DNA of 64,000 bases from an uncultured Flavobacteriaceae bacterium (GTDB lineage Bacteria; Bacteroidota; Bacteroidia; Flavobacteriales; Flavobacteriaceae). This document shows positions 1 to 64,000 of the stretch, one piece after another (position 1 is the first letter of the stretch; every line of letters starts with the position of its first letter). The stretch lies in NCBI GenBank assembly GCA_947488345.1, contig CANKZQ010000001.1:1067501-1131500 (forward strand). The letters run 5' to 3'. The notes below the pieces were generated by a model that was given only the letters and a program-made list of their open reading frames with translations, was not told the DNA's origin and searched no databases. Position numbers and translations under genes: made by a program.

Positions 1-52
1 AGCACAAGAAAAAGCACAAGAATTACAACAAGAAATGAAGGAATATTTCTAA
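1..52 (+). CDS. C-terminal tail of a truncated gene (unknown)
   Basis: Reading from base 2, sixteen sense codons run to a TAA at 50-52. The encoded tail is almost all Ala, Gln, Glu and Lys and ends in MKEYF, which looks like a charged helical or coiled C-terminus. The rest of the gene lies left of the window, so the product cannot be named. It converges directly on the next gene, whose stop codon begins at base 53. Confidence 0.45.
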   Translation, partial: AQEKAQELQQEMKEYF

Positions 53-568
53 TTACTGCTCTAATATTTCCAAAAAATAAGCGCGAAGTTCATCCATTTG
101 CTTGCTACCCTTCTTTCTCCCTATTCTTCCTAAAAAATAAAGAACAAACCATAATACGGGCATTGCGATACACATGATCATTGCAAAATGATACTCTTGC
201 TGTAGACTCCATCTTGTATACAGCATGACCAAAAAGACCATAAACCCAATCGCTACCCCGAAATGGATAAACATAAACAGTGACCAAACACTTGGTTTAG
301 GTCCAAACAACCCTTTAATGGTTGTTTCATTTTCATTATGCTCGCTAATTTCGGCATGCAGATGAGGAGACCAAAAATGAGCCTCATTTGTTGGGACATC
401 TATAACAATATGATGATCTACAATTTTTCCAATAAATTTTCCACTCCCATGAGCAAATTCGTGCTCAAATTTTTCAATAATGATGGTCTTGCCTTCTGAT
501 CTTTCTATCTTGAAACGAGGCTTTAATGAAATTTTATTCAATGGATTAGCATCTAGATTCTCATTCAT
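53..568 (-). CDS. Conserved hypothetical membrane protein, two TM segments
   Basis: A 171-residue protein with a polar N-terminal half (about residues 1-90) that could form a small beta-rich domain. Two hydrophobic segments follow (about 94-116 and 128-147), then a basic GRIGRKKGSK stretch and an acidic-amphipathic tail. There is no signal peptide, so the N-terminal half probably lies in the cytoplasm. It is transcribed divergently from der. I do not recognise the family by function. The start is the ATG at 566-568; no other in-frame Met precedes it within reach. Confidence 0.7.
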   Translation of the reverse strand: MNENLDANPLNKISLKPRFKIERSEGKTIIIEKFEHEFAHGSGKFIGKIVDHHIVIDVPTNEAHFWSPHLHAEISEHNENETTIKGLFGPKPSVWSLFMFIHFGVAIGFMVFLVMLYTRWSLQQEYHFAMIMCIAMPVLWFVLYFLGRIGRKKGSKQMDELRAYFLEILEQ

Positions 569-621
569 CTGAACACTTGAATTTTAGAACATTAAATTTA
601 TAAAATCTATACGCAATAAAC

Positions 622-629
622 TATCTTTG
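622..629 (+). promoter_or_regulatory. -7 element TATCTTTG upstream of der
   Basis: TATCTTTG matches the Bacteroidota -7 consensus TAnnTTTG and ends 19 bases before the der ATG, giving a short 5' leader. No good TTG -33 element is present at 17-23 bases upstream, so only the -7 half is supported. Confidence 0.5.
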
Positions 630-648
630 CAAACAATTTCAGTGAACC

Positions 649-1953
649 ATGGGAAATATTGTAGCCATAGTAGGAAGACCGAATGTAGGAAAGTCTACTT
701 TTTTTAATCGTTTAATTCAGCGTCGTGAGGCCATTACGGATGCTGTAAGTGGGGTTACGCGTGATCGTCATTATGGTAAATCAGAATGGAACGGACAAGA
801 ATTTACCTTAATTGATACTGGTGGATATGTCAAGGGTTCTGATGATATTTTTGAAGCTGAAATCGACAAACAAGTAGAATTAGCCATTGACGAAGCAGAT
901 GCCATTATTTTTATGGTCGATGTTGAGTCAGGTATCACCGGAATGGATGAGGATGTTGCTAAATTACTTCGCAAGGTAAAAAAACCAATATTTTTGGTTA
1001 TCAACAAAGTCGACAACAGCAAACGAAATGCCGATGCTGTTGAGTTCTATGCATTAGGTCTTGGCGATTATTATACCATCGCAAGTATTAATGGCAGCGG
1101 TACAGGTGAGTTGCTAGATGATTTGGTGAAGGCCTTACCTGAAAAAGAAGAAACTGTAGAAGATGAATTACCAAGATTCGCTGTTGTTGGAAGACCGAAT
1201 GCGGGAAAGTCATCTTTTATTAATGCCTTGATCGGAGAGGATCGATATATTGTCACTGATATTGCTGGTACAACTAGAGATTCGATTGACACAAAATACA
1301 ATCGTTTTGGATTCGATTTTAATTTAGTAGATACCGCAGGAATACGACGAAAAACAAAGGTAAAAGACGATCTAGAATTTTATTCCGTAATGAGATCCGT
1401 TCGTGCCATAGAGCATTGCGATGTTGCTATTTTAGTGATAGATGCAACACGTGGTTTCGAAGGACAAGATCAAAATATTTTTTGGCTAGCCGTCAAAAAC
1501 AAAAAAGGAGTTGTGATTCTGGTTAATAAATGGGATTTGGTTGAAAAAGATACTAAAACCACTAAAGAATTTGAAACAATGATCAGGAGACAAATAGAAC
1601 CTTTTACTGATGTCCCTATTGTTTTTATTTCGGCCTTAACCAAACAACGTATTTTTAAAGCGATTGAAACATCGGTGACCGTATATAACAGTCGAAAAAA
1701 TAGAATTTCGACCAGTAAATTGAATGAGACTATGTTGGATATTGTGACGAACAATCCTCCACCAGCATACAAGGGCAAATTTGTGAAAATTAAATTTTGC
1801 ACTCAGTTACCAACACCGACACCACAATTTGCTTTTTTCTGCAATTTACCACAATATGTAAAAGACCCATATAAAAGATATCTCGAAAATAGAATGCGTG
1901 ATATTTTCGATTTTAACGGTGTCCCGATTGTCATTTATTTCAGAAAAAAGTAA
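649..1953 (+). CDS. der: Ribosome biogenesis GTPase Der (EngA)
   Basis: 434 residues, the usual length for Der, a double-GTPase needed for 50S ribosomal subunit assembly in the cytoplasm. Two complete G domains are visible. G domain 1 has GRPNVGKS (9-16), DTGG (56-59) and NKVD (119-122). G domain 2 has GRPNAGKS (181-188), DTAG (228-231) and NKWD (293-296). The last ~80 residues are the KH-like domain that contacts rRNA. The ATG start gives the canonical N-terminus directly before the first P-loop. It is preceded by a TATCTTTG -7 element. The next gene starts 50 bases downstream on the same strand and may be cotranscribed. Confidence 0.97.
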
Positions 1954-2003
1954 GCCTATCACTTGATGATAAATTAGTATATTTACCTCTTCATCAAGAA
2001 CAA

Positions 2004-3899
2004 ATGAACTCCAACAAGCAACTTGCAATTTTTATCATGGGTGTTTCTGGTGTTGGTAAATCTACCATCGGAAAATTACTCGCTGATCAATTATCGATTC
2101 CTTTTTTCGATGGAGACGATTATCATCCAGAAGCTAACAAGAAAAAGATGGCAAATGGCCATCCTTTAAATGACGAAGATCGGTATGATTGGCTATTAAA
2201 TTTAAATAAACTAGCCAAGGAACAAACGTGTCATAATTCTTGTGTTATTGCCTGCTCAGCATTAAAAGAGAGCTATCGAAATTTACTTAAAAACGGCATT
2301 GAAACGAACATCAAATGGGTATTACTCTATGGTTCTTTCGATCAAGTTTTAAGCAGAATTAAACAAAGAACAGGACATTTCATGCCTACTTCTTTGTTAA
2401 AATCTCAATTTGAAACTCTCGAAAAACCGATCGAAGCGCTGAAAATAAATATTCGAGAAACTCCTCAAAATATAACAACATACATAGTGAACGAACTGCA
2501 AAAAAAATCAGAATTTGGAATCATTGGACTTGGTGTGATGGGAAAAAGCTTGGCTAGAAATTTAGCATCGAATAACTTTAGACTTTCAATGTTTAATCGT
2601 CATGTTCCGAAGATAGAAGAAGATGTTGCGAAAACATTCAAAAACGAATTTTTGGAGTTGTCTGCAGCGACAGCATTTGATGATTTATCGGCTTTTGTAA
2701 ATTCACTACAAACACCGAGAAAGATTTTGCTGATGGTAAATGCGGGAAAACCAGTAGATGCTGTAATTGAAAGTCTCATACCCTTATTAGCTGAAGATGA
2801 TGTAATCATTGACGGTGGTAATTCACACTACAAAAAAACACAAGAACGAATTGATCTCCTAGCCAATCACAAGATGCATTTTATTGGAGCTGGAGTTTCT
2901 GGTGGTGAGCAAGGTGCTTTAAAAGGACCTTCTATTATGCCTGGAGGTGACGCTGATGCTTATACCTTAGTGCAACCTTATTTAGAAACCATTGCCGCAA
3001 AAAACAAAAAGAACGAACCGTGTTGCACATATATTGGCAGCGGAGGAAGTGGGCATTTTATAAAAATGGTTCATAATGGCATTGAGTATGTCGAGATGCA
3101 ATTGTTAGCAGAAGTCTACTTTATACTAAAAAACACTGGTAAAAGTCCAGATGAAATAGCTACTATATTGGAATCTTGGTCAACCGAAACTAACAGTTAC
3201 TTGTTGGAAATTACCATCAATATTTTAAGAAAAAAAGAAGGGAATGGTTGGCTCATAGACCATATATTGGATACTTCGGGTAACAAAGGCACTGGTAATT
3301 GGACCACCATTGCTACAGCAGAACTAGGGATGCCCAGTACACTGATTCCGGCGTCATTATTTGCGCGTTACTTGTCGGCTTTTAAAGAAGAACGTATAGA
3401 AATAAGTCAAGTATACACGTCGGAAAATAAGGAATTAGCTATCGACGAACGCGAGTTACTAAATGCATATCATTTGGCAAGAATCGTGAATCATCATCAA
3501 GGATTCAGATTGTTGTCACAAGCATCTGTCGCCTACGACTGGCATCTAAATTTATCAGAAATTGCGAGTATCTGGACCAATGGCTGTATTATTCGATCAA
3601 CGCTTATGGAAGCTCTTATTGATATTCTTAAAAAAGATGATAACCTCTTGTTGAATGACACTCTAGTTTCTCAAGTAAAAACACTCAAGCCTTCTTTAAA
3701 TACAATTGTTTCGCAATGTATCCTTGGCGATGTTCCAATACCATGTTTGAGTGAGGCAGTCAATTTCTTAAATGGATATTCAACCGCTAACTCATCGGCA
3801 AATATCATTCAAGCGCAACGCGATTATTTTGGTGCTCACACCTATCAACGTGTAGATGATATGAGTGGAACTTTTCATCATACGAACTGGGAAGAATAG
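2004..3899 (+). CDS. gntK-gnd: Fused gluconokinase / 6-phosphogluconate dehydrogenase
   Basis: A 631-residue protein carrying two consecutive pentose-phosphate enzymes. Residues 1-~165 are a GntK-type gluconokinase: P-loop GVSGVGKS (13-20), FDGDDYHP (35-42), and the CSALK and QRTGHFMP motifs. Residues ~170-631 are a full-length 6-phosphogluconate dehydrogenase: NAD(P) fingerprint GLGVMG (175-180), GGNSHY, GAGVSGGEQGA, the catalytic HFIKMVHNGIEY and LDTSGNKGTGNWT, and the family C-terminus DYFGAHTY. Both halves look intact, so the enzyme should convert gluconate to 6-phosphogluconate and then to ribulose 5-phosphate plus CO2. The domains are normally separate genes. No zwf, pgl or Entner-Doudoroff gene is adjacent. 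Confidence 0.93.
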   Translation: MNSNKQLAIFIMGVSGVGKSTIGKLLADQLSIPFFDGDDYHPEANKKKMANGHPLNDEDRYDWLLNLNKLAKEQTCHNSCVIACSALKESYRNLLKNGIETNIKWVLLYGSFDQVLSRIKQRTGHFMPTSLLKSQFETLEKPIEALKINIRETPQNITTYIVNELQKKSEFGIIGLGVMGKSLARNLASNNFRLSMFNRHVPKIEEDVAKTFKNEFLELSAATAFDDLSAFVNSLQTPRKILLMVNAGKPVDAVIESLIPLLAEDDVIIDGGNSHYKKTQERIDLLANHKMHFIGAGVSGGEQGALKGPSIMPGGDADAYTLVQPYLETIAAKNKKNEPCCTYIGSGGSGHFIKMVHNGIEYVEMQLLAEVYFILKNTGKSPDEIATILESWSTETNSYLLEITINILRKKEGNGWLIDHILDTSGNKGTGNWTTIATAELGMPSTLIPASLFARYLSAFKEERIEISQVYTSENKELAIDERELLNAYHLARIVNHHQGFRLLSQASVAYDWHLNLSEIASIWTNGCIIRSTLMEALIDILKKDDNLLLNDTLVSQVKTLKPSLNTIVSQCILGDVPIPCLSEAVNFLNGYSTANSSANIIQAQRDYFGAHTYQRVDDMSGTFHHTNWEE

Positions 3900-3921
3900 T
3901 AACATTTTATTTGACCTTTGC

Positions 3922-4887
3922 CTAAAAAGAGACTTTCATTTCTTGTTTTGCAATATTAAAGCCCTTTTTGCGAACAATTTCTTGTGCCTTACTTTCATCA
4001 ATTAATAGCGGATTGGTATGATTGAAATGAATAAAGAATATTTTCTTTTTGTCTTTGGCAGATAAGGTTTCGAACAATTGCATACTTTCTTCAACGAAAG
4101 GGTGAGGCACCTCATCCATATCACGATCAATTTCTCCATTTTTGAAAAAAGTGGCATCTAAAAAAGCGAGGTCTACCTTCTTCACATATGCAGCAATATC
4201 TCGCTCCCACTTATGCCATTTATCAATATCCGGAATAAATAATGCCTTCTTCTCCTGATTATGAATCACAAAACCCACGGTTTCTGTGAATTCATCTCGA
4301 TGCGGAACTTCTATGGGTTGTACAGAAATACGCTCATTTAGTTTGATTATTGAATCTTTTTGCAACGATCTCAATTCAATATTTTGAAGTGTTACTAATT
4401 GACTCCAGGGTCCGTTTTGTGTTAAATATTGTCGCATTCGAGGCATTGCATAAACAGGCATTTTTTGAGCACTCAAGGCCTCTCTTCCTAAGAACATCAA
4501 ACCTGTATAATGTCCCATATGACCATGTGTTAAAAAAATACCATCAGGCAGTTGTTTCGCATCTTTCAGTTGATTGGAAAGTAATTTTGTTTGTTGTGTA
4601 AAATCAGGAGTCGCATCGAACAACCAACTTTCATTTGAAACAGGATCGATCACGGCAATAGAACTCACCATTCTTTTAGTTGCCAAATTTTCATACGTAC
4701 GTTGGCAACAGTCTTTTTTACAAGCAATTTGAGGGTATCCCGCATCTTGCGCATTCCCTAAGACAAAAATATAAGGCTCTTTAGGTTTAGCTGAGTCTTC
4801 TACCTCTTTATCATTGCATGCGAAGCACGCTAACAATAAGAGATAATAACAACAATTTTTAACTAATTTTTTAATCACGAATACCAT
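3922..4887 (-). CDS. PqqB-like MBL-fold metallo-hydrolase lipoprotein
   Basis: 321 residues. The N-terminus has a basic start, a hydrophobic stretch and LLACFAC, which fits a lipoprotein signal, so it is probably membrane-anchored and periplasmic. The mature part starts with a PqqB-like GNAQDAGYPQ and a Cys-rich CKKDCC. It has a metal-binding THGHMGHYTGL, EVPHRDE, an FIPDIDKW strand and IFFIHFNHTNP. The HxHxGH motif has Gly where many MBL enzymes have Asp. Homologues are often labelled PQQ biosynthesis protein B, but no other pqq gene is here, so the substrate is unknown. It ends 22 bases from the stop of the convergent gntK-gnd and lies just downstream of the TPM gene. Confidence 0.82.
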   Translation of the reverse strand: MVFVIKKLVKNCCYYLLLLACFACNDKEVEDSAKPKEPYIFVLGNAQDAGYPQIACKKDCCQRTYENLATKRMVSSIAVIDPVSNESWLFDATPDFTQQTKLLSNQLKDAKQLPDGIFLTHGHMGHYTGLMFLGREALSAQKMPVYAMPRMRQYLTQNGPWSQLVTLQNIELRSLQKDSIIKLNERISVQPIEVPHRDEFTETVGFVIHNQEKKALFIPDIDKWHKWERDIAAYVKKVDLAFLDATFFKNGEIDRDMDEVPHPFVEESMQLFETLSAKDKKKIFFIHFNHTNPLLIDESKAQEIVRKKGFNIAKQEMKVSF

Positions 4888-4896
4888 TTTGCAATA

Positions 4897-5718
4897 TTAC
4901 CAACTACCTCCAGCGCCACCGCCGCCAAAGCCGCCGCCGCCAAAGCCTCCACCAAAACCACCGCTACCAAAACCTCCTCCGCTAGAGCTACCACCAAAGC
5001 CACCACCGCCAAAACCGCCACGACCAGATTTGCTCAAAATAATAGCTTCTAAAATAGAACCAGCAACCGAATCTCGACGTCTTCTTCCTCGACCCCCTCT
5101 TCGGTTATTGCGGTTGGATAGTATGATCAATAAAATAACAAAAAAGAGAATGATAAAAACAATGGGGATGCCACCGGAATCTCCGTTATTAAAATTTCGA
5201 TTTTCTCGGTACTCACCATTCAATATTTCTATGATTGCTGAAGTTCCTCGATCTAAACCTTCATAAAAATTTCCTTGTTTAAACTGTGGTGTAATGATAT
5301 TCGTTACTATTCTCTTCGCTAAAGCATCGGTCAACAAATGCTCAACCCCATAACCTGTTGTTATCCATAACTTTCGGTCATCTTTCGCCACTAATAGTAA
5401 AACACCATTATCTTCGTTTGCCTGTCCTATGCCCCATTCATGCGCCCATTTCGTCGAAAAAAAAGCAATATCTTCTCCGCCTAAGGTCTTTATGGAAGCT
5501 ACAACTATCTGTGTTGAAGTTGAATCGGCATAATTTATGAGTTTCCTTTCTAATGCATTCTTCTCGTAACCGCTCAATAGTCTGGCCTCATCATAGACAC
5601 TAGTTTCTTTAGTAGGTTTCGGAGGTATCTCTACTTGTGCATATCCAATATGAATAAAATTGCATAGAAGAAGTGTACAAAAAAGAAATTGTAAATATGT
5701 CGTTCTGATCGGATGCAT
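4897..5718 (-). CDS. TPM domain (YgcG-type) protein with Gly-rich tail
   Basis: 273 residues: an N-terminal signal peptide (to about residue 27), then a TPM domain (about 30-170) with PKPTKETSVYDEARLLSG, IGQANEDNGVLLLVAKDDRK and ITTGYGVEHLLTDA. A single TM helix follows (about 185-200), then a basic RRGGRGRRRRD stretch, then a low-complexity tail of FGGGGFGG-type repeats. TPM proteins are membrane-anchored, and some have phosphatase or quality-control roles; the substrate here is unknown. These genes often sit beside lemA, but none is present. It is only 9 bases upstream of the MBL gene, so the two are likely one transcript. Confidence 0.85.
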   Translation of the reverse strand: MHPIRTTYLQFLFCTLLLCNFIHIGYAQVEIPPKPTKETSVYDEARLLSGYEKNALERKLINYADSTSTQIVVASIKTLGGEDIAFFSTKWAHEWGIGQANEDNGVLLLVAKDDRKLWITTGYGVEHLLTDALAKRIVTNIITPQFKQGNFYEGLDRGTSAIIEILNGEYRENRNFNNGDSGGIPIVFIILFFVILLIILSNRNNRRGGRGRRRRDSVAGSILEAIILSKSGRGGFGGGGFGGSSSGGGFGSGGFGGGFGGGGFGGGGAGGSW

Positions 5719-5821
5719 TCGCTGCTAACGGAAGTTCTAAAATTTAACTGCAAGATACTAAAAGCATTGCAATATAATACGTCTACAAATTGATGGGTCC
5801 GTTACGTATCACGTTAAAAAA

Positions 5822-5852
5822 TTGTCTATTAATAAAAATCAAATTACCTTAG
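5822..5852 (+). promoter_or_regulatory. Probable promoter TTG-N20-TACCTTAG
   Basis: TTG (5822-5824) and TACCTTAG (5845-5852) are separated by 20 bases. The -7 differs from TAnnTTTG at one position. It lies 26 bases upstream of the ATG of the large BNR-repeat protein. Confidence 0.4.
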
Positions 5853-5878
5853 TTGCTCTTAACTAACCCCAATTTAAA

Positions 5879-8800
5879 ATGAAGAAATTAACCTTCCTTG
5901 TATTTCTTATTGCTTCCGCGATAAGCGCTCAACAATTAGATATAGAAAAATTAAAAGGCATGAAACCGAGGGCTATAGGCCCTGCAGGAATGAGCGGACG
6001 AATTACTGCAATTGACGTAGTCACGAGTCAACCCGATATTATGTATGTCGGCGCGGCCTCGGGCGGCGTTTGGAAATCGGAAAGCGGCGGCATCGATTGG
6101 AAGCCTATTTTTGATGATCAGCCAACAGCAGGAATCGGTGCAATTGCTATTCAACAAAGTAATCCTGATGTTATTTGGGTAGGTACCGGTGAAGGAAATC
6201 CAAGAAATAGTTTAAATGGAGGTTACGGGATATATAAAAGTCTCGATGCGGGCGCCACTTGGCAATCTATGGGTCTCAAAAAAACTAGAAATATTCATAG
6301 AATTATTATCGATAAAGACAATCCGAATACTGTATATGTAGCCGCTATTGGCTCTCCTTGGGGAGAGCATCCAGAACGCGGGGTTTATAAAACAACCGAC
6401 GGTGGTAAAACTTGGACCAAGTCACTCTTTGTAAATAATAAAACAGGAGCCGCTGACTTAGTCGTAGACCCTTCAAACCCAAATAAATTAGTAGCTGCCA
6501 TGTGGGAACATCGCAGAAAACCATGGACCTTCAATTCAGGTGGAAAAGGTTCTGGTTTGTATATTACGTATGATGGCGGAGATACCTGGACGAAAAAAAC
6601 AGCCGAAGATGGGCTTCCTAAAGGAAATCTAGGAAGAATTGGCTTGGCTATTGCACCAAGTAACACTAAAGTAATCTATGCCTTAGTGGAGGCAAAAAAG
6701 AACGCGCTATACAAATCTGAAGACGGTGGAATTAAATGGAAAAAAATAAATGACAAACCTGGCATTGGAAATAGACCTTTCTACTATTCTGATCTTTTTG
6801 TAGACTCAAAAAATGAGAATCGTTTATACACGGTATTTACCTATGTAAATGTGAGTGACGACGGAGGGAAATCATTCAAGCAATTGATGCCCGCTTATGG
6901 CACATCTGTAGGAGTACACCCCGATCACCACGCTTGGTGGATTCATCCTGATAATCCTAATTTCATGATTGATGGGAATGACGGTGGTTTGAATATTACA
7001 AAAGACAAAGGAAAGACCTGGAGATTCGTTGAAAATCTTCCTGTTGGTCAGTTTTATCATATTGCCTACGATATGGAATATCCATACAATTTATATGGTG
7101 GAATGCAAGACAACGGCTCATGGGCTGGACCTGCGTATGCACTAAAAGCGCAAGGTATTCGCAATGCTTATTGGCAAGAAATTTCTTTTGGTGATGGTTT
7201 TGATGTTGTTCCTGATCCCAAAAATTACCGCTATGGCTACAGTATGTCTCAACAAGGTTTTGTGAGCATTTACGATCGCGTTACCGGTAACAACAAAATG
7301 GTGCGTCCAACGCACCCTGACCCTGCTGTAAAATTACGCTTTAACTGGAACGCTGCTATCGCCATTGATCCGTTCGACCAAGAAACAATTTATTTTGGAA
7401 GTCAGTTTGTACATAAAACATCGAATCGTGGCCATGAATGGGATATTATTTCGGCAGATTTAACAACGAATGACCCCGAAAAACAGAAACAACATGAAAG
7501 TGGTGGAATTACCATGGATGCTACAGGAGCAGAAAATCACTGTACTATTTTAGCGATTACCCCGAGTACGATTGAAAAGGGATTGCTGTGGGTAGGAACT
7601 GATGACGGACAAATACAACTCTCTAGAAATGGTGGTGAAACTTGGACAAATGTAACCCCAAAAGGTAAAAAAATGCTCAAAGGAGGTTGGATAGCCCAAA
7701 TAAAAGCATCTAAATTTAATGCTGGAGAAGCGTATGCGGTAATCAATAACTATAGAAATTTCGATTTTAAACCGTATTTATACCGCACAAAAGATTATGG
7801 AAAAACATGGGAAAGTTTATTGAATGGTAAAGATGAAACTTTTGGATATTCTCTTTCCTTAATTCAAGACCCAATAGAGAAAAAGCTTGTTTTTTTAGGT
7901 ACGGAAAACGGATTGTACGTGAGTTTAGACGAGGCGAAATCTTGGACTAAATGGACAGAAGGATATCCTACTGTGCCGACCATGGATTTAGAAATTCACC
8001 CAAGAGAGCATGATTTGGTAGTCGGTACATTTGGTAGATCTTTTTATGTGTTTGATGATATTCGTCCGTTACGAGAACTTGCCTCCAAAGGCGCACAAGA
8101 ACTAAAGAAAACACTCAAAGTTTATAAAGCTCCCAATGCCTTTATCAATCAAACACAGCAAGCTTCTGGAACACGTTTCGGTGGGAATGCCATGTTTAAT
8201 GGCGAGAATAGACGTCGAGGTGCCATGCTGAGTTATAGTATTAACAAACCAGATTCGGCTGATAAAAAACCTAGTAAGAAAGGAGATTCTATCAACATGA
8301 AAGTTTACAATTCGAAGAATACCTTGATAAGAACTGTAAAAAGGAAAGCACCTAAAAAAAGTGGCTTATATAGAACCTATTGGAATTTGGGTGAGAAAGG
8401 TGTTCGAGGCCCATCAAGAAGAGCTGCACGTACGAATGCACCTGAACCTAGAGGCCTTACTGTATTACCCGGTGATTATAAAGTGGTCATGCATTATGGA
8501 AAATCTAAAGACTCCACCATAGTAACCGTTGCCTATGACCCAAGAGTAAAAATGTCTCAAAAAGTATTACAAAGTAAATATGACTTGCTAAAACAATTAG
8601 AAAGCAAAACTGGTCTAGCCGGGAAAGCGGTGGAGCAATTAAAAGCTTCTAAAAAAATTGCGCAATCGTACAAAAAGCAATTAAAAGCAAAAAAAGATTC
8701 AATATACAAGGAACCAATAAAAGCAACTGATTCCATTGTGAAATCAATAAATCTGTTAATTGATGGTATGATTGGCAAGGAGGACAAACGTCAAGGGATT

Positions 8801-9040
8801 ACTCGAAATCCAGATCCAACCCCCATGACCTTCGTATTTACTGCAAGGCGTTATATAGGTTCGTTATTACAAGAACCCGGGAAAACAGAGCATCAATTGA
8901 TGAAAACGGCCAATGAAAAGTTAGATACTGAAATGTCGAAAATAAATTCATTTTATAAAACGAATTGGCCAACATATAGAAAGCAAATTGAAGCCTTAAA
9001 GTTGAGTTTATTTAAAGACTTTAAAGAATTGAAAGAGTAA
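5879..9040 (+). CDS. Secreted sortilin/BNR-repeat (VPS10-like) beta-propeller protein
   Basis: 1053 residues with a clear signal peptide (residues 1-17, ending AISAQ). Most of the protein consists of Asp-box/BNR repeats, for example SLDAGATW, TTDGGKTW, TYDGGDTW, SEDGGIKW, TKDKGKTW, SRNGGETW and TKDYGKTW. They alternate with YVGAASGGVW and VWVGTGEG strands, as in VPS10/sortilin-type multi-bladed propellers. The last ~250 residues are different: a Lys-rich region that may be helical. Such proteins are abundant in marine Flavobacteriia and are exported; they are often labelled glycosyl hydrolase, but catalysis is unproven. There is no clear type IX sorting domain at the C-terminus. It stands alone, with convergent lytT ending 6 bases away. 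Confidence 0.88.
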   Translation: MKKLTFLVFLIASAISAQQLDIEKLKGMKPRAIGPAGMSGRITAIDVVTSQPDIMYVGAASGGVWKSESGGIDWKPIFDDQPTAGIGAIAIQQSNPDVIWVGTGEGNPRNSLNGGYGIYKSLDAGATWQSMGLKKTRNIHRIIIDKDNPNTVYVAAIGSPWGEHPERGVYKTTDGGKTWTKSLFVNNKTGAADLVVDPSNPNKLVAAMWEHRRKPWTFNSGGKGSGLYITYDGGDTWTKKTAEDGLPKGNLGRIGLAIAPSNTKVIYALVEAKKNALYKSEDGGIKWKKINDKPGIGNRPFYYSDLFVDSKNENRLYTVFTYVNVSDDGGKSFKQLMPAYGTSVGVHPDHHAWWIHPDNPNFMIDGNDGGLNITKDKGKTWRFVENLPVGQFYHIAYDMEYPYNLYGGMQDNGSWAGPAYALKAQGIRNAYWQEISFGDGFDVVPDPKNYRYGYSMSQQGFVSIYDRVTGNNKMVRPTHPDPAVKLRFNWNAAIAIDPFDQETIYFGSQFVHKTSNRGHEWDIISADLTTNDPEKQKQHESGGITMDATGAENHCTILAITPSTIEKGLLWVGTDDGQIQLSRNGGETWTNVTPKGKKMLKGGWIAQIKASKFNAGEAYAVINNYRNFDFKPYLYRTKDYGKTWESLLNGKDETFGYSLSLIQDPIEKKLVFLGTENGLYVSLDEAKSWTKWTEGYPTVPTMDLEIHPREHDLVVGTFGRSFYVFDDIRPLRELASKGAQELKKTLKVYKAPNAFINQTQQASGTRFGGNAMFNGENRRRGAMLSYSINKPDSADKKPSKKGDSINMKVYNSKNTLIRTVKRKAPKKSGLYRTYWNLGEKGVRGPSRRAARTNAPEPRGLTVLPGDYKVVMHYGKSKDSTIVTVAYDPRVKMSQKVLQSKYDLLKQLESKTGLAGKAVEQLKASKKIAQSYKKQLKAKKDSIYKEPIKATDSIVKSINLLIDGMIGKEDKRQGITRNPDPTPMTFVFTARRYIGSLLQEPGKTEHQLMKTANEKLDTEMSKINSFYKTNWPTYRKQIEALKLSLFKDFKELKE

Positions 9041-9046
9041 ATAGTT

Positions 9047-9757
9047 CTATAATTTATTCTCAGATATCTTTTCAAAAAAGAGTTTCCTGTAAGTATTACC
9101 TATAGGAAGCTCTTTTTCTTTTATCCAAACAACATCATTATCTATTCGATCAATATGTTTTAATGAAATAATATACGATTTATGTATTTGAATAAAATGA
9201 GATTGCATTAAGTTTTGACGTAAATGTTTTAGTGTATTGTTGGTAATAATTTGCTCATCTTTTAGTTGAACGGATACATAATTTTTCAATCCTTCGATAA
9301 AAAGAATCTCTTCTAAAAACACTTTGACAAATTTATTTTTACCATCCGTTTTTAAAAAAATATAGTTGTCGGCAGATACGGTCGTTTCATTTGCAGTCTC
9401 AAGCGGTAACAACTTAGATACTGCCTTATAAAAACGTCCAAACTCTATAGGTTTTAATAAATAATCTATTGCAGCAACGTCATAACTTTCAAGCGCAAAC
9501 TTAGGGTACGCTGTTGTAAAAATAGTCTGAACATTATTGCTGACTATTTTAGAAAGTTGAATCCCGGTAATTTCTGGCATTTGTATATCCAAAAATAGCA
9601 GATCAACATTATTGTTGCGAATAAACAATAACGCCTCGATAGGTTTTGTAAACGTATTTATTAATTTCAAAAATGAAACCTTCTCTATAAATTTTTCAAG
9701 CAATCTAATTGCAGCTGGCTCATCATCAACAATAATACATTTAAAGACTCTACTCAT
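9047..9757 (-). CDS. LytTR-family response regulator
   Basis: 236 residues: an N-terminal receiver domain (about 4-115) with acidic DDEP, phosphoacceptor Asp in LLFLDIQMP, the TTAYPKFALESYDVAAIDYLLKP signature, and a C-terminal LytTR DNA-binding domain (about 135-232). It should be phosphorylated by the LytS-type kinase whose gene overlaps its start by 4 bases (ATGA). It is the last gene of a three-gene operon after the DUF5694-type gene and the kinase. Confidence 0.94.
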   Translation of the reverse strand: MSRVFKCIIVDDEPAAIRLLEKFIEKVSFLKLINTFTKPIEALLFIRNNNVDLLFLDIQMPEITGIQLSKIVSNNVQTIFTTAYPKFALESYDVAAIDYLLKPIEFGRFYKAVSKLLPLETANETTVSADNYIFLKTDGKNKFVKVFLEEILFIEGLKNYVSVQLKDEQIITNNTLKHLRQNLMQSHFIQIHKSYIISLKHIDRIDNDVVWIKEKELPIGNTYRKLFFEKISENKL

Positions 9758-10791
9758 ATTGGCATTTTTAAGTAGGCATTAAATTGCTGCCCTTCACTAT
9801 TATAATCTAGTTGATAGATGTCCTTAAATAACACATCTAATCGTTTTTTTACATTGACTGTACCAATACCTTTATCCATAAATTTATCTGAAGTATTTAT
9901 TACATTTTTAGTCATGACCTCAAGAAAATCATTCTGTATATTAATTCGAATAGTTGCAGGTTTAGATGCATCATTAATAATACCATGTTTACACAAATTT
10001 TCAATAAAATGAATGATAATTAAAGACGGAATAGATTGTTCACCAATATGACCGTCTATTGATAGTTTCACATAAAAGTCATCTTCATATCGTTTCTCAT
10101 AGAAATAAAGGTAATCTTTTATAAAATTAATTTCCTTATTCAGAGGCATGAAATTTTGTTTTACTTCATAAGTAACGTAGCGTAATAATTGCGATAACTT
10201 TAAAATATCATTAGCAGTTTCTGGTTTGTCGTCATATAGATCAGAATAAAACCCATTAAGGGTGTTGAACAAAAAATGCGGACTTATTTGCGAACGTAAT
10301 GCCGAAACTTTTGCTTCTTGATGCTGCAACTCTAACTGATGGACACGTGATTTATTTTCATTATATCTAAAGATCAAATACACAACACTGCCATAAAAAC
10401 ATGCCTTAAATGTATAAATTAGACTATCTACCAAATAGATAAGTACAATATCATTTCGGTCCAAATTATAATTATGAACATCAAACAATTTTAACGTTAC
10501 TACCTCTTCGAGCAAAAATCGAGTTGCAGCAAAAACCAATATCAATCCGAAAAAAAATATGATGTAACTAATGAATTTCCGTTTAACTAAAAAACGCGGC
10601 GTTAACACATAATAATTGATTGTATATACTAAGAAAAATGCAATATTATAGGTAAAGGTAAATAAGGCGCCCGTCCAAAAGAATTCGAAGTTTTTAAACC
10701 CTCCTCCTATTAAATCATCCCAAAACAAATCAAATGTCGTAAGAACAATGATTACAAGAAGGTTGTATTTTAATTCTTTCGTAACTTTCAA
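9754..10791 (-). CDS. LytS-type sensor histidine kinase
   Basis: 345 residues with four hydrophobic segments in the first ~140 residues and short loops, so it is an integral membrane sensor without a large extracellular domain. The phosphoacceptor motif QISPHFLFNTLN of the His_kinase (PF06580) family follows at about residues 170-180. A degenerate HATPase region (IIHFIENLCKHGI, KGIGTVNVKKRL) comes next. The start is a TTG 5 bases after the stop of the upstream gene; no ATG is available nearby. It pairs with the response regulator overlapping its 3' end. The signal is unknown. Confidence 0.9.
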   Translation of the reverse strand: MKVTKELKYNLLVIIVLTTFDLFWDDLIGGGFKNFEFFWTGALFTFTYNIAFFLVYTINYYVLTPRFLVKRKFISYIIFFFGLILVFAATRFLLEEVVTLKLFDVHNYNLDRNDIVLIYLVDSLIYTFKACFYGSVVYLIFRYNENKSRVHQLELQHQEAKVSALRSQISPHFLFNTLNGFYSDLYDDKPETANDILKLSQLLRYVTYEVKQNFMPLNKEINFIKDYLYFYEKRYEDDFYVKLSIDGHIGEQSIPSLIIIHFIENLCKHGIINDASKPATIRINIQNDFLEVMTKNVINTSDKFMDKGIGTVNVKKRLDVLFKDIYQLDYNSEGQQFNAYLKMPI

Positions 10792-10796
10792 TATGT

Positions 10797-11603
10797 TTAA
10801 TTTAAGATATTAGATAAGCGTACAACTTCGAAATCAGGATTCGTGCTAAACAAATGTTTCAAAATAGGTATATGTCCTTGACCAAAAATAACTAATATCT
10901 TATCATCATTGGGACGAATTTGTCTTAATATATTGGAATAAATATATAAATTGGTTTTATACCAACCTGCAACTAAATCTGTTCCGACATATTCAGTATT
11001 CTTTCCGATTGCTACAAAATACTTACTATACATTAAAGCATTTTTCTGTAAAAATTCTTCCGTATTTATCTTCAATAAAAAATCTTTAATCGTTGAAGTT
11101 TCCAGTTCATCATTAATAACATCCATAAATGTTTTTCCGTATTGGTTAAAATTAGAAACAATATTTTCTTGTTTGTTATTTTTAGCATAATGAACAACTT
11201 TTTCAAAATCGAAATCGCCATAATAATTAATCGCCGTAACTCGAGACAAATTTGCCTTTTTAGAAGCCTTAAAGCCTAACTGATGTATCTCATTTTTCGT
11301 TAATTTAAATCTATCATTATAATACTCATTGTAAAGACTATCTAACTCTTTTTGTTTTGTAATAGGGTATTCTACACATATTTGAGACGGTTTAAAACTA
11401 CTTATTTTACCTACCACTTCCTCAATCTCTTTTTGCTTTTGAGTGCTATATATAGAAAGTGCATTGTTCTTAAATACATCTGTTTCTGACGGTTCAAAAT
11501 GTAAAGTCCCCATTAACACAATTTTAATCTTTTTTTGTTTTAATTTTTGAGCATTAAGAAATGTAACAAAAAAAACAGTGCTTACTAAAATGTAAAATTT
11601 CAT
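10797..11603 (-). CDS. DUF5694-type secreted protein (TraB/EreA-like fold)
   Basis: 268 residues with a signal peptide ending FLNAQ. The motif order VLMGTLHFEP, CVEYPITK and IFGQGHIPILKHL resembles DUF5694 and the wider TraB/TIKI/EreA group, in which His and Glu residues at these positions form a metal or hydrolytic site. The actual substrate is unknown. It is the first gene of an operon with the LytS/LytT pair (5-base gap), so it may be linked to whatever the kinase senses. The gene is divergent from the EreA/ChaN-like lipoprotein at 11855. Confidence 0.75.
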   Translation of the reverse strand: MKFYILVSTVFFVTFLNAQKLKQKKIKIVLMGTLHFEPSETDVFKNNALSIYSTQKQKEIEEVVGKISSFKPSQICVEYPITKQKELDSLYNEYYNDRFKLTKNEIHQLGFKASKKANLSRVTAINYYGDFDFEKVVHYAKNNKQENIVSNFNQYGKTFMDVINDELETSTIKDFLLKINTEEFLQKNALMYSKYFVAIGKNTEYVGTDLVAGWYKTNLYIYSNILRQIRPNDDKILVIFGQGHIPILKHLFSTNPDFEVVRLSNILN

Positions 11604-11854
11604 GATTCTTTTTTAAGTAAATGTAGATACCTTCAAAATCTATAATTAGAAAATTACACTAACGCTCCTTTTTACTACACAAACACCATTTTTCATATGA
11701 TTAACTCCGCTACCTATTTAGAAAAAAATATATACCACGATTTTTCATATTGATGGAATAAAACAGATAGTTCATACAAAACGGTCGTTTATAAAATTAA
11801 AATTGCATACCATTGATCTCACAAATTCAAACGAAATCTCTAAATGCCCTAATC

Positions 11855-13147
11855 ATGAAGTACTTTGTCATTTTATTACTGTTAGCAGGATTTTTCTCTT
11901 GTGCAGATAAACAAGCCAATAACCAGTTAAAATCTTTGAAGGAAACGAATAAAGCCATTGAATTAAATTTAGAATATCTCGAAAAACATACAACCCATTT
12001 CACAATAAATAACAATGTTTTTGAAGGAAAAGGTAAAGAAGTAATCGAAAATTTTATCAACGAATCACAATTTATAGTGTATGGTGAAATGCATGATTCG
12101 CAACAGACATCAATTATAACAAAAGCATTCATTCCCTTACTTAAACAAGCAGGTTTTGATTATTTCGCTCTAGAAGTTGGACCAACATCAGCTCAGGTGT
12201 TAACCAGGCTATCAACACCTGCTGAAAAAACGATAGAAAATCTTCATACTTTTAATACAAAATACGCCATAACTGAATTGGATGAAGTAGACTATCCTAT
12301 CCCTTTCTTTACTGGAATCAGTGATGCTGAATTTTTACAAGAAGCAAGCGCTAATGGAATGGAACTTTGGGGTATTGATCAAGAATACTATTTCGCCTCA
12401 TTTTTTCTGTTAGATGAGCTTTTAGAAACCGTCATAACTAATCCAGATTTTAATAAAATAACCATTCTCAAGGAAAAAGCCGATCAAGCTATGATAAAGC
12501 ATTTCATGAAAGAATTGGCCGATGATAATTATGAAACTTATAAAAACATTATTGAAGATAAAAATGTGGTTAACTTCTTTAATTCTTTTAACAAAGCAAA
12601 TACGAGAGCTCAACAAATAATCGATGATTTACAAACGAGTTGGGATATTTACATTCGATGGCGAAATGATTCGCACGTAGATCGCATCAGTTATATGCGT
12701 AATAACTATATGAAACATTATAAGATAGCTTCTGAAACAAAAAAATCACCAAAAGTTTTTACCAAAATTGGAAGTTTGCATGCTTCAAAATTAATTTCGA
12801 ATGGTGCTTTTGATATAGGATGCTTAACGGAAGAACTTGCTCAAAAGAATGGGACATATAGTACAAGCATAAACACTTGGAAGCCCTACGAATTAGAAAA
12901 TGATTCAATTGTTAATAATCTTGAGAGGTATAAAAGAAGTTTTAAAAGATATAAACTATTCACTGATCTATCAAAGCAAGACGAATGGACAGTCATCAAT
13001 TTAAAAGATATCAGAAAAGATCTCAAAGAAGGTCTTTTAACACTTCCAACTAATGGTGATTATCATAGACTTAAAAAACTCATAGAAAGTTATGACTATC
13101 AAATTATTTTACCTGTAGATGAAAATATCAAACCAAATAGAAGTTAA
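11855..13147 (+). CDS. EreA/ChaN-like lipoprotein
   Basis: 430 residues from the ATG at 11855; this start gives a proper lipoprotein signal (MKYFVILLLLAGFFSC), whereas the longer frame from 11813 adds only polar residues. The mature protein has FIVYGEMHDSQQT, FALEVGPTSAQ, ELWGIDQEY and KIGSLHASKL. This spacing matches the EreA/ChaN/TraB-type fold with paired His and Glu residues. Function could be an esterase- or peptidase-like reaction or haem/iron binding; nothing decides this. It is divergent from the DUF5694 gene, which has the same motif plan. Its stop overlaps the convergent gene by 4 bases. Confidence 0.75.
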   Translation: MKYFVILLLLAGFFSCADKQANNQLKSLKETNKAIELNLEYLEKHTTHFTINNNVFEGKGKEVIENFINESQFIVYGEMHDSQQTSIITKAFIPLLKQAGFDYFALEVGPTSAQVLTRLSTPAEKTIENLHTFNTKYAITELDEVDYPIPFFTGISDAEFLQEASANGMELWGIDQEYYFASFFLLDELLETVITNPDFNKITILKEKADQAMIKHFMKELADDNYETYKNIIEDKNVVNFFNSFNKANTRAQQIIDDLQTSWDIYIRWRNDSHVDRISYMRNNYMKHYKIASETKKSPKVFTKIGSLHASKLISNGAFDIGCLTEELAQKNGTYSTSINTWKPYELENDSIVNNLERYKRSFKRYKLFTDLSKQDEWTVINLKDIRKDLKEGLLTLPTNGDYHRLKKLIESYDYQIILPVDENIKPNRS

Positions 13148-13758
13148 GAATCAGAAGGTACCAAACATTTTTTAGTTTCCCACTTGTTTTTAAGCGAATC
13201 GAGTGGGATTTTTTTACCCGAGCAATCAAGAAAATCACCATCTTGATCTTTGCTCAGAATTCGTAGCTTTCCAATTTTTAAAGAATCGGTCAGCTTTTGC
13301 ATCAATACTTCTTTAGAAACCTTTTTGAACGCTGATCCAACTTTTATACCCACTTTATTGTTGTATAAATCCATATCGGTCGAGGGTTTATCTGGGAGTA
13401 AACCATCCTCCAATTTTCGCTTCTGATATGTTTGATAGTTTCCTTTTTCGTGTGCTTTTCCAAGAGTATAAGCAGCTCTTTTACCTATATCTTGTGTAAG
13501 ACGCGCCATCCAATAGCTATGCTTAAAAGCATCTAATTTACCTCCGCTATTATCATTTCCAATCATACTATTTGTTTTTTGAATAGAATCTTTCACGCGA
13601 AGCACCTCTAATGAAACTGAGTAGGCTCTCTTTGCTTTAAACGGATGAAAAGTGACCCATGTTCGTTCGGGTTTCGACAGTTTAGATAAAGATTGTTTTA
13701 GTTTGGGCGAACAATTAGTCAATAATAATACCGCCAAAAACAACAGCAGGTTTTTCAT
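13144..13758 (-). CDS. DUF6973-like lipoprotein
   Basis: 204 residues with signal and lipobox LLLTNC at its N-terminus. The conserved core NSGGKLDAFKHSYWMARLTQDIG(K)RAA plus LGKAHEKGNY matches a Bacteroidota domain I recall as DUF6973. It is followed by MDLYNNKVGIKVGSA. The invariant His residues (in KHSYW and KAHEKGN) suggest a catalytic or metal site, but no activity is known to me. It is divergent from pepP, with back-to-back -7 elements between them. Confidence 0.72.
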   Translation of the reverse strand: MKNLLLFLAVLLLTNCSPKLKQSLSKLSKPERTWVTFHPFKAKRAYSVSLEVLRVKDSIQKTNSMIGNDNSGGKLDAFKHSYWMARLTQDIGKRAAYTLGKAHEKGNYQTYQKRKLEDGLLPDKPSTDMDLYNNKVGIKVGSAFKKVSKEVLMQKLTDSLKIGKLRILSKDQDGDFLDCSGKKIPLDSLKNKWETKKCLVPSDS

Positions 13759-13780
13759 GAATTCATGTATTGAATGCTCA

Positions 13781-13812
13781 CAAATTTATACATTTGAAAA
13801 TCAATTAAACAA
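13781..13812. promoter_or_regulatory. Overlapping divergent promoters (-7 elements back to back)
   Basis: On the plus strand TACATTTG (13789-13796) precedes pepP, with a TTG at 13770-13772 (spacing 16). On the minus strand TAAATTTG occupies 13788-13781 and precedes the DUF6973-like gene, with a TTG at 13812-13810 (spacing 21). The two -7 elements abut without a gap, so both promoters cannot be filled by polymerase together. Confidence 0.5.
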
Positions 13813-13819
13813 ACGAACC

Positions 13820-15109
13820 ATGAAGTATCTTCCTATAGATTCGAAACTTTTTATAAAAAATCGTAAAAATTTTGCAGCTCAGATGCAGCCCAAAAGTTTG
13901 GCTGTTTTTAATTCTAATGATATCTATCCGATAAGTGCCGATAGCACAATGCCTTTTGAACAACATCGCGATATTTTTTATTTAAGCGGTGTCGATCAAG
14001 AAGAAAGTATCTTAGTGATATTTCCTGATTGCCCGAAAGAAAAACATCGTGAGATTCTATTTTTAAAAGAGACAAATCCACACATCGCTATTTGGGAAGG
14101 TGAGAAATTGACCAAAGAGGCTGCCTTAAAAACAAGTGGAATTAAAACGGTGTACTGGCTACAGGATATGGAGCGTGTACTTTTCGAAATCATGACACAA
14201 TGTGATACGGTATATATCAATACTAATGAGCATTATCGTGCTTCTGTAGAAACAGAGACCCGTGAAGATCGTTTTACAAAATGGTTAAAAGATAAATATC
14301 CAGCCCATGCTGTAGCAAAAAGCAATCCGATTCTGCAACGACTACGTTCAGTAAAAGATACTATAGAAATAGACTTAATTCAAAAAGCATGCAATATCAC
14401 CGAAAAAGGCTTTCGTAGGGTCTTGAATTTTGTTAAACCCGGCGTAATGGAATATGAGATTGAAGCAGAATTCATACATGAATTTCTAAGAAATCGTTCG
14501 AAAAAATTTGCCTACACTCCCATTGTGGCTTCCGGAAATAATGCGAATGTTTTACACTATATCGAGAATAATCAAGAATGTAAACCTGGTGATCTTATTT
14601 TAATGGATGTAGGTGCAGAATATGCCAATTATGCTAGTGATATGACACGCACCATACCGGTTTCGGGAAAATTCACGAAGCGACAAAAAGAAGTTTATAA
14701 CGCCGTATTACGCGTTAAAAATGAAGCCACCAAATTATTAATACCAGGAACAGACTGGGGAGAATATCATGTAGAAGTTGGTAAAATTATGACTGCTGAG
14801 TTAATCGGTTTAAAACTCCTTGATAAAAAGGATGTGAAAAATGAAAATCCAGAGTGGCCCGCCTATAAAAAATACTTTATGCATGGTACCTCTCATCATA
14901 TGGGTCTCGACACCCATGACTATGGTATATTGACCGAACCTATGCAAGCAAATATGGTTTTTACTGTTGAACCAGGCATATATATTCCAGATGAAGGTTT
15001 TGGAATTCGACTAGAAGATGACGTTGTAATTCAGAAAAAGGGTGAACCAATGAATTTAATGAAGAATATTCCTATTGAAGTTGATGAAATTGAGGAGTTG
15101 ATGTCATAA
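13820..15109 (+). CDS. pepP: Xaa-Pro aminopeptidase (aminopeptidase P, M24B)
   Basis: 429 residues from the ATG at 13820; the longer frame from 13652 overlaps the promoter and the divergent gene and is rejected. An N-terminal AMP_N domain (about 1-150) precedes the pita-bread catalytic domain. Metal ligands are visible: Asp in LMDVGAEY and SDMTRT, His in GTSHHMGLDTHD, Glu in TVEPGIYIP, and Glu in GIRLEDDV. The enzyme removes an N-terminal residue next to proline and is normally cytoplasmic with two Mn ions. The next gene starts 23 bases downstream. Confidence 0.95.
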   Translation: MKYLPIDSKLFIKNRKNFAAQMQPKSLAVFNSNDIYPISADSTMPFEQHRDIFYLSGVDQEESILVIFPDCPKEKHREILFLKETNPHIAIWEGEKLTKEAALKTSGIKTVYWLQDMERVLFEIMTQCDTVYINTNEHYRASVETETREDRFTKWLKDKYPAHAVAKSNPILQRLRSVKDTIEIDLIQKACNITEKGFRRVLNFVKPGVMEYEIEAEFIHEFLRNRSKKFAYTPIVASGNNANVLHYIENNQECKPGDLILMDVGAEYANYASDMTRTIPVSGKFTKRQKEVYNAVLRVKNEATKLLIPGTDWGEYHVEVGKIMTAELIGLKLLDKKDVKNENPEWPAYKKYFMHGTSHHMGLDTHDYGILTEPMQANMVFTVEPGIYIPDEGFGIRLEDDVVIQKKGEPMNLMKNIPIEVDEIEELMS

Positions 15110-15132
15110 ATACATCATTTTAAAATGTAGTA

Positions 15133-16410
15133 ATGGAATCTAAAAATCGTAGAAAATTTATTCAATCGCTAGCTACAGGAGTAGCCGGTATTACTATGTT
15201 TCCAACATTTGCTAAGCCTAAGATTCAAAAACAGCTAGATTATTTATATGATTCAGCAGAAAATACCACTGAAGCTTTTTGGGAAAACATCAAAACACAA
15301 TTTGTATTCGCGAACCAATTGCGTTATTTCAACAATGCTTCACTAGGATCTTCTCCTGTAAACATTCAAAAAGCAACAAGAAAATTTAGAGAGACCTTGG
15401 ATGGATTTCCGTCAAAATATATGTGGGGAGGATGGAATGATGAAAAAGAAAATACACGTATAAGTATTGCTAAATTATTCTCTGTTTCATCTGAAGAGAT
15501 CGCTATTATTCACAATACCACAGAAGGAATGAATCTGATAGCTAGAAGTTTTGATTTAGATCCCGGCGATGAGGTTATTCTTGGTGATCATGAGCACGCT
15601 AGCGGCACCATCCCTTGGGAAGTATTTCAAGAAACCAAAGGGGTCAAATTAATCAGACCAAAGCTCCCCATACTGCCAAAAAGTATTGACGAAGTTGTGG
15701 AAGTCTATCGCAAGGCCATTACAGCTAAGACTAAAATTATTTCTATGTGTCATATTGTTAACACAAATGGAATGATTTTACCTGTAAAAGAGATATCCGA
15801 AATGGCTCATGAAAAGGGTATTTTGGTTGCAGTTGATGGAGCACAATCTGCTGGAATGTTTAAAATTGATTTAAATGATATGGCATGCGACTTTTATACT
15901 GCGAGTGCTCATAAGTGGCTATTTTCACCAAAAGGTGTCGGCCTTTTTTATGCAAAAAAAGAAAGTCAGCATTATTTAAAACCTTTAATGGTTGCTCGTG
16001 GTCATACCGATAAAAGTATCAGACGTTTTGAAAACTATAACACAAGAAACCTCCCTGAAGTGCTAGGTTTGGGTGCCTGTATAGAATTTCATAACGCTAT
16101 AGGTGCTGAAAAAGTTTATTCTAGATCATATGAGCTCAAAAATTACTTTCGATCTAAAATTTCATCGAACGCTCGGTTCAAACTAAAAACTCCTTCAAAT
16201 GATGACCTTTCTTGCGCTATTCAAGTTGTTGAAATTCTAGGCAAGGATGTGAAACAAATGAAAACACAACTCTTCGATGATTTCGGAATCGACTGTAGAC
16301 CTATGACCCGTTTTGGTCTGAATGCATTACGATTTTCTTTTGCGATATACATCACAAAAAAAGATATTGATTATTTAGTGAATGCCTTGGAAGAATTATC
16401 TGAAAAATAA
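15133..16410 (+). CDS. Class V aminotransferase-fold protein with Tat-like signal
   Basis: 425 residues. The N-terminus ESKNRRKFIQSLATGVAGI is a twin-arginine-type signal, so the folded PLP protein is probably exported. PLP-fold motifs include HNTTEGMNLIA, VNTNGMILPV, VDGAQSAGMFKID and the Schiff-base Lys in SAHKWLFSPKGVGLFYAKK. It is closest in layout to isopenicillin-N-epimerase/cysteine-desulfurase-like proteins. The substrate is unknown. It is 23 bases after pepP and probably on the same transcript, so a role in handling peptides or amino acids is possible. Confidence 0.88.
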   Translation: MESKNRRKFIQSLATGVAGITMFPTFAKPKIQKQLDYLYDSAENTTEAFWENIKTQFVFANQLRYFNNASLGSSPVNIQKATRKFRETLDGFPSKYMWGGWNDEKENTRISIAKLFSVSSEEIAIIHNTTEGMNLIARSFDLDPGDEVILGDHEHASGTIPWEVFQETKGVKLIRPKLPILPKSIDEVVEVYRKAITAKTKIISMCHIVNTNGMILPVKEISEMAHEKGILVAVDGAQSAGMFKIDLNDMACDFYTASAHKWLFSPKGVGLFYAKKESQHYLKPLMVARGHTDKSIRRFENYNTRNLPEVLGLGACIEFHNAIGAEKVYSRSYELKNYFRSKISSNARFKLKTPSNDDLSCAIQVVEILGKDVKQMKTQLFDDFGIDCRPMTRFGLNALRFSFAIYITKKDIDYLVNALEELSEK

Positions 16411-16413
16411 TCT

Positions 16414-16869
16414 CTATTTGTTCAAAGAAAACTTCGGCTTCGATTGCCAAACTATATTGATGATTTTCCAACCATCATCAGTATGCACCATATTTAGATA
16501 GTCTATACCCCATACTGCCGTTACTTTTGTTACCGCAATTTTATCAGACACTTCTAAAACCTTTACTTCTCTTGGACTTGATTCGTTGACCTGATCACCC
16601 TTAACGTTCCATCGCTTTGCTAGACCTATCAACCTATCAAATGGCATTTCTAGTGCACCAGAGTAAGCATTCTTCTTCGTATCGTACCACCATCCTACTT
16701 TTCTTAAATCTTTATGTACACTTTTATAGGCGAGCGTAGTGTCAACTTTATAAAAAGTATCGATATAATTATAACTCGTTTGAGTAACTTCTTTGATAGC
16801 AGTTTCTTTTTTTTGAGCATTCATATGAACACAAAAAAATAGCAATGAAATAAGAGTTAGTAGTTTCAT
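16414..16869 (-). CDS. Secreted NTF2-like (lumazine-binding type) protein
   Basis: 151 residues with a signal peptide ending HMNAQ. The mature part has the small cone-shaped SnoaL/NTF2-like pattern: an N-terminal helix with YIDTFYKVDTTLAYKSVH, LIGLAKRWN, then strands ending TDDGWKIINIVWQ. Flavobacterial proteins of this kind are often called putative lumazine-binding; ligand and activity are unknown. It converges on the class V aminotransferase gene with a 3-base gap. Confidence 0.75.
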   Translation of the reverse strand: MKLLTLISLLFFCVHMNAQKKETAIKEVTQTSYNYIDTFYKVDTTLAYKSVHKDLRKVGWWYDTKKNAYSGALEMPFDRLIGLAKRWNVKGDQVNESSPREVKVLEVSDKIAVTKVTAVWGIDYLNMVHTDDGWKIINIVWQSKPKFSLNK

Positions 16870-16992
16870 AATAAGAGTTTTATGTAAATTTAGCTTTTAA
16901 TAACATTCATAATAGTTAACAAAAGCCTAAATTTTTAAACTAAAGAGTACTGTTGTTTTTTTAACTATATTAGCATATAGTACATAGAATCT

Positions 16993-17487
16993 ATGAAAAA
17001 GATAACACTATTAGCCCCATTGCTTGGTTTGATCGTTTCATTAGTTTTTGCTAGTTGTGCCACTTATCAAAAAAAAACAGCGCAAAAAGAAAACGTCATA
17101 GTAAAACCAAAGTTACTTTTTCTTACCTATTCAATATTTAAAACCTCAGAGGGGAATATTCAAGCTAAACTTATTGACAAAATTATAGTTGAAGGGAAAA
17201 TGAAAGAATCGATCGTTGGAAATAAAATGTTCGAACCAGGCGATATTCAGTGTATTCAGGTCAATAAAAATTCGATGGAGATCAACACAATAAATATGTC
17301 TAATCCTTTGGTGAAAACTGTCGAATATTCAGATGAGACAGGCCGGTTATTTAAAAAACAAATTGAATTAGATAGTACACAGCTCTCTATAAGAATGCAG
17401 TTACACTCGCAATCAAAATTTGTCGTTTTAAAACGTCATAATACAGTTGGAAATTCGCCCATTACACTCACAAAAAATGAATTATGA
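16993..17487 (+). CDS. Small lipoprotein upstream of M64 peptidase (unknown)
   Basis: 164 residues with an N-terminal hydrophobic helix and lipobox VFASC, so a membrane lipoprotein of about 140 mature residues. The mature part is mostly beta-type sequence with no motif I recognise. Its TGA overlaps the ATG of the M64 peptidase by 4 bases, which argues for cotranslation and a shared role, for instance in folding, holding or inhibiting the exported peptidase; this is inference from position only. Confidence 0.7.
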   Translation: MKKITLLAPLLGLIVSLVFASCATYQKKTAQKENVIVKPKLLFLTYSIFKTSEGNIQAKLIDKIIVEGKMKESIVGNKMFEPGDIQCIQVNKNSMEINTINMSNPLVKTVEYSDETGRLFKKQIELDSTQLSIRMQLHSQSKFVVLKRHNTVGNSPITLTKNEL

Positions 17488-18875
17488 AACATCTATTTTT
17501 ACTAGTACTTTTTCTTCTTTGTAATCAATTGGCAAAAAGTCAAACATTCGATGTAGAAACTATTCAGTCTTCAGGAACCATTGACAAACGCATCAATTTA
17601 GTTATTTTAGGAGATGGTTATAAGTCAAATGAATTGACCAAATTTATCACAGATGCCACAAATTTCACAGCAGCGCTATTTGCCGAATCCCCTTATAAAG
17701 AATATAAAGATTATTTTAATGTGGTCGCCATAAAAGTACCTTCCAATGAAAGTGGAGCCATACATCCTGGCACAGCAACTGACGTTACAGAACCAGTTCA
17801 TCCGGTTGCTAATGTCGACAACTATTTTGGTTCTACATTTGATTTTGCCGGGATACATAGATTACTTGTTCCGACGAAATCTTCGGCCATCACATCAGTT
17901 TTAGCAAACAATTTTCCTACTTACGACCAAGTACTTATTCTAGTAAACTCTCAATATTACGGAGGGTCTGGAGGTGCTTACGCAACCTCATCTACAAATG
18001 CTGCAAGTAATGAAATTTCTATTCATGAAATAGGCCATTCATTTTCTTTCTTAATTGATGAATACTATGCTGGTGATCGTTTTTCAAGGGAAGGTATAAA
18101 CATGACACAGGAAACAGATCCTTTAAATGTTAGATGGAAAAATTGGTATAACGATAATGGTATAGGAATTTATCAGCACTGTTGCAGTGGAAACTCCGCT
18201 AGTTGGTATCGACCTCATCAAAATTGTAAAATGAGAGCGTTATCAAACCCTTTTTGCTCAGTGTGTATCGAAGGTACTATAGAAAGAATTCATGACTTAG
18301 TTTCTCCTATTGATTCTTATTCTCCTGGCAACACTGGCACTATTGAAAACCCTGCACCTCCCTTGTCTTTTACTTTAAATTTAATTGAACCGAACCCGAA
18401 TACCTTAAGTGTAAAATGGAACCTTAATGGAGCGGAAACTACAAACACATCCAACACCATCACCATTGCGGCGAATGAATTAATAGCTGGTGTGAATCAA
18501 TTGCAAGCGGTGGTAGAAGATGTGACAACTTTTTTAAGAATTGACAGTCATCAAACCATTCATGTTTCTACTGTACAATGGACTATTGATGCTACCACCT
18601 TGAGTATTGATGATATTTCAGAAGACCGATTAAAAATTGAGCTATTCCCAAATCCAACAAATAATTTTCTGAATGTTAGTATCAAAACAAGTCTTTTTAC
18701 AGCCTCGAGCATTAAGGTTTACGATAGTGCAGGTCGGCAATTAATCGATAAAAAAATTACCGAACAACTTGACACAGTTCAAATACCTATCAGCAACTTA
18801 AGTGCGGGTACCTATATTATAAACTTTTATTTAAGTAATGGAAGTGTCATTTCTAAAAAATTCATCAAAGAATAA
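17484..18875 (+). CDS. Secreted M64 (IgA-type) metallopeptidase with type IX sorting domain
   Basis: 463 residues: a signal peptide (to about residue 20, LAKSQ), then an M64 catalytic domain (about 25-275) with INLVILGDGYKS, VLILVNSQYYGGSGG and the zinc site HEIGHSFSFLIDEYYAGD. Conserved Cys residues occur in QHCCSG, NCKM and FCSVC. An Ig-like spacer follows (about 290-370). The last ~75 residues are a type A T9SS domain (ELFPNPTNNFLNVSI to GTYIINFYLSNGSVISKKFIKE). It should be secreted across the outer membrane by the type IX system and released or anchored at the surface. Substrate unknown. Confidence 0.9.
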   Translation: MKHLFLLVLFLLCNQLAKSQTFDVETIQSSGTIDKRINLVILGDGYKSNELTKFITDATNFTAALFAESPYKEYKDYFNVVAIKVPSNESGAIHPGTATDVTEPVHPVANVDNYFGSTFDFAGIHRLLVPTKSSAITSVLANNFPTYDQVLILVNSQYYGGSGGAYATSSTNAASNEISIHEIGHSFSFLIDEYYAGDRFSREGINMTQETDPLNVRWKNWYNDNGIGIYQHCCSGNSASWYRPHQNCKMRALSNPFCSVCIEGTIERIHDLVSPIDSYSPGNTGTIENPAPPLSFTLNLIEPNPNTLSVKWNLNGAETTNTSNTITIAANELIAGVNQLQAVVEDVTTFLRIDSHQTIHVSTVQWTIDATTLSIDDISEDRLKIELFPNPTNNFLNVSIKTSLFTASSIKVYDSAGRQLIDKKITEQLDTVQIPISNLSAGTYIINFYLSNGSVISKKFIKE

Positions 18876-18895
18876 ATTTAACAATTTAAAACAAA

Positions 18896-18926
18896 AAAAG
18901 ACGCACTCGGAATGAATGCGCCTTTT
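18896..18926. terminator. Bidirectional terminator
   Basis: Stem AAAAG/CTTTT plus CGCA/TGCG with one A-C mismatch and an 11-base loop; A-run on one side and T-run on the other. It lies between the convergent M64 peptidase and cupredoxin-like genes and can serve both. Confidence 0.65.
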
Positions 18927-18943
18927 CACAAATCTAATCTAAA

Positions 18944-19324
18944 CTACTCTACTATCAAACTGTATTGCGGTGTTGGGTTCAAAGGACAGAAATACACATA
19001 CTCTCCTTTTTTCAACGTTACCGTTTTAGACGTTTCTTTGGTATTATTTTTTACCTGAGAAGTCACATATGCATTTTTAATATGGTTCGCTGCATCTGTT
19101 TTTCCTTTTGGCGCTAATACGAAACCTACATTATGACCGACTTCATTATTTGAAATTTCAAAAATGTAAGTCCCTTCAGAAAGTGTAATTTGTTTCTGTG
19201 TGAATTCACCTTTTGTTTGCTCTAAAGAAACTATTTTAACAGCCTCTTTCTTCATCATTTTATCTTGTGCTGCGGCAGTAAAAGTAAACGCCACTAAAAA
19301 TAATCCTACTAATAAATTTTTCAT
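18944..19324 (-). CDS. Cupredoxin-like secreted protein lacking some copper ligands
   Basis: 126 residues with a signal peptide ending TAAAQ. The mature part is a single beta-sandwich of cupredoxin type (SEGTYIFEISNNEVGHNVGFVLAPKG to LKKGEYVYFCPLNPTPQYSLIVE). A His (in VGHNVGF) and the Cys (in YFCPLNP) of a type-1 copper site are present. The loop after Cys lacks the second His and the Met that usually complete it. It may bind metal differently or not at all. It is the last gene of the thioredoxin/AhpD operon (32-base gap). Confidence 0.75.
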   Translation of the reverse strand: MKNLLVGLFLVAFTFTAAAQDKMMKKEAVKIVSLEQTKGEFTQKQITLSEGTYIFEISNNEVGHNVGFVLAPKGKTDAANHIKNAYVTSQVKNNTKETSKTVTLKKGEYVYFCPLNPTPQYSLIVE

Positions 19325-19356
19325 TGTTTTAATTTTAATTCTGTTATTGTTTATTA

Positions 19357-19902
19357 TTATACTAATTCTTCTAAAGCTGGTACTGCTGGAAAATCAACTG
19401 GTATTTGCGTTGTGTTATTGATATAGTTAGAAATCGTTTTATCTCCAACTAAAGAAATCACATCGATCAAATTTCCCTTGGTATATCCTGCATTAAAGAA
19501 ATTTTCTAAAAGAGTGGCATCGCTATTTCCTCTGCTTTCTGTAATATTTTTAGCTAATTCAGCTAAGGCATTAAATTTTGCATCAAAAGAAGCTTTTCCA
19601 GCTCTTAATTCTAAAATTTGTTCATCTGTAAAACCGTTCATCTTACTTATCGCAGTATGCGCTGATAAACAATAGTCACAACCATTTACCTGACTCACAG
19701 CTAAGTTCACTACCTCTTTTTCTTTTGTAGATAATGATGTCTTTGCGTTGCTAAAATTTAAATAGTTTTCTAATGCCGTATCACTATACGCATAGGTTGC
19801 AAATAAGTTTGGTACAAAACCTAAACCTTTTTGTAGGTTGTCAAAAATTGCTTGATTTTTTTCTGATACTTCGTTTCTTGTTGGTACATTAAATGTGCTC
19901 AT
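19357..19902 (-). CDS. AhpD-like carboxymuconolactone decarboxylase-family protein
   Basis: 181 residues, all-helical. The active-site motif NGCDYCLSAHT gives the CxxC plus downstream His of AhpD-like peroxidase-related proteins. Preceding residues (KEKEVVNLAVSQV) supply the usual acidic proton-relay region. The likely role is thiol-dependent peroxide or organic hydroperoxide reduction, or a related redox reaction, in the cytoplasm. It is cotranscribed with thioredoxin, its obvious electron donor, and the 29-codon CxxC ORF between them. Confidence 0.87.
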   Translation of the reverse strand: MSTFNVPTRNEVSEKNQAIFDNLQKGLGFVPNLFATYAYSDTALENYLNFSNAKTSLSTKEKEVVNLAVSQVNGCDYCLSAHTAISKMNGFTDEQILELRAGKASFDAKFNALAELAKNITESRGNSDATLLENFFNAGYTKGNLIDVISLVGDKTISNYINNTTQIPVDFPAVPALEELV

Positions 19903-19926
19903 AATTCTATTTTTTTTATGTTATTG

Positions 19927-20016
19927 TTATTCTATTGTATTTGTTATTCTTTCTAGATTGCTTTCATCATATTCTTGATATCCCCAGCAATTCGGGCATG
20001 CATTATAATTTTCCAT
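19927..20016 (-). CDS. 29-residue CxxC micro-protein in redox operon
   Basis: An ATG at 20016, 2 bases after the thioredoxin stop, opens a 29-codon frame ending TAA at 19929-19927, 24 bases before the AhpD-like start. The peptide contains ACPNCWGYQEYD, a CxxC pair followed by an aromatic/acidic stretch, and an acidic C-terminus. The tight spacing, the fit between two redox genes and the CPNCW motif argue that it is translated. It could be a complete micro-protein or the remnant of a longer zinc-ribbon protein. Not recognised by function. Confidence 0.5.
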   Translation of the reverse strand: MENYNACPNCWGYQEYDESNLERITNTIE

Positions 20017-20018
20017 AC

Positions 20019-20339
20019 TTATGCTGATTTTAATTGATTAATCTGAGCTCTCAAATCACTTTCGGAGATCAATCCGTTTTGTCTGTTCACCTCATCACCA
20101 TTGGCTATATAAACCAAAGTTGGAATACTTCTTACCCCGAATGAAGCGGCTAGTTCTGCATTTTCATCGACGTTTACTTTTTTTATTAATACGTCTCCGT
20201 CGAACTCATCGGCCAATTTGTGAACTGTTGGCATTAATGTTTGACATGGACCGCACCAATCTGCATAAAAATCGATAAGTACTTTTTTGTTGCTCTCAAT
20301 TGTTTTTTGAAAGTCTTCTTGTTTTAATTGTATATCCAT
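20019..20339 (-). CDS. trxA: Thioredoxin
   Basis: 106 residues from the ATG at 20339, which gives the usual thioredoxin N-terminus (MDIQLKQEDFQ). The longer frame from 20369 adds only a basic run and is rejected. The active site is VLIDFYADWCGPCQ, with the cis-Pro in VRSIPTLVYIANGD. It is a cytoplasmic dithiol reductant. As first gene of the operon with the CxxC micro-ORF, AhpD-like and cupredoxin-like genes, it is probably the electron donor of a peroxide-handling set. A weak inverted repeat lies just upstream (20356-20375). Confidence 0.94.
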   Translation of the reverse strand: MDIQLKQEDFQKTIESNKKVLIDFYADWCGPCQTLMPTVHKLADEFDGDVLIKKVNVDENAELAASFGVRSIPTLVYIANGDEVNRQNGLISESDLRAQINQLKSA

Positions 20340-20495
20340 TGTTTCTTTCTTTTGGATTCTCATTTTCACGAGAATGACGGTTAATATATTATCCTACTAT
20401 TGTAACTAAGAAATGCTTCTTTCTAATTACACTACAAAGATGCGACGAATAAGAGCCGTAGAAAATGGACAAAAGTTCCTAGTACTTGGACAAGC

Positions 20496-21341
20496 CTAGT
20501 TTTTATAGTCTTTTTTAAACTGAAGTGGTGATTTTTGTGCTGATTTCGTGAAGAAACGGGTAAAATATGCTGGATCGTTAAACCCTAAATCGTAAGCTAT
20601 TTGTTTCACAGAACCATCTGTATAGATCAATTGACGCTTTGCTTCTAATAACAATCTATTCTTAATGTACTCACTAGGAGATGTGGTTCCGTTTTTTTGA
20701 AAGTGTTTTGTAATTGACTTTGGAGATAATCCTAATCTTTCGGCATAATAGGTAACTGAATGTTCCTTTTTAAAATTCAAATCAACAAGCAAACTAAAAT
20801 CTTTAAACAGTTTCGTTTGTGGATCTTCCTTAAGCTGAAAATCTTCTTTCTTGATTCTAACCGACAATACTATAAATTGTTTCAAATATGCTTGCAACAT
20901 ATCATACTGAGCAGTTTCTTCACTTTGAAATTCTTCGATGAGGCTACTTATAATAAAATCAAGCTTTTTAATATCAGCCTGAGCAGGTTTTACAAACGGC
21001 GTTTCATAAATATTATTAAACAGCACACCATTACATGAAACCTCCTTGTCATGGGTTTGAATACAATAAAAATCTCGTATAAAAGTAATTTTATAAGCCT
21101 CTTTTATCTTTTCAGAGTCAACGGAAAAAACTTGTCCTGGAGATAAAAAGAACAGCACATTCCCATCAAAAGAGTAGCTTTCGAAGTCAATATTATACGT
21201 ACCTTTTCCCTCCTTTATCCAATACATACTATAGGCATCAACTTGTTCAGGCTTATTTACAACACAAGCCTTTTCAAATTGTACTACGCTTAATGAAAAA
21301 GTATCTTTAAAGGTATAGGTTGCAATATCTTGAACAGCCAT
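20496..21341 (-). CDS. AraC-family transcriptional regulator
   Basis: 281 residues: an N-terminal cupin-like sensing half (about 1-160, with YWIKEGKGTYNIDFESYSFDGNVLFFLSPGQVF) and a C-terminal double helix-turn-helix (about 180-280) including LGLSPKSITKHFQK, SEYIKNRLLLEAKRQL and IAYDLGFNDPAYFTRFFTK. It lies 156 bases upstream of trxA on the same strand, so the redox operon is its most likely target. Cys residues in the sensing half (CVVN, CIQTHDKEVSC) could be redox-sensitive, but that is speculation. Confidence 0.92.
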   Translation of the reverse strand: MAVQDIATYTFKDTFSLSVVQFEKACVVNKPEQVDAYSMYWIKEGKGTYNIDFESYSFDGNVLFFLSPGQVFSVDSEKIKEAYKITFIRDFYCIQTHDKEVSCNGVLFNNIYETPFVKPAQADIKKLDFIISSLIEEFQSEETAQYDMLQAYLKQFIVLSVRIKKEDFQLKEDPQTKLFKDFSLLVDLNFKKEHSVTYYAERLGLSPKSITKHFQKNGTTSPSEYIKNRLLLEAKRQLIYTDGSVKQIAYDLGFNDPAYFTRFFTKSAQKSPLQFKKDYKN

Positions 21342-21450
21342 AGATTCGATAATATTTATGAATTGAAACTATTAGTCGTAATTTTTTTGAAATTTAACAC
21401 TCAAATGTAACAAAGATAAAAATTGATAGAGGTATCAAATCAAACTAATA

Positions 21451-21495
21451 TCCCGAAGGATTCATTCAATGTATTAATTTTTATTAAATTCGGGA
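21451..21495. repeat. Inverted repeat TCCCGAA-N31-TTCGGGA upstream of gntP operon
   Basis: Perfect 7-base arms at 21451-21457 and 21489-21495 in the 191-base divergent region between the AraC gene and the GntP gene. It may be a two-half-site operator or a looped stem; the spacer is AT-rich with no second stem. Confidence 0.35.
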
Positions 21496-21532
21496 GTTCT
21501 TATATAAATCTTTATTAACCCCTTCTCAACGC

Positions 21533-22849
21533 ATGCCTTTATTAATTGTCATTTCAGGAATTGTTTTATTATTTATTTTAATCGCTGTTTTTAAGCTCAA
21601 TGCTTTTATCTCATTCATTATTGTGTGCCTATTAGTAGGTATTCTTCAGGGGATGGAATTAACAGCTGTGATTCAATCTATTCAAAATGGTATAGGTAAT
21701 ACACTTGGGTTTTTGGTAATGATTTTAGGTTTTGGAGCCATGCTTGGTAAATTAGTAGCGGATAGTGGTGCTGCGCAGCGAATTACCTCTAGCTTAGTCT
21801 CAAAATTCGGACTCAAATACGTACAATGGGCCTTAGTACTGGCTGGATTCATTGTAGGTATACCTATGTTTTACTCTGTAGGATTTGTAATTCTAGTTCC
21901 ATTAGTATTCACCGTAGCCGCATCAACCGGTCTCCCGCTAATTTATGTGGGCTTACCTATGTTATCTTCGTTATCGGTGACACATGGTTTCTTGCCACCG
22001 CATCCGGCACCGAGCGCAATCGCCGAAATGTTTCAAGCAGATATTGGTAAGACGCTCTTATACGGAATCATTATTGCCATTCCAACAATTATTGTAGCCG
22101 GACCTTTATTCTCAAGAACTATTAAACATATCAAAGCCACACCCCTCAAAGAATTTTACAATCCTGTCATTTTAAAAGATCATGAAATGCCAAAAATGGG
22201 GATTAGTATTTTTACCGCCCTACTTCCTGTGATATTGATCATTATTTCAACATTAACCTCAACTTTTTTACCCGGAGAATCGACACTTAAAACAATTATT
22301 GTATTTATGGGAAATCCCGTAATTGCAATGCTTATTTCGGTACTGGTTGCGATTTACACCTTAGGACTCTCTAGGGGCAAAAAAATGACCGAATTGATGG
22401 ACTCTCTAACTAAATCAATTTCGAGCATTACCATGGTACTTTTGATCATTGCTGGTGCAGGTGCATTGAAGCAAATTTTAATTGATTCGGGCGTGAGCAA
22501 CTATATTGGAGAATTGCTAAGTGACTCAAGCATATCTCCGTTAATTTTGGCCTGGCTCATTGCCACTATCATTCGCGTTTGCGTAGGATCTGCTACGGTA
22601 GCCGGTCTTACAGCAGCCGGAATTGTACTGCCACTAGTCGCTAATACAGGAGTTAGCGCAGAATTAATGGTGTTAGCCATTGGTGCAGGAAGTTTAATGT
22701 TTTCTCATGTCAACGATAGCGGTTTTTGGTTGTATAAAGAATATTTTAATTTGAGTGTTAAAGATACACTCAAGACATGGACTGTTATGGAAACAACAGT
22801 CGGCACCATGGGATTGATCGGCGTTTTGATAATGAATACTATCATTTAA
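21533..22849 (+). CDS. GntP-family permease (gluconate or D-amino acid type)
   Basis: 438 residues with ~12 hydrophobic segments and GntP-family landmarks: NGIGNTLGFLVMILGFGAMLGKL, THGFLPPHPAP and FSHVNDSGFWLYKEYF. Such proteins are proton symporters in the inner membrane for gluconate or related hydroxy acids; some carry D-serine. The operon that follows (RidA, D-threonine-aldolase-like, dipeptidase) points to a D-amino acid or its dipeptide rather than gluconate. It begins a four-gene operon with gaps of 10, 0 and 14 bases. Confidence 0.9.
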   Translation: MPLLIVISGIVLLFILIAVFKLNAFISFIIVCLLVGILQGMELTAVIQSIQNGIGNTLGFLVMILGFGAMLGKLVADSGAAQRITSSLVSKFGLKYVQWALVLAGFIVGIPMFYSVGFVILVPLVFTVAASTGLPLIYVGLPMLSSLSVTHGFLPPHPAPSAIAEMFQADIGKTLLYGIIIAIPTIIVAGPLFSRTIKHIKATPLKEFYNPVILKDHEMPKMGISIFTALLPVILIIISTLTSTFLPGESTLKTIIVFMGNPVIAMLISVLVAIYTLGLSRGKKMTELMDSLTKSISSITMVLLIIAGAGALKQILIDSGVSNYIGELLSDSSISPLILAWLIATIIRVCVGSATVAGLTAAGIVLPLVANTGVSAELMVLAIGAGSLMFSHVNDSGFWLYKEYFNLSVKDTLKTWTVMETTVGTMGLIGVLIMNTII

Positions 22850-22859
22850 ATTTTTACAT

Positions 22860-23327
22860 ATGAAAGATCGTCCGTTAGAAAAAATAAAAGAGTTGAAATT
22901 GGAATTTCCGCCAGCTCCAAAACCTGCAGGAGTTTATAGACCAATACTCGTTGTTGATGGATTTTTATACGTATCAGGACAAGCCCCTGTAAACTTTGAT
23001 GGCACACTCATGCAAGGTCGTGTAGGAGATACGATAACTCTTGAAGAAGGTAAAATTGCTGCACGACAAGTAGGATTAACAATGCTCTCCACCATTCAAA
23101 CCCATTTTGGACCATTGAATAAAATTAAAAGACTAGTCAAAGTATTAGGAATGGTAAATTGCACCCCAGATTTTCAAAAGCAACCACTAGTCATTAATGG
23201 CTTTAGTGAGCTGATGGTCGATGTTTTCGGTGAAGAAAATGGTATTGGTGTTCGAAGTGCGGTAGGCATGATGTTACCCGACGGCATTCCTGTTGAAATA
23301 GAAGCTGTATTTGAACTTCACAAGTAA
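22860..23327 (+). CDS. RidA-family (YjgF) protein, probable enamine/imine deaminase
   Basis: 155 residues, RidA fold with LEFPPAPKPAGVYRPILVVDGFLYVSGQAP, the LTMLSTIQTHFG helix and the C-terminal VRSAVGMMLPDGIPVEIEAVFEL in which the conserved Arg (GVRSAVG) binds the carboxylate. RidA proteins hydrolyse reactive 2-aminoacrylate and other enamines released by PLP enzymes acting on serine or threonine. It sits directly before a PLP enzyme of the D-threonine aldolase/D-serine dehydratase group, matching that chemistry. Confidence 0.9.
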   Translation: MKDRPLEKIKELKLEFPPAPKPAGVYRPILVVDGFLYVSGQAPVNFDGTLMQGRVGDTITLEEGKIAARQVGLTMLSTIQTHFGPLNKIKRLVKVLGMVNCTPDFQKQPLVINGFSELMVDVFGEENGIGVRSAVGMMLPDGIPVEIEAVFELHK

Positions 23328-24440
23328 ATGATGAACAACACTTGGTACCAAATAAATAATATAGAAGATATCATATCTCCCTCGTTATTGGTGTATCCAG
23401 AGCGTATCGAACAAAACATCTTGAAGATGATCGATATTGCAGGAGGAACGGAATTTTTACGACCGCATATCAAAACCTATAAAATGGCAGAGATTATTCA
23501 GTTGCAACTAAAACATGGCATTCATCAATTTAAGTGCGCTACGATCGCCGAAGCAGAATTATTAGCAGAGAGTGGTGCTCAAGATGTGTTATTGGCGATG
23601 CAACCCGTAGGCGCAAATATTGATCGGTTTTTTAAGCTAGTAAAAGCGTATCCAACGATTCAATTTTCTACACTTGTTGATAATCAACAGACCATTACTG
23701 AAATGAATACTGCCGCGATAAAAAATAAGACGATTACTTCTCTTCTTTTAGATATTAATAATGGCATGAATAGAACCGGTGTTTGGCCGGGTGATACAGC
23801 GCTTGAATTATACAAACTGATGTCGGCAAGTTCGAATATTCAAGCCAAAGGGTTACATGTTTATGATGGACATATTCGAACTACTGATTTTAATGAACGA
23901 AAAAAAGAATGCGATGCCGCTTTTGATTTAGTCATACAACTAAAGAACACTATTGAAAGTTTCGATTTAAAAATAGATACTATCGTCGCAGGCGGTACCC
24001 CTTGTTTTCCAATTCACTCAACGAGAGAAGGAATTACGGTGAGTCCCGGCACTCCATTATTATGGGATCAAGGATATACCAATTTATTCCCTGATCTCAC
24101 ATTTTTACCTGCAGCTGTTCTGTTAAGTAGAATTATCAGTAAACCAAATACGGATCTACTCTGTTTAGATCTAGGGCATAAATCTGTAGCGTCTGAAATG
24201 CAATTTCCGAGAGTACGATTCTTAAACGTAGAAAATTATACGCAAATAGGTCACAGTGAAGAACATTTGGTTCTAAAATGTGATAATACCGATGCCTATC
24301 AAATTGGAGATGTTACCTACTCTATACCTTATCATATTTGTCCAACGGTTTCTAAATATAAAGAAGTATTAACAGTAGAAAGCGGGATCGCTGTAGGTAC
24401 TTATAAGGTAATTGCAAGAGACCATAGAATAAATATATAA
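23328..24440 (+). CDS. D-threonine aldolase / D-serine dehydratase-like PLP enzyme
   Basis: 370 residues, fold-type III PLP enzyme. An N-terminal alanine-racemase-like barrel begins SPSLLVYPERIEQNI, with the PLP Lys in LRPHIKTYKMAEI. It continues through GLHVYDGHIRTTDF and VAGGTPCFPIHS to a C-terminal domain with CLDLGHKSVASEM and SEEHLVL. The metal-binding His/Cys positions of the DSD1 group appear present in part (HICP near the end). It probably cleaves or dehydrates a beta-hydroxy D-amino acid. The start abuts the ridA stop; either of two adjacent ATGs could be used. Confidence 0.88.
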   Translation: MMNNTWYQINNIEDIISPSLLVYPERIEQNILKMIDIAGGTEFLRPHIKTYKMAEIIQLQLKHGIHQFKCATIAEAELLAESGAQDVLLAMQPVGANIDRFFKLVKAYPTIQFSTLVDNQQTITEMNTAAIKNKTITSLLLDINNGMNRTGVWPGDTALELYKLMSASSNIQAKGLHVYDGHIRTTDFNERKKECDAAFDLVIQLKNTIESFDLKIDTIVAGGTPCFPIHSTREGITVSPGTPLLWDQGYTNLFPDLTFLPAAVLLSRIISKPNTDLLCLDLGHKSVASEMQFPRVRFLNVENYTQIGHSEEHLVLKCDNTDAYQIGDVTYSIPYHICPTVSKYKEVLTVESGIAVGTYKVIARDHRINI

Positions 24441-24454
24441 CTAAAACGATACGC

Positions 24455-25519
24455 ATGTTTATCTTCGATGCACATCTCGACCTTTCAATGAACGCTATGG
24501 AATGGAATAGAGATCTACGCTTGCCCGTTCATGAAATAAGAAAACGAGAAGTTGGGATGTCTGACAAACCCGATCGGGCAAAAGGCATGGTTTCTCTAGA
24601 TGCCATGAGAAAAGGAAATATTGGACTTTGTGTTGCTACCCAAATTGCGAGATATGTCAAAAACGATAATATACTACCAGGATGGAACTCCCCGCAGCAA
24701 GCATGGGCACAAACGCAAGGACAACTCGCATGGTATAAAACCATGGAGGACTTGGGCGAAATGATTCAGATTACAAATTTTAATCAACTAAATCAGCATC
24801 TAGAAAACTGGAAAAAAACAACCATAAAGAAACCCATAGGTTATATACTGAGTTTAGAAGGAGCCGATTCGATTGTTACAATCGACTATCTTGATAAAGC
24901 TTATGAACAAGGATTGCGTGCGATTGGCCCGGCTCATTATGGCCCTGGAACATATGCACATGGTACCGACTCAATTGGTGGCATTGGGCATAAAGGCAAA
25001 GCGCTTTTAAAAAGAATAGAAGAATTGAACATAATACTGGACGCAACACATCTTTGCGACATTAGTTTTTGGGAAACGATGAGCGTTTATAATGGCCCGA
25101 TTTGGGCAAGTCATAATAACTGTCGATCATTTGTAGATCACAATCGTCAATTTACCGATGAGCAGATAACTGAATTAATACAAAGAAATGCCGTCATCGG
25201 AGTTGCTCTAGATGCTTGGATGCTAGTGCCAAATTGGATTCGAGGTGAATCTACTCCAAAAAAAATGAATGTAAGCCTCCAACAAATGATTGAGAACATC
25301 GATCATATCTGTCAGTTAGCAGGTGATGCATTACATGTGGGTATCGGTACCGATTTGGATGGTGGCTTTGGAAAAGAGCAGGCTCCTACCGATATGGATA
25401 CTATTGCAGACCTTCAAAAAATTCCAATAATGCTGCGAAAAAGGGGATACAGCACACAAGATATAGAAAACATTATGCATAAAAATTTTATTAATTTTTT
25501 ACAACGTGTTTGGAGCTAA
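24455..25519 (+). CDS. Membrane (renal-type) dipeptidase, M19
   Basis: 354 residues, TIM-barrel amidohydrolase of the M19 family. Metal ligands include FDAHLDLSM near the N-terminus, Glu in ILSLEGADS, and His residues in LDATHLCD and WASHNNC, followed by the Asp in VGIGTDLDGGFG. No signal peptide is seen, so it is probably cytoplasmic despite the family name. M19 enzymes hydrolyse dipeptides, often with a D-residue at the C-terminus, which fits the D-amino-acid PLP enzyme just upstream. Last gene of the operon; convergent uxuA ends 9 bases away. Confidence 0.9.
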   Translation: MFIFDAHLDLSMNAMEWNRDLRLPVHEIRKREVGMSDKPDRAKGMVSLDAMRKGNIGLCVATQIARYVKNDNILPGWNSPQQAWAQTQGQLAWYKTMEDLGEMIQITNFNQLNQHLENWKKTTIKKPIGYILSLEGADSIVTIDYLDKAYEQGLRAIGPAHYGPGTYAHGTDSIGGIGHKGKALLKRIEELNIILDATHLCDISFWETMSVYNGPIWASHNNCRSFVDHNRQFTDEQITELIQRNAVIGVALDAWMLVPNWIRGESTPKKMNVSLQQMIENIDHICQLAGDALHVGIGTDLDGGFGKEQAPTDMDTIADLQKIPIMLRKRGYSTQDIENIMHKNFINFLQRVWS

Positions 25520-25528
25520 GTAAAAAAA

Positions 25529-26707
25529 TTACCCTTTCATTCCTCGTGAAATTCCTAATTCAAGACCTCTCAACTCTGCCAATCCTTTAAGACGACCAAT
25601 AGCGGAGTAACCGGGGTTCGTTTCTTTTTGCAAATCGTCTAATAATTGGTGCCCATGATCTGGTCGCATTGGAATACTACTTGGTTTTCCGTTCTTTTTT
25701 CTTCGATATTCTTCTGTCAAGATAAGGTTCACAATACGATACATATCTACATCACCTTCTAAATGTTTCGCTTCATAAAAACTACCATCTTCCTCTCTTT
25801 TGGTACTTCTTAAATGAATAAAATGAACCCGATTCGAAAATCGTTCGAATAATTGTTCCAAATTCGTAGACGGATGAACACCTAACGATCCCGTGCAAAA
25901 AGTAATTCCATTATGGATACTTGGTACTTGTTCGAAAATTGAGGCATAATCTGCCTCAGTACTCACGACTCTTGGTAGTCCCAAAATTGAAAACGGAGGA
26001 TCATCAGGGTGTAGACACATCAACACATTATTTTTAATTGCAACCGGAATTATCGCCTCTAAAAATGCTATCAAATTTTCTTTGAGTTGTTCGCTATTAA
26101 TTTCAGCATAGGTGTCGAGCGATTTTCGAAATTGTTCGAGTGTATATCCTTCTTCGGCTCCCGGTAATCCAGCAATGATGGTTTTGGTGAGTTTTGAAAT
26201 CTCTTCTGCAGAGAGTTGGTTAAAGTAGCGTTGCGCTTCTTCTAATTGACTTTTAGTATAGTCGTCTTCAGCATCGTGCCGTTGAAGAATATGCAGTTCA
26301 AAAGCAATAAAGGCAATCATATCAAAACGTAAGGCCTTAGAACCATCTTCTAATTCATAGTCTAATGAAGTTCTCGTCCAATCTAATACGGGCATAAAAT
26401 TATAACAAACAGTGCGAATTCCGCATTTCGCTAAATTTTCAATACTCTTTTTATAGTTCTCAATGTACTGCCGAAAATTTCCTGATCTGGTTTTTATATC
26501 TTCATGAACAGGAATACTCTCTACTACACTCCAATGCAAGCCATTGTTTTCAATTTCTCTTTTACATTTCTGTATCTCCTCCAAAGGCCAAACCTCACCA
26601 TTTTGAATATGGTGTAAAGCGGTTACGACACCTGTTGCCTCCGCTTGTCGAATATGCGTTAAAGAAACAGGATCATCAGCCCCAAACCATCTAAACGTTT
26701 GCTCCAT
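25529..26707 (-). CDS. uxuA: Mannonate dehydratase
   Basis: 392 residues, full length for UxuA, which dehydrates D-mannonate to 2-keto-3-deoxygluconate in glucuronate breakdown. Motifs include [88 protein letters not shown], the metal-site DHGHQLLDD, and the terminal [15 protein letters not shown]. It stands alone here without uxaC, uxuB or kdgK. A good promoter lies upstream, overlapping the end of the AraC-type gene. Confidence 0.96.
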
Positions 26708-26727
26708 AGTTGTACATTAGGTTTTCA

Positions 26728-26756
26728 CAAATATATTTATTTGTAAATAACATCAA
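26728..26756 (-). promoter_or_regulatory. uxuA promoter TTG-N18-TATATTTG
   Basis: On the minus strand TTG (26756-26754) and TATATTTG (26735-26728) are 18 bases apart, an excellent Bacteroidota promoter. It places a start site about 15 bases before the uxuA ATG. The TTG lies inside the last codons of the upstream AraC-type gene. Confidence 0.65.
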
Positions 26757-27862
26757 GATTGTATATTACTAAAATACGTAGAAGGTGACTCTCCCATTAA
26801 CCTTTTAAAAGATTTATTAAAGGTAGTTTTCGAGTTAAATCCAACCTCTTGAGCTATTCCAAATAACGTTAACGTTTTGGCCTTTTCCGTTTTGGCCAGA
26901 CTAATGAACTCTTTAATTCTATAATAATTAACAAACTCGAAAAAGTTCATTCCAATTTTTTCGTTGAGCAACCTTGCCATTTCTGGATTACTCACGCCGA
27001 GCATTTCAGAAAGTTCAGCCTTTAGTAGTTTGTTGTTAAGGTATGGTTTTTTCTGTTCCATTAGGTTTTCTAATGAGACCTTAAGAGTATCTAGATCTTT
27101 TAATGAGAGTTTGGACTGTGCATACTTTTGTGCCTTTCGCAATGAAGATATTTCGAATAAATCTGGCGACACAATCCCATAAAAAGCGATGAATAGAATA
27201 ATAAGTGCAATACTAAGCCATATAAATTGACGTGCTTGTCTTTCTATCAATTCAAATCCGAAAATACTGACAAAATAGACTATTACCCATGACAAAAGAC
27301 ATACTCCGATGGCCATCAAAAAATTAAAGAAAAAAGATGTTTTTACAGTATAACTCAATTCGTTTCTCAACTGTTTTCGAAATGTCATAAATACCTGTAA
27401 GCTCAATACCCAATACGTTATATTAAACAATAAACCTACTCCGATAAATAAAGTAATCGTTCTAAAAAGTTCACCGGTTTTCGCCCTTGAACCAATAACT
27501 TCATCTGAAGGTAACATGAAATAAAAGACAACAAAGAGTATATAGAAGAAACCCGGAACATAATGAACCAAGTCTACTCTTTTAAAATGCTTTTTTTTGA
27601 GAGAAGACCTTGTAAATAAATATATCGTCGATCCAAATAGCAGCGTCGCAAATTCTGATAAACCAATTAAACGAAAATCTTTGCCAAAAATATCGGAGAT
27701 ATACAGTACTCGGCCGCTTAATCCAATTAATAATACGAGGATTAAAAAAACAAGATATCCGTTCATCTTTTTTCTTTTCTTAACAGAAAAGAGATAGATT
27801 CCTAGTAGAAAAATACATTGGAAAAATCCGAAATAAACCAGTTGATTAAGAACTATTTGCAT
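26753..27862 (-). CDS. Membrane-bound AraC-type regulator (7 TM + HTH)
   Basis: 369 residues from the ATG at 27862 (a TTG six bases earlier is less likely). Seven hydrophobic segments fill residues ~1-230, then a cytoplasmic C-terminal AraC HTH domain (about 265-369) with LSEMLGVSNPEMARLLNEKIG and LFGIAQEVGFNSKTTFNKSFKRLMG. The layout implies direct signal transfer from membrane to DNA. It lies upstream of uxuA on the same strand and may control it, but uxuA has its own promoter. Confidence 0.88.
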   Translation of the reverse strand: MQIVLNQLVYFGFFQCIFLLGIYLFSVKKRKKMNGYLVFLILVLLIGLSGRVLYISDIFGKDFRLIGLSEFATLLFGSTIYLFTRSSLKKKHFKRVDLVHYVPGFFYILFVVFYFMLPSDEVIGSRAKTGELFRTITLFIGVGLLFNITYWVLSLQVFMTFRKQLRNELSYTVKTSFFFNFLMAIGVCLLSWVIVYFVSIFGFELIERQARQFIWLSIALIILFIAFYGIVSPDLFEISSLRKAQKYAQSKLSLKDLDTLKVSLENLMEQKKPYLNNKLLKAELSEMLGVSNPEMARLLNEKIGMNFFEFVNYYRIKEFISLAKTEKAKTLTLFGIAQEVGFNSKTTFNKSFKRLMGESPSTYFSNIQS

Positions 27863-27895
27863 CGACAATAATTTATACCTGAATATATGCGAAAG

Positions 27896-28582
27896 TTAAT
27901 CAATCGTAAATTGATGAACGTCTTTCAAAGAAGTATATTTTGATAGCGGATTTCTCTTCTCAAATGTTTCAAAATCAGCTGCAGTTTCCCATTCAACAAT
28001 ACACAATATATCTGGATCGTATACATAACCAAGAGGAGATGTTGCATCCTCCAGTTGTAAAATAAATCTTCCTCCGGATGCGATTACTAATTTGTGCCAA
28101 TTTTTATAAAATGCTTCAAGACTTTTTGAATCCCGTTGCCAAAACGAGGTTACAACGTTATATTTTTTTATGTTGATCGAGAATTTAATGTCTTTCGACA
28201 TTTCATAATATGCCAATCCGAAATATGTAAAAAGCCCTCTTCTTTGTTGATGAAAATCTGGCAAGCGCTTAGCTATATTTGAAATAAACCCTTCCCGTTT
28301 TTCTTTATTTGACCATTTTCCAAAGATAAAATTATCGGCTTTGTTATTTCCGAGCGTAAGTTTTTCAATTCGAAAACCTGGTTGAGGTTGATAGGTATAT
28401 TCGAATGCAATTGGAAAAGCAGTTTTCTTATAATTTTCAAAAAGTTCTTTATAATTTTCTACTGTACTCAAGACAAGAATATCGAGTACTTCGCCTTTTT
28501 TAAATTCAAATTTCTTAATAGTTTCTTGCGCATGAACGTTTGTAAATAATAGTACTGCCCAGACGAAAATAATTGTTCTCAT
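27896..28582 (-). CDS. Secreted hypothetical protein (possible ferredoxin-like barrel)
   Basis: 228 residues with a signal peptide ending VHAQ. Two similar halves each carry a strand-helix pattern: VLVLSTVENYKELFENYKK early and FWQRDSKSLEAFYKNW / LCIVEWETAADFETFEKRNP late. This resembles dimeric alpha/beta-barrel (ABM or DUF1330-type) domains. No catalytic residues can be assigned. It is 33 bases upstream of the membrane AraC gene on the same strand, so it may be part of that sensory unit. Confidence 0.6.
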   Translation of the reverse strand: MRTIIFVWAVLLFTNVHAQETIKKFEFKKGEVLDILVLSTVENYKELFENYKKTAFPIAFEYTYQPQPGFRIEKLTLGNNKADNFIFGKWSNKEKREGFISNIAKRLPDFHQQRRGLFTYFGLAYYEMSKDIKFSINIKKYNVVTSFWQRDSKSLEAFYKNWHKLVIASGGRFILQLEDATSPLGYVYDPDILCIVEWETAADFETFEKRNPLSKYTSLKDVHQFTID

Positions 28583-28766
28583 AAATTGATGTTTTTAAAT
28601 TATAAAACAAAAGAATCATAAACCATCCATACGAGCAAGGTTTTCACAGACCGAACCGTCCATATACCGTATTCGTACTTTATTATACCTTGATGATTAT
28701 TTTGTTTTTATCATATTTTCAACGAACTTAGATCACTCATAATTTTTATTGGTTGAATTATTTTCG

Positions 28767-29474
28767 ATGGCACTTAAACTTGGATATCTTATCTTGACTT
28801 TAACAACGATTATATTCTTGTTAATTATTGGCCTCAAAGCAATTAACGCATCGAGCTCCAACCCTAGTAGAGATAAAATCATACTAATCTTCGGTCTTGC
28901 AATTTGGCAGTGTTTTATTCTTTTTCTGTCATCTACGGATATACTCCTGTCTTATGAATTTCCTCCTCGCTTTGCTGTTGCTTTTATAATTCCTTCATTC
29001 ATTTTTACAGGAGTTTTTTTGTATCGGAGTCGAAATAAAAAATGGATTCATGCGATTCCAGAACAATGGATTATTTATTTTCAATCTTTTAGAGTTATCG
29101 TAGAGACGCTCTTCGTTTTTTCTGTAGCTCAAGGAATTTTAAATTATCACGTTACCATTGAAGGATACAACTTTGACATGATTTTTGGTTTTACAGCTCC
29201 CATCATTGCCTATGCCGTTTATGGTAAGGAATGGCTTCCAAAAAAAGCAATTCTTAGTTGGAATTATATTGGTTTAGGTGTATTAGCAAGTGTCATTTTT
29301 CTTTTTATCACTGTCATTTACAAACCTGAAATCTATGGAAGTGAAGTCCCATTACTACCATTAGAAGCCCTTACCTATCCATATGTGCTCATTGCAGGGT
29401 TTCTAATGCCCGTTGCTGTCTTTTTACATTTCCTTTCGATCATTCAATTGCGTAATAACACTCTCAATTCATAA
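28767..29474 (+). CDS. Multi-spanning membrane protein, unknown
   Basis: 235 residues from the ATG at 28767; a TTG at 28749 is in frame but only adds six residues. About seven hydrophobic segments cover the protein and no soluble domain is present. It lies 7 bases upstream of a membrane-bound LytTR regulator, so it may be its sensory partner. I do not recognise the family. Confidence 0.65.
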   Translation: MALKLGYLILTLTTIIFLLIIGLKAINASSSNPSRDKIILIFGLAIWQCFILFLSSTDILLSYEFPPRFAVAFIIPSFIFTGVFLYRSRNKKWIHAIPEQWIIYFQSFRVIVETLFVFSVAQGILNYHVTIEGYNFDMIFGFTAPIIAYAVYGKEWLPKKAILSWNYIGLGVLASVIFLFITVIYKPEIYGSEVPLLPLEALTYPYVLIAGFLMPVAVFLHFLSIIQLRNNTLNS

Positions 29475-29481
29475 ACAGTCT

Positions 29482-30273
29482 ATGCAAAATTTACGTCTGA
29501 GCACTTCCTATAAGAAACACTTTTTAGTTGCCTGTATTATTAGTGTTTGGCTCGTTGTTTTTTTAGTACTTATTGCCCCTTTTGATATTGCCGAGTTACC
29601 TTTTTTAATTCGATTAGAAATTTTACCCTTCTATGGTGTCATCTCTTGTAGTGCATATTTATTGTTAATTCCGATACAAAATTGGATATTTTCTAAATTA
29701 AGCAAGTGGACAATCGTGTTGGAAATTCTTTTCATTGGCGTTTTCAACACTATGGCTTGGATAGGCAGCTATTTTTATTATAAATCTGATATCATAAACG
29801 GCGAGTATACTTTTACAAAATTCACGACTGAAGTTTATTATCCAATATTTTTCGTACTGCTTTCAATACTTATTTTCGCTCGATGGTTCTTAAACAGAAA
29901 ATCACCAAAGAAGCCAATTGAAAAAATAGTTCTAACTGGTGATAACAAATTAGATATTTTACAAATAAACTTGGTCGATCTTATTTGTATCTCTAGTGCC
30001 GATAATTATATAGAAGTGTATTATTTAAAGGATAAAAATCTTCAAAAAAAATTACTAAGAAATACCCTAAAGAATATTCACACTAATCTTCCAAATTTAT
30101 TAAAAGTTCATCGTTCTCACCTGATCAATCCGATACATTTTAAAGAATGGAAGGATTCAAAAACACTAAGCCTGACCCAAATAGAAGTCCCTATTTCAAA
30201 AAAATACAAAGAAACTATTTTGACTATTACCGATTCATCCTTAAAATCGAATCATTCACCCCAAACTCCTTAA
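29482..30273 (+). CDS. Membrane-tethered LytTR transcription regulator
   Basis: 263 residues from the ATG at 29482, which removes a polar N-terminal extension overlapping the previous gene. Four hydrophobic segments (about residues 17-145) precede a C-terminal LytTR DNA-binding domain (about 160-255) with LICISSADNYIEVYY, LRNTLKNIHTNLPNLLKVHRSHLINP and the terminal IPVSKKYKE-like motif (VPISKKYKETI). There is no receiver domain, so it is not a classical response regulator; the membrane segments probably sense directly or via the partner 7 bases upstream. Confidence 0.86.
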   Translation: MQNLRLSTSYKKHFLVACIISVWLVVFLVLIAPFDIAELPFLIRLEILPFYGVISCSAYLLLIPIQNWIFSKLSKWTIVLEILFIGVFNTMAWIGSYFYYKSDIINGEYTFTKFTTEVYYPIFFVLLSILIFARWFLNRKSPKKPIEKIVLTGDNKLDILQINLVDLICISSADNYIEVYYLKDKNLQKKLLRNTLKNIHTNLPNLLKVHRSHLINPIHFKEWKDSKTLSLTQIEVPISKKYKETILTITDSSLKSNHSPQTP

Positions 30274-30533
30274 ATAGTGCAGTTTCAAAGAATTTCAACA
30301 ATACTTTTACACCAGGTTTAATTCTTATAATATCAAAAAATGCAAAAGTATTCAGTTTTAGTAATCTTCCTTTTCGTAGTATTCTGTCAATGCTTAAACA
30401 AAGAATAAGTTGGCCTGAAAAAAACAGGATAAAATACATTCAAAATGAACAAGAAGAAATTATACTCAGCAAAATATTTCTGTAAATAACAATATCTTTG
30501 CACTTAGTTAAGGACAACCCCTTTAATTGAAGA
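30274..30533. other. 260-base intergenic region with a -7 element
   Basis: AT-rich spacer between the LytTR gene and the orphan kinase. Short overlapping frames occur on both strands but have no family motif. TATCTTTG at 30493-30500 is a good -7 element, 33 bases before the kinase ATG, without a clear TTG at -33. I see nothing else in it. Confidence 0.45.
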
Positions 30534-32144
30534 ATGACCGAAGTGCTCAAAAACGTAAAATATTATGCCTTAGTATCAATAGTTTTAATTATTGGCGGAT
30601 TCCTTTTACATAATTTATTGACCAACTATAACAACTTAGAAGAGCAAAAGCAAGAGGAACGATTAAATAGGGCACATTTCGACGCCATGATTAGTGCTAA
30701 AGCCGGAATCGAAGTATATGCAACCCTGGTATCATCGCTAAAAAGTTATACCAAAAATTCAACTTCTTTCCCGCAAGAGAAACAATTGCAGCGTTACTTA
30801 AAAGACTTATTACATGAAATTCAATTTAACGATTCAATAGTTGTTAATTTTATCGATACGAGTCATGTATTTAAATATATCATAACGCCATCTCAATTAG
30901 ATGCCCCAAAGCTAAAAGGTGTCTCGGTCAAAAATTTCAGACCTCAGAGTAGAATTGACGAATTAGATAGTTTAATGCAAACGGAAGACATTAAATTATT
31001 TACTCCCATTAATTTAAGAGAAGGTTGGGCAGGTTTCCCTTTTAATTTTTCAGCTAGAAATAATAAAAATGAGATTCTTGGCTATATAACGCCGATACTA
31101 AATGTGAAATATCTACTCGACTATTTTTATGAAAACAATAATCAAGATACTTATGTTCATAAATTTTTAGTGAATGACAGTATTGATTTAACACGAGAAG
31201 CTTTTTATAATGGTGCTACTATTTATAACAAAACTAAAGATCCAGAATACTACAAAAATTTTAAGGCCGAAGATCAAGATTATATGTACTCAACGATACA
31301 ATTGTTTGGACTAAACTTAAAAATCGGTAGTGCCTACAAAGAAAAGCCAGTCGTCAATAGAAATATCAATAAAGTTGCCTATCTATGGTATTTTATTATT
31401 GGACTGTTGGTTTTTATAACCCTAAATCAGTATTTAAAAAATAGTCGCTTAAACAACAGCTTGCAATTGGCCAATAGTGAAGTTGTTTCTCAAAACGCAG
31501 CACTTGAAAAAAACCTATTTAAAATACAAACCTTAATCAAAGAGATTCACCACAGAGTAAAGAATAATATTCTCGTTATTTCAAACCTTCTATTCTTGCA
31601 AGAGCGTGAATATGATGATAAGAATATTAAAACAGCCCTTCAGGAAAGTAGAAACAGAATTAAATCGATGTCTTTAGTACATGAAAAATTGTACAATAGC
31701 TCCACCTTAAAAGACATCAAGATTAATGAATATGTCATACAATTAATTCAATCTGTTGAAGATATTGTGCGAAACGAGGCCATGTCCTTACACAAAGAAA
31801 TAAACATAGATAAGAATCTGATTTTTGATGCCGATACGACGGCGAACTTAGGATTAATTTTAAATGAGTTTCTTACAAATTCATTTAAATACACCTTTAA
31901 AGAAAATGAACAAAATAGACTAACGGTTGATCTAACCATTGATCAAGATTACTATCGATTTGTTTACCGAGATCATGGACTGGGTTTACCCGACAACTTT
32001 GATATCAAGACCTCTAAATCTTTAGGTATGCAACTTGTTCAGATCTTATCTGAGCAGTTAGGCGGTACCTTTAAATACACGAAATCTCCAGAAAGTATTT
32101 TTGAAATACGTTTCAAACCCATGCCTATTCATCTAGTTGACTAG
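30534..32144 (+). CDS. Orphan HisKA_2-type sensor histidine kinase
   Basis: 536 residues: TM segment at ~11-30, an extracytoplasmic sensor domain (about 35-280), a second TM segment (about 283-303), a short coiled coil, then a HisKA_2 phosphoacceptor LIKEIHHRVKNNILVISNLLFLQ and a HATPase domain (NLGLILNEFLTNSFKYTF, DHGLGLP, SLGMQLVQILSEQLGG). No response regulator gene is adjacent. The 3' end overlaps the convergent brnQ by 20 bases. Confidence 0.92.
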   Translation: MTEVLKNVKYYALVSIVLIIGGFLLHNLLTNYNNLEEQKQEERLNRAHFDAMISAKAGIEVYATLVSSLKSYTKNSTSFPQEKQLQRYLKDLLHEIQFNDSIVVNFIDTSHVFKYIITPSQLDAPKLKGVSVKNFRPQSRIDELDSLMQTEDIKLFTPINLREGWAGFPFNFSARNNKNEILGYITPILNVKYLLDYFYENNNQDTYVHKFLVNDSIDLTREAFYNGATIYNKTKDPEYYKNFKAEDQDYMYSTIQLFGLNLKIGSAYKEKPVVNRNINKVAYLWYFIIGLLVFITLNQYLKNSRLNNSLQLANSEVVSQNAALEKNLFKIQTLIKEIHHRVKNNILVISNLLFLQEREYDDKNIKTALQESRNRIKSMSLVHEKLYNSSTLKDIKINEYVIQLIQSVEDIVRNEAMSLHKEINIDKNLIFDADTTANLGLILNEFLTNSFKYTFKENEQNRLTVDLTIDQDYYRFVYRDHGLGLPDNFDIKTSKSLGMQLVQILSEQLGGTFKYTKSPESIFEIRFKPMPIHLVD

Positions 32145-33429
32145 AAGAAAAATGCTGCATACTATTAATCAATACAAAAACTACAAGAGCTGGTAATACC
32201 CAACCTAAATTATATTGTGAGAGCGGAATCATCTCTTTTACACCTTGTAAGCTTTCTTTTGGTATTATATATCCTAAAAAATCGGGTATGCTAAATATAA
32301 ACGTAGCTAACACAACACTTCTAAACACCAACTTCGATCCAAATTTTTCGGGTACTACATTTAATAAAATAAGAACAATCGTTATAGGGTAAATAAACAT
32401 TAGTACTGGCAAGGCAATCACGACGATATCGTGAAAATTCATTTGTCCAACACCAATACCCACTAAACATCCTATAATAGCTGTTATGGTATATACCGCT
32501 TTAGACTCCTTAAAAAGCCCTTTAAAATAATCGGCAGTACCAGTTACTATTCCCACGGCAGTGGTAAAACAAGCCAATGATATCAAAACACTTAAAAAGG
32601 TATTTCCAACATTCCCTAAGGTTGCCAAGCTAATACCTCGTAACAACGTAGCGCGTTGCGCATCATTATTTAACCCACCATCGACGAATATTTCAGAACC
32701 ATAAAATGCCCCAACAGCAATCAAACCAGCATAGATTACAAACAGTCCTAGGCCGGCGATCAAGCCCGCTTTTTTGATCAATTCTTTTTTATCAGTTTGT
32801 GAAGTAATTCCTTTTAAGTTTAGTGAGATAATAACAACCCCACCGACCACTACGGCACCTATGGCATCGAAGGTTTGATAACCTTCTAAAATTCCGCTAA
32901 CGATAGGCGCTTCAAAGGCAGAAGGGTTCATTCCAATGTTACTTGAAAACAAGCCTATTCCAATCACTAAGAATAGAATAACAACGATAAATGGTGTTAA
33001 ATACTTTCCAATAAAATTTAGGATCCTTGAACGATTTAATACAAATAACAACACCAAACCGAAATAAATGCTGCTTGTAATGATTGGTTTTGAACCAAAC
33101 ATTGGATCAATGGCAATTTCGTGCGTAGCCGAAGCTGTTCTTGGCGATGGTAAGGCAATAGAAATAATATACACTGTTACACAATACACGATACTAAAAA
33201 CAGGCGATACTTTTTTGGCAAAATCATACATCGTGCCTTGCAAACGGGCGTGTGCCAAAATACCTAAAATAGGAATCACTACCGCCGTAATCATAAATCC
33301 GACAATAACCCAAAACCAATCGTTCCCAGCATTGTATCCTAATAAAGGTGGCAATAATAAATTACCTGCCCCAAAAAAAAGCGAAAATAATGCGAAACCC
33401 GTTACCAGTATTTCTTTAGTTTTGTTCAT
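32125..33429 (-). CDS. brnQ: Branched-chain amino acid carrier BrnQ
   Basis: 434 residues from the ATG at 33429; the longer frame adds a non-hydrophobic extension and covers the divergent promoter region. About twelve TM segments with the family signatures ALFSLFFGAGNLLLPPLLGY, PSPRTASATHEIAI and IASLACFTTAVGIVTGTADYF-like stretches. It is a sodium-coupled importer of Leu, Ile and Val in the inner membrane. It is divergent from the alpha/beta hydrolase, with only 31 bases between starts. Confidence 0.94.
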   Translation of the reverse strand: MNKTKEILVTGFALFSLFFGAGNLLLPPLLGYNAGNDWFWVIVGFMITAVVIPILGILAHARLQGTMYDFAKKVSPVFSIVYCVTVYIISIALPSPRTASATHEIAIDPMFGSKPIITSSIYFGLVLLFVLNRSRILNFIGKYLTPFIVVILFLVIGIGLFSSNIGMNPSAFEAPIVSGILEGYQTFDAIGAVVVGGVVIISLNLKGITSQTDKKELIKKAGLIAGLGLFVIYAGLIAVGAFYGSEIFVDGGLNNDAQRATLLRGISLATLGNVGNTFLSVLISLACFTTAVGIVTGTADYFKGLFKESKAVYTITAIIGCLVGIGVGQMNFHDIVVIALPVLMFIYPITIVLILLNVVPEKFGSKLVFRSVVLATFIFSIPDFLGYIIPKESLQGVKEMIPLSQYNLGWVLPALVVFVLINSMQHFSSSQLDE

Positions 33430-33460
33430 TAAGTTTGAATTTTTTTCGAATATACTTAAA

Positions 33461-34243
33461 ATGATTTTACAACATAAAGGAATCAATCTTTTTTACACAG
33501 ATACTGGTGAGGGCTCGGCCATTGTTCTTTTACATGGGTTCTTAGAAAACGCATCGATGTGGGACACCATTACCCCGCATTTCTCAAAAAGAAATCGAGT
33601 TATCTGTATCGATTTATTAGGACATGGTCAAACCGAATGCTTAGGATATGTTCATACCATGGAGGCAATGGCGGAAGCCGTTGATACGATTTTACAACAT
33701 TTAAAAATTAGACGTTCTATTGTTATTGGCCATTCGATGGGTGGCTATGTGGCACTCGCTTTCGCGGAAGCACATCCAGATGCCGTTAAAGGATTATGCT
33801 TACTCAATTCTACCGCAAGAGCAGACTCTGCTGTAAAGCGTAAAAACAGAGATCGAGCCGTCAAAATTGTAAAACAAAATCACAAAAGTTTTATACGAAT
33901 AGCTATTGCCGATTTATTTAGACCGAAAAACAGAACTATTTTCTCAAAAGAGGTACGACAAGCAAAAAAAGAAGCGCTAAAAACACCGCTACAAGGAATT
34001 GTAGCTGCACTTGAAGGGATGAAAATTAGAAATGATCGCGAAGTATTACTCCATTTTTCACCCTATAAAAAAATGATGATTTTAGGAAAAAAAGACCCTG
34101 TCTTAGCCTACCCTGCCATTCTTGAACAACTTATCAATACCGAAGTTGCACTTGTAGAATTACCTGATGGGCATATGAGTCATATCGAAAATTTTGAAGA
34201 AACCTTAAAAGCCATTAAATCATTTGTTAAATCTTGTAATTAA
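33461..34243 (+). CDS. Alpha/beta hydrolase
   Basis: 260 residues from the ATG at 33461; longer frames run through brnQ and are rejected. The canonical fold is visible: VLLHGFLENASMWDTI (oxyanion region), the nucleophile elbow GHSMGGYVALAFAEAHP, Asp in LGKKDPVL, and the catalytic His in DGHMSHIEN. No signal peptide, so cytoplasmic. Closest by eye to BioH/MhpC-like esterases; the substrate is unknown. It shares a 31-base region with the divergent brnQ. Confidence 0.9.
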   Translation: MILQHKGINLFYTDTGEGSAIVLLHGFLENASMWDTITPHFSKRNRVICIDLLGHGQTECLGYVHTMEAMAEAVDTILQHLKIRRSIVIGHSMGGYVALAFAEAHPDAVKGLCLLNSTARADSAVKRKNRDRAVKIVKQNHKSFIRIAIADLFRPKNRTIFSKEVRQAKKEALKTPLQGIVAALEGMKIRNDREVLLHFSPYKKMMILGKKDPVLAYPAILEQLINTEVALVELPDGHMSHIENFEETLKAIKSFVKSCN

Positions 34244-34286
34244 CTCACAAATTTTCCGTCAATTTGTCTATCAAATTTATCCAGTA

Positions 34287-35417
34287 ATGAGGACACTAAT
34301 TCCATTTCTTTTTTTCTTGACTTTTGTAACATCCTGTGTACAAAAAGAAAACAAAACAACTGAGATCAGCGGTCGTATTTCTCCAGCATCTGCAGCCTAT
34401 ATTATTTTACAAAAAGAAACAGATATTGAGCGTAAAATAACCGAGACCATTGATACGATAACAGTAGATGATCAAGGTACTTTTCGTGCTTCATACAACA
34501 TCGAACCTTATCTATATTCTCTAAAGTTTCCTAATAAAAAGAGTGTCAATTTAGCTCTCGGCGAAAACCAACGTGTTTACATTGATATTAAAAATTACAA
34601 CACCGAAATGGTTACAGTATCGATTTCTGGTTCTCAAGATGCAGAAGAATTAAGTGCTTATGAAAACTTTAGAATTTCATCGTTAGATAGCTTAGTAGAA
34701 ACAGTAAGACGTGATATTAAAGAATTGAAGAAAGCCGAAAATCCAGACTCCCAAAAAATTGCTGAATTAGGTCAGCTCGAGTTATTAAACTACGATAAAC
34801 ACTTGGACGAATTAAATAGGTTTATAAAACATAACATGAGCACTACCACGGGTCTTTATGCTACTTCTCTGCGCTGGAAAGGAGCTCAGAACTTTGCTTT
34901 TTTTGACTCATTGGCTACCAATTTTGAAATCACCCATCCCGAACTCAAGATTACAAAAAAAATACGCGAAAAGGTAACCCGCCTCCAGCAAACAGCAATT
35001 GGAGGAAAGGCGGCTGATATTCAGTTGTCCACTGCAACCGGAGCACCCTTGAAACTATCGTCTATACAGGCGAAATATATTTTGGTTGACTTTTGGGCGA
35101 GTTGGTGTGGTCCATGCCGAAGAGAAAGTGCAGGTTTAAATGAAATTTATAATACCTATACAAGAAATGAATTTGAAATTTATGGTGTTTCTCTAGATGA
35201 TAAGAGGCAGAAATGGCTAGATGCTATAGAAAAAGACAATCGTATGTGGCCCAATGTTTCTTCATTAGAACGTTTTAAAACTCCGGCAGCCTATGATTAT
35301 GCAGTGACTGCCTTACCAGATAATTATTTGATTGATCAAAACAGAACCATTATTGCTAAAAATATTCATGGTGATGAATTGGTCAATTTGGTAAACAAAC
35401 TACTCGTCGAAGACTAA
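34287..35417 (+). CDS. TlpA-like thioredoxin-fold lipoprotein with DUF4369-type domain
   Basis: 376 residues from the ATG at 34287, which gives a proper lipoprotein signal (FLTFVTSC). An N-terminal beta domain of DUF4369 type (about 25-120) and a helical linker precede a C-terminal TlpA/ResA domain (about 240-376) with VDFWASWCGPCRRESAGL and the cis-Pro in ALPDNYLID. It is a periplasmic, membrane-anchored thiol-disulfide oxidoreductase, often linked to cytochrome maturation or to oxidative defence. The last 4 bases overlap the convergent PD40 gene. Confidence 0.9.
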   Translation: MRTLIPFLFFLTFVTSCVQKENKTTEISGRISPASAAYIILQKETDIERKITETIDTITVDDQGTFRASYNIEPYLYSLKFPNKKSVNLALGENQRVYIDIKNYNTEMVTVSISGSQDAEELSAYENFRISSLDSLVETVRRDIKELKKAENPDSQKIAELGQLELLNYDKHLDELNRFIKHNMSTTTGLYATSLRWKGAQNFAFFDSLATNFEITHPELKITKKIREKVTRLQQTAIGGKAADIQLSTATGAPLKLSSIQAKYILVDFWASWCGPCRRESAGLNEIYNTYTRNEFEIYGVSLDDKRQKWLDAIEKDNRMWPNVSSLERFKTPAAYDYAVTALPDNYLIDQNRTIIAKNIHGDELVNLVNKLLVED

Positions 35418-36346
35418 TCATTATTGATCAATTCTTTTAAGTCGATTGAATACAATCGATTTAACCCTTTTGGAGTAGTGCCATATAACTTCAAAAAAGA
35501 TCTTATATCTAGTGGCTTTTCATAATATCGCTTCACGTCTGTCTTTTGACTTGTGAAATAAAAAATACCTGACGTCATATCCACAAAAGGGCAAAAATCC
35601 AAATATTCTGAATTCACCTTACCCAGCAATGTGGCTTTTGACCAAACATCATTTTCGTTATAGCTTATATATAAATCACCGCGACCTTTCCCTTCCTTAG
35701 GTCGTTGTCCACTAAAAATTAAATACCGTTCGTCAGGAGCAACAAATGCATTAAACTCAAAATATGCTGTATTCACGCCTCCTTTAATAGCTATGGGTTC
35801 ATTATAAACACCTTTTTTTAATCTACTCACAAATATATCTTCTCTTCCTACTGCACCCTCTCGTTCGGCAGTAAAATAAAGGTCTCCATGTTTAGTTAAC
35901 GACGGGTAAAACTCGTTTCCCTTTGTATTAATTGGTGCTCCTAAGTTTTTTGGTTTTGACCATATATTTCCAATCCTATCGACATACCAAATGTCATAGT
36001 CTTTAGGCTTAATCGAATCTTTGTGTACGGGCCTATTAGAAACAAAGAACAACCTTTTCCCATCTAAAGAAAATGCTGGTTCTATGTCTCTATAGTTTCC
36101 TGTAAAGGAAACTGTTTTAGGGCCACTCCAACCTCCTTTATTCTTTTGTATATAGGTTATTAGAGCAACCTTACTTTTAAGATCATCTACAGTAAAGTAA
36201 ATTTCATTTCCATCAGGAGCTATAGCAATATCTCTGACATTAGGATAATTCTTAAAAAGTTCGGGTAAGAATGGAGTTGGTTTACTTTGAGAATAAAGGC
36301 TCAAGGAAATTAAGAATGCTAAACAAGATAGTATTGATTTAATCAT
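35414..36346 (-). CDS. PD40/TolB-like beta-propeller secreted protein
   Basis: 310 residues with a signal peptide ending LSLYSQS. Several WD40-like PD40 repeats are visible: IAPDGNEIYFTVDD, FSLDGKRLFFVSNRP, YPSLTKHGDLYFTAEREG, VAPDERYLIFSGQRP and ICPF-type strands ending in FYFTSQK. It is probably periplasmic or outer-membrane associated. Related proteins are common in Flavobacteriia and often labelled exported PD40 protein; no catalytic function is known. Confidence 0.82.
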   Translation of the reverse strand: MIKSILSCLAFLISLSLYSQSKPTPFLPELFKNYPNVRDIAIAPDGNEIYFTVDDLKSKVALITYIQKNKGGWSGPKTVSFTGNYRDIEPAFSLDGKRLFFVSNRPVHKDSIKPKDYDIWYVDRIGNIWSKPKNLGAPINTKGNEFYPSLTKHGDLYFTAEREGAVGREDIFVSRLKKGVYNEPIAIKGGVNTAYFEFNAFVAPDERYLIFSGQRPKEGKGRGDLYISYNENDVWSKATLLGKVNSEYLDFCPFVDMTSGIFYFTSQKTDVKRYYEKPLDIRSFLKLYGTTPKGLNRLYSIDLKELINND

Positions 36347-36413
36347 ACGACAGTTGATTTGGCTATCTTAAAGTTAAATTATAAAACCGTTTAACGAATA
36401 GATAAATACCTAA

Positions 36414-37466
36414 TTAACTCTTTTTTAACAATGAATTCCATCCTTGAGCAGTCAATTCAATTTTTTGATTTGCACGTGTGACCAAATGCATTCCTTCATT
36501 CTGATCAGTCATATGACCAATAACGGTTAAATGTGGGTTCGCCTTTATTTTCGGGTAATCAGCTGGGTCAATTGTAAACAATAATTCATAATCCTCTCCA
36601 CCGCTTAAAGCGACCATTGTGCTATCTATATTAAACTCTTCACAAGCAGAAATAACTTGTTGGTCTAAGGGTATTTTATCCTCATATAAATTACAACCTA
36701 CCTTACTTTGCTGACATATATGAATAATTTCAGAAGATAAGCCATCACTAATATCGATCATCGCTGTTGGTTTTACTTCAAGATCTGTAAATAATTGTGG
36801 AATATCACGTCGCGCCTCAGGTTTTAATTGACGCTCAACTAAATAGGTGTAATTATCCAAATCAGGTTGTGCGTTTGGATTGGCTTGAAAGACTTGTTTT
36901 TCACGCTCCAAAACCTGTAATCCTAAATAAGCCGCCCCGAGGTCTCCTGTCACGACCAATAAGTCTCCTGATTTGGCACCATTCCTGTAAACAATGTCCT
37001 TTTTATCAGCTTGACCAATTGCAGTAACGCTAATCAAAAGTCCTTTGGTCGACGAGGTTGTGTCTCCTCCAACAAGATCCACATTATACGTTTTGCATGC
37101 CAAATGAATACCAGCATACAATTCTTCAATAGCCTCTAATGGAAAACGATTTGATACGGCGATCGAAACCGTAATTTGAGTAGCGGTTGCATTCATTGCA
37201 TAAACATCAGAAAGGTTTACCATCACCGCCTTGTAGCCTAAATGCTTTAATGGCATATATGATAAATCAAAATGTATTCCTTCGACCAACAAATCAGTAG
37301 AAATCAAGACTTGTTTCTTACCAAACTCCAATACAGCAGCATCATCACCCACACCTTTTACAGACGATTTATGTGCTAATTTTATTGTATTGGTTAGATG
37401 TTGTATCAACCCAAATTCACCGAGCTCGGCTAATGAAGTTCTTTCTTCGTTTTTATCTTTTAACAT
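36414..37466 (-). CDS. thiL: Thiamine-monophosphate kinase
   Basis: 350 residues, full length for ThiL, which makes thiamine diphosphate from thiamine monophosphate. The AIR-synthase-like fold is clear: GVGDDAAVLEF, STDLLVEGIHFDLSYMPLKHLGYKAVMVNLSDVYAM, LVGGDTTSS, VVTGDLGAAYLGLQVLE, MIDISDGLSSEIIHIC and LSGGEDYELLFTI. It is a single-gene unit here; no other thiamine genes are adjacent. Confidence 0.96.
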   Translation of the reverse strand: MLKDKNEERTSLAELGEFGLIQHLTNTIKLAHKSSVKGVGDDAAVLEFGKKQVLISTDLLVEGIHFDLSYMPLKHLGYKAVMVNLSDVYAMNATATQITVSIAVSNRFPLEAIEELYAGIHLACKTYNVDLVGGDTTSSTKGLLISVTAIGQADKKDIVYRNGAKSGDLLVVTGDLGAAYLGLQVLEREKQVFQANPNAQPDLDNYTYLVERQLKPEARRDIPQLFTDLEVKPTAMIDISDGLSSEIIHICQQSKVGCNLYEDKIPLDQQVISACEEFNIDSTMVALSGGEDYELLFTIDPADYPKIKANPHLTVIGHMTDQNEGMHLVTRANQKIELTAQGWNSLLKKS

Positions 37467-37706
37467 ACAAAAGTGTTATGTACTTATAATTATTTATGAA
37501 TCAGTGAATTAATATAAATACTCCTAATTTAAATCGCTTGCAAAATTACAAAAGCTGACAGATAAATGATGATAAAGTTCAACTTAATTCTTTTAAAAAT
37601 GAAGTAAATTTAATTTCATCTACTATTATTGTACTACCGTTCAATTAAAATCGTTTATTTTGTAGTATTGCATGGTTTTTGATTGCACTAATTAAATTTA
37701 ACTATA

Positions 37707-39059
37707 ATGGCTTACATTAAAAAAGTATCTTCCTTTGTTATTTTAATAACTTTTAGTTTTTTCATTTTGAATTGTTCTTCAACTGATGATGGGCCAGGTC
37801 CCGAGGTTGTGACTGTTGCTGATGAAGATATTGATGGAGTTCCGGATACTAACGACAACTGTTCTACTATTGCGAATACCAATCAAGCTGATTCTGATGG
37901 TGATGGTATGGGTGATGCCTGTGATACTGTATTTAATTTTAGTACACAACCATGTACTGGAGGAATGGCAGGAACGTTTCCCTGCAACGACTATGATTTA
38001 TTACTACATATTACACCATCGGTTTTTAATGCTGCCTCAGCTAACGATTCTTGGGGCTGGACAGACCCAACAACCAATAAAGAATATGCACTTATCGCTT
38101 TAAATAATGGTGTTGCTTTTGTTGATGTTTCAAATCCTAATGAAGCTATTTATTTAGGAAGACTAGGAACGGCCACGGAAGCTAGTTCTTGGAGAGATGT
38201 TAAGGTATATAACAATCATGCCTTCATCGTGAGTGAAGCTGCCAATCATGGAATGCAGATATTTGATTTGACGCGATTAAGATCTGTAACCAACCCTCCG
38301 GCCAATTTTAGTGCTGATGCTCGATACACAGGTTTTGGCAGTGCCCATAATATTGTCATCAACGAAGATTCGGGTTATGCCTATGTCGTTGGTACGGCTA
38401 GAAGTGGTACTTTTAGAGGAGGACCGTTATTTATAAATATCCAAGATCCTGTCAATCCAATAAATGAAGGAGGTTATGGTGAAGATGCCTATAGCCATGA
38501 TGCTCAAACTGTTACTTACAACGGTCCTGATACCGATTATACGGGAAAAGAAATTTTAATTGGGAGCAATGAGAATGAAATTGCTATTGTTGATGTTACC
38601 GACAAAGCAGCACCACAAAGAATCTCGACAATTTCATATGATAACGTGGGTTATACACATCAGGGTTGGTTTACAGAAAATCAACAATTTTTTATTTTGG
38701 GAGATGAGTTAGATGAAAGTAATCTCGGATTCAACACGCGAAGTCTTGTTTTTGACTTTACAGATTTAGATAACCCTTCGTTTAAAATGCAATATTCTGG
38801 CCCCACTTCTGCGATCGATCATAACGGTTATGTTAAAGGAAACACTTTTTATTTGGCCAACTATACTGCAGGTATGCGTACAATTGATATTTCGAACATC
38901 GCCGGTGGTTCTATGACTGAAATAGGCTTTTTCGACACCTTCACTCCTAATAATGATGCAGCTTTTAGTGGTGTTTGGAATGTATATCCTTATTTTGAAA
39001 GCGGAAATATTATCATAAGTGATATTAACGGTGGCTTATTTATTGTCAAAAAGAAATAA
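37707..39059 (+). CDS. Choice-of-anchor B (LVIVD-repeat) surface lipoprotein with TSP3 repeats
   Basis: 450 residues with lipobox FFILNC followed by an acidic SSTDDGPGPE, like the export signal of surface lipoproteins in Bacteroidota. Residues ~40-75 hold calcium-binding thrombospondin type-3 repeats (DEDIDGVPDTNDNC, ADSDGDGMGDACD). The rest is an LVIVD/choice-of-anchor B propeller (WRDVKVYNNHAFIVSEA, HNIVINEDSGYAYVVGT, SHDAQTVTYNG, HQGWFTENQQFFILGDELDE). It is likely exposed on the cell surface. The paired lipoprotein gene follows after 11 bases. Confidence 0.85.
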   Translation: MAYIKKVSSFVILITFSFFILNCSSTDDGPGPEVVTVADEDIDGVPDTNDNCSTIANTNQADSDGDGMGDACDTVFNFSTQPCTGGMAGTFPCNDYDLLLHITPSVFNAASANDSWGWTDPTTNKEYALIALNNGVAFVDVSNPNEAIYLGRLGTATEASSWRDVKVYNNHAFIVSEAANHGMQIFDLTRLRSVTNPPANFSADARYTGFGSAHNIVINEDSGYAYVVGTARSGTFRGGPLFINIQDPVNPINEGGYGEDAYSHDAQTVTYNGPDTDYTGKEILIGSNENEIAIVDVTDKAAPQRISTISYDNVGYTHQGWFTENQQFFILGDELDESNLGFNTRSLVFDFTDLDNPSFKMQYSGPTSAIDHNGYVKGNTFYLANYTAGMRTIDISNIAGGSMTEIGFFDTFTPNNDAAFSGVWNVYPYFESGNIIISDINGGLFIVKKK

Positions 39060-39070
39060 TTTGTAAAACG

Positions 39071-40411
39071 ATGGTTAATTTCAAAAGAAATATTCCAGCT
39101 CTACTTCTATTTTTATGTTGCCTTAGTTGTACTGATAGCGATACAAAAATTACCCCTGTCACTTTAACGGGAGAAATAGAATGGCAAAAAACATTTGGAG
39201 GGTCGAATGATGATATTGCCCAAGGGATCATTGAGACCACTGATGGAGGATATGCGGTTATTGGATTGACAAAAAGCATCGATGGGGATATTACAGATAA
39301 ATCTGTTGAAGAGAATGATTTTTGGGTATTAAAATTAACAGCAGAAGGTACTGTTGAATGGCAAAAAACATATGGTGGAAGCGGAGATGATCAAGGTAGA
39401 GCCATTATTCAAACTAACGATGGCGGTTACGCGATTACGGGGCCGAGTAAAAGTGCAGATGGAGATGGTTCTAAAAATGAAGGGCAACATGATCATTGGA
39501 TAGTGAAATTAGATAATCAAGGAAATATAGAATGGGAACGCTCTTTTGGCTTTGCCGGTCACGATCATAGTCGTTCTATAATACAAACAAATGATGGTGG
39601 TTTTTTTATAGGAGGTTATTTAGACGTTGATGCCTCAGATGGGGCAGGCAATGAAACCGCAACAGCGAAGCATGGGGTTGGGGAATTTTGGGCTCAAAAA
39701 ATAGATGCGAACGGTAGTTTAGAATGGCGCAGATATTTTGGTGGCACCAATAATGATAGAATATTTAACGTACTACAGGCACACGATGGTAATTATTTAT
39801 TAGTTGGAGCTTCAGAAAGCAACGATTTTGACATTAAGAATAGCAATGGAAGTTATGACTTTTGGGTAGTTAAAATTGATACAGAAGGTGGCATGCTTTG
39901 GGAAAAATCATATGGAGGTTCGGGCATTGATCAAGGTCATGCCGCCGTTAAAACAAATGATGGAAATTATATGATTGTGGGTGCCGCGATAAGCAGCGAT
40001 GGTAACGTTTCAAACAGCAAGGGAAATTCAGATGCTTGGGTTATTAAAATTGATGAAAATGGCAGATTACTTTGGGAAAAATCTTTTGGAGGATCAGGAT
40101 TTGATGCTGCTTTTGCCATCGATCAAGGGAAAGGAATTTTTAGCTCTTATGTCATCGCAGGTAATTCTAAAAGCACCGATGGAGATGCTTCAAAGAACAA
40201 TGGAGAAAATGACTTTTGGGTCATTAAAATAGACAACAACGGAAAGTTACTTTTTGAAAAATCTCTGGGTGGATCAGGACTTGATTTTGCGAATGGTGTT
40301 ATTGAAACAAGCGATCAAAAGATTGTCGTTGTGGGTGAAACAGATAGTTCTGATATGGATATCCATTCTAACCATGGTAAAAAAGATATCTGGATTGTCA
40401 AAATAAAATAA
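39071..40411 (+). CDS. Surface lipoprotein with seven propeller-like repeats
   Basis: 446 residues with lipobox CCLSC and an acidic SDTK patch. Seven repeats of ~55 residues share the core W-K-FGG-G-D---AIIQT-DGGY-I-G-S-S-DGD, e.g. WQKTFGGSNDD, WQKTYGGSGDDQG, FGFAGHDHS, FGGTNNDRI, YGGSGIDQG, FGGSGFDAA and LGGSGLDFA, each ending in FWV-KID. Seven such units suggest a seven-bladed propeller. It is 11 bases after the LVIVD lipoprotein and likely made with it. Ligand unknown. Confidence 0.8.
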   Translation: MVNFKRNIPALLLFLCCLSCTDSDTKITPVTLTGEIEWQKTFGGSNDDIAQGIIETTDGGYAVIGLTKSIDGDITDKSVEENDFWVLKLTAEGTVEWQKTYGGSGDDQGRAIIQTNDGGYAITGPSKSADGDGSKNEGQHDHWIVKLDNQGNIEWERSFGFAGHDHSRSIIQTNDGGFFIGGYLDVDASDGAGNETATAKHGVGEFWAQKIDANGSLEWRRYFGGTNNDRIFNVLQAHDGNYLLVGASESNDFDIKNSNGSYDFWVVKIDTEGGMLWEKSYGGSGIDQGHAAVKTNDGNYMIVGAAISSDGNVSNSKGNSDAWVIKIDENGRLLWEKSFGGSGFDAAFAIDQGKGIFSSYVIAGNSKSTDGDASKNNGENDFWVIKIDNNGKLLFEKSLGGSGLDFANGVIETSDQKIVVVGETDSSDMDIHSNHGKKDIWIVKIK

Positions 40412-40472
40412 CCCTCGTTATCAATTCAATTAAAGGCTATTATCGTATTAAAAAATGAATTAAATTGCATCC

Positions 40473-41363
40473 ATGATGCATTCCATTTTAGACAACGCTT
40501 TTAAGAAAGCCATGCCCATCACCATCAATTGTGATACAAAACTCATCTTATTTAGTGATGTTCATAAAGGCGACAATAGTTATGCAGATGATTTCGCTCA
40601 TAATATGGAGATTTACACACATGCAATTCATCAATATTATGACGAAGGTTTTACGTATATAGAACTCGGCGATGGTATTGAATTATGGGAAAACGATTCT
40701 TTTGAACCCATTTATGAGGCACATAAAAATGTTTTCGAATTACTAAAGTTATTTCATGAAAAAGACCGATTGTACTTACTTTGGGGGAATCACGATATGA
40801 TTTTTAGAGATCCATTGGTTGTAGAGCGAATGGTTTACAAATTAATTACCCCAAAAAAAATCAAAGAAAAAGAACAACTTTTTGATTTGACCTTTCATGA
40901 AAGCGTATTGTTGGAAATAGAAAATACCGATAAAAAAATATTTCTAATACATGGACATCAAGCAGATTGGTTGAATTATAAATTTTGGAAAGTAAGTCGC
41001 TTTTTTGTGCGATACTTTTGGATGCCTTTACAAAAGTGGTTCAATGTGAAAGATCCAACTAGTCCAGCAAAAAATTACAAGAACTTAATCAAAGTAGAAC
41101 GAAAACTCAAGGATTGGATGCATAAAAACAATAACCAAATGGTTATTGCGGGTCACACGCATAGACCTCGATTCCCGGAGCCAGGAGATTTGCCTTATTT
41201 TAATGATGGGAGTTGCGTACATCCAAATTCGATCATTGGCTTAGAAATCAAAGATCTCGAAATATCACTAGTAAAATGGCATACCAGTATTGATTCAAAA
41301 GATCAAACCAAAATTACAAAAACGGTCTTGGAGGGTCCGAAGAGTCTAGATTTGTATTTGTAA
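40473..41363 (+). CDS. Calcineurin-like metallophosphoesterase (LpxH-like)
   Basis: 296 residues. All metal-binding blocks are present: LFSDVHKGDN, ELGDGIELWE, LLWGNHDMIF, FLIHGHQADW and VIAGHTHRPRFPE. The order and length recall UDP-2,3-diacylglucosamine hydrolase-like proteins, but longer than LpxH, so lipid A synthesis is only one option. Two adjacent ATGs (40473, 40476) could start it. The 3' end directly abuts the convergent DnaJ gene (1 base). Confidence 0.88.
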   Translation: MMHSILDNAFKKAMPITINCDTKLILFSDVHKGDNSYADDFAHNMEIYTHAIHQYYDEGFTYIELGDGIELWENDSFEPIYEAHKNVFELLKLFHEKDRLYLLWGNHDMIFRDPLVVERMVYKLITPKKIKEKEQLFDLTFHESVLLEIENTDKKIFLIHGHQADWLNYKFWKVSRFFVRYFWMPLQKWFNVKDPTSPAKNYKNLIKVERKLKDWMHKNNNQMVIAGHTHRPRFPEPGDLPYFNDGSCVHPNSIIGLEIKDLEISLVKWHTSIDSKDQTKITKTVLEGPKSLDLYL

Positions 41364-42122
41364 TCACATACCTCGCTCCTTCTGGATTTGTTCGTACGCT
41401 TTTTGAATTTTTCTAAATTTATCTTCAGCCCCCTTTTGATATTCTTCTCCTAAATGGCGTATTTTATCTGGATGGTGCTTTTTGACCATTTTTCGATAGG
41501 CCTTTTTTACCTCATCATTTGTTGCATCTTTAGTAATTTCTAAGATCTTGTACGAATTAATAGCATTTTGCTTGCTATGAAACATCGCCTTAATTGATTC
41601 AAAATCTCTATTACTAATATACAAATAGACCGACATTTTACGAATAGATTCTATTTCTAAAGGCCCAACAAGACCATCCGATTTAGCAATCCCAAATAGA
41701 AAATGCAACAGTTGTAAGCGGGCAGCATGATCCATATGCTGTCGGATTTGGATACATACTTGGCGTGCAGAAATATCGTTTTTCTTAATAATCCCGCTAA
41801 ATAGTTTAAATGCTTTATTGGCCCTAGAGGCACCAAACATATTCACGAAACTCTGACGTACAAAATCCAATTCACGTCTATCAACATTACCATCGGCTTT
41901 TATAACAATAGCCGCCAATATCAACAGACTCACTTCAAAATCTCCCGATTTCGTAGTAGTTGTTCTTGTTTTCCCTTCTGGTATTCGTTGTTGATATCCT
42001 TTGATATCACCCTCTGAAAAACCATCTATAAAGCTTCCTACTACGAATCCTAAAATTCCACCTATAGGTCCACCAAAAGACCATCCCAAACTAGCTCCAA
42101 GCCATTTTGCAAAATTTGCCAT
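41364..42122 (-). CDS. DjlA-like TerB + DnaJ domain protein
   Basis: 252 residues: an N-terminal Gly-rich hydrophobic helix (GASLGWSFGGPIGGILGFVVGSFIDG, split GxxxG pattern) as in DjlA membrane anchors, a TerB helical domain (about 60-175, with LLILAAIVIKADGNVDRRELDFV), and a C-terminal J domain (about 190-252) containing the HPD triad in KKHHPDKIRHLG. It should stimulate an Hsp70 (DnaK) at the inner membrane. Its promoter lies back to back with brxA. Confidence 0.9.
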   Translation of the reverse strand: MANFAKWLGASLGWSFGGPIGGILGFVVGSFIDGFSEGDIKGYQQRIPEGKTRTTTTKSGDFEVSLLILAAIVIKADGNVDRRELDFVRQSFVNMFGASRANKAFKLFSGIIKKNDISARQVCIQIRQHMDHAARLQLLHFLFGIAKSDGLVGPLEIESIRKMSVYLYISNRDFESIKAMFHSKQNAINSYKILEITKDATNDEVKKAYRKMVKKHHPDKIRHLGEEYQKGAEDKFRKIQKAYEQIQKERGM

Positions 42123-42148
42123 AAACTCTAATCTATTCTAATAAAATT

Positions 42149-42183
42149 CAAATATACATTTATTGTAATTATATGTATCTTTG
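42149..42183. promoter_or_regulatory. Divergent -7 elements between dnaJ-type gene and bacilliredoxin
   Basis: TATATTTG on the minus strand (42156-42149) serves the DjlA-like gene; TATCTTTG on the plus strand (42176-42183) serves the bacilliredoxin gene, 32 bases before its ATG. Neither has a clear TTG at the right -33 distance. Confidence 0.5.
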
Positions 42184-42215
42184 TCGTCTAATTTGTTACG
42201 TAAAAAAATATAAAT

Positions 42216-42626
42216 ATGTATCCAGAAGAAATAGTAAAACCAATGAAAGCGGAGCTTGTGAATGCTGGTTTTCAAGAATTACATACAGGAACTGATGTTG
42301 ATAGTATATTAAGTCAGGGCGGAACTACCTTAGTCATGGTAAATTCAGTTTGCGGATGTGCCGCGGGAACTGCCAGACCAGGTACAATCATGTCATTACA
42401 GGGTGATAAAAAACCATCAAATCTTACCACTGTTTTTGCAGGAGTAGATAAGGAAGCAGTAGATAAAGCTCGCGAGCATATGATCCCATTTCCTCCATCG
42501 TCTCCGGCAGTAGCCTTATTTAAGGATGGAGAACTAGTTCATATGCTAGAACGTCATCACATCGAAGGAAGAACTGCTGAAATGATTGCAGAAAATTTAT
42601 CAGAAGCTTATCAAGAGTTTTGTTAA
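42216..42626 (+). CDS. brxA: Bacilliredoxin (BrxA/BrxB, YphP family)
   Basis: 136 residues, thioredoxin-like. The active site is NSVCGCAAGTARPG, the CGC motif of bacilliredoxins, with PFPPSSPAVALFKDGELVHMLERHHIEGR downstream. In Bacillus, homologues remove bacillithiol mixed disulfides; thiol-disulfide exchange in the cytoplasm is likely here, but whether this organism makes bacillithiol is not shown. A strong terminator follows. Confidence 0.92.
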   Translation: MYPEEIVKPMKAELVNAGFQELHTGTDVDSILSQGGTTLVMVNSVCGCAAGTARPGTIMSLQGDKKPSNLTTVFAGVDKEAVDKAREHMIPFPPSSPAVALFKDGELVHMLERHHIEGRTAEMIAENLSEAYQEFC

Positions 42627-42650
42627 ATATTTGAGATAAATAATAGAAAG

Positions 42651-42679
42651 AAATCCTCTAAGTTTTTAGAGGATTTTTT
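42651..42679 (+). terminator. Intrinsic terminator after brxA
   Basis: Perfect 11-base stem (arms 42651-42661 and 42666-42676, core TCCTCTAA/TTAGAGGA), GTTT loop, then a run of T. It ends 11 bases before the next ATG, so the HD gene must use a promoter inside or right after it, or readthrough. Confidence 0.85.
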
Positions 42680-42689
42680 ATTTTGCAGT

Positions 42690-43349
42690 ATGAATGAATC
42701 GTTGCTCATAGAAAAAACAATTGTCTTTGTTAAAGAAACACTAAAAGGTGCCGAAGGTGGTCATGATTGGTTTCATATTCACCGTGTGTTTTTAAATGCA
42801 AAGCTCATCGCAAAAGATGAGAAAGTGAACGACGATATTGTTGCTTTAGGAGCACTATTACATGATATTGCTGATGCCAAATTCTATGATGGTGATGAAA
42901 CTGTTGGCCCTAAAAAAGCTGCTGCCTTTTTACTATCGCAAAACGTAGATAGCTCAATAATTGAGCACGTTGTTAAGATCATTGAGCACATTTCATATAA
43001 AAATAGTCTTTCTTCAGGAGGTGAAAAATTCACCTCAAAAGAATTGGAAGTTGTTCAAGATGCCGATAGATTAGATGCTATAGGAGCTATAGGTATTGCT
43101 CGATGTTTTAACTATGGTGGTTTTAAAAATAGAGAAATTCATAACCCAGATATTCCTCCAAATCTAACGATGTCAAAAGAAGAATATAAAAACTCAACAG
43201 CTCCTACAATTAATCACTTTTATGAAAAACTATTGCTCTTAAAGGATAAAATGAACACCAAAACCGGGCGAAGACTTGCTGAAGACAGGCATCAATTCAT
43301 GCAACAATATTTAGATCAGTTTTATGCTGAATGGAATGGGGCCAAATAA
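42690..43349 (+). CDS. HD-domain phosphohydrolase
   Basis: 219 residues. HD-fold ligands are visible: GGHDWFHIHRVFLNAK (first His), LLHDIADAKF (HD), HVVKIIEHISY and VQDADRLDAIGAIG. This is the YedJ-like group of HD proteins that act on nucleotides or small phosphates; the substrate is unknown. It lies between two terminators, so it is expressed on its own or by readthrough. Confidence 0.9.
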   Translation: MNESLLIEKTIVFVKETLKGAEGGHDWFHIHRVFLNAKLIAKDEKVNDDIVALGALLHDIADAKFYDGDETVGPKKAAAFLLSQNVDSSIIEHVVKIIEHISYKNSLSSGGEKFTSKELEVVQDADRLDAIGAIGIARCFNYGGFKNREIHNPDIPPNLTMSKEEYKNSTAPTINHFYEKLLLLKDKMNTKTGRRLAEDRHQFMQQYLDQFYAEWNGAK

Positions 43350-43354
43350 CTAAA

Positions 43355-43399
43355 AAAAGCCAATACTCTCGAGATATATGTTCTAGAGTGTTGGCTTTT
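43355..43399. terminator. Bidirectional terminator between HD and TraB/GumN genes
   Basis: 15-base stem (43355-43369 with 43385-43399) with AAAAGCCAA/TTGGCTTTT at the base and one G-T pair. A- and T-runs on either side allow function in both directions. Confidence 0.8.
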
Positions 43400-43421
43400 C
43401 AATATACCATTGACATTTGAA

Positions 43422-44288
43422 TTAGTTAAAAACTGGGGTTACTTTATAACCTTCCTTCTTTAATAAACTAATCACTCCTTGTTTACCAGCTAAATGTCCT
43501 GCACCAACGGCATAAAAAACAGGATCTTTTTTTGAATATGCTTCTATTTTACTAATCCAATTATTATTTCTATCATCTAATAGCCTCTTCGTCATTTCAG
43601 GATCTTGACCCAAATATTCGTCCATGTAATCATACATTCCCGAAATATCTTCATTTTTATAGAATTTGACCATTTTCAAATAGAGTTCTTTTGTTTTCTC
43701 CGTATCATCCAGCATTTCGATTAATCCATCGATTTGCTCATCATACGGTTGAGAATCAAAAATAGCAACTTGTGAGGCAAATGTTTCTAAACCTTCAATT
43801 TCTTTCTTCGATTTTTTCGCCATTCCGATGAGTGACAACTCATAACTTGCCGCTTGCTTACCAACCATAGAGGTCATTAAAGCAGACATTAACAAGAATG
43901 GTTTTGCCTTCTGATAGGGCGCCATTCCGGCAGCATTATACTTCTTGAGATAGGTATCTAAAGTTCTGTATTCTTTGTCATCCATAAATGATTTTATTTC
44001 TTCCCCTTCTTTCAAATATGAAAATTGCATCACTTCTTTTATAAAACCAGGATCGGCCATATCAATTTCAAGTGCAATAACTTTAGACGCGTCAAAAGCC
44101 TTTTGAACTTTAGGTGTAATTTTAAAATCTTCTTGAGGTATTAAGTGAATTGTTCCAAATAGATACGAAGTTTCTATACTATCTCCTTCTATCTTCCATA
44201 AAAGAGAGTTTTGAGTTTCTTGTGCGTTCGCTACAAATACGATGAGCGAAACTACGACTACGACGAAATATTTTATAAGTATGTTCAT
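43422..44288 (-). CDS. TraB/GumN-family secreted protein
   Basis: 288 residues with a signal peptide ending FVANAQ. Motifs are SYLFGTIHLIPQEDF, VIALEIDMADPGF, GLETFASQVAIFDSQPYDEQI and FYAVGAGHLAGKQGVISLLKKEGY, the TraB/GumN plan related to TIKI peptidases, with His and Glu at the metal-site positions. Periplasmic or lipoprotein-free outer compartment; substrate unknown. The small membrane genes upstream on the same strand may be cotranscribed. Confidence 0.88.
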   Translation of the reverse strand: MNILIKYFVVVVVSLIVFVANAQETQNSLLWKIEGDSIETSYLFGTIHLIPQEDFKITPKVQKAFDASKVIALEIDMADPGFIKEVMQFSYLKEGEEIKSFMDDKEYRTLDTYLKKYNAAGMAPYQKAKPFLLMSALMTSMVGKQAASYELSLIGMAKKSKKEIEGLETFASQVAIFDSQPYDEQIDGLIEMLDDTEKTKELYLKMVKFYKNEDISGMYDYMDEYLGQDPEMTKRLLDDRNNNWISKIEAYSKKDPVFYAVGAGHLAGKQGVISLLKKEGYKVTPVFN

Positions 44289-44306
44289 GTTAATGTGTTT
44301 TAAAAA

Positions 44307-44414
44307 TTAGTATTTGATGAATTGATATGAAATGTAAATTGCTGCTCCTATGACAATACCCACGCAAAATTTTATGAGCTCTATTGTACGACGTTTTTTG
44401 TTGATGTTTTCCAT
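44307..44414 (-). CDS. 35-residue single-TM micro-protein
   Basis: An ATG at 44414, one base after the TAA of the 131-residue gene, opens a 35-codon frame ending TAA at 44309-44307. The product has a basic N-terminus (NKKRRT), a hydrophobic helix (FCVGIVIGAAIYISYQF) and a short basic end, typical of small membrane proteins. The one-base junction favours coupled translation. Function unknown. Confidence 0.5.
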   Translation of the reverse strand: MENINKKRRTIELIKFCVGIVIGAAIYISYQFIKY

Positions 44415-44415
44415 T

Positions 44416-44811
44416 TTATTGAATTTTTCCGTTTTTAATGATGATTGTTTTATGTTGATTATTTGTTATAAACTCAAGCTCGAGAAGGTCTACTTCTTGA
44501 AAGTTTTTTACCTTATCGGATAGAATTTTGTGAAGCCTCTTCGCCTCTTCTTCAACCGATTGGAATTCGCAGCCTATCAATTGATATTCTCCTTTTTCTG
44601 TACTCATCCCTTCTTTCCCAAATTGTACACCTTTGGCATAGATAATTTGATTTACCTCAGTACATTGAGATGCGGATTTGAGTACTTCCAAAATAGTTTC
44701 AGAGCGGTTATTCGATTTTAAAACGGACCCCACTGAATATCCGAATAACAAACCTACGCCAAGGGCTAAAAAGATTATTTTCCAAAATCTAATGTTTGAT
44801 GTTATTTTCAT
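44416..44811 (-). CDS. Small membrane protein with soluble C-terminal domain
   Basis: 131 residues: a basic N-terminus, one hydrophobic helix (about 11-30, IIFLALGVGLLFGYSVGSV), then a soluble region with two Cys (SASQCTEV, LIGCEFQ) that could be periplasmic. No family recognised. Two CCCTA-N12-TAGGG dyads lie upstream in its promoter region. It is translationally coupled to the 35-residue micro-protein downstream. Confidence 0.6.
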   Translation of the reverse strand: MKITSNIRFWKIIFLALGVGLLFGYSVGSVLKSNNRSETILEVLKSASQCTEVNQIIYAKGVQFGKEGMSTEKGEYQLIGCEFQSVEEEAKRLHKILSDKVKNFQEVDLLELEFITNNQHKTIIIKNGKIQ

Positions 44812-44883
44812 TGTTCTTGTTTTTTAATTACTAATTGCTGAGGCAAAGAACTCATCAAAAACAATGACAAACAAGAGAAGTAT

Positions 44884-45007
44884 CCCTAGTTTTAAGAAAA
44901 TAGGGAAGTGAATTAATAGTTAAAATATTGATTGTCAGTTTTTTAAAAAATAAATAAATCAAGACGGAAACAAAAATCACTACAACCCTATATTTATAAA
45001 TTTAGGG
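44884..45007. repeat. Two dyads CCCTA-N12-TAGGG, candidate operator pair
   Basis: CCCTA (44884-44888) with TAGGG (44901-44905) and CCCTA (44986-44990) with TAGGG (45003-45007) have identical 12-base spacers and lie 102 bases apart in a 221-base gap. The second dyad also has a palindromic AT core, making a 24-base near-perfect palindrome (44985-45008). They lie upstream of the 44811 operon and downstream of the TPR-AraC gene, so they could be operator sites or a terminator-like element; identical spacing favours operators. Confidence 0.5.
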
Positions 45008-45032
45008 TAATAATGTGTATTAAAGAACTATT

Positions 45033-46718
45033 TTAACGTAATGAATTTAATTGTTTAATGTAAAAAGATGGATTTAAACCGGTATGTTGCTTAAAATATT
45101 TCGTAAAAGAATCGGCGCTCTTATAGCCCAATTCTTGCGCGATAGATTGGATAGAAAATAATCTAAACTTCGTATCATTTTTTAATCGTATAATCGAATA
45201 ATTGATTCGCAGATCATTGATGTAGGTATTAAAGTTTTTTTGATATTCAGCATTAATGACTTTAGACAAATATGAGGTGTTGGTTTTTATTTTTTTTGCA
45301 ACATTATAAGCGTTGCATTCCTGTTTCAAGTAATATTCTTGCTCTTCAAGTTTTTCTAATCCTTCTATAATCTGCAATTTGATTTCCTCACTTACATCCG
45401 AAGAGTTCTTTTCTTCTAGAACGTGATCTTTGGTATCAATTGGATACTGTTTTTTTGTAGAATTAACTTTTTGTACCAGTGCTTGAAATTTTTGTTCATT
45501 CTTCTTTTTAAGCTTATAAAACCTCAATAAAAAGATGAATAATACTAACGCAATTAAAGAGATGAAAAATGTCACGTATTTTAAGATTCCTTGCTGCTTG
45601 TTTTTCTCGTTTTCTAAATCAAATAATTCTTTTTCTTGCATCAATGCGCTCACCTCTTTGGTACTCGACTGAGAATTCTTATACGTCAGAACATATAATT
45701 CGAAATACTTGTTCGCCGCTTCAAAATCTCCTAGTTTTTTATAGTTTTTCGCCAATAGGTTGTAGACATCCGGACTCACTAAATTTAATTCATTCTTCTT
45801 TGTATAAAAATCAATAATAGTGCGTAACTCGGTTAAACTTTTATCATGGTTAGCTATCTCGTAATAGTACTTAGCAAGATTATAAATATTAATTGAGTTC
45901 GTATAATGATTACCTAATTTGATTCCTAACTCCTTTCCCTTACTAAGATTTTCATAGGCTTTTTCATAATTGTTATCGTCTAAATATATCGTCCCTAAAC
46001 TAGAATAAAACCCAGCAGTGGTAAAGATATCATCAGTGGTCAATACATGTTTTAAGCCTTCTTCGAGATAGGCCAAGGCAGAATCTTTTTGCTGTTCCTC
46101 TAAATAAATAGATGACAACATGATCATTCCTTTATAATAGACTTCGAAGCTTTTTCTATCTAGTAATTGTTGTTTTTCAATCGTCGCAATATTATTTTTT
46201 AAAGTTTCTATTGCTTTTTGGGGCTTTTGAGATTCTTTGTAGATATAACCTAAACCATGATTCAAAATAACTTGAGTTTGCAAATTATCAGAAGCTTTGG
46301 CGTATGCCACTCCTTCAAATAGTACGGGTAAAGCTTCATTCACCTTACCAAAATCAGCTAAATTATTCGATTTTGTCAAATGTAACTCTGCCAAAATGCT
46401 TTTAGACAAGTCATTCTTTAACGCAAAATCAATTCCAAGATCAGCATATTCAAGTGAAGATTTATAGGTGCCTTTTACACGACCTGCTTTTGCCAAATAC
46501 AAATAAGAAATTGCAATAGAATCATACAAACTACGCTCTTTGCTATATATCAGAAGCTTCTTAGCATTATCAATGGCAAGTTGAGGGTTTGCTCTTGTAT
46601 TATTAATGATAATATCAAACAGTTCTTTTGAGTTCTTTGTTTGGTTTTGAGCAGTAACAAAAGATGTTTGCACAAAAAGAACAACTGTAAAAAAAACTGC
46701 TTGTAGTATTCTTGGCAT
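45033..46718 (-). CDS. TPR-repeat membrane regulator with AraC HTH
   Basis: 561 residues: a signal peptide (to about 23, VTAQ), a TPR-rich solenoid (about 30-370) outside the inner membrane, one TM helix (about 378-398), a short coiled region, and a C-terminal AraC HTH (about 455-561) with YNVAKKIKTNTSYLSKVINAEYQKNFNTYINDL-like and IAQELGYKSADSFTKYFKQHTG motifs. This is a Bacteroidota one-component sensor design. It is the last of three genes with 6-base gaps, after an enoyl-CoA hydratase and an NtrY-like kinase. Confidence 0.88.
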   Translation of the reverse strand: MPRILQAVFFTVVLFVQTSFVTAQNQTKNSKELFDIIINNTRANPQLAIDNAKKLLIYSKERSLYDSIAISYLYLAKAGRVKGTYKSSLEYADLGIDFALKNDLSKSILAELHLTKSNNLADFGKVNEALPVLFEGVAYAKASDNLQTQVILNHGLGYIYKESQKPQKAIETLKNNIATIEKQQLLDRKSFEVYYKGMIMLSSIYLEEQQKDSALAYLEEGLKHVLTTDDIFTTAGFYSSLGTIYLDDNNYEKAYENLSKGKELGIKLGNHYTNSINIYNLAKYYYEIANHDKSLTELRTIIDFYTKKNELNLVSPDVYNLLAKNYKKLGDFEAANKYFELYVLTYKNSQSSTKEVSALMQEKELFDLENEKNKQQGILKYVTFFISLIALVLFIFLLRFYKLKKKNEQKFQALVQKVNSTKKQYPIDTKDHVLEEKNSSDVSEEIKLQIIEGLEKLEEQEYYLKQECNAYNVAKKIKTNTSYLSKVINAEYQKNFNTYINDLRINYSIIRLKNDTKFRLFSIQSIAQELGYKSADSFTKYFKQHTGLNPSFYIKQLNSLR

Positions 46719-46724
46719 AAGTTC

Positions 46725-47498
46725 CTAAAAATTAGCCTTCCTTTTCTCTAAAAAGGCGCTTGTTCCCTCAATAAAATCATCCGTTCCAAAACAATTGCCA
46801 AACTCCTCTATTTCGACTTCATAACCATTGACTCCATCTTTAAAATTTGCATTTACGGCTTTGATGGCTGCAGCAATAGCGTGCGGTGAATTTCGCATAA
46901 TTTTGCCAGCTATTTTATACGCAGTTGGCACTAAATCTTCAAGGGTAGTAACGTGATTTACAAGACCACTATTTTTTGCCTCATCGGCTGAGATCATACC
47001 TGCTGTCATGATTAATTCCATCGCCTTTCCCTTGCCAATTAACTGCGCCAATCGCTGTGTACCTCCATAGCCGGGAATCACACCAAGACTCACTTCTGGA
47101 AGCCCCATTTTGGCATTATCAGAAGCAATTCTAAAATGGCATGCCATGGCAAGTTCAAGACCTCCTCCTAAGGCAAAACCATTTATAGTAGCAATTACAG
47201 GTGTCGATAGATTTTCGATAAAATCAAATATTAATTCTTGTCCTCTTTTTGCTAATTTCGCTCCTTCTTTCGCATCAAAATCTGCGAATTCTGAGATATC
47301 CGCTCCAGCCACAAAGGCTTTTTCTCCGCTCCCCGTTAAGACAATAACCTTGACGTTCACGTCTTTATTCGCTTCCATAAACGCAGTATGAAGTTCATCA
47401 ATAGTTGCTTTATTTAGCGCGTTTAACTTTGAAGGTCGATTGATTGTAATTGTTGCGATATGCTGTTCATTAGTAACTAAGATATTTTGAAAATTCAT
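46725..47498 (-). CDS. Enoyl-CoA hydratase/isomerase family protein
   Basis: 257 residues, crotonase fold. Visible landmarks are the oxyanion-hole region GSGEKAFVAGADISEF, the glutamate-bearing FALGGGLELAMACHFRIAS, and LPEVSLGVIPGYGGTQRLAQLIGKGKAMELIM; the catalytic Glu pair positions look conserved. It probably hydrates an enoyl-CoA in fatty acid or amino acid breakdown. It sits between two regulators in an operon, which is unusual. Confidence 0.93.
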   Translation of the reverse strand: MNFQNILVTNEQHIATITINRPSKLNALNKATIDELHTAFMEANKDVNVKVIVLTGSGEKAFVAGADISEFADFDAKEGAKLAKRGQELIFDFIENLSTPVIATINGFALGGGLELAMACHFRIASDNAKMGLPEVSLGVIPGYGGTQRLAQLIGKGKAMELIMTAGMISADEAKNSGLVNHVTTLEDLVPTAYKIAGKIMRNSPHAIAAAIKAVNANFKDGVNGYEVEIEEFGNCFGTDDFIEGTSAFLEKRKANF

Positions 47499-47504
47499 TG
47501 GTTA

Positions 47505-48956
47505 TTATGTTTTGGGAATTGTCACAGTAAAAACTGTTCCTCGATTTATTTCTGATGTAAAAGTAATACTTCCGTTATACGCTTCAACAATATTTTTTAT
47601 CATTGGTAAACCTAAACCCATCCCACTTGATTTGGTTGTAAATTTAGGTTCAAAAATTCTATTTTTATCTTCTTCATTTATGCCTTTCCCGTTATCCGCC
47701 ACAGAAATTATAACATTCCCATTTTGATTACTCACTTTTACCTCAATCTTAGGGTTTTCGACATTTACCAAAGACTGAGTGGCATTTTTGACTAGATTAG
47801 TCACTACTCGAATCAATTGTGTTTTATCAAGTTTAGCAAAAAGTGCGTCTTCTTCATGAAAATAATGAATAAAATCTTCGTTAAAAATATCTAAGGCCAA
47901 TTTAACCACCTCAACAACATTAAGTTCTTCTCTTTTTTGCTTGGGCATTTCAGCAAAATTAGAAAATGCTGAGGCTATCGAACTCATAGTGTCAATTTGT
48001 TGAATCAATGATTTGCTAAATTCATTTATCTTCTCTTTAATATTCGGATCATTAACATCAAAACGCTGCTCAAAACTCTGTACCGTCAAACGCATAGGCG
48101 TTAAAGGATTTTTAATTTCATGTGCCACTTGCTTTGCCATTTCTCGCCAGGCTTGCTCGCGTTCACTCTTTGCCAGTTTCACAGCGCTTTCGCCAAGTTC
48201 TTCAACCATATCATTATACGCATTTACCAAGTTAAAAATTTCTTCACTTGCATTGGTAAGGATAATTTTTTCGTTGCGTTTATCTAAGCGAGTTTGATTA
48301 ATTTTTTCACTCACATTTTTTATCGATTTCGTGATATACTTTGACATGAAGTAAGCAATAATACTCGCTATAAAGAGCATAAACAAATTCATCATACCTA
48401 ATCTGAATAAGAATTCTTTCAGTTCTTTTTCTTGAAACGTATTATCTTCTAAATAGGGTAAGTGTAAAATTCCTATGGGTTTGAATTTATTATCATTAAT
48501 ATAGGTATATGACGCCTGAAATTGGATGCCATTTTTCATCTCCTCGTTTACAATCCGGTGAACGGCGTTATCTCCAATTTGCCGCAATACTGACACGTCA
48601 ATATCATTACTTATGGTATCTTTTATAAAACTCGATGAGGAACTAATTAACAACTTTCCACTCAAACTATAAATATTAATATCCAAGCTATTTATTTCTG
48701 AAATATCATAGATTCTTTCTTTAAAAATAAGATGAAGTTGCTGAGTTTCTACCGGATATGTTGTGCGTTGTAATTCTAGATTAATGCTCGACATAATGGC
48801 TTTTTCCTTTCTTTCCAATCGACCTTGATGATATTCATCAGATTGTTCTTTGTATTGATATATCGTAATCAGCGCTATCAGGATAGAAGCTATTACAACA
48901 ATCAGTATCATTGAAATAAAAATTCGTGTTCTTAAGGAAAATTTTTTGAGCTGCAT
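47505..48956 (-). CDS. NtrY-like sensor histidine kinase
   Basis: 483 residues: TM helix at about 13-35, an extracytoplasmic domain (about 36-180), a second TM (about 190-212), a HAMP-like linker, HisKA with phosphoacceptor in WREMAKQVAHEIKNPLTPMRLTVQSF, and HATPase with LVKNATQSL, VADNGKGI and TTKSSGMGLGLPM. The HEIKNPLTPMRL wording is typical of NtrY-like kinases. No response regulator is adjacent. First gene of the operon with the crotonase and TPR-AraC genes. Confidence 0.94.
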   Translation of the reverse strand: MQLKKFSLRTRIFISMILIVVIASILIALITIYQYKEQSDEYHQGRLERKEKAIMSSINLELQRTTYPVETQQLHLIFKERIYDISEINSLDINIYSLSGKLLISSSSSFIKDTISNDIDVSVLRQIGDNAVHRIVNEEMKNGIQFQASYTYINDNKFKPIGILHLPYLEDNTFQEKELKEFLFRLGMMNLFMLFIASIIAYFMSKYITKSIKNVSEKINQTRLDKRNEKIILTNASEEIFNLVNAYNDMVEELGESAVKLAKSEREQAWREMAKQVAHEIKNPLTPMRLTVQSFEQRFDVNDPNIKEKINEFSKSLIQQIDTMSSIASAFSNFAEMPKQKREELNVVEVVKLALDIFNEDFIHYFHEEDALFAKLDKTQLIRVVTNLVKNATQSLVNVENPKIEVKVSNQNGNVIISVADNGKGINEEDKNRIFEPKFTTKSSGMGLGLPMIKNIVEAYNGSITFTSEINRGTVFTVTIPKT

Positions 48957-49112
48957 TAAAAATTGTTATGCGGTAAAGATAGCAAATATCATTCCTAAAA
49001 AAAGAGTACTTATTTTGATTGTTTTTTAACTTTGATTTACGCTTTCTAACCGTAAATTTATTATTCGCGCATAATAAATGTTAAATTTTATCATTATCTT
49101 TTCTAGAATATT

Positions 49113-49120
49113 TATATTTG
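49113..49120 (+). promoter_or_regulatory. -7 element TATATTTG upstream of first pheA paralogue
   Basis: TATATTTG, 34 bases before the ATG at 49155, without a TTG at the right -33 distance. The predicted 5' leader is about 28 bases, with no leader peptide and no hairpin, in contrast to the third paralogue. Confidence 0.5.
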
Positions 49121-49154
49121 CAGCTCGCTAAACTAATATACACTTTACCATATA

Positions 49155-50000
49155 ATGAATATTGCAATACAAGGCATTGAAGGCTCTTTTCACCACATGG
49201 TGGCCACAAATTATTTTGGAGATAATATCAATTTATCCAAATGCATGTCATTTGATGAAATTCCTGATCTTTTAAGAAACAATATAGCTGATGCCTCTGT
49301 AATGGCCATAGAGAATTCAAATAGTGGTTCTATCCTATCTAATTATGCTATGATAGACAAGTTTGATTTGAATATTCAAGGAGAAGTTTACATTCCTATG
49401 ATTCATAACGTGATGGCATTAAAAGGACAGACATTGCAAGATATTAAAGAAGTTTGGTCTCATCCTATTGCGATACAGCATTGCGAGCGTTTTTTTAGAC
49501 ATCACCCGCATATAAAAATTATTGAAGAAAAAGATACTGCTTTTGTTGCGAAGCAAATCAATGAAAAAAAATTAAAAGGAATTGCAACCATTGCTAGTAA
49601 AAAAGCAGCAGAAATTTATAGTTTAAATATCTTAGAAGAGCATATACAAACGGATAATCTTAATATGACTCGTTTTTTTATTTTGACGAAAAAGCGTGAT
49701 TTTGACGTTGATGTAAGCTCCCTCAATAAGGCATCACTCAAAATTATTACAAATCATGACCTTGGCAGCTTGGCAAAAGTCCTAAATATTTGTAACGAAC
49801 ATGCCTTAAATTTATCTAAAATTCAATCCATACCGATTGAAGATGAGCCTTGGAATTATTCTTTCTTTATCGATTTTACCTATGAAGATTATCTAACTTA
49901 TTGCAACGCCTTATTATCTTTAGAAAAAGAGGTGCAAAGTTTAAAAATATTAGGTGAATATTCTGAGAATAAACCGAATCAAAAAAAGATGATTGCCTAA
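49155..50000 (+). CDS. pheA: Prephenate dehydratase paralogue 1 (monofunctional PheA)
   Basis: 281 residues. PDT domain: IAIQGIEGSFHH, VMAIENSNSGSI, VWSHPIAIQHC and the catalytic TRF in NMTRFFIL (172-174). A C-terminal ACT domain (about 193-270) has GSLAKVLNI (204-207 GSLA) and QSIP (224-227) at the positions of the GALV and ESRP Phe-binding motifs of E. coli PheA. It converts prephenate to phenylpyruvate. First of three tandem copies; it has its own -7 element and no attenuator. Which copy is feedback-inhibited cannot be told. Confidence 0.93.
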   Translation: MNIAIQGIEGSFHHMVATNYFGDNINLSKCMSFDEIPDLLRNNIADASVMAIENSNSGSILSNYAMIDKFDLNIQGEVYIPMIHNVMALKGQTLQDIKEVWSHPIAIQHCERFFRHHPHIKIIEEKDTAFVAKQINEKKLKGIATIASKKAAEIYSLNILEEHIQTDNLNMTRFFILTKKRDFDVDVSSLNKASLKIITNHDLGSLAKVLNICNEHALNLSKIQSIPIEDEPWNYSFFIDFTYEDYLTYCNALLSLEKEVQSLKILGEYSENKPNQKKMIA

Positions 50001-50140
50001 ATCATTTTTAAGTACATGTGACTTTTCATAATTTTTCGTGTCCTAATAGCAAAACCTCTTTATATTATGGATATTGGAAAACACAATCAAGCGCGTAAAA
50101 CACTACTTTTTAATATTAATTTCAACCAAAACTTTGCATC

Positions 50141-50986
50141 ATGAATATAGCTATTCAAGGAGTAAAAGGATCTTTCCATCATTTGGTGGCAAATGAATTT
50201 TTTGGAAATGATATTAGTCTAACCGAATGTATGTCATTTAATGAAATGCCTCAGTTGCTTAGAAATGACAAGGTAGACGCGGCAATTATGGCAATCGAAA
50301 ATACGAATACAGGTTCGATTTTATCAAATTATGTCTTGATCGATAAATATGACTTGAACATTCAAGGTGAAGTTTATTTGCCAATGCAACATAATTTAAT
50401 GGCACTGGCGGGACAAAAATTAAGTGATATCGAAGAAGTATGGTCACATCCTGTTGCCATCAAAAACTGTGAGGGATTTTTTAGAAATAATCCTCAGATA
50501 AGAGTCATTGAAGAAAAAGACACCGCATTCGTCGCCAAACAAATAAACGATTTAAAAATTAAAGGTATAGCCGCAATCGCCAGTAAAACTGCTGCTAACA
50601 TCTATGGTTTAAAAATTTTAGAAGAATCAATTCAAGGAGATCGATTAAACATTACTCGCTTTTTTATTTTAACAAAAAATAGAGATTTTAGCATTGATGT
50701 CAATCTACATAACAAAGCATCTCTAAAATTTATTACCGACCATAAATTAGGAAGTCTTGCCGAAATATTAAATATCTGTGTTCAACACAATTTAAATTTA
50801 TCTAGAATTCAATCAATGCCAATTGTCAATGAACCATGGAATTATGCTTTTTATATCGACCATGATTTCAATGACTACTTAGAGTATTGCAACGCATTAT
50901 TAACTATAGAAAAGAAAGTCAATACTCTAAAAATACTTGGAGAGTATACCAAAGGGAAAGAAATCTTAGAAAAAGAAAGACTATAA
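50141..50986 (+). CDS. pheA: Prephenate dehydratase paralogue 2 (monofunctional PheA)
   Basis: 281 residues, aligned end to end with paralogue 1 without gaps; 39 of the first 60 residues are identical by eye. It keeps AIENTNTGSI, VWSHPVAIKNC, the catalytic TRF (in NITRFFIL), and the ACT motifs GSLAEILNI and QSMP. The 140-base gap upstream has only a poor -7 (ACTTTG region) 4 bases before the ATG, so it may be cotranscribed with paralogue 1 or give a near-leaderless message. A 25-codon frame at 50067-50144 overlaps its start but has no hairpin near it. Confidence 0.92.
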   Translation: MNIAIQGVKGSFHHLVANEFFGNDISLTECMSFNEMPQLLRNDKVDAAIMAIENTNTGSILSNYVLIDKYDLNIQGEVYLPMQHNLMALAGQKLSDIEEVWSHPVAIKNCEGFFRNNPQIRVIEEKDTAFVAKQINDLKIKGIAAIASKTAANIYGLKILEESIQGDRLNITRFFILTKNRDFSIDVNLHNKASLKFITDHKLGSLAEILNICVQHNLNLSRIQSMPIVNEPWNYAFYIDHDFNDYLEYCNALLTIEKKVNTLKILGEYTKGKEILEKERL

Positions 50987-51084
50987 TTTTTATCTAATTT
51001 TCAGCATCTTACATAGGAAATAGATAATTTAATGTCTGAAAAATTCACAATCCCATAAAAATCACAACGATACACCAAAAAAAT

Positions 51085-51114
51085 TTGTTTTTTAGACTTT
51101 AATGTATAGATTTG
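51085..51114 (+). promoter_or_regulatory. Promoter TTG-N19-TAGATTTG of the Phe/Tyr operon
   Basis: TTG (51085-51087) and TAGATTTG (51107-51114) are 19 bases apart, an excellent Bacteroidota promoter. A start near 51120 places the leader-peptide ATG about 15 bases into the transcript. Confidence 0.7.
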
Positions 51115-51134
51115 TTCCTTCGATAGAGAAAAGC

Positions 51135-51218
51135 ATGAAATTATTAAACACTTGGCAAGCTTATTTTTACTTCTTTTATTTTTTTAAGATGAAGCGAGAC
51201 TTTGTAGGTGTTATATAA
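51135..51218 (+). CDS. 27-residue aromatic leader peptide (Phe/Tyr attenuator)
   Basis: An ATG at 51135 opens 27 sense codons ending TAA at 51216-51218. Residues 10-17 are YFYFFYFF: eight aromatic codons in a row (three Tyr, five Phe; 51162-51185), with a Trp at residue 7. A chance run of this kind just upstream of a Phe/Tyr operon is very unlikely. The peptide has no other recognisable function; its translation would sense charged tRNA-Phe and tRNA-Tyr. The 5' arm of the antiterminator helix lies inside its last codons, 10 bases after the aromatic run. Confidence 0.85.
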   Translation: MKLLNTWQAYFYFFYFFKMKRDFVGVI

Positions 51219-51272
51219 ATATAAAATCAATAATACAAATTATAAAGTCTCGAGAAATCGGGACTTTTTTTT
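51195..51272 (+). promoter_or_regulatory. Transcription attenuator: alternative antiterminator and terminator helices
   Basis: Segment 1 (51195-51203, CGAGACTTT) is perfectly complementary to segment 2 (51244-51252, AAAGTCTCG), and the helix extends to about 51207/51240 with G-T pairs. Segment 2 also pairs with segment 3 (51259-51267) in a 9-base stem with one G-T pair, an AGAAAT loop and a T-run to 51272: an intrinsic terminator. The helices are exclusive. A ribosome stalled in the aromatic codons leaves segment 1 free, so 1:2 forms and transcription continues. A ribosome at the leader stop covers segment 1, so 2:3 forms and terminates. Confidence 0.85.
51244..51272 (+). terminator. Attenuator terminator hairpin
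   Basis: Stem of 51244-51252 with 51259-51267, six-base loop, and eight consecutive T from 51265 to 51272. It sits between the leader stop and the ATG at 51285, so it conditionally ends transcription before the structural genes. Confidence 0.85.
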
Positions 51273-51284
51273 GTGCATCATTTT

Positions 51285-52151
51285 ATGAATTCAAAAAGGA
51301 AAATAGCTATTCAAGGAATCAGAGGTTCTTTTCATCATCAAGTTGCCAATCAATACTTTGGTGACGATATCAACTTGCATGAATGCTTATCGTTTGTAGA
51401 AATACCAGAGCTTATCATTAATGGTTCGGTCGAAGGCGCTGTAATGGCGATTGAAAATTCTTTGGCTGGTTCTATTTTACCAAATTATGCGCTTATAGAT
51501 GAGTATAACTTGAATATTCAAGGAGAGGTGCATTTACCGATTCATCATCACTTAATGGGTTTAGAACATCAAACAATAGAAGACATACAAGAAGTTTGGT
51601 CACATCCAATGGCCATATTACAATGTCGTAAATTTTTCAGATCTCACCCTCATATAAAACTAGTTGAGGCATCTGATACGGCAGAAGTAGCTCAAAGAAT
51701 TCAAGAAAAGCAACTGAAAGGAATCGCCGCAATTGCGAGTAAAAAAGCGGCATCAATCTATAAGTTACAGATTATTGAAAATAGAATTCAAACAAGAGAG
51801 CAAAACTACACGCGCTTTTTTATCTTGAACAAACGAGAAAGAAATGAAGAGAAACCAACATTCATAAATAAAGCCTCTTTGAGATTTGTCACAAAACATC
51901 AGACCGGTAGTTTAGTTGATGTATTAGCAGTATTTTCAAATTTCAACATGAGCCTTTCTAAAATTCAATCACTACCTATCATAGACAAGCCTTGGAAATA
52001 TGCCTTTTTTGCTGATGTGATTTTTGATGATCATAACCTATTTAAAAGAGCGATTGACCAAATAAAGGAGAAAACTAGTGATGTGAAAATTCTAGGAGAA
52101 TACGAACAAAGTAAACGCAAACATAATGTTGACAGCGAACAGATTAAATAG
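51285..52151 (+). CDS. pheA: Prephenate dehydratase paralogue 3, attenuator-controlled
   Basis: 288 residues from the ATG at 51285; a GTG at 51273 is in frame but lies at the terminator T-run. It keeps KIAIQGIRGSFHH, AIENSLAGSILPNYALIDE, VWSHPMAILQC, the TRF triad (176-178), and ACT motifs GSLVDVLAV and QSLP. By wording it is the most canonical flavobacterial PheA of the three. First structural gene of the Phe/Tyr operon; its 3' end overlaps the aminotransferase start by 26 bases, so the genes are coupled. Confidence 0.94.
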   Translation: MNSKRKIAIQGIRGSFHHQVANQYFGDDINLHECLSFVEIPELIINGSVEGAVMAIENSLAGSILPNYALIDEYNLNIQGEVHLPIHHHLMGLEHQTIEDIQEVWSHPMAILQCRKFFRSHPHIKLVEASDTAEVAQRIQEKQLKGIAAIASKKAASIYKLQIIENRIQTREQNYTRFFILNKRERNEEKPTFINKASLRFVTKHQTGSLVDVLAVFSNFNMSLSKIQSLPIIDKPWKYAFFADVIFDDHNLFKRAIDQIKEKTSDVKILGEYEQSKRKHNVDSEQIK

Positions 52152-53271
52152 CGTAAAAGAATATTACTTCTCCAAAAAATTAAGAGAAGTGAGACAGCTA
52201 CAAGACGAGGGTAAACCTATTATTAATATAGGTATAGGTAGTCCTGATTTACCTCCGTCTCAACACGTCATTGAAGCAATTCAGCAGAGTTTAACACATG
52301 ATAGTATTCATGGCTATCAAAATTATCAAGGATTACCCGAATTTAGACATGCAATTGCAACATTTTATAAAAATAAATACAACGTCAACATTGATAAGGT
52401 AAACGAAGTACTTCCACTTATGGGCTCTAAGGAAGGTATCATGCATATCTCTATGGCATTTTTGAATGCAGGAGATCATGTTTTAGTTCCAAATCCCGGC
52501 TACCCAACTTATAGTTCTGTCACCAATTTATTAGAAGCAACTCCGATCTATTATGAATTAACGGAGGCGAATAATTGGTTTCCAGATTTAGATGCATTGA
52601 GCAAACAAGATGTGTCGAAAGTAAAACTAATGTGGGTTAATTATCCCCATATGCCTACAGGCGCCACGGCAACAATTTCTCAATTTGAAGCTTTGATAGC
52701 CTTTGCTCAAAAACATCAAATACTATTGGTAAATGATAATCCATATAGTTTTATTCTCAATGAAAATCCGCAAAGTATTTTTGCTGTTTCTGGAGCAAAA
52801 GAGGTGGCTTTAGAGCTGAATTCATTAAGTAAGTCATTTAATATGGCCGGCTGGCGCGTTGGAATGGTCTTAGGATCATCGAAAAATATAAAAGCCATAT
52901 TACAAGTTAAAAGCAATATGGATTCTGGCATGTTCTATGGAATACAGCAAGGTGCTATAGCTGCATTGAACAGTCCTAAAAGTTGGTTCGAAAAATTAAA
53001 TACTGTCTATACAGAACGAAGAAAAATTGCCTGGCATATTTTTGATGCATTACAATGCACCTATGATCAGACCAGTACTGGATTATTTGTGTGGGCAAAA
53101 ATTCCGTCAGGAAAAAAATCAGAACAATTAGCTGACGAACTTTTATATAAGTATGATGTTTTTTTGACTCCAGGAACTGTATTTGGTAGTAATGGTGAAG
53201 GATTTATAAGATTATCGCTATGCACCCCAAAAGAACAATTAAAAGAAGTATTAACTAGAGTCACAAACTAA
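52126..53271 (+). CDS. Class I/II PLP aminotransferase (probable aromatic transaminase)
   Basis: 381 residues, fold-type I. Landmarks: IGIGSPDLPPSQHV, GYQNYQGLPEFRHAIA, PNPGYPTYSSV, the Asn/Pro/His-containing LMWVNYPHMPTGA, VNDNPYSFILNE, the Schiff-base Lys in LNSLSKSFNMAGWRVGMVLGS, and the C-terminal Arg in GEGFIRLSLC. Its place between prephenate dehydratase and dehydrogenase suggests it makes Phe and Tyr from phenylpyruvate and 4-hydroxyphenylpyruvate; sequence alone does not fix the substrate. Confidence 0.9.
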   Translation: MLTANRLNSVKEYYFSKKLREVRQLQDEGKPIINIGIGSPDLPPSQHVIEAIQQSLTHDSIHGYQNYQGLPEFRHAIATFYKNKYNVNIDKVNEVLPLMGSKEGIMHISMAFLNAGDHVLVPNPGYPTYSSVTNLLEATPIYYELTEANNWFPDLDALSKQDVSKVKLMWVNYPHMPTGATATISQFEALIAFAQKHQILLVNDNPYSFILNENPQSIFAVSGAKEVALELNSLSKSFNMAGWRVGMVLGSSKNIKAILQVKSNMDSGMFYGIQQGAIAALNSPKSWFEKLNTVYTERRKIAWHIFDALQCTYDQTSTGLFVWAKIPSGKKSEQLADELLYKYDVFLTPGTVFGSNGEGFIRLSLCTPKEQLKEVLTRVTN

Positions 53272-53273
53272 TT

Positions 53274-54131
53274 ATGAAGAACATTGCAGTCATAGGCCTT
53301 GGGCTCATCGGTGGTTCATTGGCACTTGAATTAAAGAAACTAACTTGGGCTACAATTTATGGTATTGACAACAATCCTGAACATATTCAAAAAGCTCTTG
53401 ATCTGGGTATCATATTTAAAAAAGCAACACTAGATATTGTTAAGGAGGTAGACGTTGTTATTATAGCCGTACCGGTTAACGTTATCCCAGAAATAACAGT
53501 AAGTGTGCTCGATAAAATTGAATCAGATACTTTAGTTTTTGATGTAGGATCGACTAAAAGTGCTGTTTGCAACGCGGTAAAAGAGCATCCTAAACGGAAA
53601 AATTTTGTTGCATTACATCCTATTTCTGGTACTGAATTTTCGGGACCCGAAGCAGCCATATACAATCTCTTCATGAACAAGGTGAATATAATATGTGAGC
53701 AGCATTTGAGTAGTCAAAAAATGATAGAGCGTGCTGTATCGTTGTTTGAAAGTATTAAAATGAGGACAGTGTTTATGGACTCTGCAGCACAACATGACAA
53801 ACATATAGCCTATGTTTCTCATTTATCACATATTAGTTCTTTCATGTTGGGTAAAACAGTATTGGAAATTGAAAAAGACGAGAAGAGTATTTTTGATATG
53901 GCAGGAAGTGGTTTTGAATCTACAGTTAGGTTAGCGAAAAGTAATCCTAAAACTTGGACGCCCATTTTTTTACAAAACAAAAAGAATGTCTTAAAATCAT
54001 TAAACGAGTATATAAAAAATTTAGAAACATTTAAAAAACAATTAGAAGCTGAATCTCGCGAGGAGGTATTTGCTATTATGCAGGATACGAATCGAATAAA
54101 AGATGTTTTGGCAGGAATAAACAACAAATAA
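53274..54131 (+). CDS. tyrA: Prephenate dehydrogenase
   Basis: 285 residues. N-terminal Rossmann domain with IAVIGLGLIGGSLALELKK (GxGxxG) and an acidic residue at the end of the second strand (GIDNN), pointing to NAD use. The substrate region holds ALHPISGTEFSGPEAA and AYVSHLSHISSFMLG, with the catalytic His in the HPISGTE block. It makes 4-hydroxyphenylpyruvate for tyrosine. There is no ACT domain; regulation would be through the operon attenuator and the chorismate mutase/DAHP synthase. Gaps of 2 bases on both sides show tight cotranscription. Confidence 0.94.
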   Translation: MKNIAVIGLGLIGGSLALELKKLTWATIYGIDNNPEHIQKALDLGIIFKKATLDIVKEVDVVIIAVPVNVIPEITVSVLDKIESDTLVFDVGSTKSAVCNAVKEHPKRKNFVALHPISGTEFSGPEAAIYNLFMNKVNIICEQHLSSQKMIERAVSLFESIKMRTVFMDSAAQHDKHIAYVSHLSHISSFMLGKTVLEIEKDEKSIFDMAGSGFESTVRLAKSNPKTWTPIFLQNKKNVLKSLNEYIKNLETFKKQLEAESREEVFAIMQDTNRIKDVLAGINNK

Positions 54132-54133
54132 AT

Positions 54134-55213
54134 ATGGAATCAACAAATTTTTCAGCGTGGTTAGAGAAAATGGAATTAGCGCATCCTTTAGTTATTGCGG
54201 GTCCTTGCAGCGCCGAAACAGAAGAACAGGTATTAGAAATTGCACATGAGCTTAAAAAAACAGATGCTACAGTATATAGAGCTGGTATTTGGAAACCACG
54301 AACAAGACCGGGTAATTTTGAAGGCAACGGAGCGAAAGCATTGCCATGGATCGCAAAAGTAAAAGAGGAAACAGGCATGTTAACAACTGTTGAAGTTGCC
54401 AATGCACAGCATGCAAAATTGGCCTTAGAGTTTGATATTGACATCATTTGGATTGGTGCTCGTACAACGGTGAATCCTTTTGCCGTTCAAGAAATTGCCG
54501 ATGCTTTAAAAGGTACTGATAAGATCGTCTTAGTAAAAAATCCTATCAATCCGGATCTAGAATTATGGATAGGTGCTATCGAACGATTTCATTCGGCCGG
54601 AATCAAAAATTTAGGTGCTATTCACCGTGGTTTTTCATCCTACAAGAAAACAAAATACAGAAATAACCCTCAATGGCAAATTCCAATTGAGTTAAAAAAT
54701 AGATACCCAAAATTACCTATTATATGTGATCCTTCTCACATTTGCGGAAGACGCGATACAATTTTTGATGTTTCTCAAACGGCATTAGATTTAAAATTTG
54801 AAGGCTTGATGATTGAATCTCATTGTGATCCCGACAAAGCTTGGAGCGATGCTAAACAACAAATAACTCCTACCAGATTAAAAGAAATCACAGAAGATCT
54901 GAGGGTAAGGAAAGATAGAGTCGAAGAAAAAGATTCGGTAAAGAAATTAACAGATTTACGCTCAGAAATAAATCTATTAGACAAACAGCTTATAGAATTA
55001 TTAGCCGAGAGAATGAACGTAGCTGAAAATATTGGTGTTGTAAAGAAAGAGGCCAATGTGGCGATCTTACAACGTAGTAGATGGCAAGAAGTGATTCAAA
55101 AAATGGTAAATGAAGGAGGTCAAAACGGTTTGAGTTCTGAATTTATTGAAAGAGTTTTTAAGGCCATACACCAAGAATCGATTCAGCATCAAGAAAAAAT
55201 AGTGAATAGTTAG
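54134..55213 (+). CDS. DAHP synthase / chorismate mutase fusion
   Basis: 359 residues. The N-terminal ~260 are a KDO8P-type (class I-beta) DAHP synthase: VIAGPCSAET, KPRTRPGNFEGNG, GARTTVNPF, GAIHRGFSSY, DPSHICGRRD and IESHCDPDKAWSDA. The C-terminal ~90 residues are an AroQ chorismate mutase (DLRSEINLLDKQLIELLAERMNVAENIG, QRSRWQEVI, ERVFKAIHQESI). It catalyses the first shikimate step and the branch-point step, and is a known Bacteroidota fusion. Last gene of the operon. Confidence 0.95.
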   Translation: MESTNFSAWLEKMELAHPLVIAGPCSAETEEQVLEIAHELKKTDATVYRAGIWKPRTRPGNFEGNGAKALPWIAKVKEETGMLTTVEVANAQHAKLALEFDIDIIWIGARTTVNPFAVQEIADALKGTDKIVLVKNPINPDLELWIGAIERFHSAGIKNLGAIHRGFSSYKKTKYRNNPQWQIPIELKNRYPKLPIICDPSHICGRRDTIFDVSQTALDLKFEGLMIESHCDPDKAWSDAKQQITPTRLKEITEDLRVRKDRVEEKDSVKKLTDLRSEINLLDKQLIELLAERMNVAENIGVVKKEANVAILQRSRWQEVIQKMVNEGGQNGLSSEFIERVFKAIHQESIQHQEKIVNS

Positions 55214-55223
55214 TCCGTATTAG

Positions 55224-55231
55224 TACCTTTG
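55224..55231 (+). promoter_or_regulatory. -7 element TACCTTTG upstream of glycosyltransferase-like gene
   Basis: TACCTTTG, 21 bases before the ATG at 55253, shows the gene can be transcribed apart from the Phe/Tyr operon. No TTG at -33. Confidence 0.45.
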
Positions 55232-55252
55232 CGATCATAAGCAACTAAATCT

Positions 55253-55978
55253 ATGGCAAGTCGATATATCTTTTGTATGAAATGGGGTACTTTGTACGGC
55301 CCAGAATATGTGAATAGACTGCATTCTATGGTGCAACGTAATCTTTCATTAGATTTCAAAATGGTGTGCTTCACCGATGACGAGAAAGGCATTATAGACG
55401 AAGTAGACTGCTACCCAATTCCGGAAATTGACGTCCCGGGGAATTTACCTGAACGTATGTGGAAAAAGCTCACGACGCTTAAAGGAGATCTATACGGTTT
55501 AAAGGGCACAGCACTATTCCTAGATTTAGATGTAGTTATCGTAGACAATATCGATTGCTTCTTTGAGGTGGAGGGTGACTTTAATATTATAAAAGATTAT
55601 AATAAACAATGGCGCATTACGGGTAACTCGTCGGTATACCGATTTGAGATTGGTGAGCATCCATATGTTTTCGATTATTTTGTAAAAAACTTTGATAGCA
55701 TCAGAAAGGAGCACAGAAATGAGCAAGAGTATTTAACGACTGCCATTCATGAAAAAGGAAAATTACACTATTGGCCAACCGCATGGTGCCCGAGTTATAA
55801 ATATGATTGTGTTTCAAGAATTCCGTTTGCTTTTTGGAAAACTCCAAAAATACCTGAGGGTTCGAAAATTATTATTTTCCATGGAGAAATAAATCCACCT
55901 AAGGCGATTACTGGTGGTCGCGGTAAATGGTATCGATATGTTGCTCCTGCTCCATGGGTTGCAGATTATTGGAAATAA
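55253..55978 (+). CDS. Glycosyltransferase-like protein with DLD motif
   Basis: 241 residues, GT-A-like: RYIFCMKWGTLYGPEYVNRLHSMV, CFTDDEKGI, the metal-binding LFLDLDVVIVDNID, WRITGNSSVYRFEIGEH, NEQEYLTTAI, and a C-terminal IFHGEINPPKA. The plan is that of small glycosyltransferases with a DxD centre that occur in cell-surface polysaccharide clusters. No partners are adjacent here. Donor and acceptor unknown. Confidence 0.75.
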   Translation: MASRYIFCMKWGTLYGPEYVNRLHSMVQRNLSLDFKMVCFTDDEKGIIDEVDCYPIPEIDVPGNLPERMWKKLTTLKGDLYGLKGTALFLDLDVVIVDNIDCFFEVEGDFNIIKDYNKQWRITGNSSVYRFEIGEHPYVFDYFVKNFDSIRKEHRNEQEYLTTAIHEKGKLHYWPTAWCPSYKYDCVSRIPFAFWKTPKIPEGSKIIIFHGEINPPKAITGGRGKWYRYVAPAPWVADYWK

Positions 55979-56008
55979 AAAAGACCCACGAAATTTCGTG
56001 GGTCTTTT
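55979..56008. terminator. Strong bidirectional terminator
   Basis: 30-base perfect palindrome with core AGACCCACGAAA / TTTCGTGGGTCT, A-run before and T-run after. It serves both the glycosyltransferase-like gene and the convergent Kbp-like gene. Confidence 0.9.
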
Positions 56009-56037
56009 ATTTCTAAGACGATATTGTTGTCTTATTT

Positions 56038-56505
56038 TTATTGCTCTAACACAGGAATACGCAAGACTTGACCTGGATATATTTTATCTGGATGTGTTAA
56101 CATTGGTTTATTAGCTTCAAATATCTCTGGATATTTCATAGCATTGCCGTAATATACTTTTGCAATTTTACTCAAAGAATCACCACTCACCACCGTATGA
56201 AACTGTGCTTCTGGTTCCTGCACAGCTGTTGTCATTTGATCGTCAACGCTCGCTATTCCTTCTGTATTTCCAACAACCAAGACTACTTTTTCACGAGTTG
56301 CTTGATTTTCAGCCTCTCCATAAACGGTGGCCAAATCACCTTCAACATTTACTTGTAAATTTTCAACGTTTAAGTCTAATGAACGAACAGCGTCAGTTAA
56401 TTTTGATGCTTTTTCTACTGCTGCTTCTGCCGCTTCCTCTTCCGTTGTTTTTCCGATACCAAACACCTTCGCTCCAGCATTTTTAATAAATGAAAATAAT
56501 CCCAT
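56038..56505 (-). CDS. kbp: BON-LysM protein, Kbp (YgaU) homologue
   Basis: 155 residues from the ATG at 56505, which restores the MGLFSFIKNAGAKVFG start seen in E. coli Kbp; the longer frame is rejected. A BON domain (about 25-95) is followed by LysM (about 100-155) with QFHTVVSGDSLSKIAKVYYGNAMKYPEIFEANKPML and HPDKIYPGQVLRIP. Kbp binds potassium in the cytoplasm in E. coli; the near match in the C-terminus makes the same role plausible. A short insert rich in Ala/Glu separates the start from BON. Confidence 0.92.
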   Translation of the reverse strand: MGLFSFIKNAGAKVFGIGKTTEEEAAEAAVEKASKLTDAVRSLDLNVENLQVNVEGDLATVYGEAENQATREKVVLVVGNTEGIASVDDQMTTAVQEPEAQFHTVVSGDSLSKIAKVYYGNAMKYPEIFEANKPMLTHPDKIYPGQVLRIPVLEQ

Positions 56506-56615
56506 AATTCTAGTTTTTGTTTTTAATTGATTAATAAAATTTTTGGTCTTGTGAAGATACAAAATTTTCTGTATTTTTCTCTTTAGAGTGCGTATAATTT
56601 TTTCATATCATTTCT

Positions 56616-56623
56616 TAACTTTG
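56616..56623 (+). promoter_or_regulatory. -7 element TAACTTTG upstream of upp
   Basis: TAACTTTG, 17 bases before the TTG start of upp; matches TAnnTTTG. No TTG at the -33 distance. Confidence 0.5.
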
Positions 56624-56640
56624 CAAAAAACCACCAAGCC

Positions 56641-57294
56641 TTGACGATACACAATTTAGATACAGAAAATTCAGTTCTCAACCAATTTATTGCAGAAATC
56701 AGAGATGTGGAAATCCAGCGTGATCGAATGCGTTTTAGAAGAAATATTGAACGTATCGGAGAAGTGCTAGGATACGAACTTAGTAAAACACTGAACTACA
56801 ACTTAAAACATATTACCACGCCACTTGACATAAAACAATCGTTTTTGTCTGAAGATCAATTGGTACTCTGTTCTATTTTACGAGCTGGTTTGCCACTTCA
56901 TCAAGGTTTACTGAATTATTTTGATCGTGCCGAAAATGCCTTTATTTCCGCTTTTAGACATCATCCTAATAATGATGATAATTTTGAAGTAATTGTAAAA
57001 TATTTAGCAACGCCTTCTATCGAAGATAAGATTCTCATCATGGCAGACCCCATGCTGGCTACGGGAAAAACGTTGGAAAATACATTTAAAGCCTTAGCTT
57101 CTTTTGGAACACCCGCGCAAATACACATAGTCTCTGTCATTGGTTCAAAAAGGGGTGTTGAATATATTAAAAATATTTTCCCTCAAAATACGCATTTATG
57201 GATCGCGGCCATCGATGAAACTTTAAATGACAAAGGATACATTATACCAGGATTAGGCGATGCGGGTGATCTAGCCTATGGTATAAAGTCATAA
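56641..57294 (+). CDS. upp: Uracil phosphoribosyltransferase
   Basis: 217 residues from a TTG at 56641; no ATG is available, and the resulting start (TIHNLDTENSVLNQFIAEIRD) matches the usual flavobacterial Upp N-terminus. PRTase motifs: CSILRAGLPLHQGLLNYF, the PRPP loop LIMADPMLATGKTLENTF, and the C-terminal uracil-binding DETLNDKGYIIPGLGDAGDLAYG. It salvages uracil to UMP. The last 6 bases overlap the convergent DUF6427 gene. Confidence 0.95.
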   Translation: MTIHNLDTENSVLNQFIAEIRDVEIQRDRMRFRRNIERIGEVLGYELSKTLNYNLKHITTPLDIKQSFLSEDQLVLCSILRAGLPLHQGLLNYFDRAENAFISAFRHHPNNDDNFEVIVKYLATPSIEDKILIMADPMLATGKTLENTFKALASFGTPAQIHIVSVIGSKRGVEYIKNIFPQNTHLWIAAIDETLNDKGYIIPGLGDAGDLAYGIKS

Positions 57295-58212
57295 TACAAA
57301 CCCCACTACAACTACGACTAACAAGGTATACAGAAAAACTTCCTTGAACCATTTTTCCTCTATGATTTGCAAATAATTTGTGAAAATTACTGCTATAGGA
57401 AAAAATAACAACAACAATTCAGCACCATTTTTCACTGGCCATGGTAGCACTACAAATAACAGGGTCACAAAATGACATACAACCAAATACCATGAGTTTT
57501 TAAACTCATTATTCACGGTTGTTATTTTAAATGTTGTTGGAAAAATAGACCAAATTATTAGGGAACTTACTAGCGCAAGAGGTATTAAAAGCTTAGCGGA
57601 GTTAAAAACGGTAAAAGAAACACTATATTCATATGTCAAATTTTCGCTGAAGCGATCTATATCACTAACCAAAAACAAATATGCAGCATAAATGACGATT
57701 GGTGTACAAAACCCAACAAAAGGAATGATCGCATTTCTCCATGTAACCTTATCAAATAGATAAATTGCCACAAAAATTATGGGCAATGTCAATGAACTCC
57801 ATGGAGCGATAATAGTAGCTATTCCGATCCAAAATGCACTGTCAAATATTTTTTTTTGAGTTTCTTTCGATGTGCGCAAACTATAAATTCTTCGGTACGC
57901 AAATAAGAGAATTAAATTTACGAGTAGCAACTTAGATGATAGCACTGACAAAGAAAACATTCCGACCAAGATCACGAACAAAAGAATTGCATAAGAATTA
58001 TCTTTTGTTAGATTATTTTTCCTGACAATAAAATTGATGGTGAATACGGTCACTAAAAGCAATGAAAAAACCCCTGCCTTTTTGGCTATAAAGTAAAGGG
58101 TCATCTCCTCATCTAAATGCAACCAAATAGAAAATAGATAAATGAAAAACAATAAACCAATAATGAATAAGGTATTTATTGGTTTTGTTTTATTAAAAAA
58201 ATTGGCAATCAT
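57289..58212 (-). CDS. DUF6427-like polytopic membrane protein
   Basis: 307 residues with about eight hydrophobic segments. The phrase VFTINFIVRKNNLTKDNSYAILLFVILVGMF, and its place next to upp and a small membrane gene, match a conserved flavobacterial family that I recall as DUF6427. Function unknown. The start shares its promoter region with the divergent 66-residue gene; the plus-strand -33 TTG lies inside this gene's first codons. Confidence 0.75.
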   Translation of the reverse strand: MIANFFNKTKPINTLFIIGLLFFIYLFSIWLHLDEEMTLYFIAKKAGVFSLLLVTVFTINFIVRKNNLTKDNSYAILLFVILVGMFSLSVLSSKLLLVNLILLFAYRRIYSLRTSKETQKKIFDSAFWIGIATIIAPWSSLTLPIIFVAIYLFDKVTWRNAIIPFVGFCTPIVIYAAYLFLVSDIDRFSENLTYEYSVSFTVFNSAKLLIPLALVSSLIIWSIFPTTFKITTVNNEFKNSWYLVVCHFVTLLFVVLPWPVKNGAELLLLFFPIAVIFTNYLQIIEEKWFKEVFLYTLLVVVVVGFVL

Positions 58213-58232
58213 TACTATATTTCATATTTTTG
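58202..58232 (+). promoter_or_regulatory. Promoter TTG-N20-TATTTTTG
   Basis: TTG (58202-58204) and TATTTTTG (58225-58232) are 20 bases apart, 21 bases before the ATG at 58254; a full Bacteroidota-type promoter for the 58254-60096 gene string. Confidence 0.6.
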
Positions 58233-58253
58233 TACGGTAAATATAATTAAGAT

Positions 58254-58454
58254 ATGATTGCAAACAATATTTTTAGAGCTATAGGTGATTTTTGTACTGA
58301 GTATGCTTTTGCCATATATGACACTTTTCGATTTACAGATGGTTGGTGGGCTTCAAATTTAATGAATATCGTAATTTTTATCATTGCCACAATTGCTCTA
58401 TTTTATTGGATGGGCGAGATGGTAAAGCATAGTAAAGATCCTAAGGCTCTTTAA
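58254..58454 (+). CDS. 66-residue membrane protein, DUF6341-like
   Basis: A short protein with an amphipathic aromatic N-terminal half (FRAIGDFCTEYAFAIYDTFRFTDGWWASN) broken before one TM helix (about 36-54, LMNIVIFIIATIALFYWMGEM) and a basic/acidic tail. It resembles the small flavobacterial family I recall as DUF6341, usually next to a DUF6427 gene, as here. Function unknown. Confidence 0.75.
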   Translation: MIANNIFRAIGDFCTEYAFAIYDTFRFTDGWWASNLMNIVIFIIATIALFYWMGEMVKHSKDPKAL

Positions 58455-58477
58455 ATTATATTTTAAAACTTCACATT

Positions 58478-59149
58478 TTGGGTAGCAAGAATAAATTAAA
58501 GCGCTTTCGCGAAAATGAAATTTTTGCAAATGTAATTCAACCAACCCGTGAAGAAGTTATGGCAGATTTTCCATTGAAAGGGAAATGGTCATCACATTTT
58601 AAAAATAACAATCCAATCGTTTTAGAATTAGGTTGTGGTAAGGGAGAATATACCGTTGCCCTAGCCGAAAGAAATCCCAATTTTAACTATATCGGAATTG
58701 ACATCAAAGGTGCCCGTTTTTGGCGAGGAGCGAAAACAGCATTAGAGAAAAATTTATCAAATGTCGTCTTTATTAGAACGCAAATAGAACTTATCGATGC
58801 TTGCTTTAATGAAAATGAAGTCGATGAAATTTGGATTACTTTTCCAGATCCGCAAATTAAGTTCAAACGAATGAAACATCGTTTGACAAATCCTGACTTT
58901 TTAAAAAAATACCAGAAAATACTTACTAAAAAAGGAGTTGTTCATTTAAAGACCGACAGTGAATTTTTACATGGGTATACCTTAGGTTTATTGCAGGAAG
59001 GGAATCATAACATATTATATGCTCATCATGACATCTACAAAAATCTTCATTCTCCCGAAGAAGCCATTTTGACACAGACTTTTTATGAAAAACAATTCTT
59101 AGAGAAAGGTAAAGCAATAACTTACGTCAAATTTCGAACCAACTACTAA
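58478..59149 (+). CDS. trmB: tRNA (guanine-46-N7)-methyltransferase
   Basis: 223 residues from a TTG at 58478; the start (GSKNKLKRFRENEIFANVIQPTREEV) is the usual one in Flavobacteriia. SAM-binding motif VLELGCGKGEYTVALAER, then YIGIDIKGARFWRGAKTALE and the family motif WITFPDPQIKFKRMKHRLTNPDFL. It methylates G46 in the tRNA variable loop. The next gene starts within 4 bases. Confidence 0.95.
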   Translation: MGSKNKLKRFRENEIFANVIQPTREEVMADFPLKGKWSSHFKNNNPIVLELGCGKGEYTVALAERNPNFNYIGIDIKGARFWRGAKTALEKNLSNVVFIRTQIELIDACFNENEVDEIWITFPDPQIKFKRMKHRLTNPDFLKKYQKILTKKGVVHLKTDSEFLHGYTLGLLQEGNHNILYAHHDIYKNLHSPEEAILTQTFYEKQFLEKGKAITYVKFRTNY

Positions 59150-59152
59150 TTG

Positions 59153-59770
59153 ATGAGTTTACTTGTTCACTTTGCAATCGGGTTTATCACATCCTTCATA
59201 GGAACGACACCTCCGAGCATGTTGAATATGACTACGGCAAAAATCTCACTCGAAAGAACAAAAGTTGAAGGCACTAAATTTGCTTTAGGTGTTTCTCTAG
59301 TTGTACTTGTTCAAGCTTATATAGCGGTGCTCTTGGCGCGATACATCCACAACAGTGAAAATTTCGAATGGTACATTAAGATTGTCGGTATAATTATTTT
59401 CGTATTTCTTTCGATTTATTTTTTTTTAGAAGCCTCTAAGGAGCGCAAACAAAAAGAAACTTCAGGATATAAAATAAAAAATAGTTTAGTTATCGGTATT
59501 ATATTTTCCTCCTTAAATATGTTTGCCATTCCTTTCTATTGCGGTGTTAGTAGTGCATTAAATATGTTTGGATGGTTGAAGTTCAATCAAACAGACATCA
59601 TTCTATTTGTAATTGGCTCAGCACTAGGAACATACTCATTATTATACGTTTATGCAAGTTCTGCTATTAAAATTCAAAAAAAAGCAAGTCTAATCACAAA
59701 GAATCTAAACTATATTTTAAGTATCTTAACAGCACTAATTGCTTTCGTAACTTTAATAAACCTACTATGA
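59153..59770 (+). CDS. LysE-type amino acid exporter family protein
   Basis: 205 residues from the ATG at 59153 (a TTG right before is less likely). Six hydrophobic segments with the N-terminal LLVHFAIGFITSFIGTTPPSMLNMTTAK, the plan of LysE/RhtB exporters including a small-residue/Pro-rich first loop. Substrate unknown. The start follows the trmB stop by 3 bases and the stop overlaps the next ATG by 4 bases (ATGA). Confidence 0.82.
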   Translation: MSLLVHFAIGFITSFIGTTPPSMLNMTTAKISLERTKVEGTKFALGVSLVVLVQAYIAVLLARYIHNSENFEWYIKIVGIIIFVFLSIYFFLEASKERKQKETSGYKIKNSLVIGIIFSSLNMFAIPFYCGVSSALNMFGWLKFNQTDIILFVIGSALGTYSLLYVYASSAIKIQKKASLITKNLNYILSILTALIAFVTLINLL

Positions 59771-60096
59771 CATCTACATCTGACAATTTTTTCGAAAAAG
59801 TGTATGAAGTTGCTCGACAGATTCCATATGGCAGAGTTACCTCCTATGGCGCCATTGCTAAACATTTAGGTGCCGCCAGATCAGCGAGAATGGTAGGATG
59901 GGCGATGAATGCTTCAAGCAGCGACGATACAGTACCTGCGCATCGAGTGGTGAATAGAATTGGTGTCTTAACTGGTAAACATCACTTTCAAGGCACTAGC
60001 TTAATGCAACAGCTTTTAGAAAGCGAAGGTGTTGAGATTAAAGACCATAAAATAGTGAATTTTGAGGCTATTTTTTGGAATCCTTCGAATCAATAA
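59767..60096 (+). CDS. Alkyltransferase-like (ATL) MGMT-fold protein
   Basis: 109 residues, MGMT DNA-binding domain only: VYEVARQIPYGRVTSYGAIAKHLG, ARMVGWAMNA and DTVPAHRVVNRIGVLTGKHHF. The reactive Cys of MGMT (PCHRV) is Ala here (PAHRV), so it cannot take up alkyl groups and fits the ATL group, which bind O6-alkylguanine and route it to nucleotide excision repair. Overlaps the LysE-type gene by 4 bases. Confidence 0.88.
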   Translation: MTSTSDNFFEKVYEVARQIPYGRVTSYGAIAKHLGAARSARMVGWAMNASSSDDTVPAHRVVNRIGVLTGKHHFQGTSLMQQLLESEGVEIKDHKIVNFEAIFWNPSNQ

Positions 60097-60165
60097 CGTA
60101 AAAATATAAGGCTAGTACAATAATTTTTTATATTTTTAGTTTAAAATACGCTTAATTTAAAAAGC

Positions 60166-60192
60166 TTGTTTTGCGTTTTTTTTCATAAATTG
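60166..60192 (+). promoter_or_regulatory. Weak promoter TTG-N17-TAAATTG
   Basis: TTG (60166-60168) and TAAATTG (60186-60192), 17 bases apart, lie 22 bases before the ATG at 60215. The -7 element is one base short of the full TAnnTTTG form. Confidence 0.35.
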
Positions 60193-60214
60193 CGCCATTA
60201 AAAAAAGGGTTTAT

Positions 60215-60994
60215 ATGAAATCGTATTATAGATTAATCATAATTGTGTTGTTAGCGTCTGTCACCAGAACTAACGCTCAAATAGATTTAAGTCATGAGTT
60301 TGGCATTTTTACAGGTCCTGTTACTTTTCAAAGTGACTACGGTGAAAGAAATCATTTGCCAAGTAGTACGGCTACAAGTTTTGGAATAGCTGTTGTTCAT
60401 TATTTAAGTTTTTACGGAAGTAACTATAATTGGAGAAATGGCGCTAGTTACTTTTCTGATCATTTTAAATTACGAACAGAACTCTCATACTATTTCAATA
60501 ATAGTTTTGACCATAAAGGTAGATTTGATAATGTTGAAGGTGTAATAGGGGAACAACTACGAGCCATGACAGGTAAGACGAAAATCTTTAACGTTGGGAC
60601 GCAATTAGAATATTACTTTAAAAATTTAGAGGATTATGGTCTTCTTTTTAATACGGTAGATAGATTTGCACCATACGCTAGTTTGGGAGTACAATATAAT
60701 AGTTTCGACCCCGAATTGACGAATACTGCGAATGGTGGGTTAGATCTAAACAGCCTCCCTGAAAAATGGAGAAATAACACTTTTCTAGAACCTGATAAAG
60801 CTTTTTCTTTGACCATGGGTCTTGGAACAAGATATAAGTTAGATAAATTTGATTTTGTCGTTGATGGACGATTTCAATATTTTCTATCGGATAGAATTGA
60901 TGGCCTAGATCAAGTCGATGGTTCCAGTAAAAATAATGATACGCTGTTGTTTTTCAGTGTTGGTGTTGTTTTTGATTTAGAAGGAAGCAGATAA
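60215..60994 (+). CDS. Secreted outer-membrane-type protein (THC0290_0291-like)
   Basis: 259 residues with a signal peptide ending RTNAQ. The mature part starts IDLSHEFGIFTGPVTFQSDYGERNHL and is rich in alternating aromatic strands (HFKLRTELSYYFNN, NVGTQLEYYFKNL, FSVGVVFDLEGSR with a terminal Arg), as in small beta-barrels. The opening motif matches a flavobacterial family I recall as THC0290_0291. It may be an outer-membrane or periplasmic barrel; function unknown. Confidence 0.72.
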   Translation: MKSYYRLIIIVLLASVTRTNAQIDLSHEFGIFTGPVTFQSDYGERNHLPSSTATSFGIAVVHYLSFYGSNYNWRNGASYFSDHFKLRTELSYYFNNSFDHKGRFDNVEGVIGEQLRAMTGKTKIFNVGTQLEYYFKNLEDYGLLFNTVDRFAPYASLGVQYNSFDPELTNTANGGLDLNSLPEKWRNNTFLEPDKAFSLTMGLGTRYKLDKFDFVVDGRFQYFLSDRIDGLDQVDGSSKNNDTLLFFSVGVVFDLEGSR

Positions 60995-61002
60995 TTATAT
61001 CT

Positions 61003-61821
61003 CTACTCTTTGCGATATTTATGGGCATTTTCTTTAATCCCTTTGCTAAAGACTTTTCGAATATTCGAGCGTATTAGACCGTCTATCTTTAAAATTACAT
61101 TCCTTAATCGCTGGGTTGGTCTTCCTCTAAACGTCGTGACGTGAAAGTCATTTGTAGATTCTTTATGATCAGAAAAATAGTAATTTGACACACAACATCT
61201 AATTCCGTCATGCACCACTTTACTTACTGAATGCCATGAATTTTGATGTGTTTCCATAACAACCAATCTGTTACATAAAGATGTAATTGTTATCGGGTCA
61301 TTTTTTAATCCATTAGGCCAAATTTCCAAATTCCCACCGAAGGAATTTTTCCAATTTGGTGTAACATAGTACAATAGATTCAATACTCTTCTTTTCCTTC
61401 TGTCTTTATCATGAGAATTGTCCAAATGTGGATTCAAAAAATTATCCTTTCCCATTAAGGAAAGGCCTCCCGCGTATAAATTTTCATCTGGAAAAATTGA
61501 TTCAAGACCACATATTTCTTCAATGATCTGTACAACTTTTTTATCTTGAAAAGCATAAATAATTTCCTCAAGTAAAGGATTGTATGCATTCATTTGATAG
61601 GCTACATATTTATACTCTCTTAAATTTTTCTTCTTAACGGATTCTTCTATACTTGGAAAAGCTTCAAATATGTCATTCACCAATTCATCTGGCAATACCT
61701 TATCAATTGTAAAGAAACCTATCTTAAGTTTAGATTGCTCAAATTGTTTCTTTAGTTCGGCCTTTTCTCTTTGAAGCCTTTCTACAATCAATAACGCTAT
61801 GTTAGTTCTAGAATATACCAA
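61003..61821 (-). CDS. 2OG-Fe(II) oxygenase family protein
   Basis: 272 residues from a TTG (no usable ATG). The iron site is visible: PHLDNS (His132, Asp134) and SWHSV (His197), with an Arg in HDGIRCCVSNYYF to bind 2-oxoglutarate. The GGNLEIWP stretch is typical of the prolyl-hydroxylase-like/2OG-FeII group seen in surface glycan clusters. It is 3 bases downstream of GT2. It could hydroxylate or oxidise a sugar, lipid or peptide; unknown. Confidence 0.85.
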   Translation of the reverse strand: MVYSRTNIALLIVERLQREKAELKKQFEQSKLKIGFFTIDKVLPDELVNDIFEAFPSIEESVKKKNLREYKYVAYQMNAYNPLLEEIIYAFQDKKVVQIIEEICGLESIFPDENLYAGGLSLMGKDNFLNPHLDNSHDKDRRKRRVLNLLYYVTPNWKNSFGGNLEIWPNGLKNDPITITSLCNRLVVMETHQNSWHSVSKVVHDGIRCCVSNYYFSDHKESTNDFHVTTFRGRPTQRLRNVILKIDGLIRSNIRKVFSKGIKENAHKYRKE

Positions 61822-61824
61822 TTA

Positions 61825-62571
61825 TCATTTAGTCTTATTTGCGTTAGCTTTTATATAATATTTTATGTTTGCCATGAGTATGAACAAAGGTTTCAACAGC
61901 CGTGAACTTTGATCTATTTTCAACTGCACCTCTTCTAAATACATTTCCCTACTGTAGTTTTTTGAAAGACCATCAGTGCCGCAAATAGCAATTATCTCGT
62001 TAATTATTTTCGCTTTTTTACTGGCCCTATATAATGATAAATTCAACGCATGATCAGCTAAAATTTTATATTTCAATTCGTAACTTCTATTTTTAAACGC
62101 TTCTTTATTATAAAAAATGGCCTGATGATGAACAGAATTTTTAAGCCATAATTTGAAAGACCAAGATGGTTTAATCTGGCCATCTTTAGTATGCGTATAT
62201 ACAATATCATTTTCTTTTAAATCATATCTGATAACACCTATAATTAATGTAAATACGTTAGAAATAGGTTTATTAAAAACTGTATTCAATACATTTTCAT
62301 TATAAAGTTGATCATCGGCGCCTAAAAAATAAAGCCATTCTTTGTTTGTCAAAGAGATTCCTTTATTCATGGCATCATAAACACCGTTGTCTTTTTCGCT
62401 AATCCAATGAAAAGGGGCCTCTAATTTTTTTAAGTACGCTAATGTACCGTCTGTTGATTGATTATCAATTATCCAAACTTCATAATTCTTGAACCTCTGA
62501 TTTTGTATGCTAGCAACACACTTCTTCAGATGCTTTAAATTATTGAATGATGGAATTATAATTGAAACCAA
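61825..62571 (-). CDS. Family 2 glycosyltransferase
   Basis: 248 residues from a TTG start. GT2 (GT-A) motifs are complete: VSIIIPSFNNLKHLKKCVASIQ, WIIDNQSTDGTL, KDNGVYDAMNKGISL, LYFLGADDQLY (the DD metal motif), and SVHHQAIFYNKEAF. It is cytoplasmic and transfers a sugar in surface polysaccharide or glycan synthesis; donor unknown. Its neighbours (GT4 upstream, 2OG oxygenase downstream) suggest one glycan-modifying unit. Confidence 0.93.
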   Translation of the reverse strand: MVSIIIPSFNNLKHLKKCVASIQNQRFKNYEVWIIDNQSTDGTLAYLKKLEAPFHWISEKDNGVYDAMNKGISLTNKEWLYFLGADDQLYNENVLNTVFNKPISNVFTLIIGVIRYDLKENDIVYTHTKDGQIKPSWSFKLWLKNSVHHQAIFYNKEAFKNRSYELKYKILADHALNLSLYRASKKAKIINEIIAICGTDGLSKNYSREMYLEEVQLKIDQSSRLLKPLFILMANIKYYIKANANKTK

Positions 62572-62591
62572 TACTTTTATTTTAAAAAGAC

Positions 62592-63710
62592 TTAGCTAAA
62601 ATAAGCATCTAATTTGTGCTGTTCATTCTCCCAACAATAATTTTCTTTAATTCTGTGTTGGTTATGCTTTATCTTCTTCAATAGATCTTCATCTTCAAGC
62701 AAACTACGAATCTTTTCGGCAATATGTGCTGGTTCATGATGATCAATTAAAATGCCAACTTCGTGCTGATCTATTAGCCGTTTCACTTCTACTAACGGCG
62801 AAGCCACTACAGGTAATTCATTGTGAATGTAATCAAATAATTTATTCGGAAGTGCGTATGTAAAACTTAAGCCCACCGGTTCTTCTAGAAGAATACCAAT
62901 ATCTGCTTGTTTTGTATAATTATGAAGCTTGTCGTGATCGATTCTCCCTAAAAAAAACACTCTCCCTTGTAATTCTTGTTCGGTCACAAAATCAATAAGT
63001 TCATTTTTAACTTTGCCATAGCCAATAATTACTAAGTCTATACCCTTTAAGTACTTAAGCGCAAGCATGGCTTGTTTTAAGCCTCTATTCTCAGTCAAAG
63101 TACCTTGATATAGCAACACCTTATTCTTGGTGGGAAATGTAACAGGAATGTTTTGAGGTCTATCCATGAGATACGGAACATTTCTTATCACACCCATTTC
63201 AATACCATATTTATTGTGATAAAACAATGCAATATGCTCACTCACAGTGTATGCCTTTTTAACTCTTGGAACGAATATCTTTTCAACCGTTCTCCAAAAA
63301 TTTTGCACAAATCGCCTGCCTTGAAGTTCTGGCACTTCGGTGAATAGCTCATGACTATCATAGATGAGTTTATTTCTTTTTAATTTGCTGGCCAGGTAAC
63401 ACGCTGGTAAGGTATCTAGATCATTCGCTAAAATATAGGTTGATTTATATTTCAACAAAAACAACAGGAGCCGTATATTATATTCAGCATAAAAAAGAAA
63501 GTCATTATTAAAACACAACTTCTTTCTTACAATTGAATAGGGTCTGTCTACCTCAAAAGTTGTGGGTAACACTCTCCCAAAGACCACCACTTCATGACCT
63601 TTACTCGTTAAATACTTAGATACTTTATGAACTCTCTGATCAGAGGAAACATCGTTGGTAACTGCTACTAAAACTTTGCCTTTAGTATTCAAAACAGATA
63701 TTTTGCACAA
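62592..63710 (-). CDS. Family 4 glycosyltransferase
   Basis: 372 residues from a TTG (another TTG six codons inside is possible). GT-B fold with VLVAVTNDVSSDQRVHKVSKYL, LANDLDTLPACYLASKL, DSHELFTEVPELQGR, VLLYQGTLTENRGLKQAMLALKYL, LVIIGYGKV and the C-terminal ILLEEPVGLSFTYALPNKLFDYIHNELPVVASPL. It probably builds a surface glycan. The start directly follows the stop of the ftsE-like gene. Confidence 0.93.
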   Translation of the reverse strand: MCKISVLNTKGKVLVAVTNDVSSDQRVHKVSKYLTSKGHEVVVFGRVLPTTFEVDRPYSIVRKKLCFNNDFLFYAEYNIRLLLFLLKYKSTYILANDLDTLPACYLASKLKRNKLIYDSHELFTEVPELQGRRFVQNFWRTVEKIFVPRVKKAYTVSEHIALFYHNKYGIEMGVIRNVPYLMDRPQNIPVTFPTKNKVLLYQGTLTENRGLKQAMLALKYLKGIDLVIIGYGKVKNELIDFVTEQELQGRVFFLGRIDHDKLHNYTKQADIGILLEEPVGLSFTYALPNKLFDYIHNELPVVASPLVEVKRLIDQHEVGILIDHHEPAHIAEKIRSLLEDEDLLKKIKHNQHRIKENYCWENEQHKLDAYFS

Positions 63711-64000
63711 CTAGACAACCTCATATACCTTTTCACCATCACATTTAATTGTTTTATGTGGATATTTTAAAATTAAGGCATAATCATGAGTCGCCATTAA
63801 AATGGTCTTACCACTTTTGTTTATTTCCTCCAGAACACTCATTACTTCCAGTGAAGTCTTCGGGTCTAAATTACCTGTAGGCTCGTCGGCTAGAATTAAA
63901 TCAGGATCATTTAAAAGCGCTCTCGCAATGGCTACTCGCTGTTGTTCTCCTCCCGAAAGTTGATATGCCATCTTGAAACCTTTTGTTTGCATACCTACTT
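63711..64000 (-). CDS. ftsE: FtsE-type ABC transporter ATPase (C-terminal part, cut by window)
   Basis: The reading frame stays open to base 64000, so only the last ~96 residues are here. They hold the ABC signature [33 protein letters not shown], the Walker B Asp-Glu, and the switch His in [15 protein letters not shown]. The wording [19 protein letters not shown] and [13 protein letters not shown] is like flavobacterial FtsE, but LolD/MacB-type ATPases cannot be excluded without the N-terminal half. Confidence 0.8.

Follow-up and report, generated by a model that had tools for sequence, protein, structure and literature searches.

The pheA gene of an uncultured bacterium of the Flavobacteriaceae is preceded by a real leader element that, judged by genome comparison, is well conserved among relatives and well supported. 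The element is very probably a ribosome-mediated transcription attenuator of the classical type with four segments, which would control an operon for phenylalanine and tyrosine synthesis together with the first step of the aromatic pathway.

Anatomy of the pheA leader

The stretch of DNA analysed, 64 kb long, is termed the window. Its positions 51084-51285 contain, in order, a promoter, an ORF of 27 codons, a terminator hairpin and then pheA (Table 1). The leader, its aromatic run, segments 1, 2 and 3 and the downstream genes were all found in the window sequence where the preliminary description of this DNA had placed them. The eight T that it reported after the stem are present at 51265-51272, three of them inside the stem and five after it. 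Pairing of 51195-51203 with 51244-51252, given there as the whole of helix 1:2, does occur; the folded antiterminator is longer and comprises 13 + 7 pairs (51195-51207:51240-51252 and 51208-51214:51230-51236). The left arm of the terminator (51244-51253) overlaps segment 2, and the antiterminator and the intrinsic terminator are mutually exclusive, as in leader-peptide attenuators. The end of the T-run is followed by 12 bases and the ATG of pheA; a GTG at 51273 shares the frame of this gene. The leader contains a Trp codon at 51153-51155, and a second in-frame ATG, at 51102, is placed before the -7 box.

Table 1. Positions of the leader parts and operon genes in the window
Feature	Position	Strand	Details and basis
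Promoter	51084-51114	+	TTTG 51084-51087, 19-base spacer, TAGATTTG 51107-51114
Leader peptide ORF, 27 codons, MKLLNTWQAYFYFFYFFKMKRDFVGVI	51135-51218	+	ATG 51135, TAA 51216-51218
Eight consecutive aromatic codons YFYFFYFF, presumed stall sites	51162-51185	+	
Segment 0, 5' arm of the protector/pause hairpin; made of leader codons, among them most of the aromatic run	51141-51178	+	Fold, swap test
Segment 1, partner of segment 0 or of segment 2 (antiterminator)	51195-51214	+	Core CGAGACTTT 51195-51203
Segment 2	51230-51252	+	51230-51236 and 51240-51252 pair with segment 1; core AAAGTCTCG 51244-51252
Segment 3 (from 51258 to 51267) and T-run to 51272, intrinsic terminator	51258-51272	+	Core CGGGACTTT 51259-51267
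pheA, prephenate dehydratase; its end is ACT-like, with ACT scoring below the Pfam cut-off	51285-52151	+	Pfam, NCBIfam
Aminotransferase class I/II	52126-53271	+	Pfam, NCBIfam
tyrA, prephenate dehydrogenase	53274-54131	+	Pfam, NCBIfam
DAHP synthase fused to chorismate mutase	54134-55213	+	Pfam, NCBIfam

The TTTG-N19-TAGATTTG arrangement is taken to be a promoter of the Bacteroidota type. Among relatives (119 of the 120 strict rows defined below), TAnnTTnG occurs no more than 50 nt 5' of the leader ATG in 113/119, against 0.12 in mononucleotide shuffles, and TTG-N17-22-TAnnTTnG in 83/119, against 0.01.

The transcript up to segment 1 forms one long hairpin, helix 0:1, with leader codons as its 5' arm and segment 1 as its 3' arm; in the window its energy is -14.5 kcal/mol (fold of 51120-51224). 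A protector/pause hairpin involving the control codons is thereby present, its blocking strength being doubtful in some genomes, the window included. On the sequence evidence the element has four segments, since helix 0:1 adds to helices 1:2 and 2:3. The earlier reading had three segments: its two helices do co-vary, and the conserved helix 0:1 was overlooked. In the E. coli attenuator it is helix 1:2 that serves as the pause or protector helix, and helix 0:1 is its counterpart here.

The attenuator adjoins genes of aromatic synthesis and is placed before those making the amino acids concerned. Directly downstream of pheA an aminotransferase gene was found in 70 of the 80 loci with enough DNA, some of which share a genome; DAHP synthase was found in 5 and neither in 5. 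Two more prephenate dehydratase genes stand in tandem directly upstream (49155-50000 and 50141-50986), sharing 55% and 53% identity with the third copy; the detector described below found no attenuator at either. Three prephenate dehydratase copies occur likewise in the relatives G002 and G004. The related-locus search of the genome contigs gave 5 loci.

Conservation and co-variation in the family

A pheA match was present in 47 of 60 genomes in the search of relatives and in 136 of 149 in the family search, which sampled the Flavobacteriaceae at roughly one genome per genus. The DNA upstream of pheA was read by a strict detector requiring an aromatic leader (at least 5 aromatic residues in 9), a terminator with a T-run and complementarity between segments 1 and 2. 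It was positive in 121 of the 136 family genomes, in 1 of 680 dinucleotide shuffles and in none of the 136 reverse-complemented pheA upstream regions. The element is visible by eye in 11 further family genomes. Leader and terminator are plain and helix 1:2 is weak in the by-eye rows G146, G147 and G088, while G300, scored as strict, has a poor leader. No recognisable element was found 5' of pheA in four of the 136 genomes (G029, G061, G152 and G073, the last with just 379 upstream bases). The preliminary description, with which relatives devoid of an aromatic leader or of the pairing would have been at odds, is borne out by these counts, which show the aromatic leader to be kept, and by the swap test given below, in which segments 1, 2 and 3 co-vary across the Flavobacteriaceae. 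The leader ORF alone is weaker evidence because aromatic-rich short ORFs are common in such AT-rich DNA (131/136 real regions and 174/680 shuffles).

The pheA loci of the family without an attenuator are L106, L117, L151 and L041; the upstream DNA of L106 and L041 looks repetitive by eye.

The first alignment was made without L002 and L003 (paralogs from the window), L021, which has no DNA upstream, and the distant L037; alignment A1 is without the near-identical rows L016 and L017, and alignment A2 consists of 93 of the 120 rows, chosen for diversity. The swap, shuffle-energy and fold tests cover 120 strict rows of the 136, G148 being left out. In these 120 of 136 rows a short ORF is predicted in which the codons for the regulated amino acids are clustered.

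In the swap test, the pairing energy of segments from the same genome was compared with that obtained using the partners of other genomes, for 120 genomes, with related genomes counted separately. The segment windows were set independently of the partner, since the test is biased if segment 1 is picked for how well it complements segment 2 of the same genome. For helix 1:2, own pairing averaged -11.28 and other pairing -8.41 kcal/mol, own being stronger in 113/120; for helix 0:1 the values were -18.10 and -13.24 kcal/mol, with own stronger in 116/120; and for helix 2:3 own was stronger in 115/120. In the negative controls, own pairing was stronger in 62/120 (leader with segment 2) and 63/120 (segment 1 with segment 3). 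The 5' hairpin 0:1 has a mean z of -3.03 against shuffles, z being below -2 in 94/120; its fold was drawn for twelve genomes, with G023 a partial exception on the distal side.

The co-variation can be followed in the letters. Variants of segments 1 and 2 change together (CGAGACTTT/AAAGTCTCG, CGAGGCTTT/AAAGCCTCG, ACGGGACT/AGTCCCGT, CCGGGTT/AACCCGG and others), and a purine in segment 1 tracks a pyrimidine in segment 2: G:C in 21, A:T in 58, G:T in 2 and A:C in none of the 81 scorable cases. RNAalifold on a 93-row MAFFT alignment recovered the terminator, 8 of whose 9 pairs show changes on both sides, and neither helix 1:2 nor helix 0:1. The swap test was used for the latter two because segment 1 is shifted by one base between some clades in the MAFFT alignment.

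Folding with the ribosome and competing explanations

For folds with a ribosome, a footprint of 15 bases upstream and 12 bases downstream of the first A-site base was assumed. For transcripts ending at segment 2, P(1:2) exceeded 0.5 in 120/120 genomes with the ribosome A site in the middle of the aromatic run, in 80/120 without a ribosome and in 5/120 with the ribosome at the stop codon, the window (0.66) being among these five. In complete leaders, the ribosome at the stop codon gave 2:3 over 1:2 in 119/120; on the last aromatic codon, mean P(1:2) was 0.05. With the ribosome mid-run, 1:2 exceeded 2:3 at equilibrium in just 19/120, so that antitermination would have to be kinetic in most relatives. 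Complete leaders folded at equilibrium without a ribosome favour 2:3 in 118/120 and 1:2 in two, one of which is the window.

The window leader, folded from 51120, gave P(1:2) 0.96 and P(2:3) 0.03 with the ribosome mid-run, 0.19 and 0.75 with the ribosome on the last Phe codon, and 0.00 and 0.96 with the ribosome at the stop codon. Without a ribosome, P(1:2) was 0.92 and P(2:3) was 0.08 (0.78 vs 0.21 when the fold began further upstream). This last result would fit an alternative in which only helices 1:2 and 2:3 operate, no protector is formed and an untranslated leader reads through by default; so would the 80 ribosome-free transcripts in which 1:2 dominates and the fact that 0:1 is not a strong block everywhere, perhaps not in the window either. 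Such an arrangement is nevertheless rather unlikely, as helix 0:1 co-varies and is far more stable than shuffles, and ribosome-free read-through of complete leaders is predicted for only the two genomes mentioned.

The four-segment attenuator would work as follows. RNA polymerase would start near 51120, and the ribosome would load on the leader at once. In the nascent RNA, hairpin 0:1 would form first and sequester segment 1. When charged Phe or Tyr (perhaps Trp) tRNA is scarce, the ribosome would stall within the aromatic run, opening 0:1 and releasing segment 1; the freed segment would pair with segment 2 ahead of the synthesis of segment 3, so that no terminator forms and the operon is transcribed. 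When the aromatic tRNAs are charged, the ribosome would reach the stop codon beside segment 1 and cover part of it, segment 2 would then pair with segment 3, and transcription would presumably end near 51272 in vivo. The detector counts, the swap test and the ribosome folds all support the preliminary proposal that stalling leads to 1:2 and full translation to 2:3.

As for the signal, Phe and Tyr codons are found in all 120 strict leaders, in agreement with the Phe/Tyr signal proposed earlier, which may need to be widened to Trp, since Trp codons occur as well in 83/120. Since DAHP synthase, the enzyme of the shared first step, is encoded in the operon, sensing of all three aromatic amino acids is plausible. 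The Trp codon of the leader may also be structural rather than a signal. In the 15 genus rows, the eight aromatic codons differ only by synonymous or F/Y changes, apart from a single AAG in the final position; across codons 1-17 of these rows, the variable columns number 6, 8 and 10 at codon positions 1, 2 and 3, with no clear third-position excess.

A dense aromatic run could slow any ribosome, and the same ribosome-dependent switch might therefore sense a general slowing of translation, or stalling by the poly-aromatic nascent chain, instead of the charge of aromatic tRNAs. This is quite improbable: the strict leaders are rich in exactly the amino acids that the operon produces (F 23.8%, Y 15.5% and W 3.1% of 2715 residues, the detector itself selecting for aromatics), and the order of F and Y varies among relatives, which disfavours a specific arrest peptide.

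The terminator by itself is unremarkable: 9 kb of the window hold 5 terminator-like sites, and shuffles yield a similar number (4.9 +/- 2.9). Its origin as an ordinary terminator of an upstream transcript, next to an unrelated or functional small protein, is still hardly credible. Segment 1 would be of no use to such a terminator, yet it co-varies with segment 2; the leader is separated from the upstream gene by a promoter-like site; and the peptide end is not conserved in frame (relatives differ 3' of the aromatic run, KRNEAL and stop against KMKRDFVGVI and stop, with the RNA kept). A T-box leader was rejected, there being no T-box covariance-model match among the Rfam matches in the window.

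Distribution, known systems and significance

A model, R1, was trained on 93 family rows. At E <= 1.6e-5 it gave 29 hits, spread over 28 of the 40 genomes, several of which had supplied rows to the model; all hits lie no more than 125 bases upstream of a pheA match, and hits at E 4e-4 to 0.01 are outside the count. The genome of the window has one R1 hit in all, and G009 has two. The second attenuator copy of G009 stands 5' of a pheA encoding a product of 580 aa (L241:1810-3552, minus strand), the 3' end of which is extended in frame by about 340 residues of seemingly unrelated, repeat-like sequence, as judged by eye.

Of the 27 genomes examined from other families of the class, 14 are strict positives, 7 more show the element by eye and 6 are without it; the detector found none in 540 shuffles of these genomes. 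The class sample included 64 of 89 genomes without a match to the query, which are uninformative. Among same-order genomes outside the family, two of the three read have the element (G050 and G037; not G040); seven others with a pheA match were left out of this reading, including G038, which has an R1 hit. Outside the class, one strict and one by-eye case were found among 7 genomes read. The phylum sample of 102 matching genomes divides into 24 + 1 read, 6 already in the family set and 71 left out. A four-segment attenuator sensing the three aromatic amino acids is slightly more likely than not to be the ancestral way of controlling the Phe/Tyr operon across the whole class, taken to be Bacteroidia.

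The pheL and trpL leaders of E. coli are the classical four-segment leader attenuators. The E. coli pheA/pheST and trp attenuators (RF01859) share with the present element the leader ORF with codons of the product, the protector/pause hairpin, the antiterminator and the T-run terminator, and in the case of pheA also the downstream gene. Unlike the E. coli Phe leader, which has Phe only, the leader described here mixes Phe, Tyr and usually Trp codons, and unlike E. coli pheA, its operon also holds tyrA and DAHP synthase. Flavobacterial translation initiation also departs from the Shine-Dalgarno mode, according to the relevant passages of PMC9723704.

At gathering score, Rfam has no match in the 64-kb window, and the permissive search (up to E 10) gave sub-threshold Phe_leader and unrelated names only. 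Among the 15 matches that the stretch gave up to E 10, RF01859 Phe_leader had the top bit score, with rliD having a lower E-value; RF01859 matches end to end at 51148-51273 with 26.1 bits, below the gathering score of 55, so that the element does not qualify as a member. In relatives, RF01859 is listed at E <= 0.1 in 2 of 20, with 30.9 and 30.8 bits.

A further element, RF01692 Bacteroid-trp (Weinberg 2010), is listed for Bacteroidetes in PMC2864571, as far as the relevant part of that paper goes. Like the pheA leader it is a cis-regulatory element of Bacteroidetes, from which it differs in its Trp codons; it gave no match at the pheA leader up to E 10. A copy above the cut-off (53.6 bits) was found in the same genome (L228, C1:1233046-1233169), its leader MNTQLNTTWWWNSRKATFVN containing three Trp codons, and RF01692 matches occur in 14 of 21 genomes searched. 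For a His leader, the pattern CAYCAYCAYCAY was found at 71 places in this genome, with no convincing leader in the four clusters read.

The transcriptome report on Flavobacterium psychrophilum (PMC9723704, 2021) finds, in the passages concerned, strong clues that amino-acid operons are subject to leader-peptide attenuation, and notes a structured, conserved 5' transcribed element at pheA, found also in other Flavobacteriaceae genera and without an Rfam hit. Judging from these passages, that element is very probably the one described here; unlike the present analysis, they do not name the leader-peptide operons and give neither segments nor co-variation. The preliminary description knew of no such attenuator for this pathway in Flavobacteriia; the 2021 report already hints at the pheA element, and RF01692 is present in the same genome. 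The relevant parts of other papers mention leader-peptide-like short ORFs in long 5' UTRs of Bacteroides thetaiotaomicron (PMC7366714), leader peptides known only from Proteobacteria and Actinobacteria, with Firmicutes added (PMC2965389, 2010), and leader genes near structural genes, Bacteroidetes included (PMC4833913). A fuller published description may exist, the literature covered being the open-licence part of PMC. Lopatovskaya 2010 reportedly deals with attenuation across bacteria and may contain earlier predictions. Little is new in kind, the switch being of a classical type and briefly hinted at in a related fish bacterium.

For leader-peptide attenuators outside the best-known groups, the pheA leader provides a worked comparative model in which three helices co-vary. 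It extends the brief 2021 report on one fish-associated flavobacterium to most of the family and, beyond that, to further families of the class. If the ancestral reading is true, transcription and translation would be tightly coupled in the phylum, at least at the 5' ends of messages, in a class with unusual promoters and without the usual Shine-Dalgarno initiation. The pheA leader would be a ready reporter for this question of coupling in Bacteroidota.
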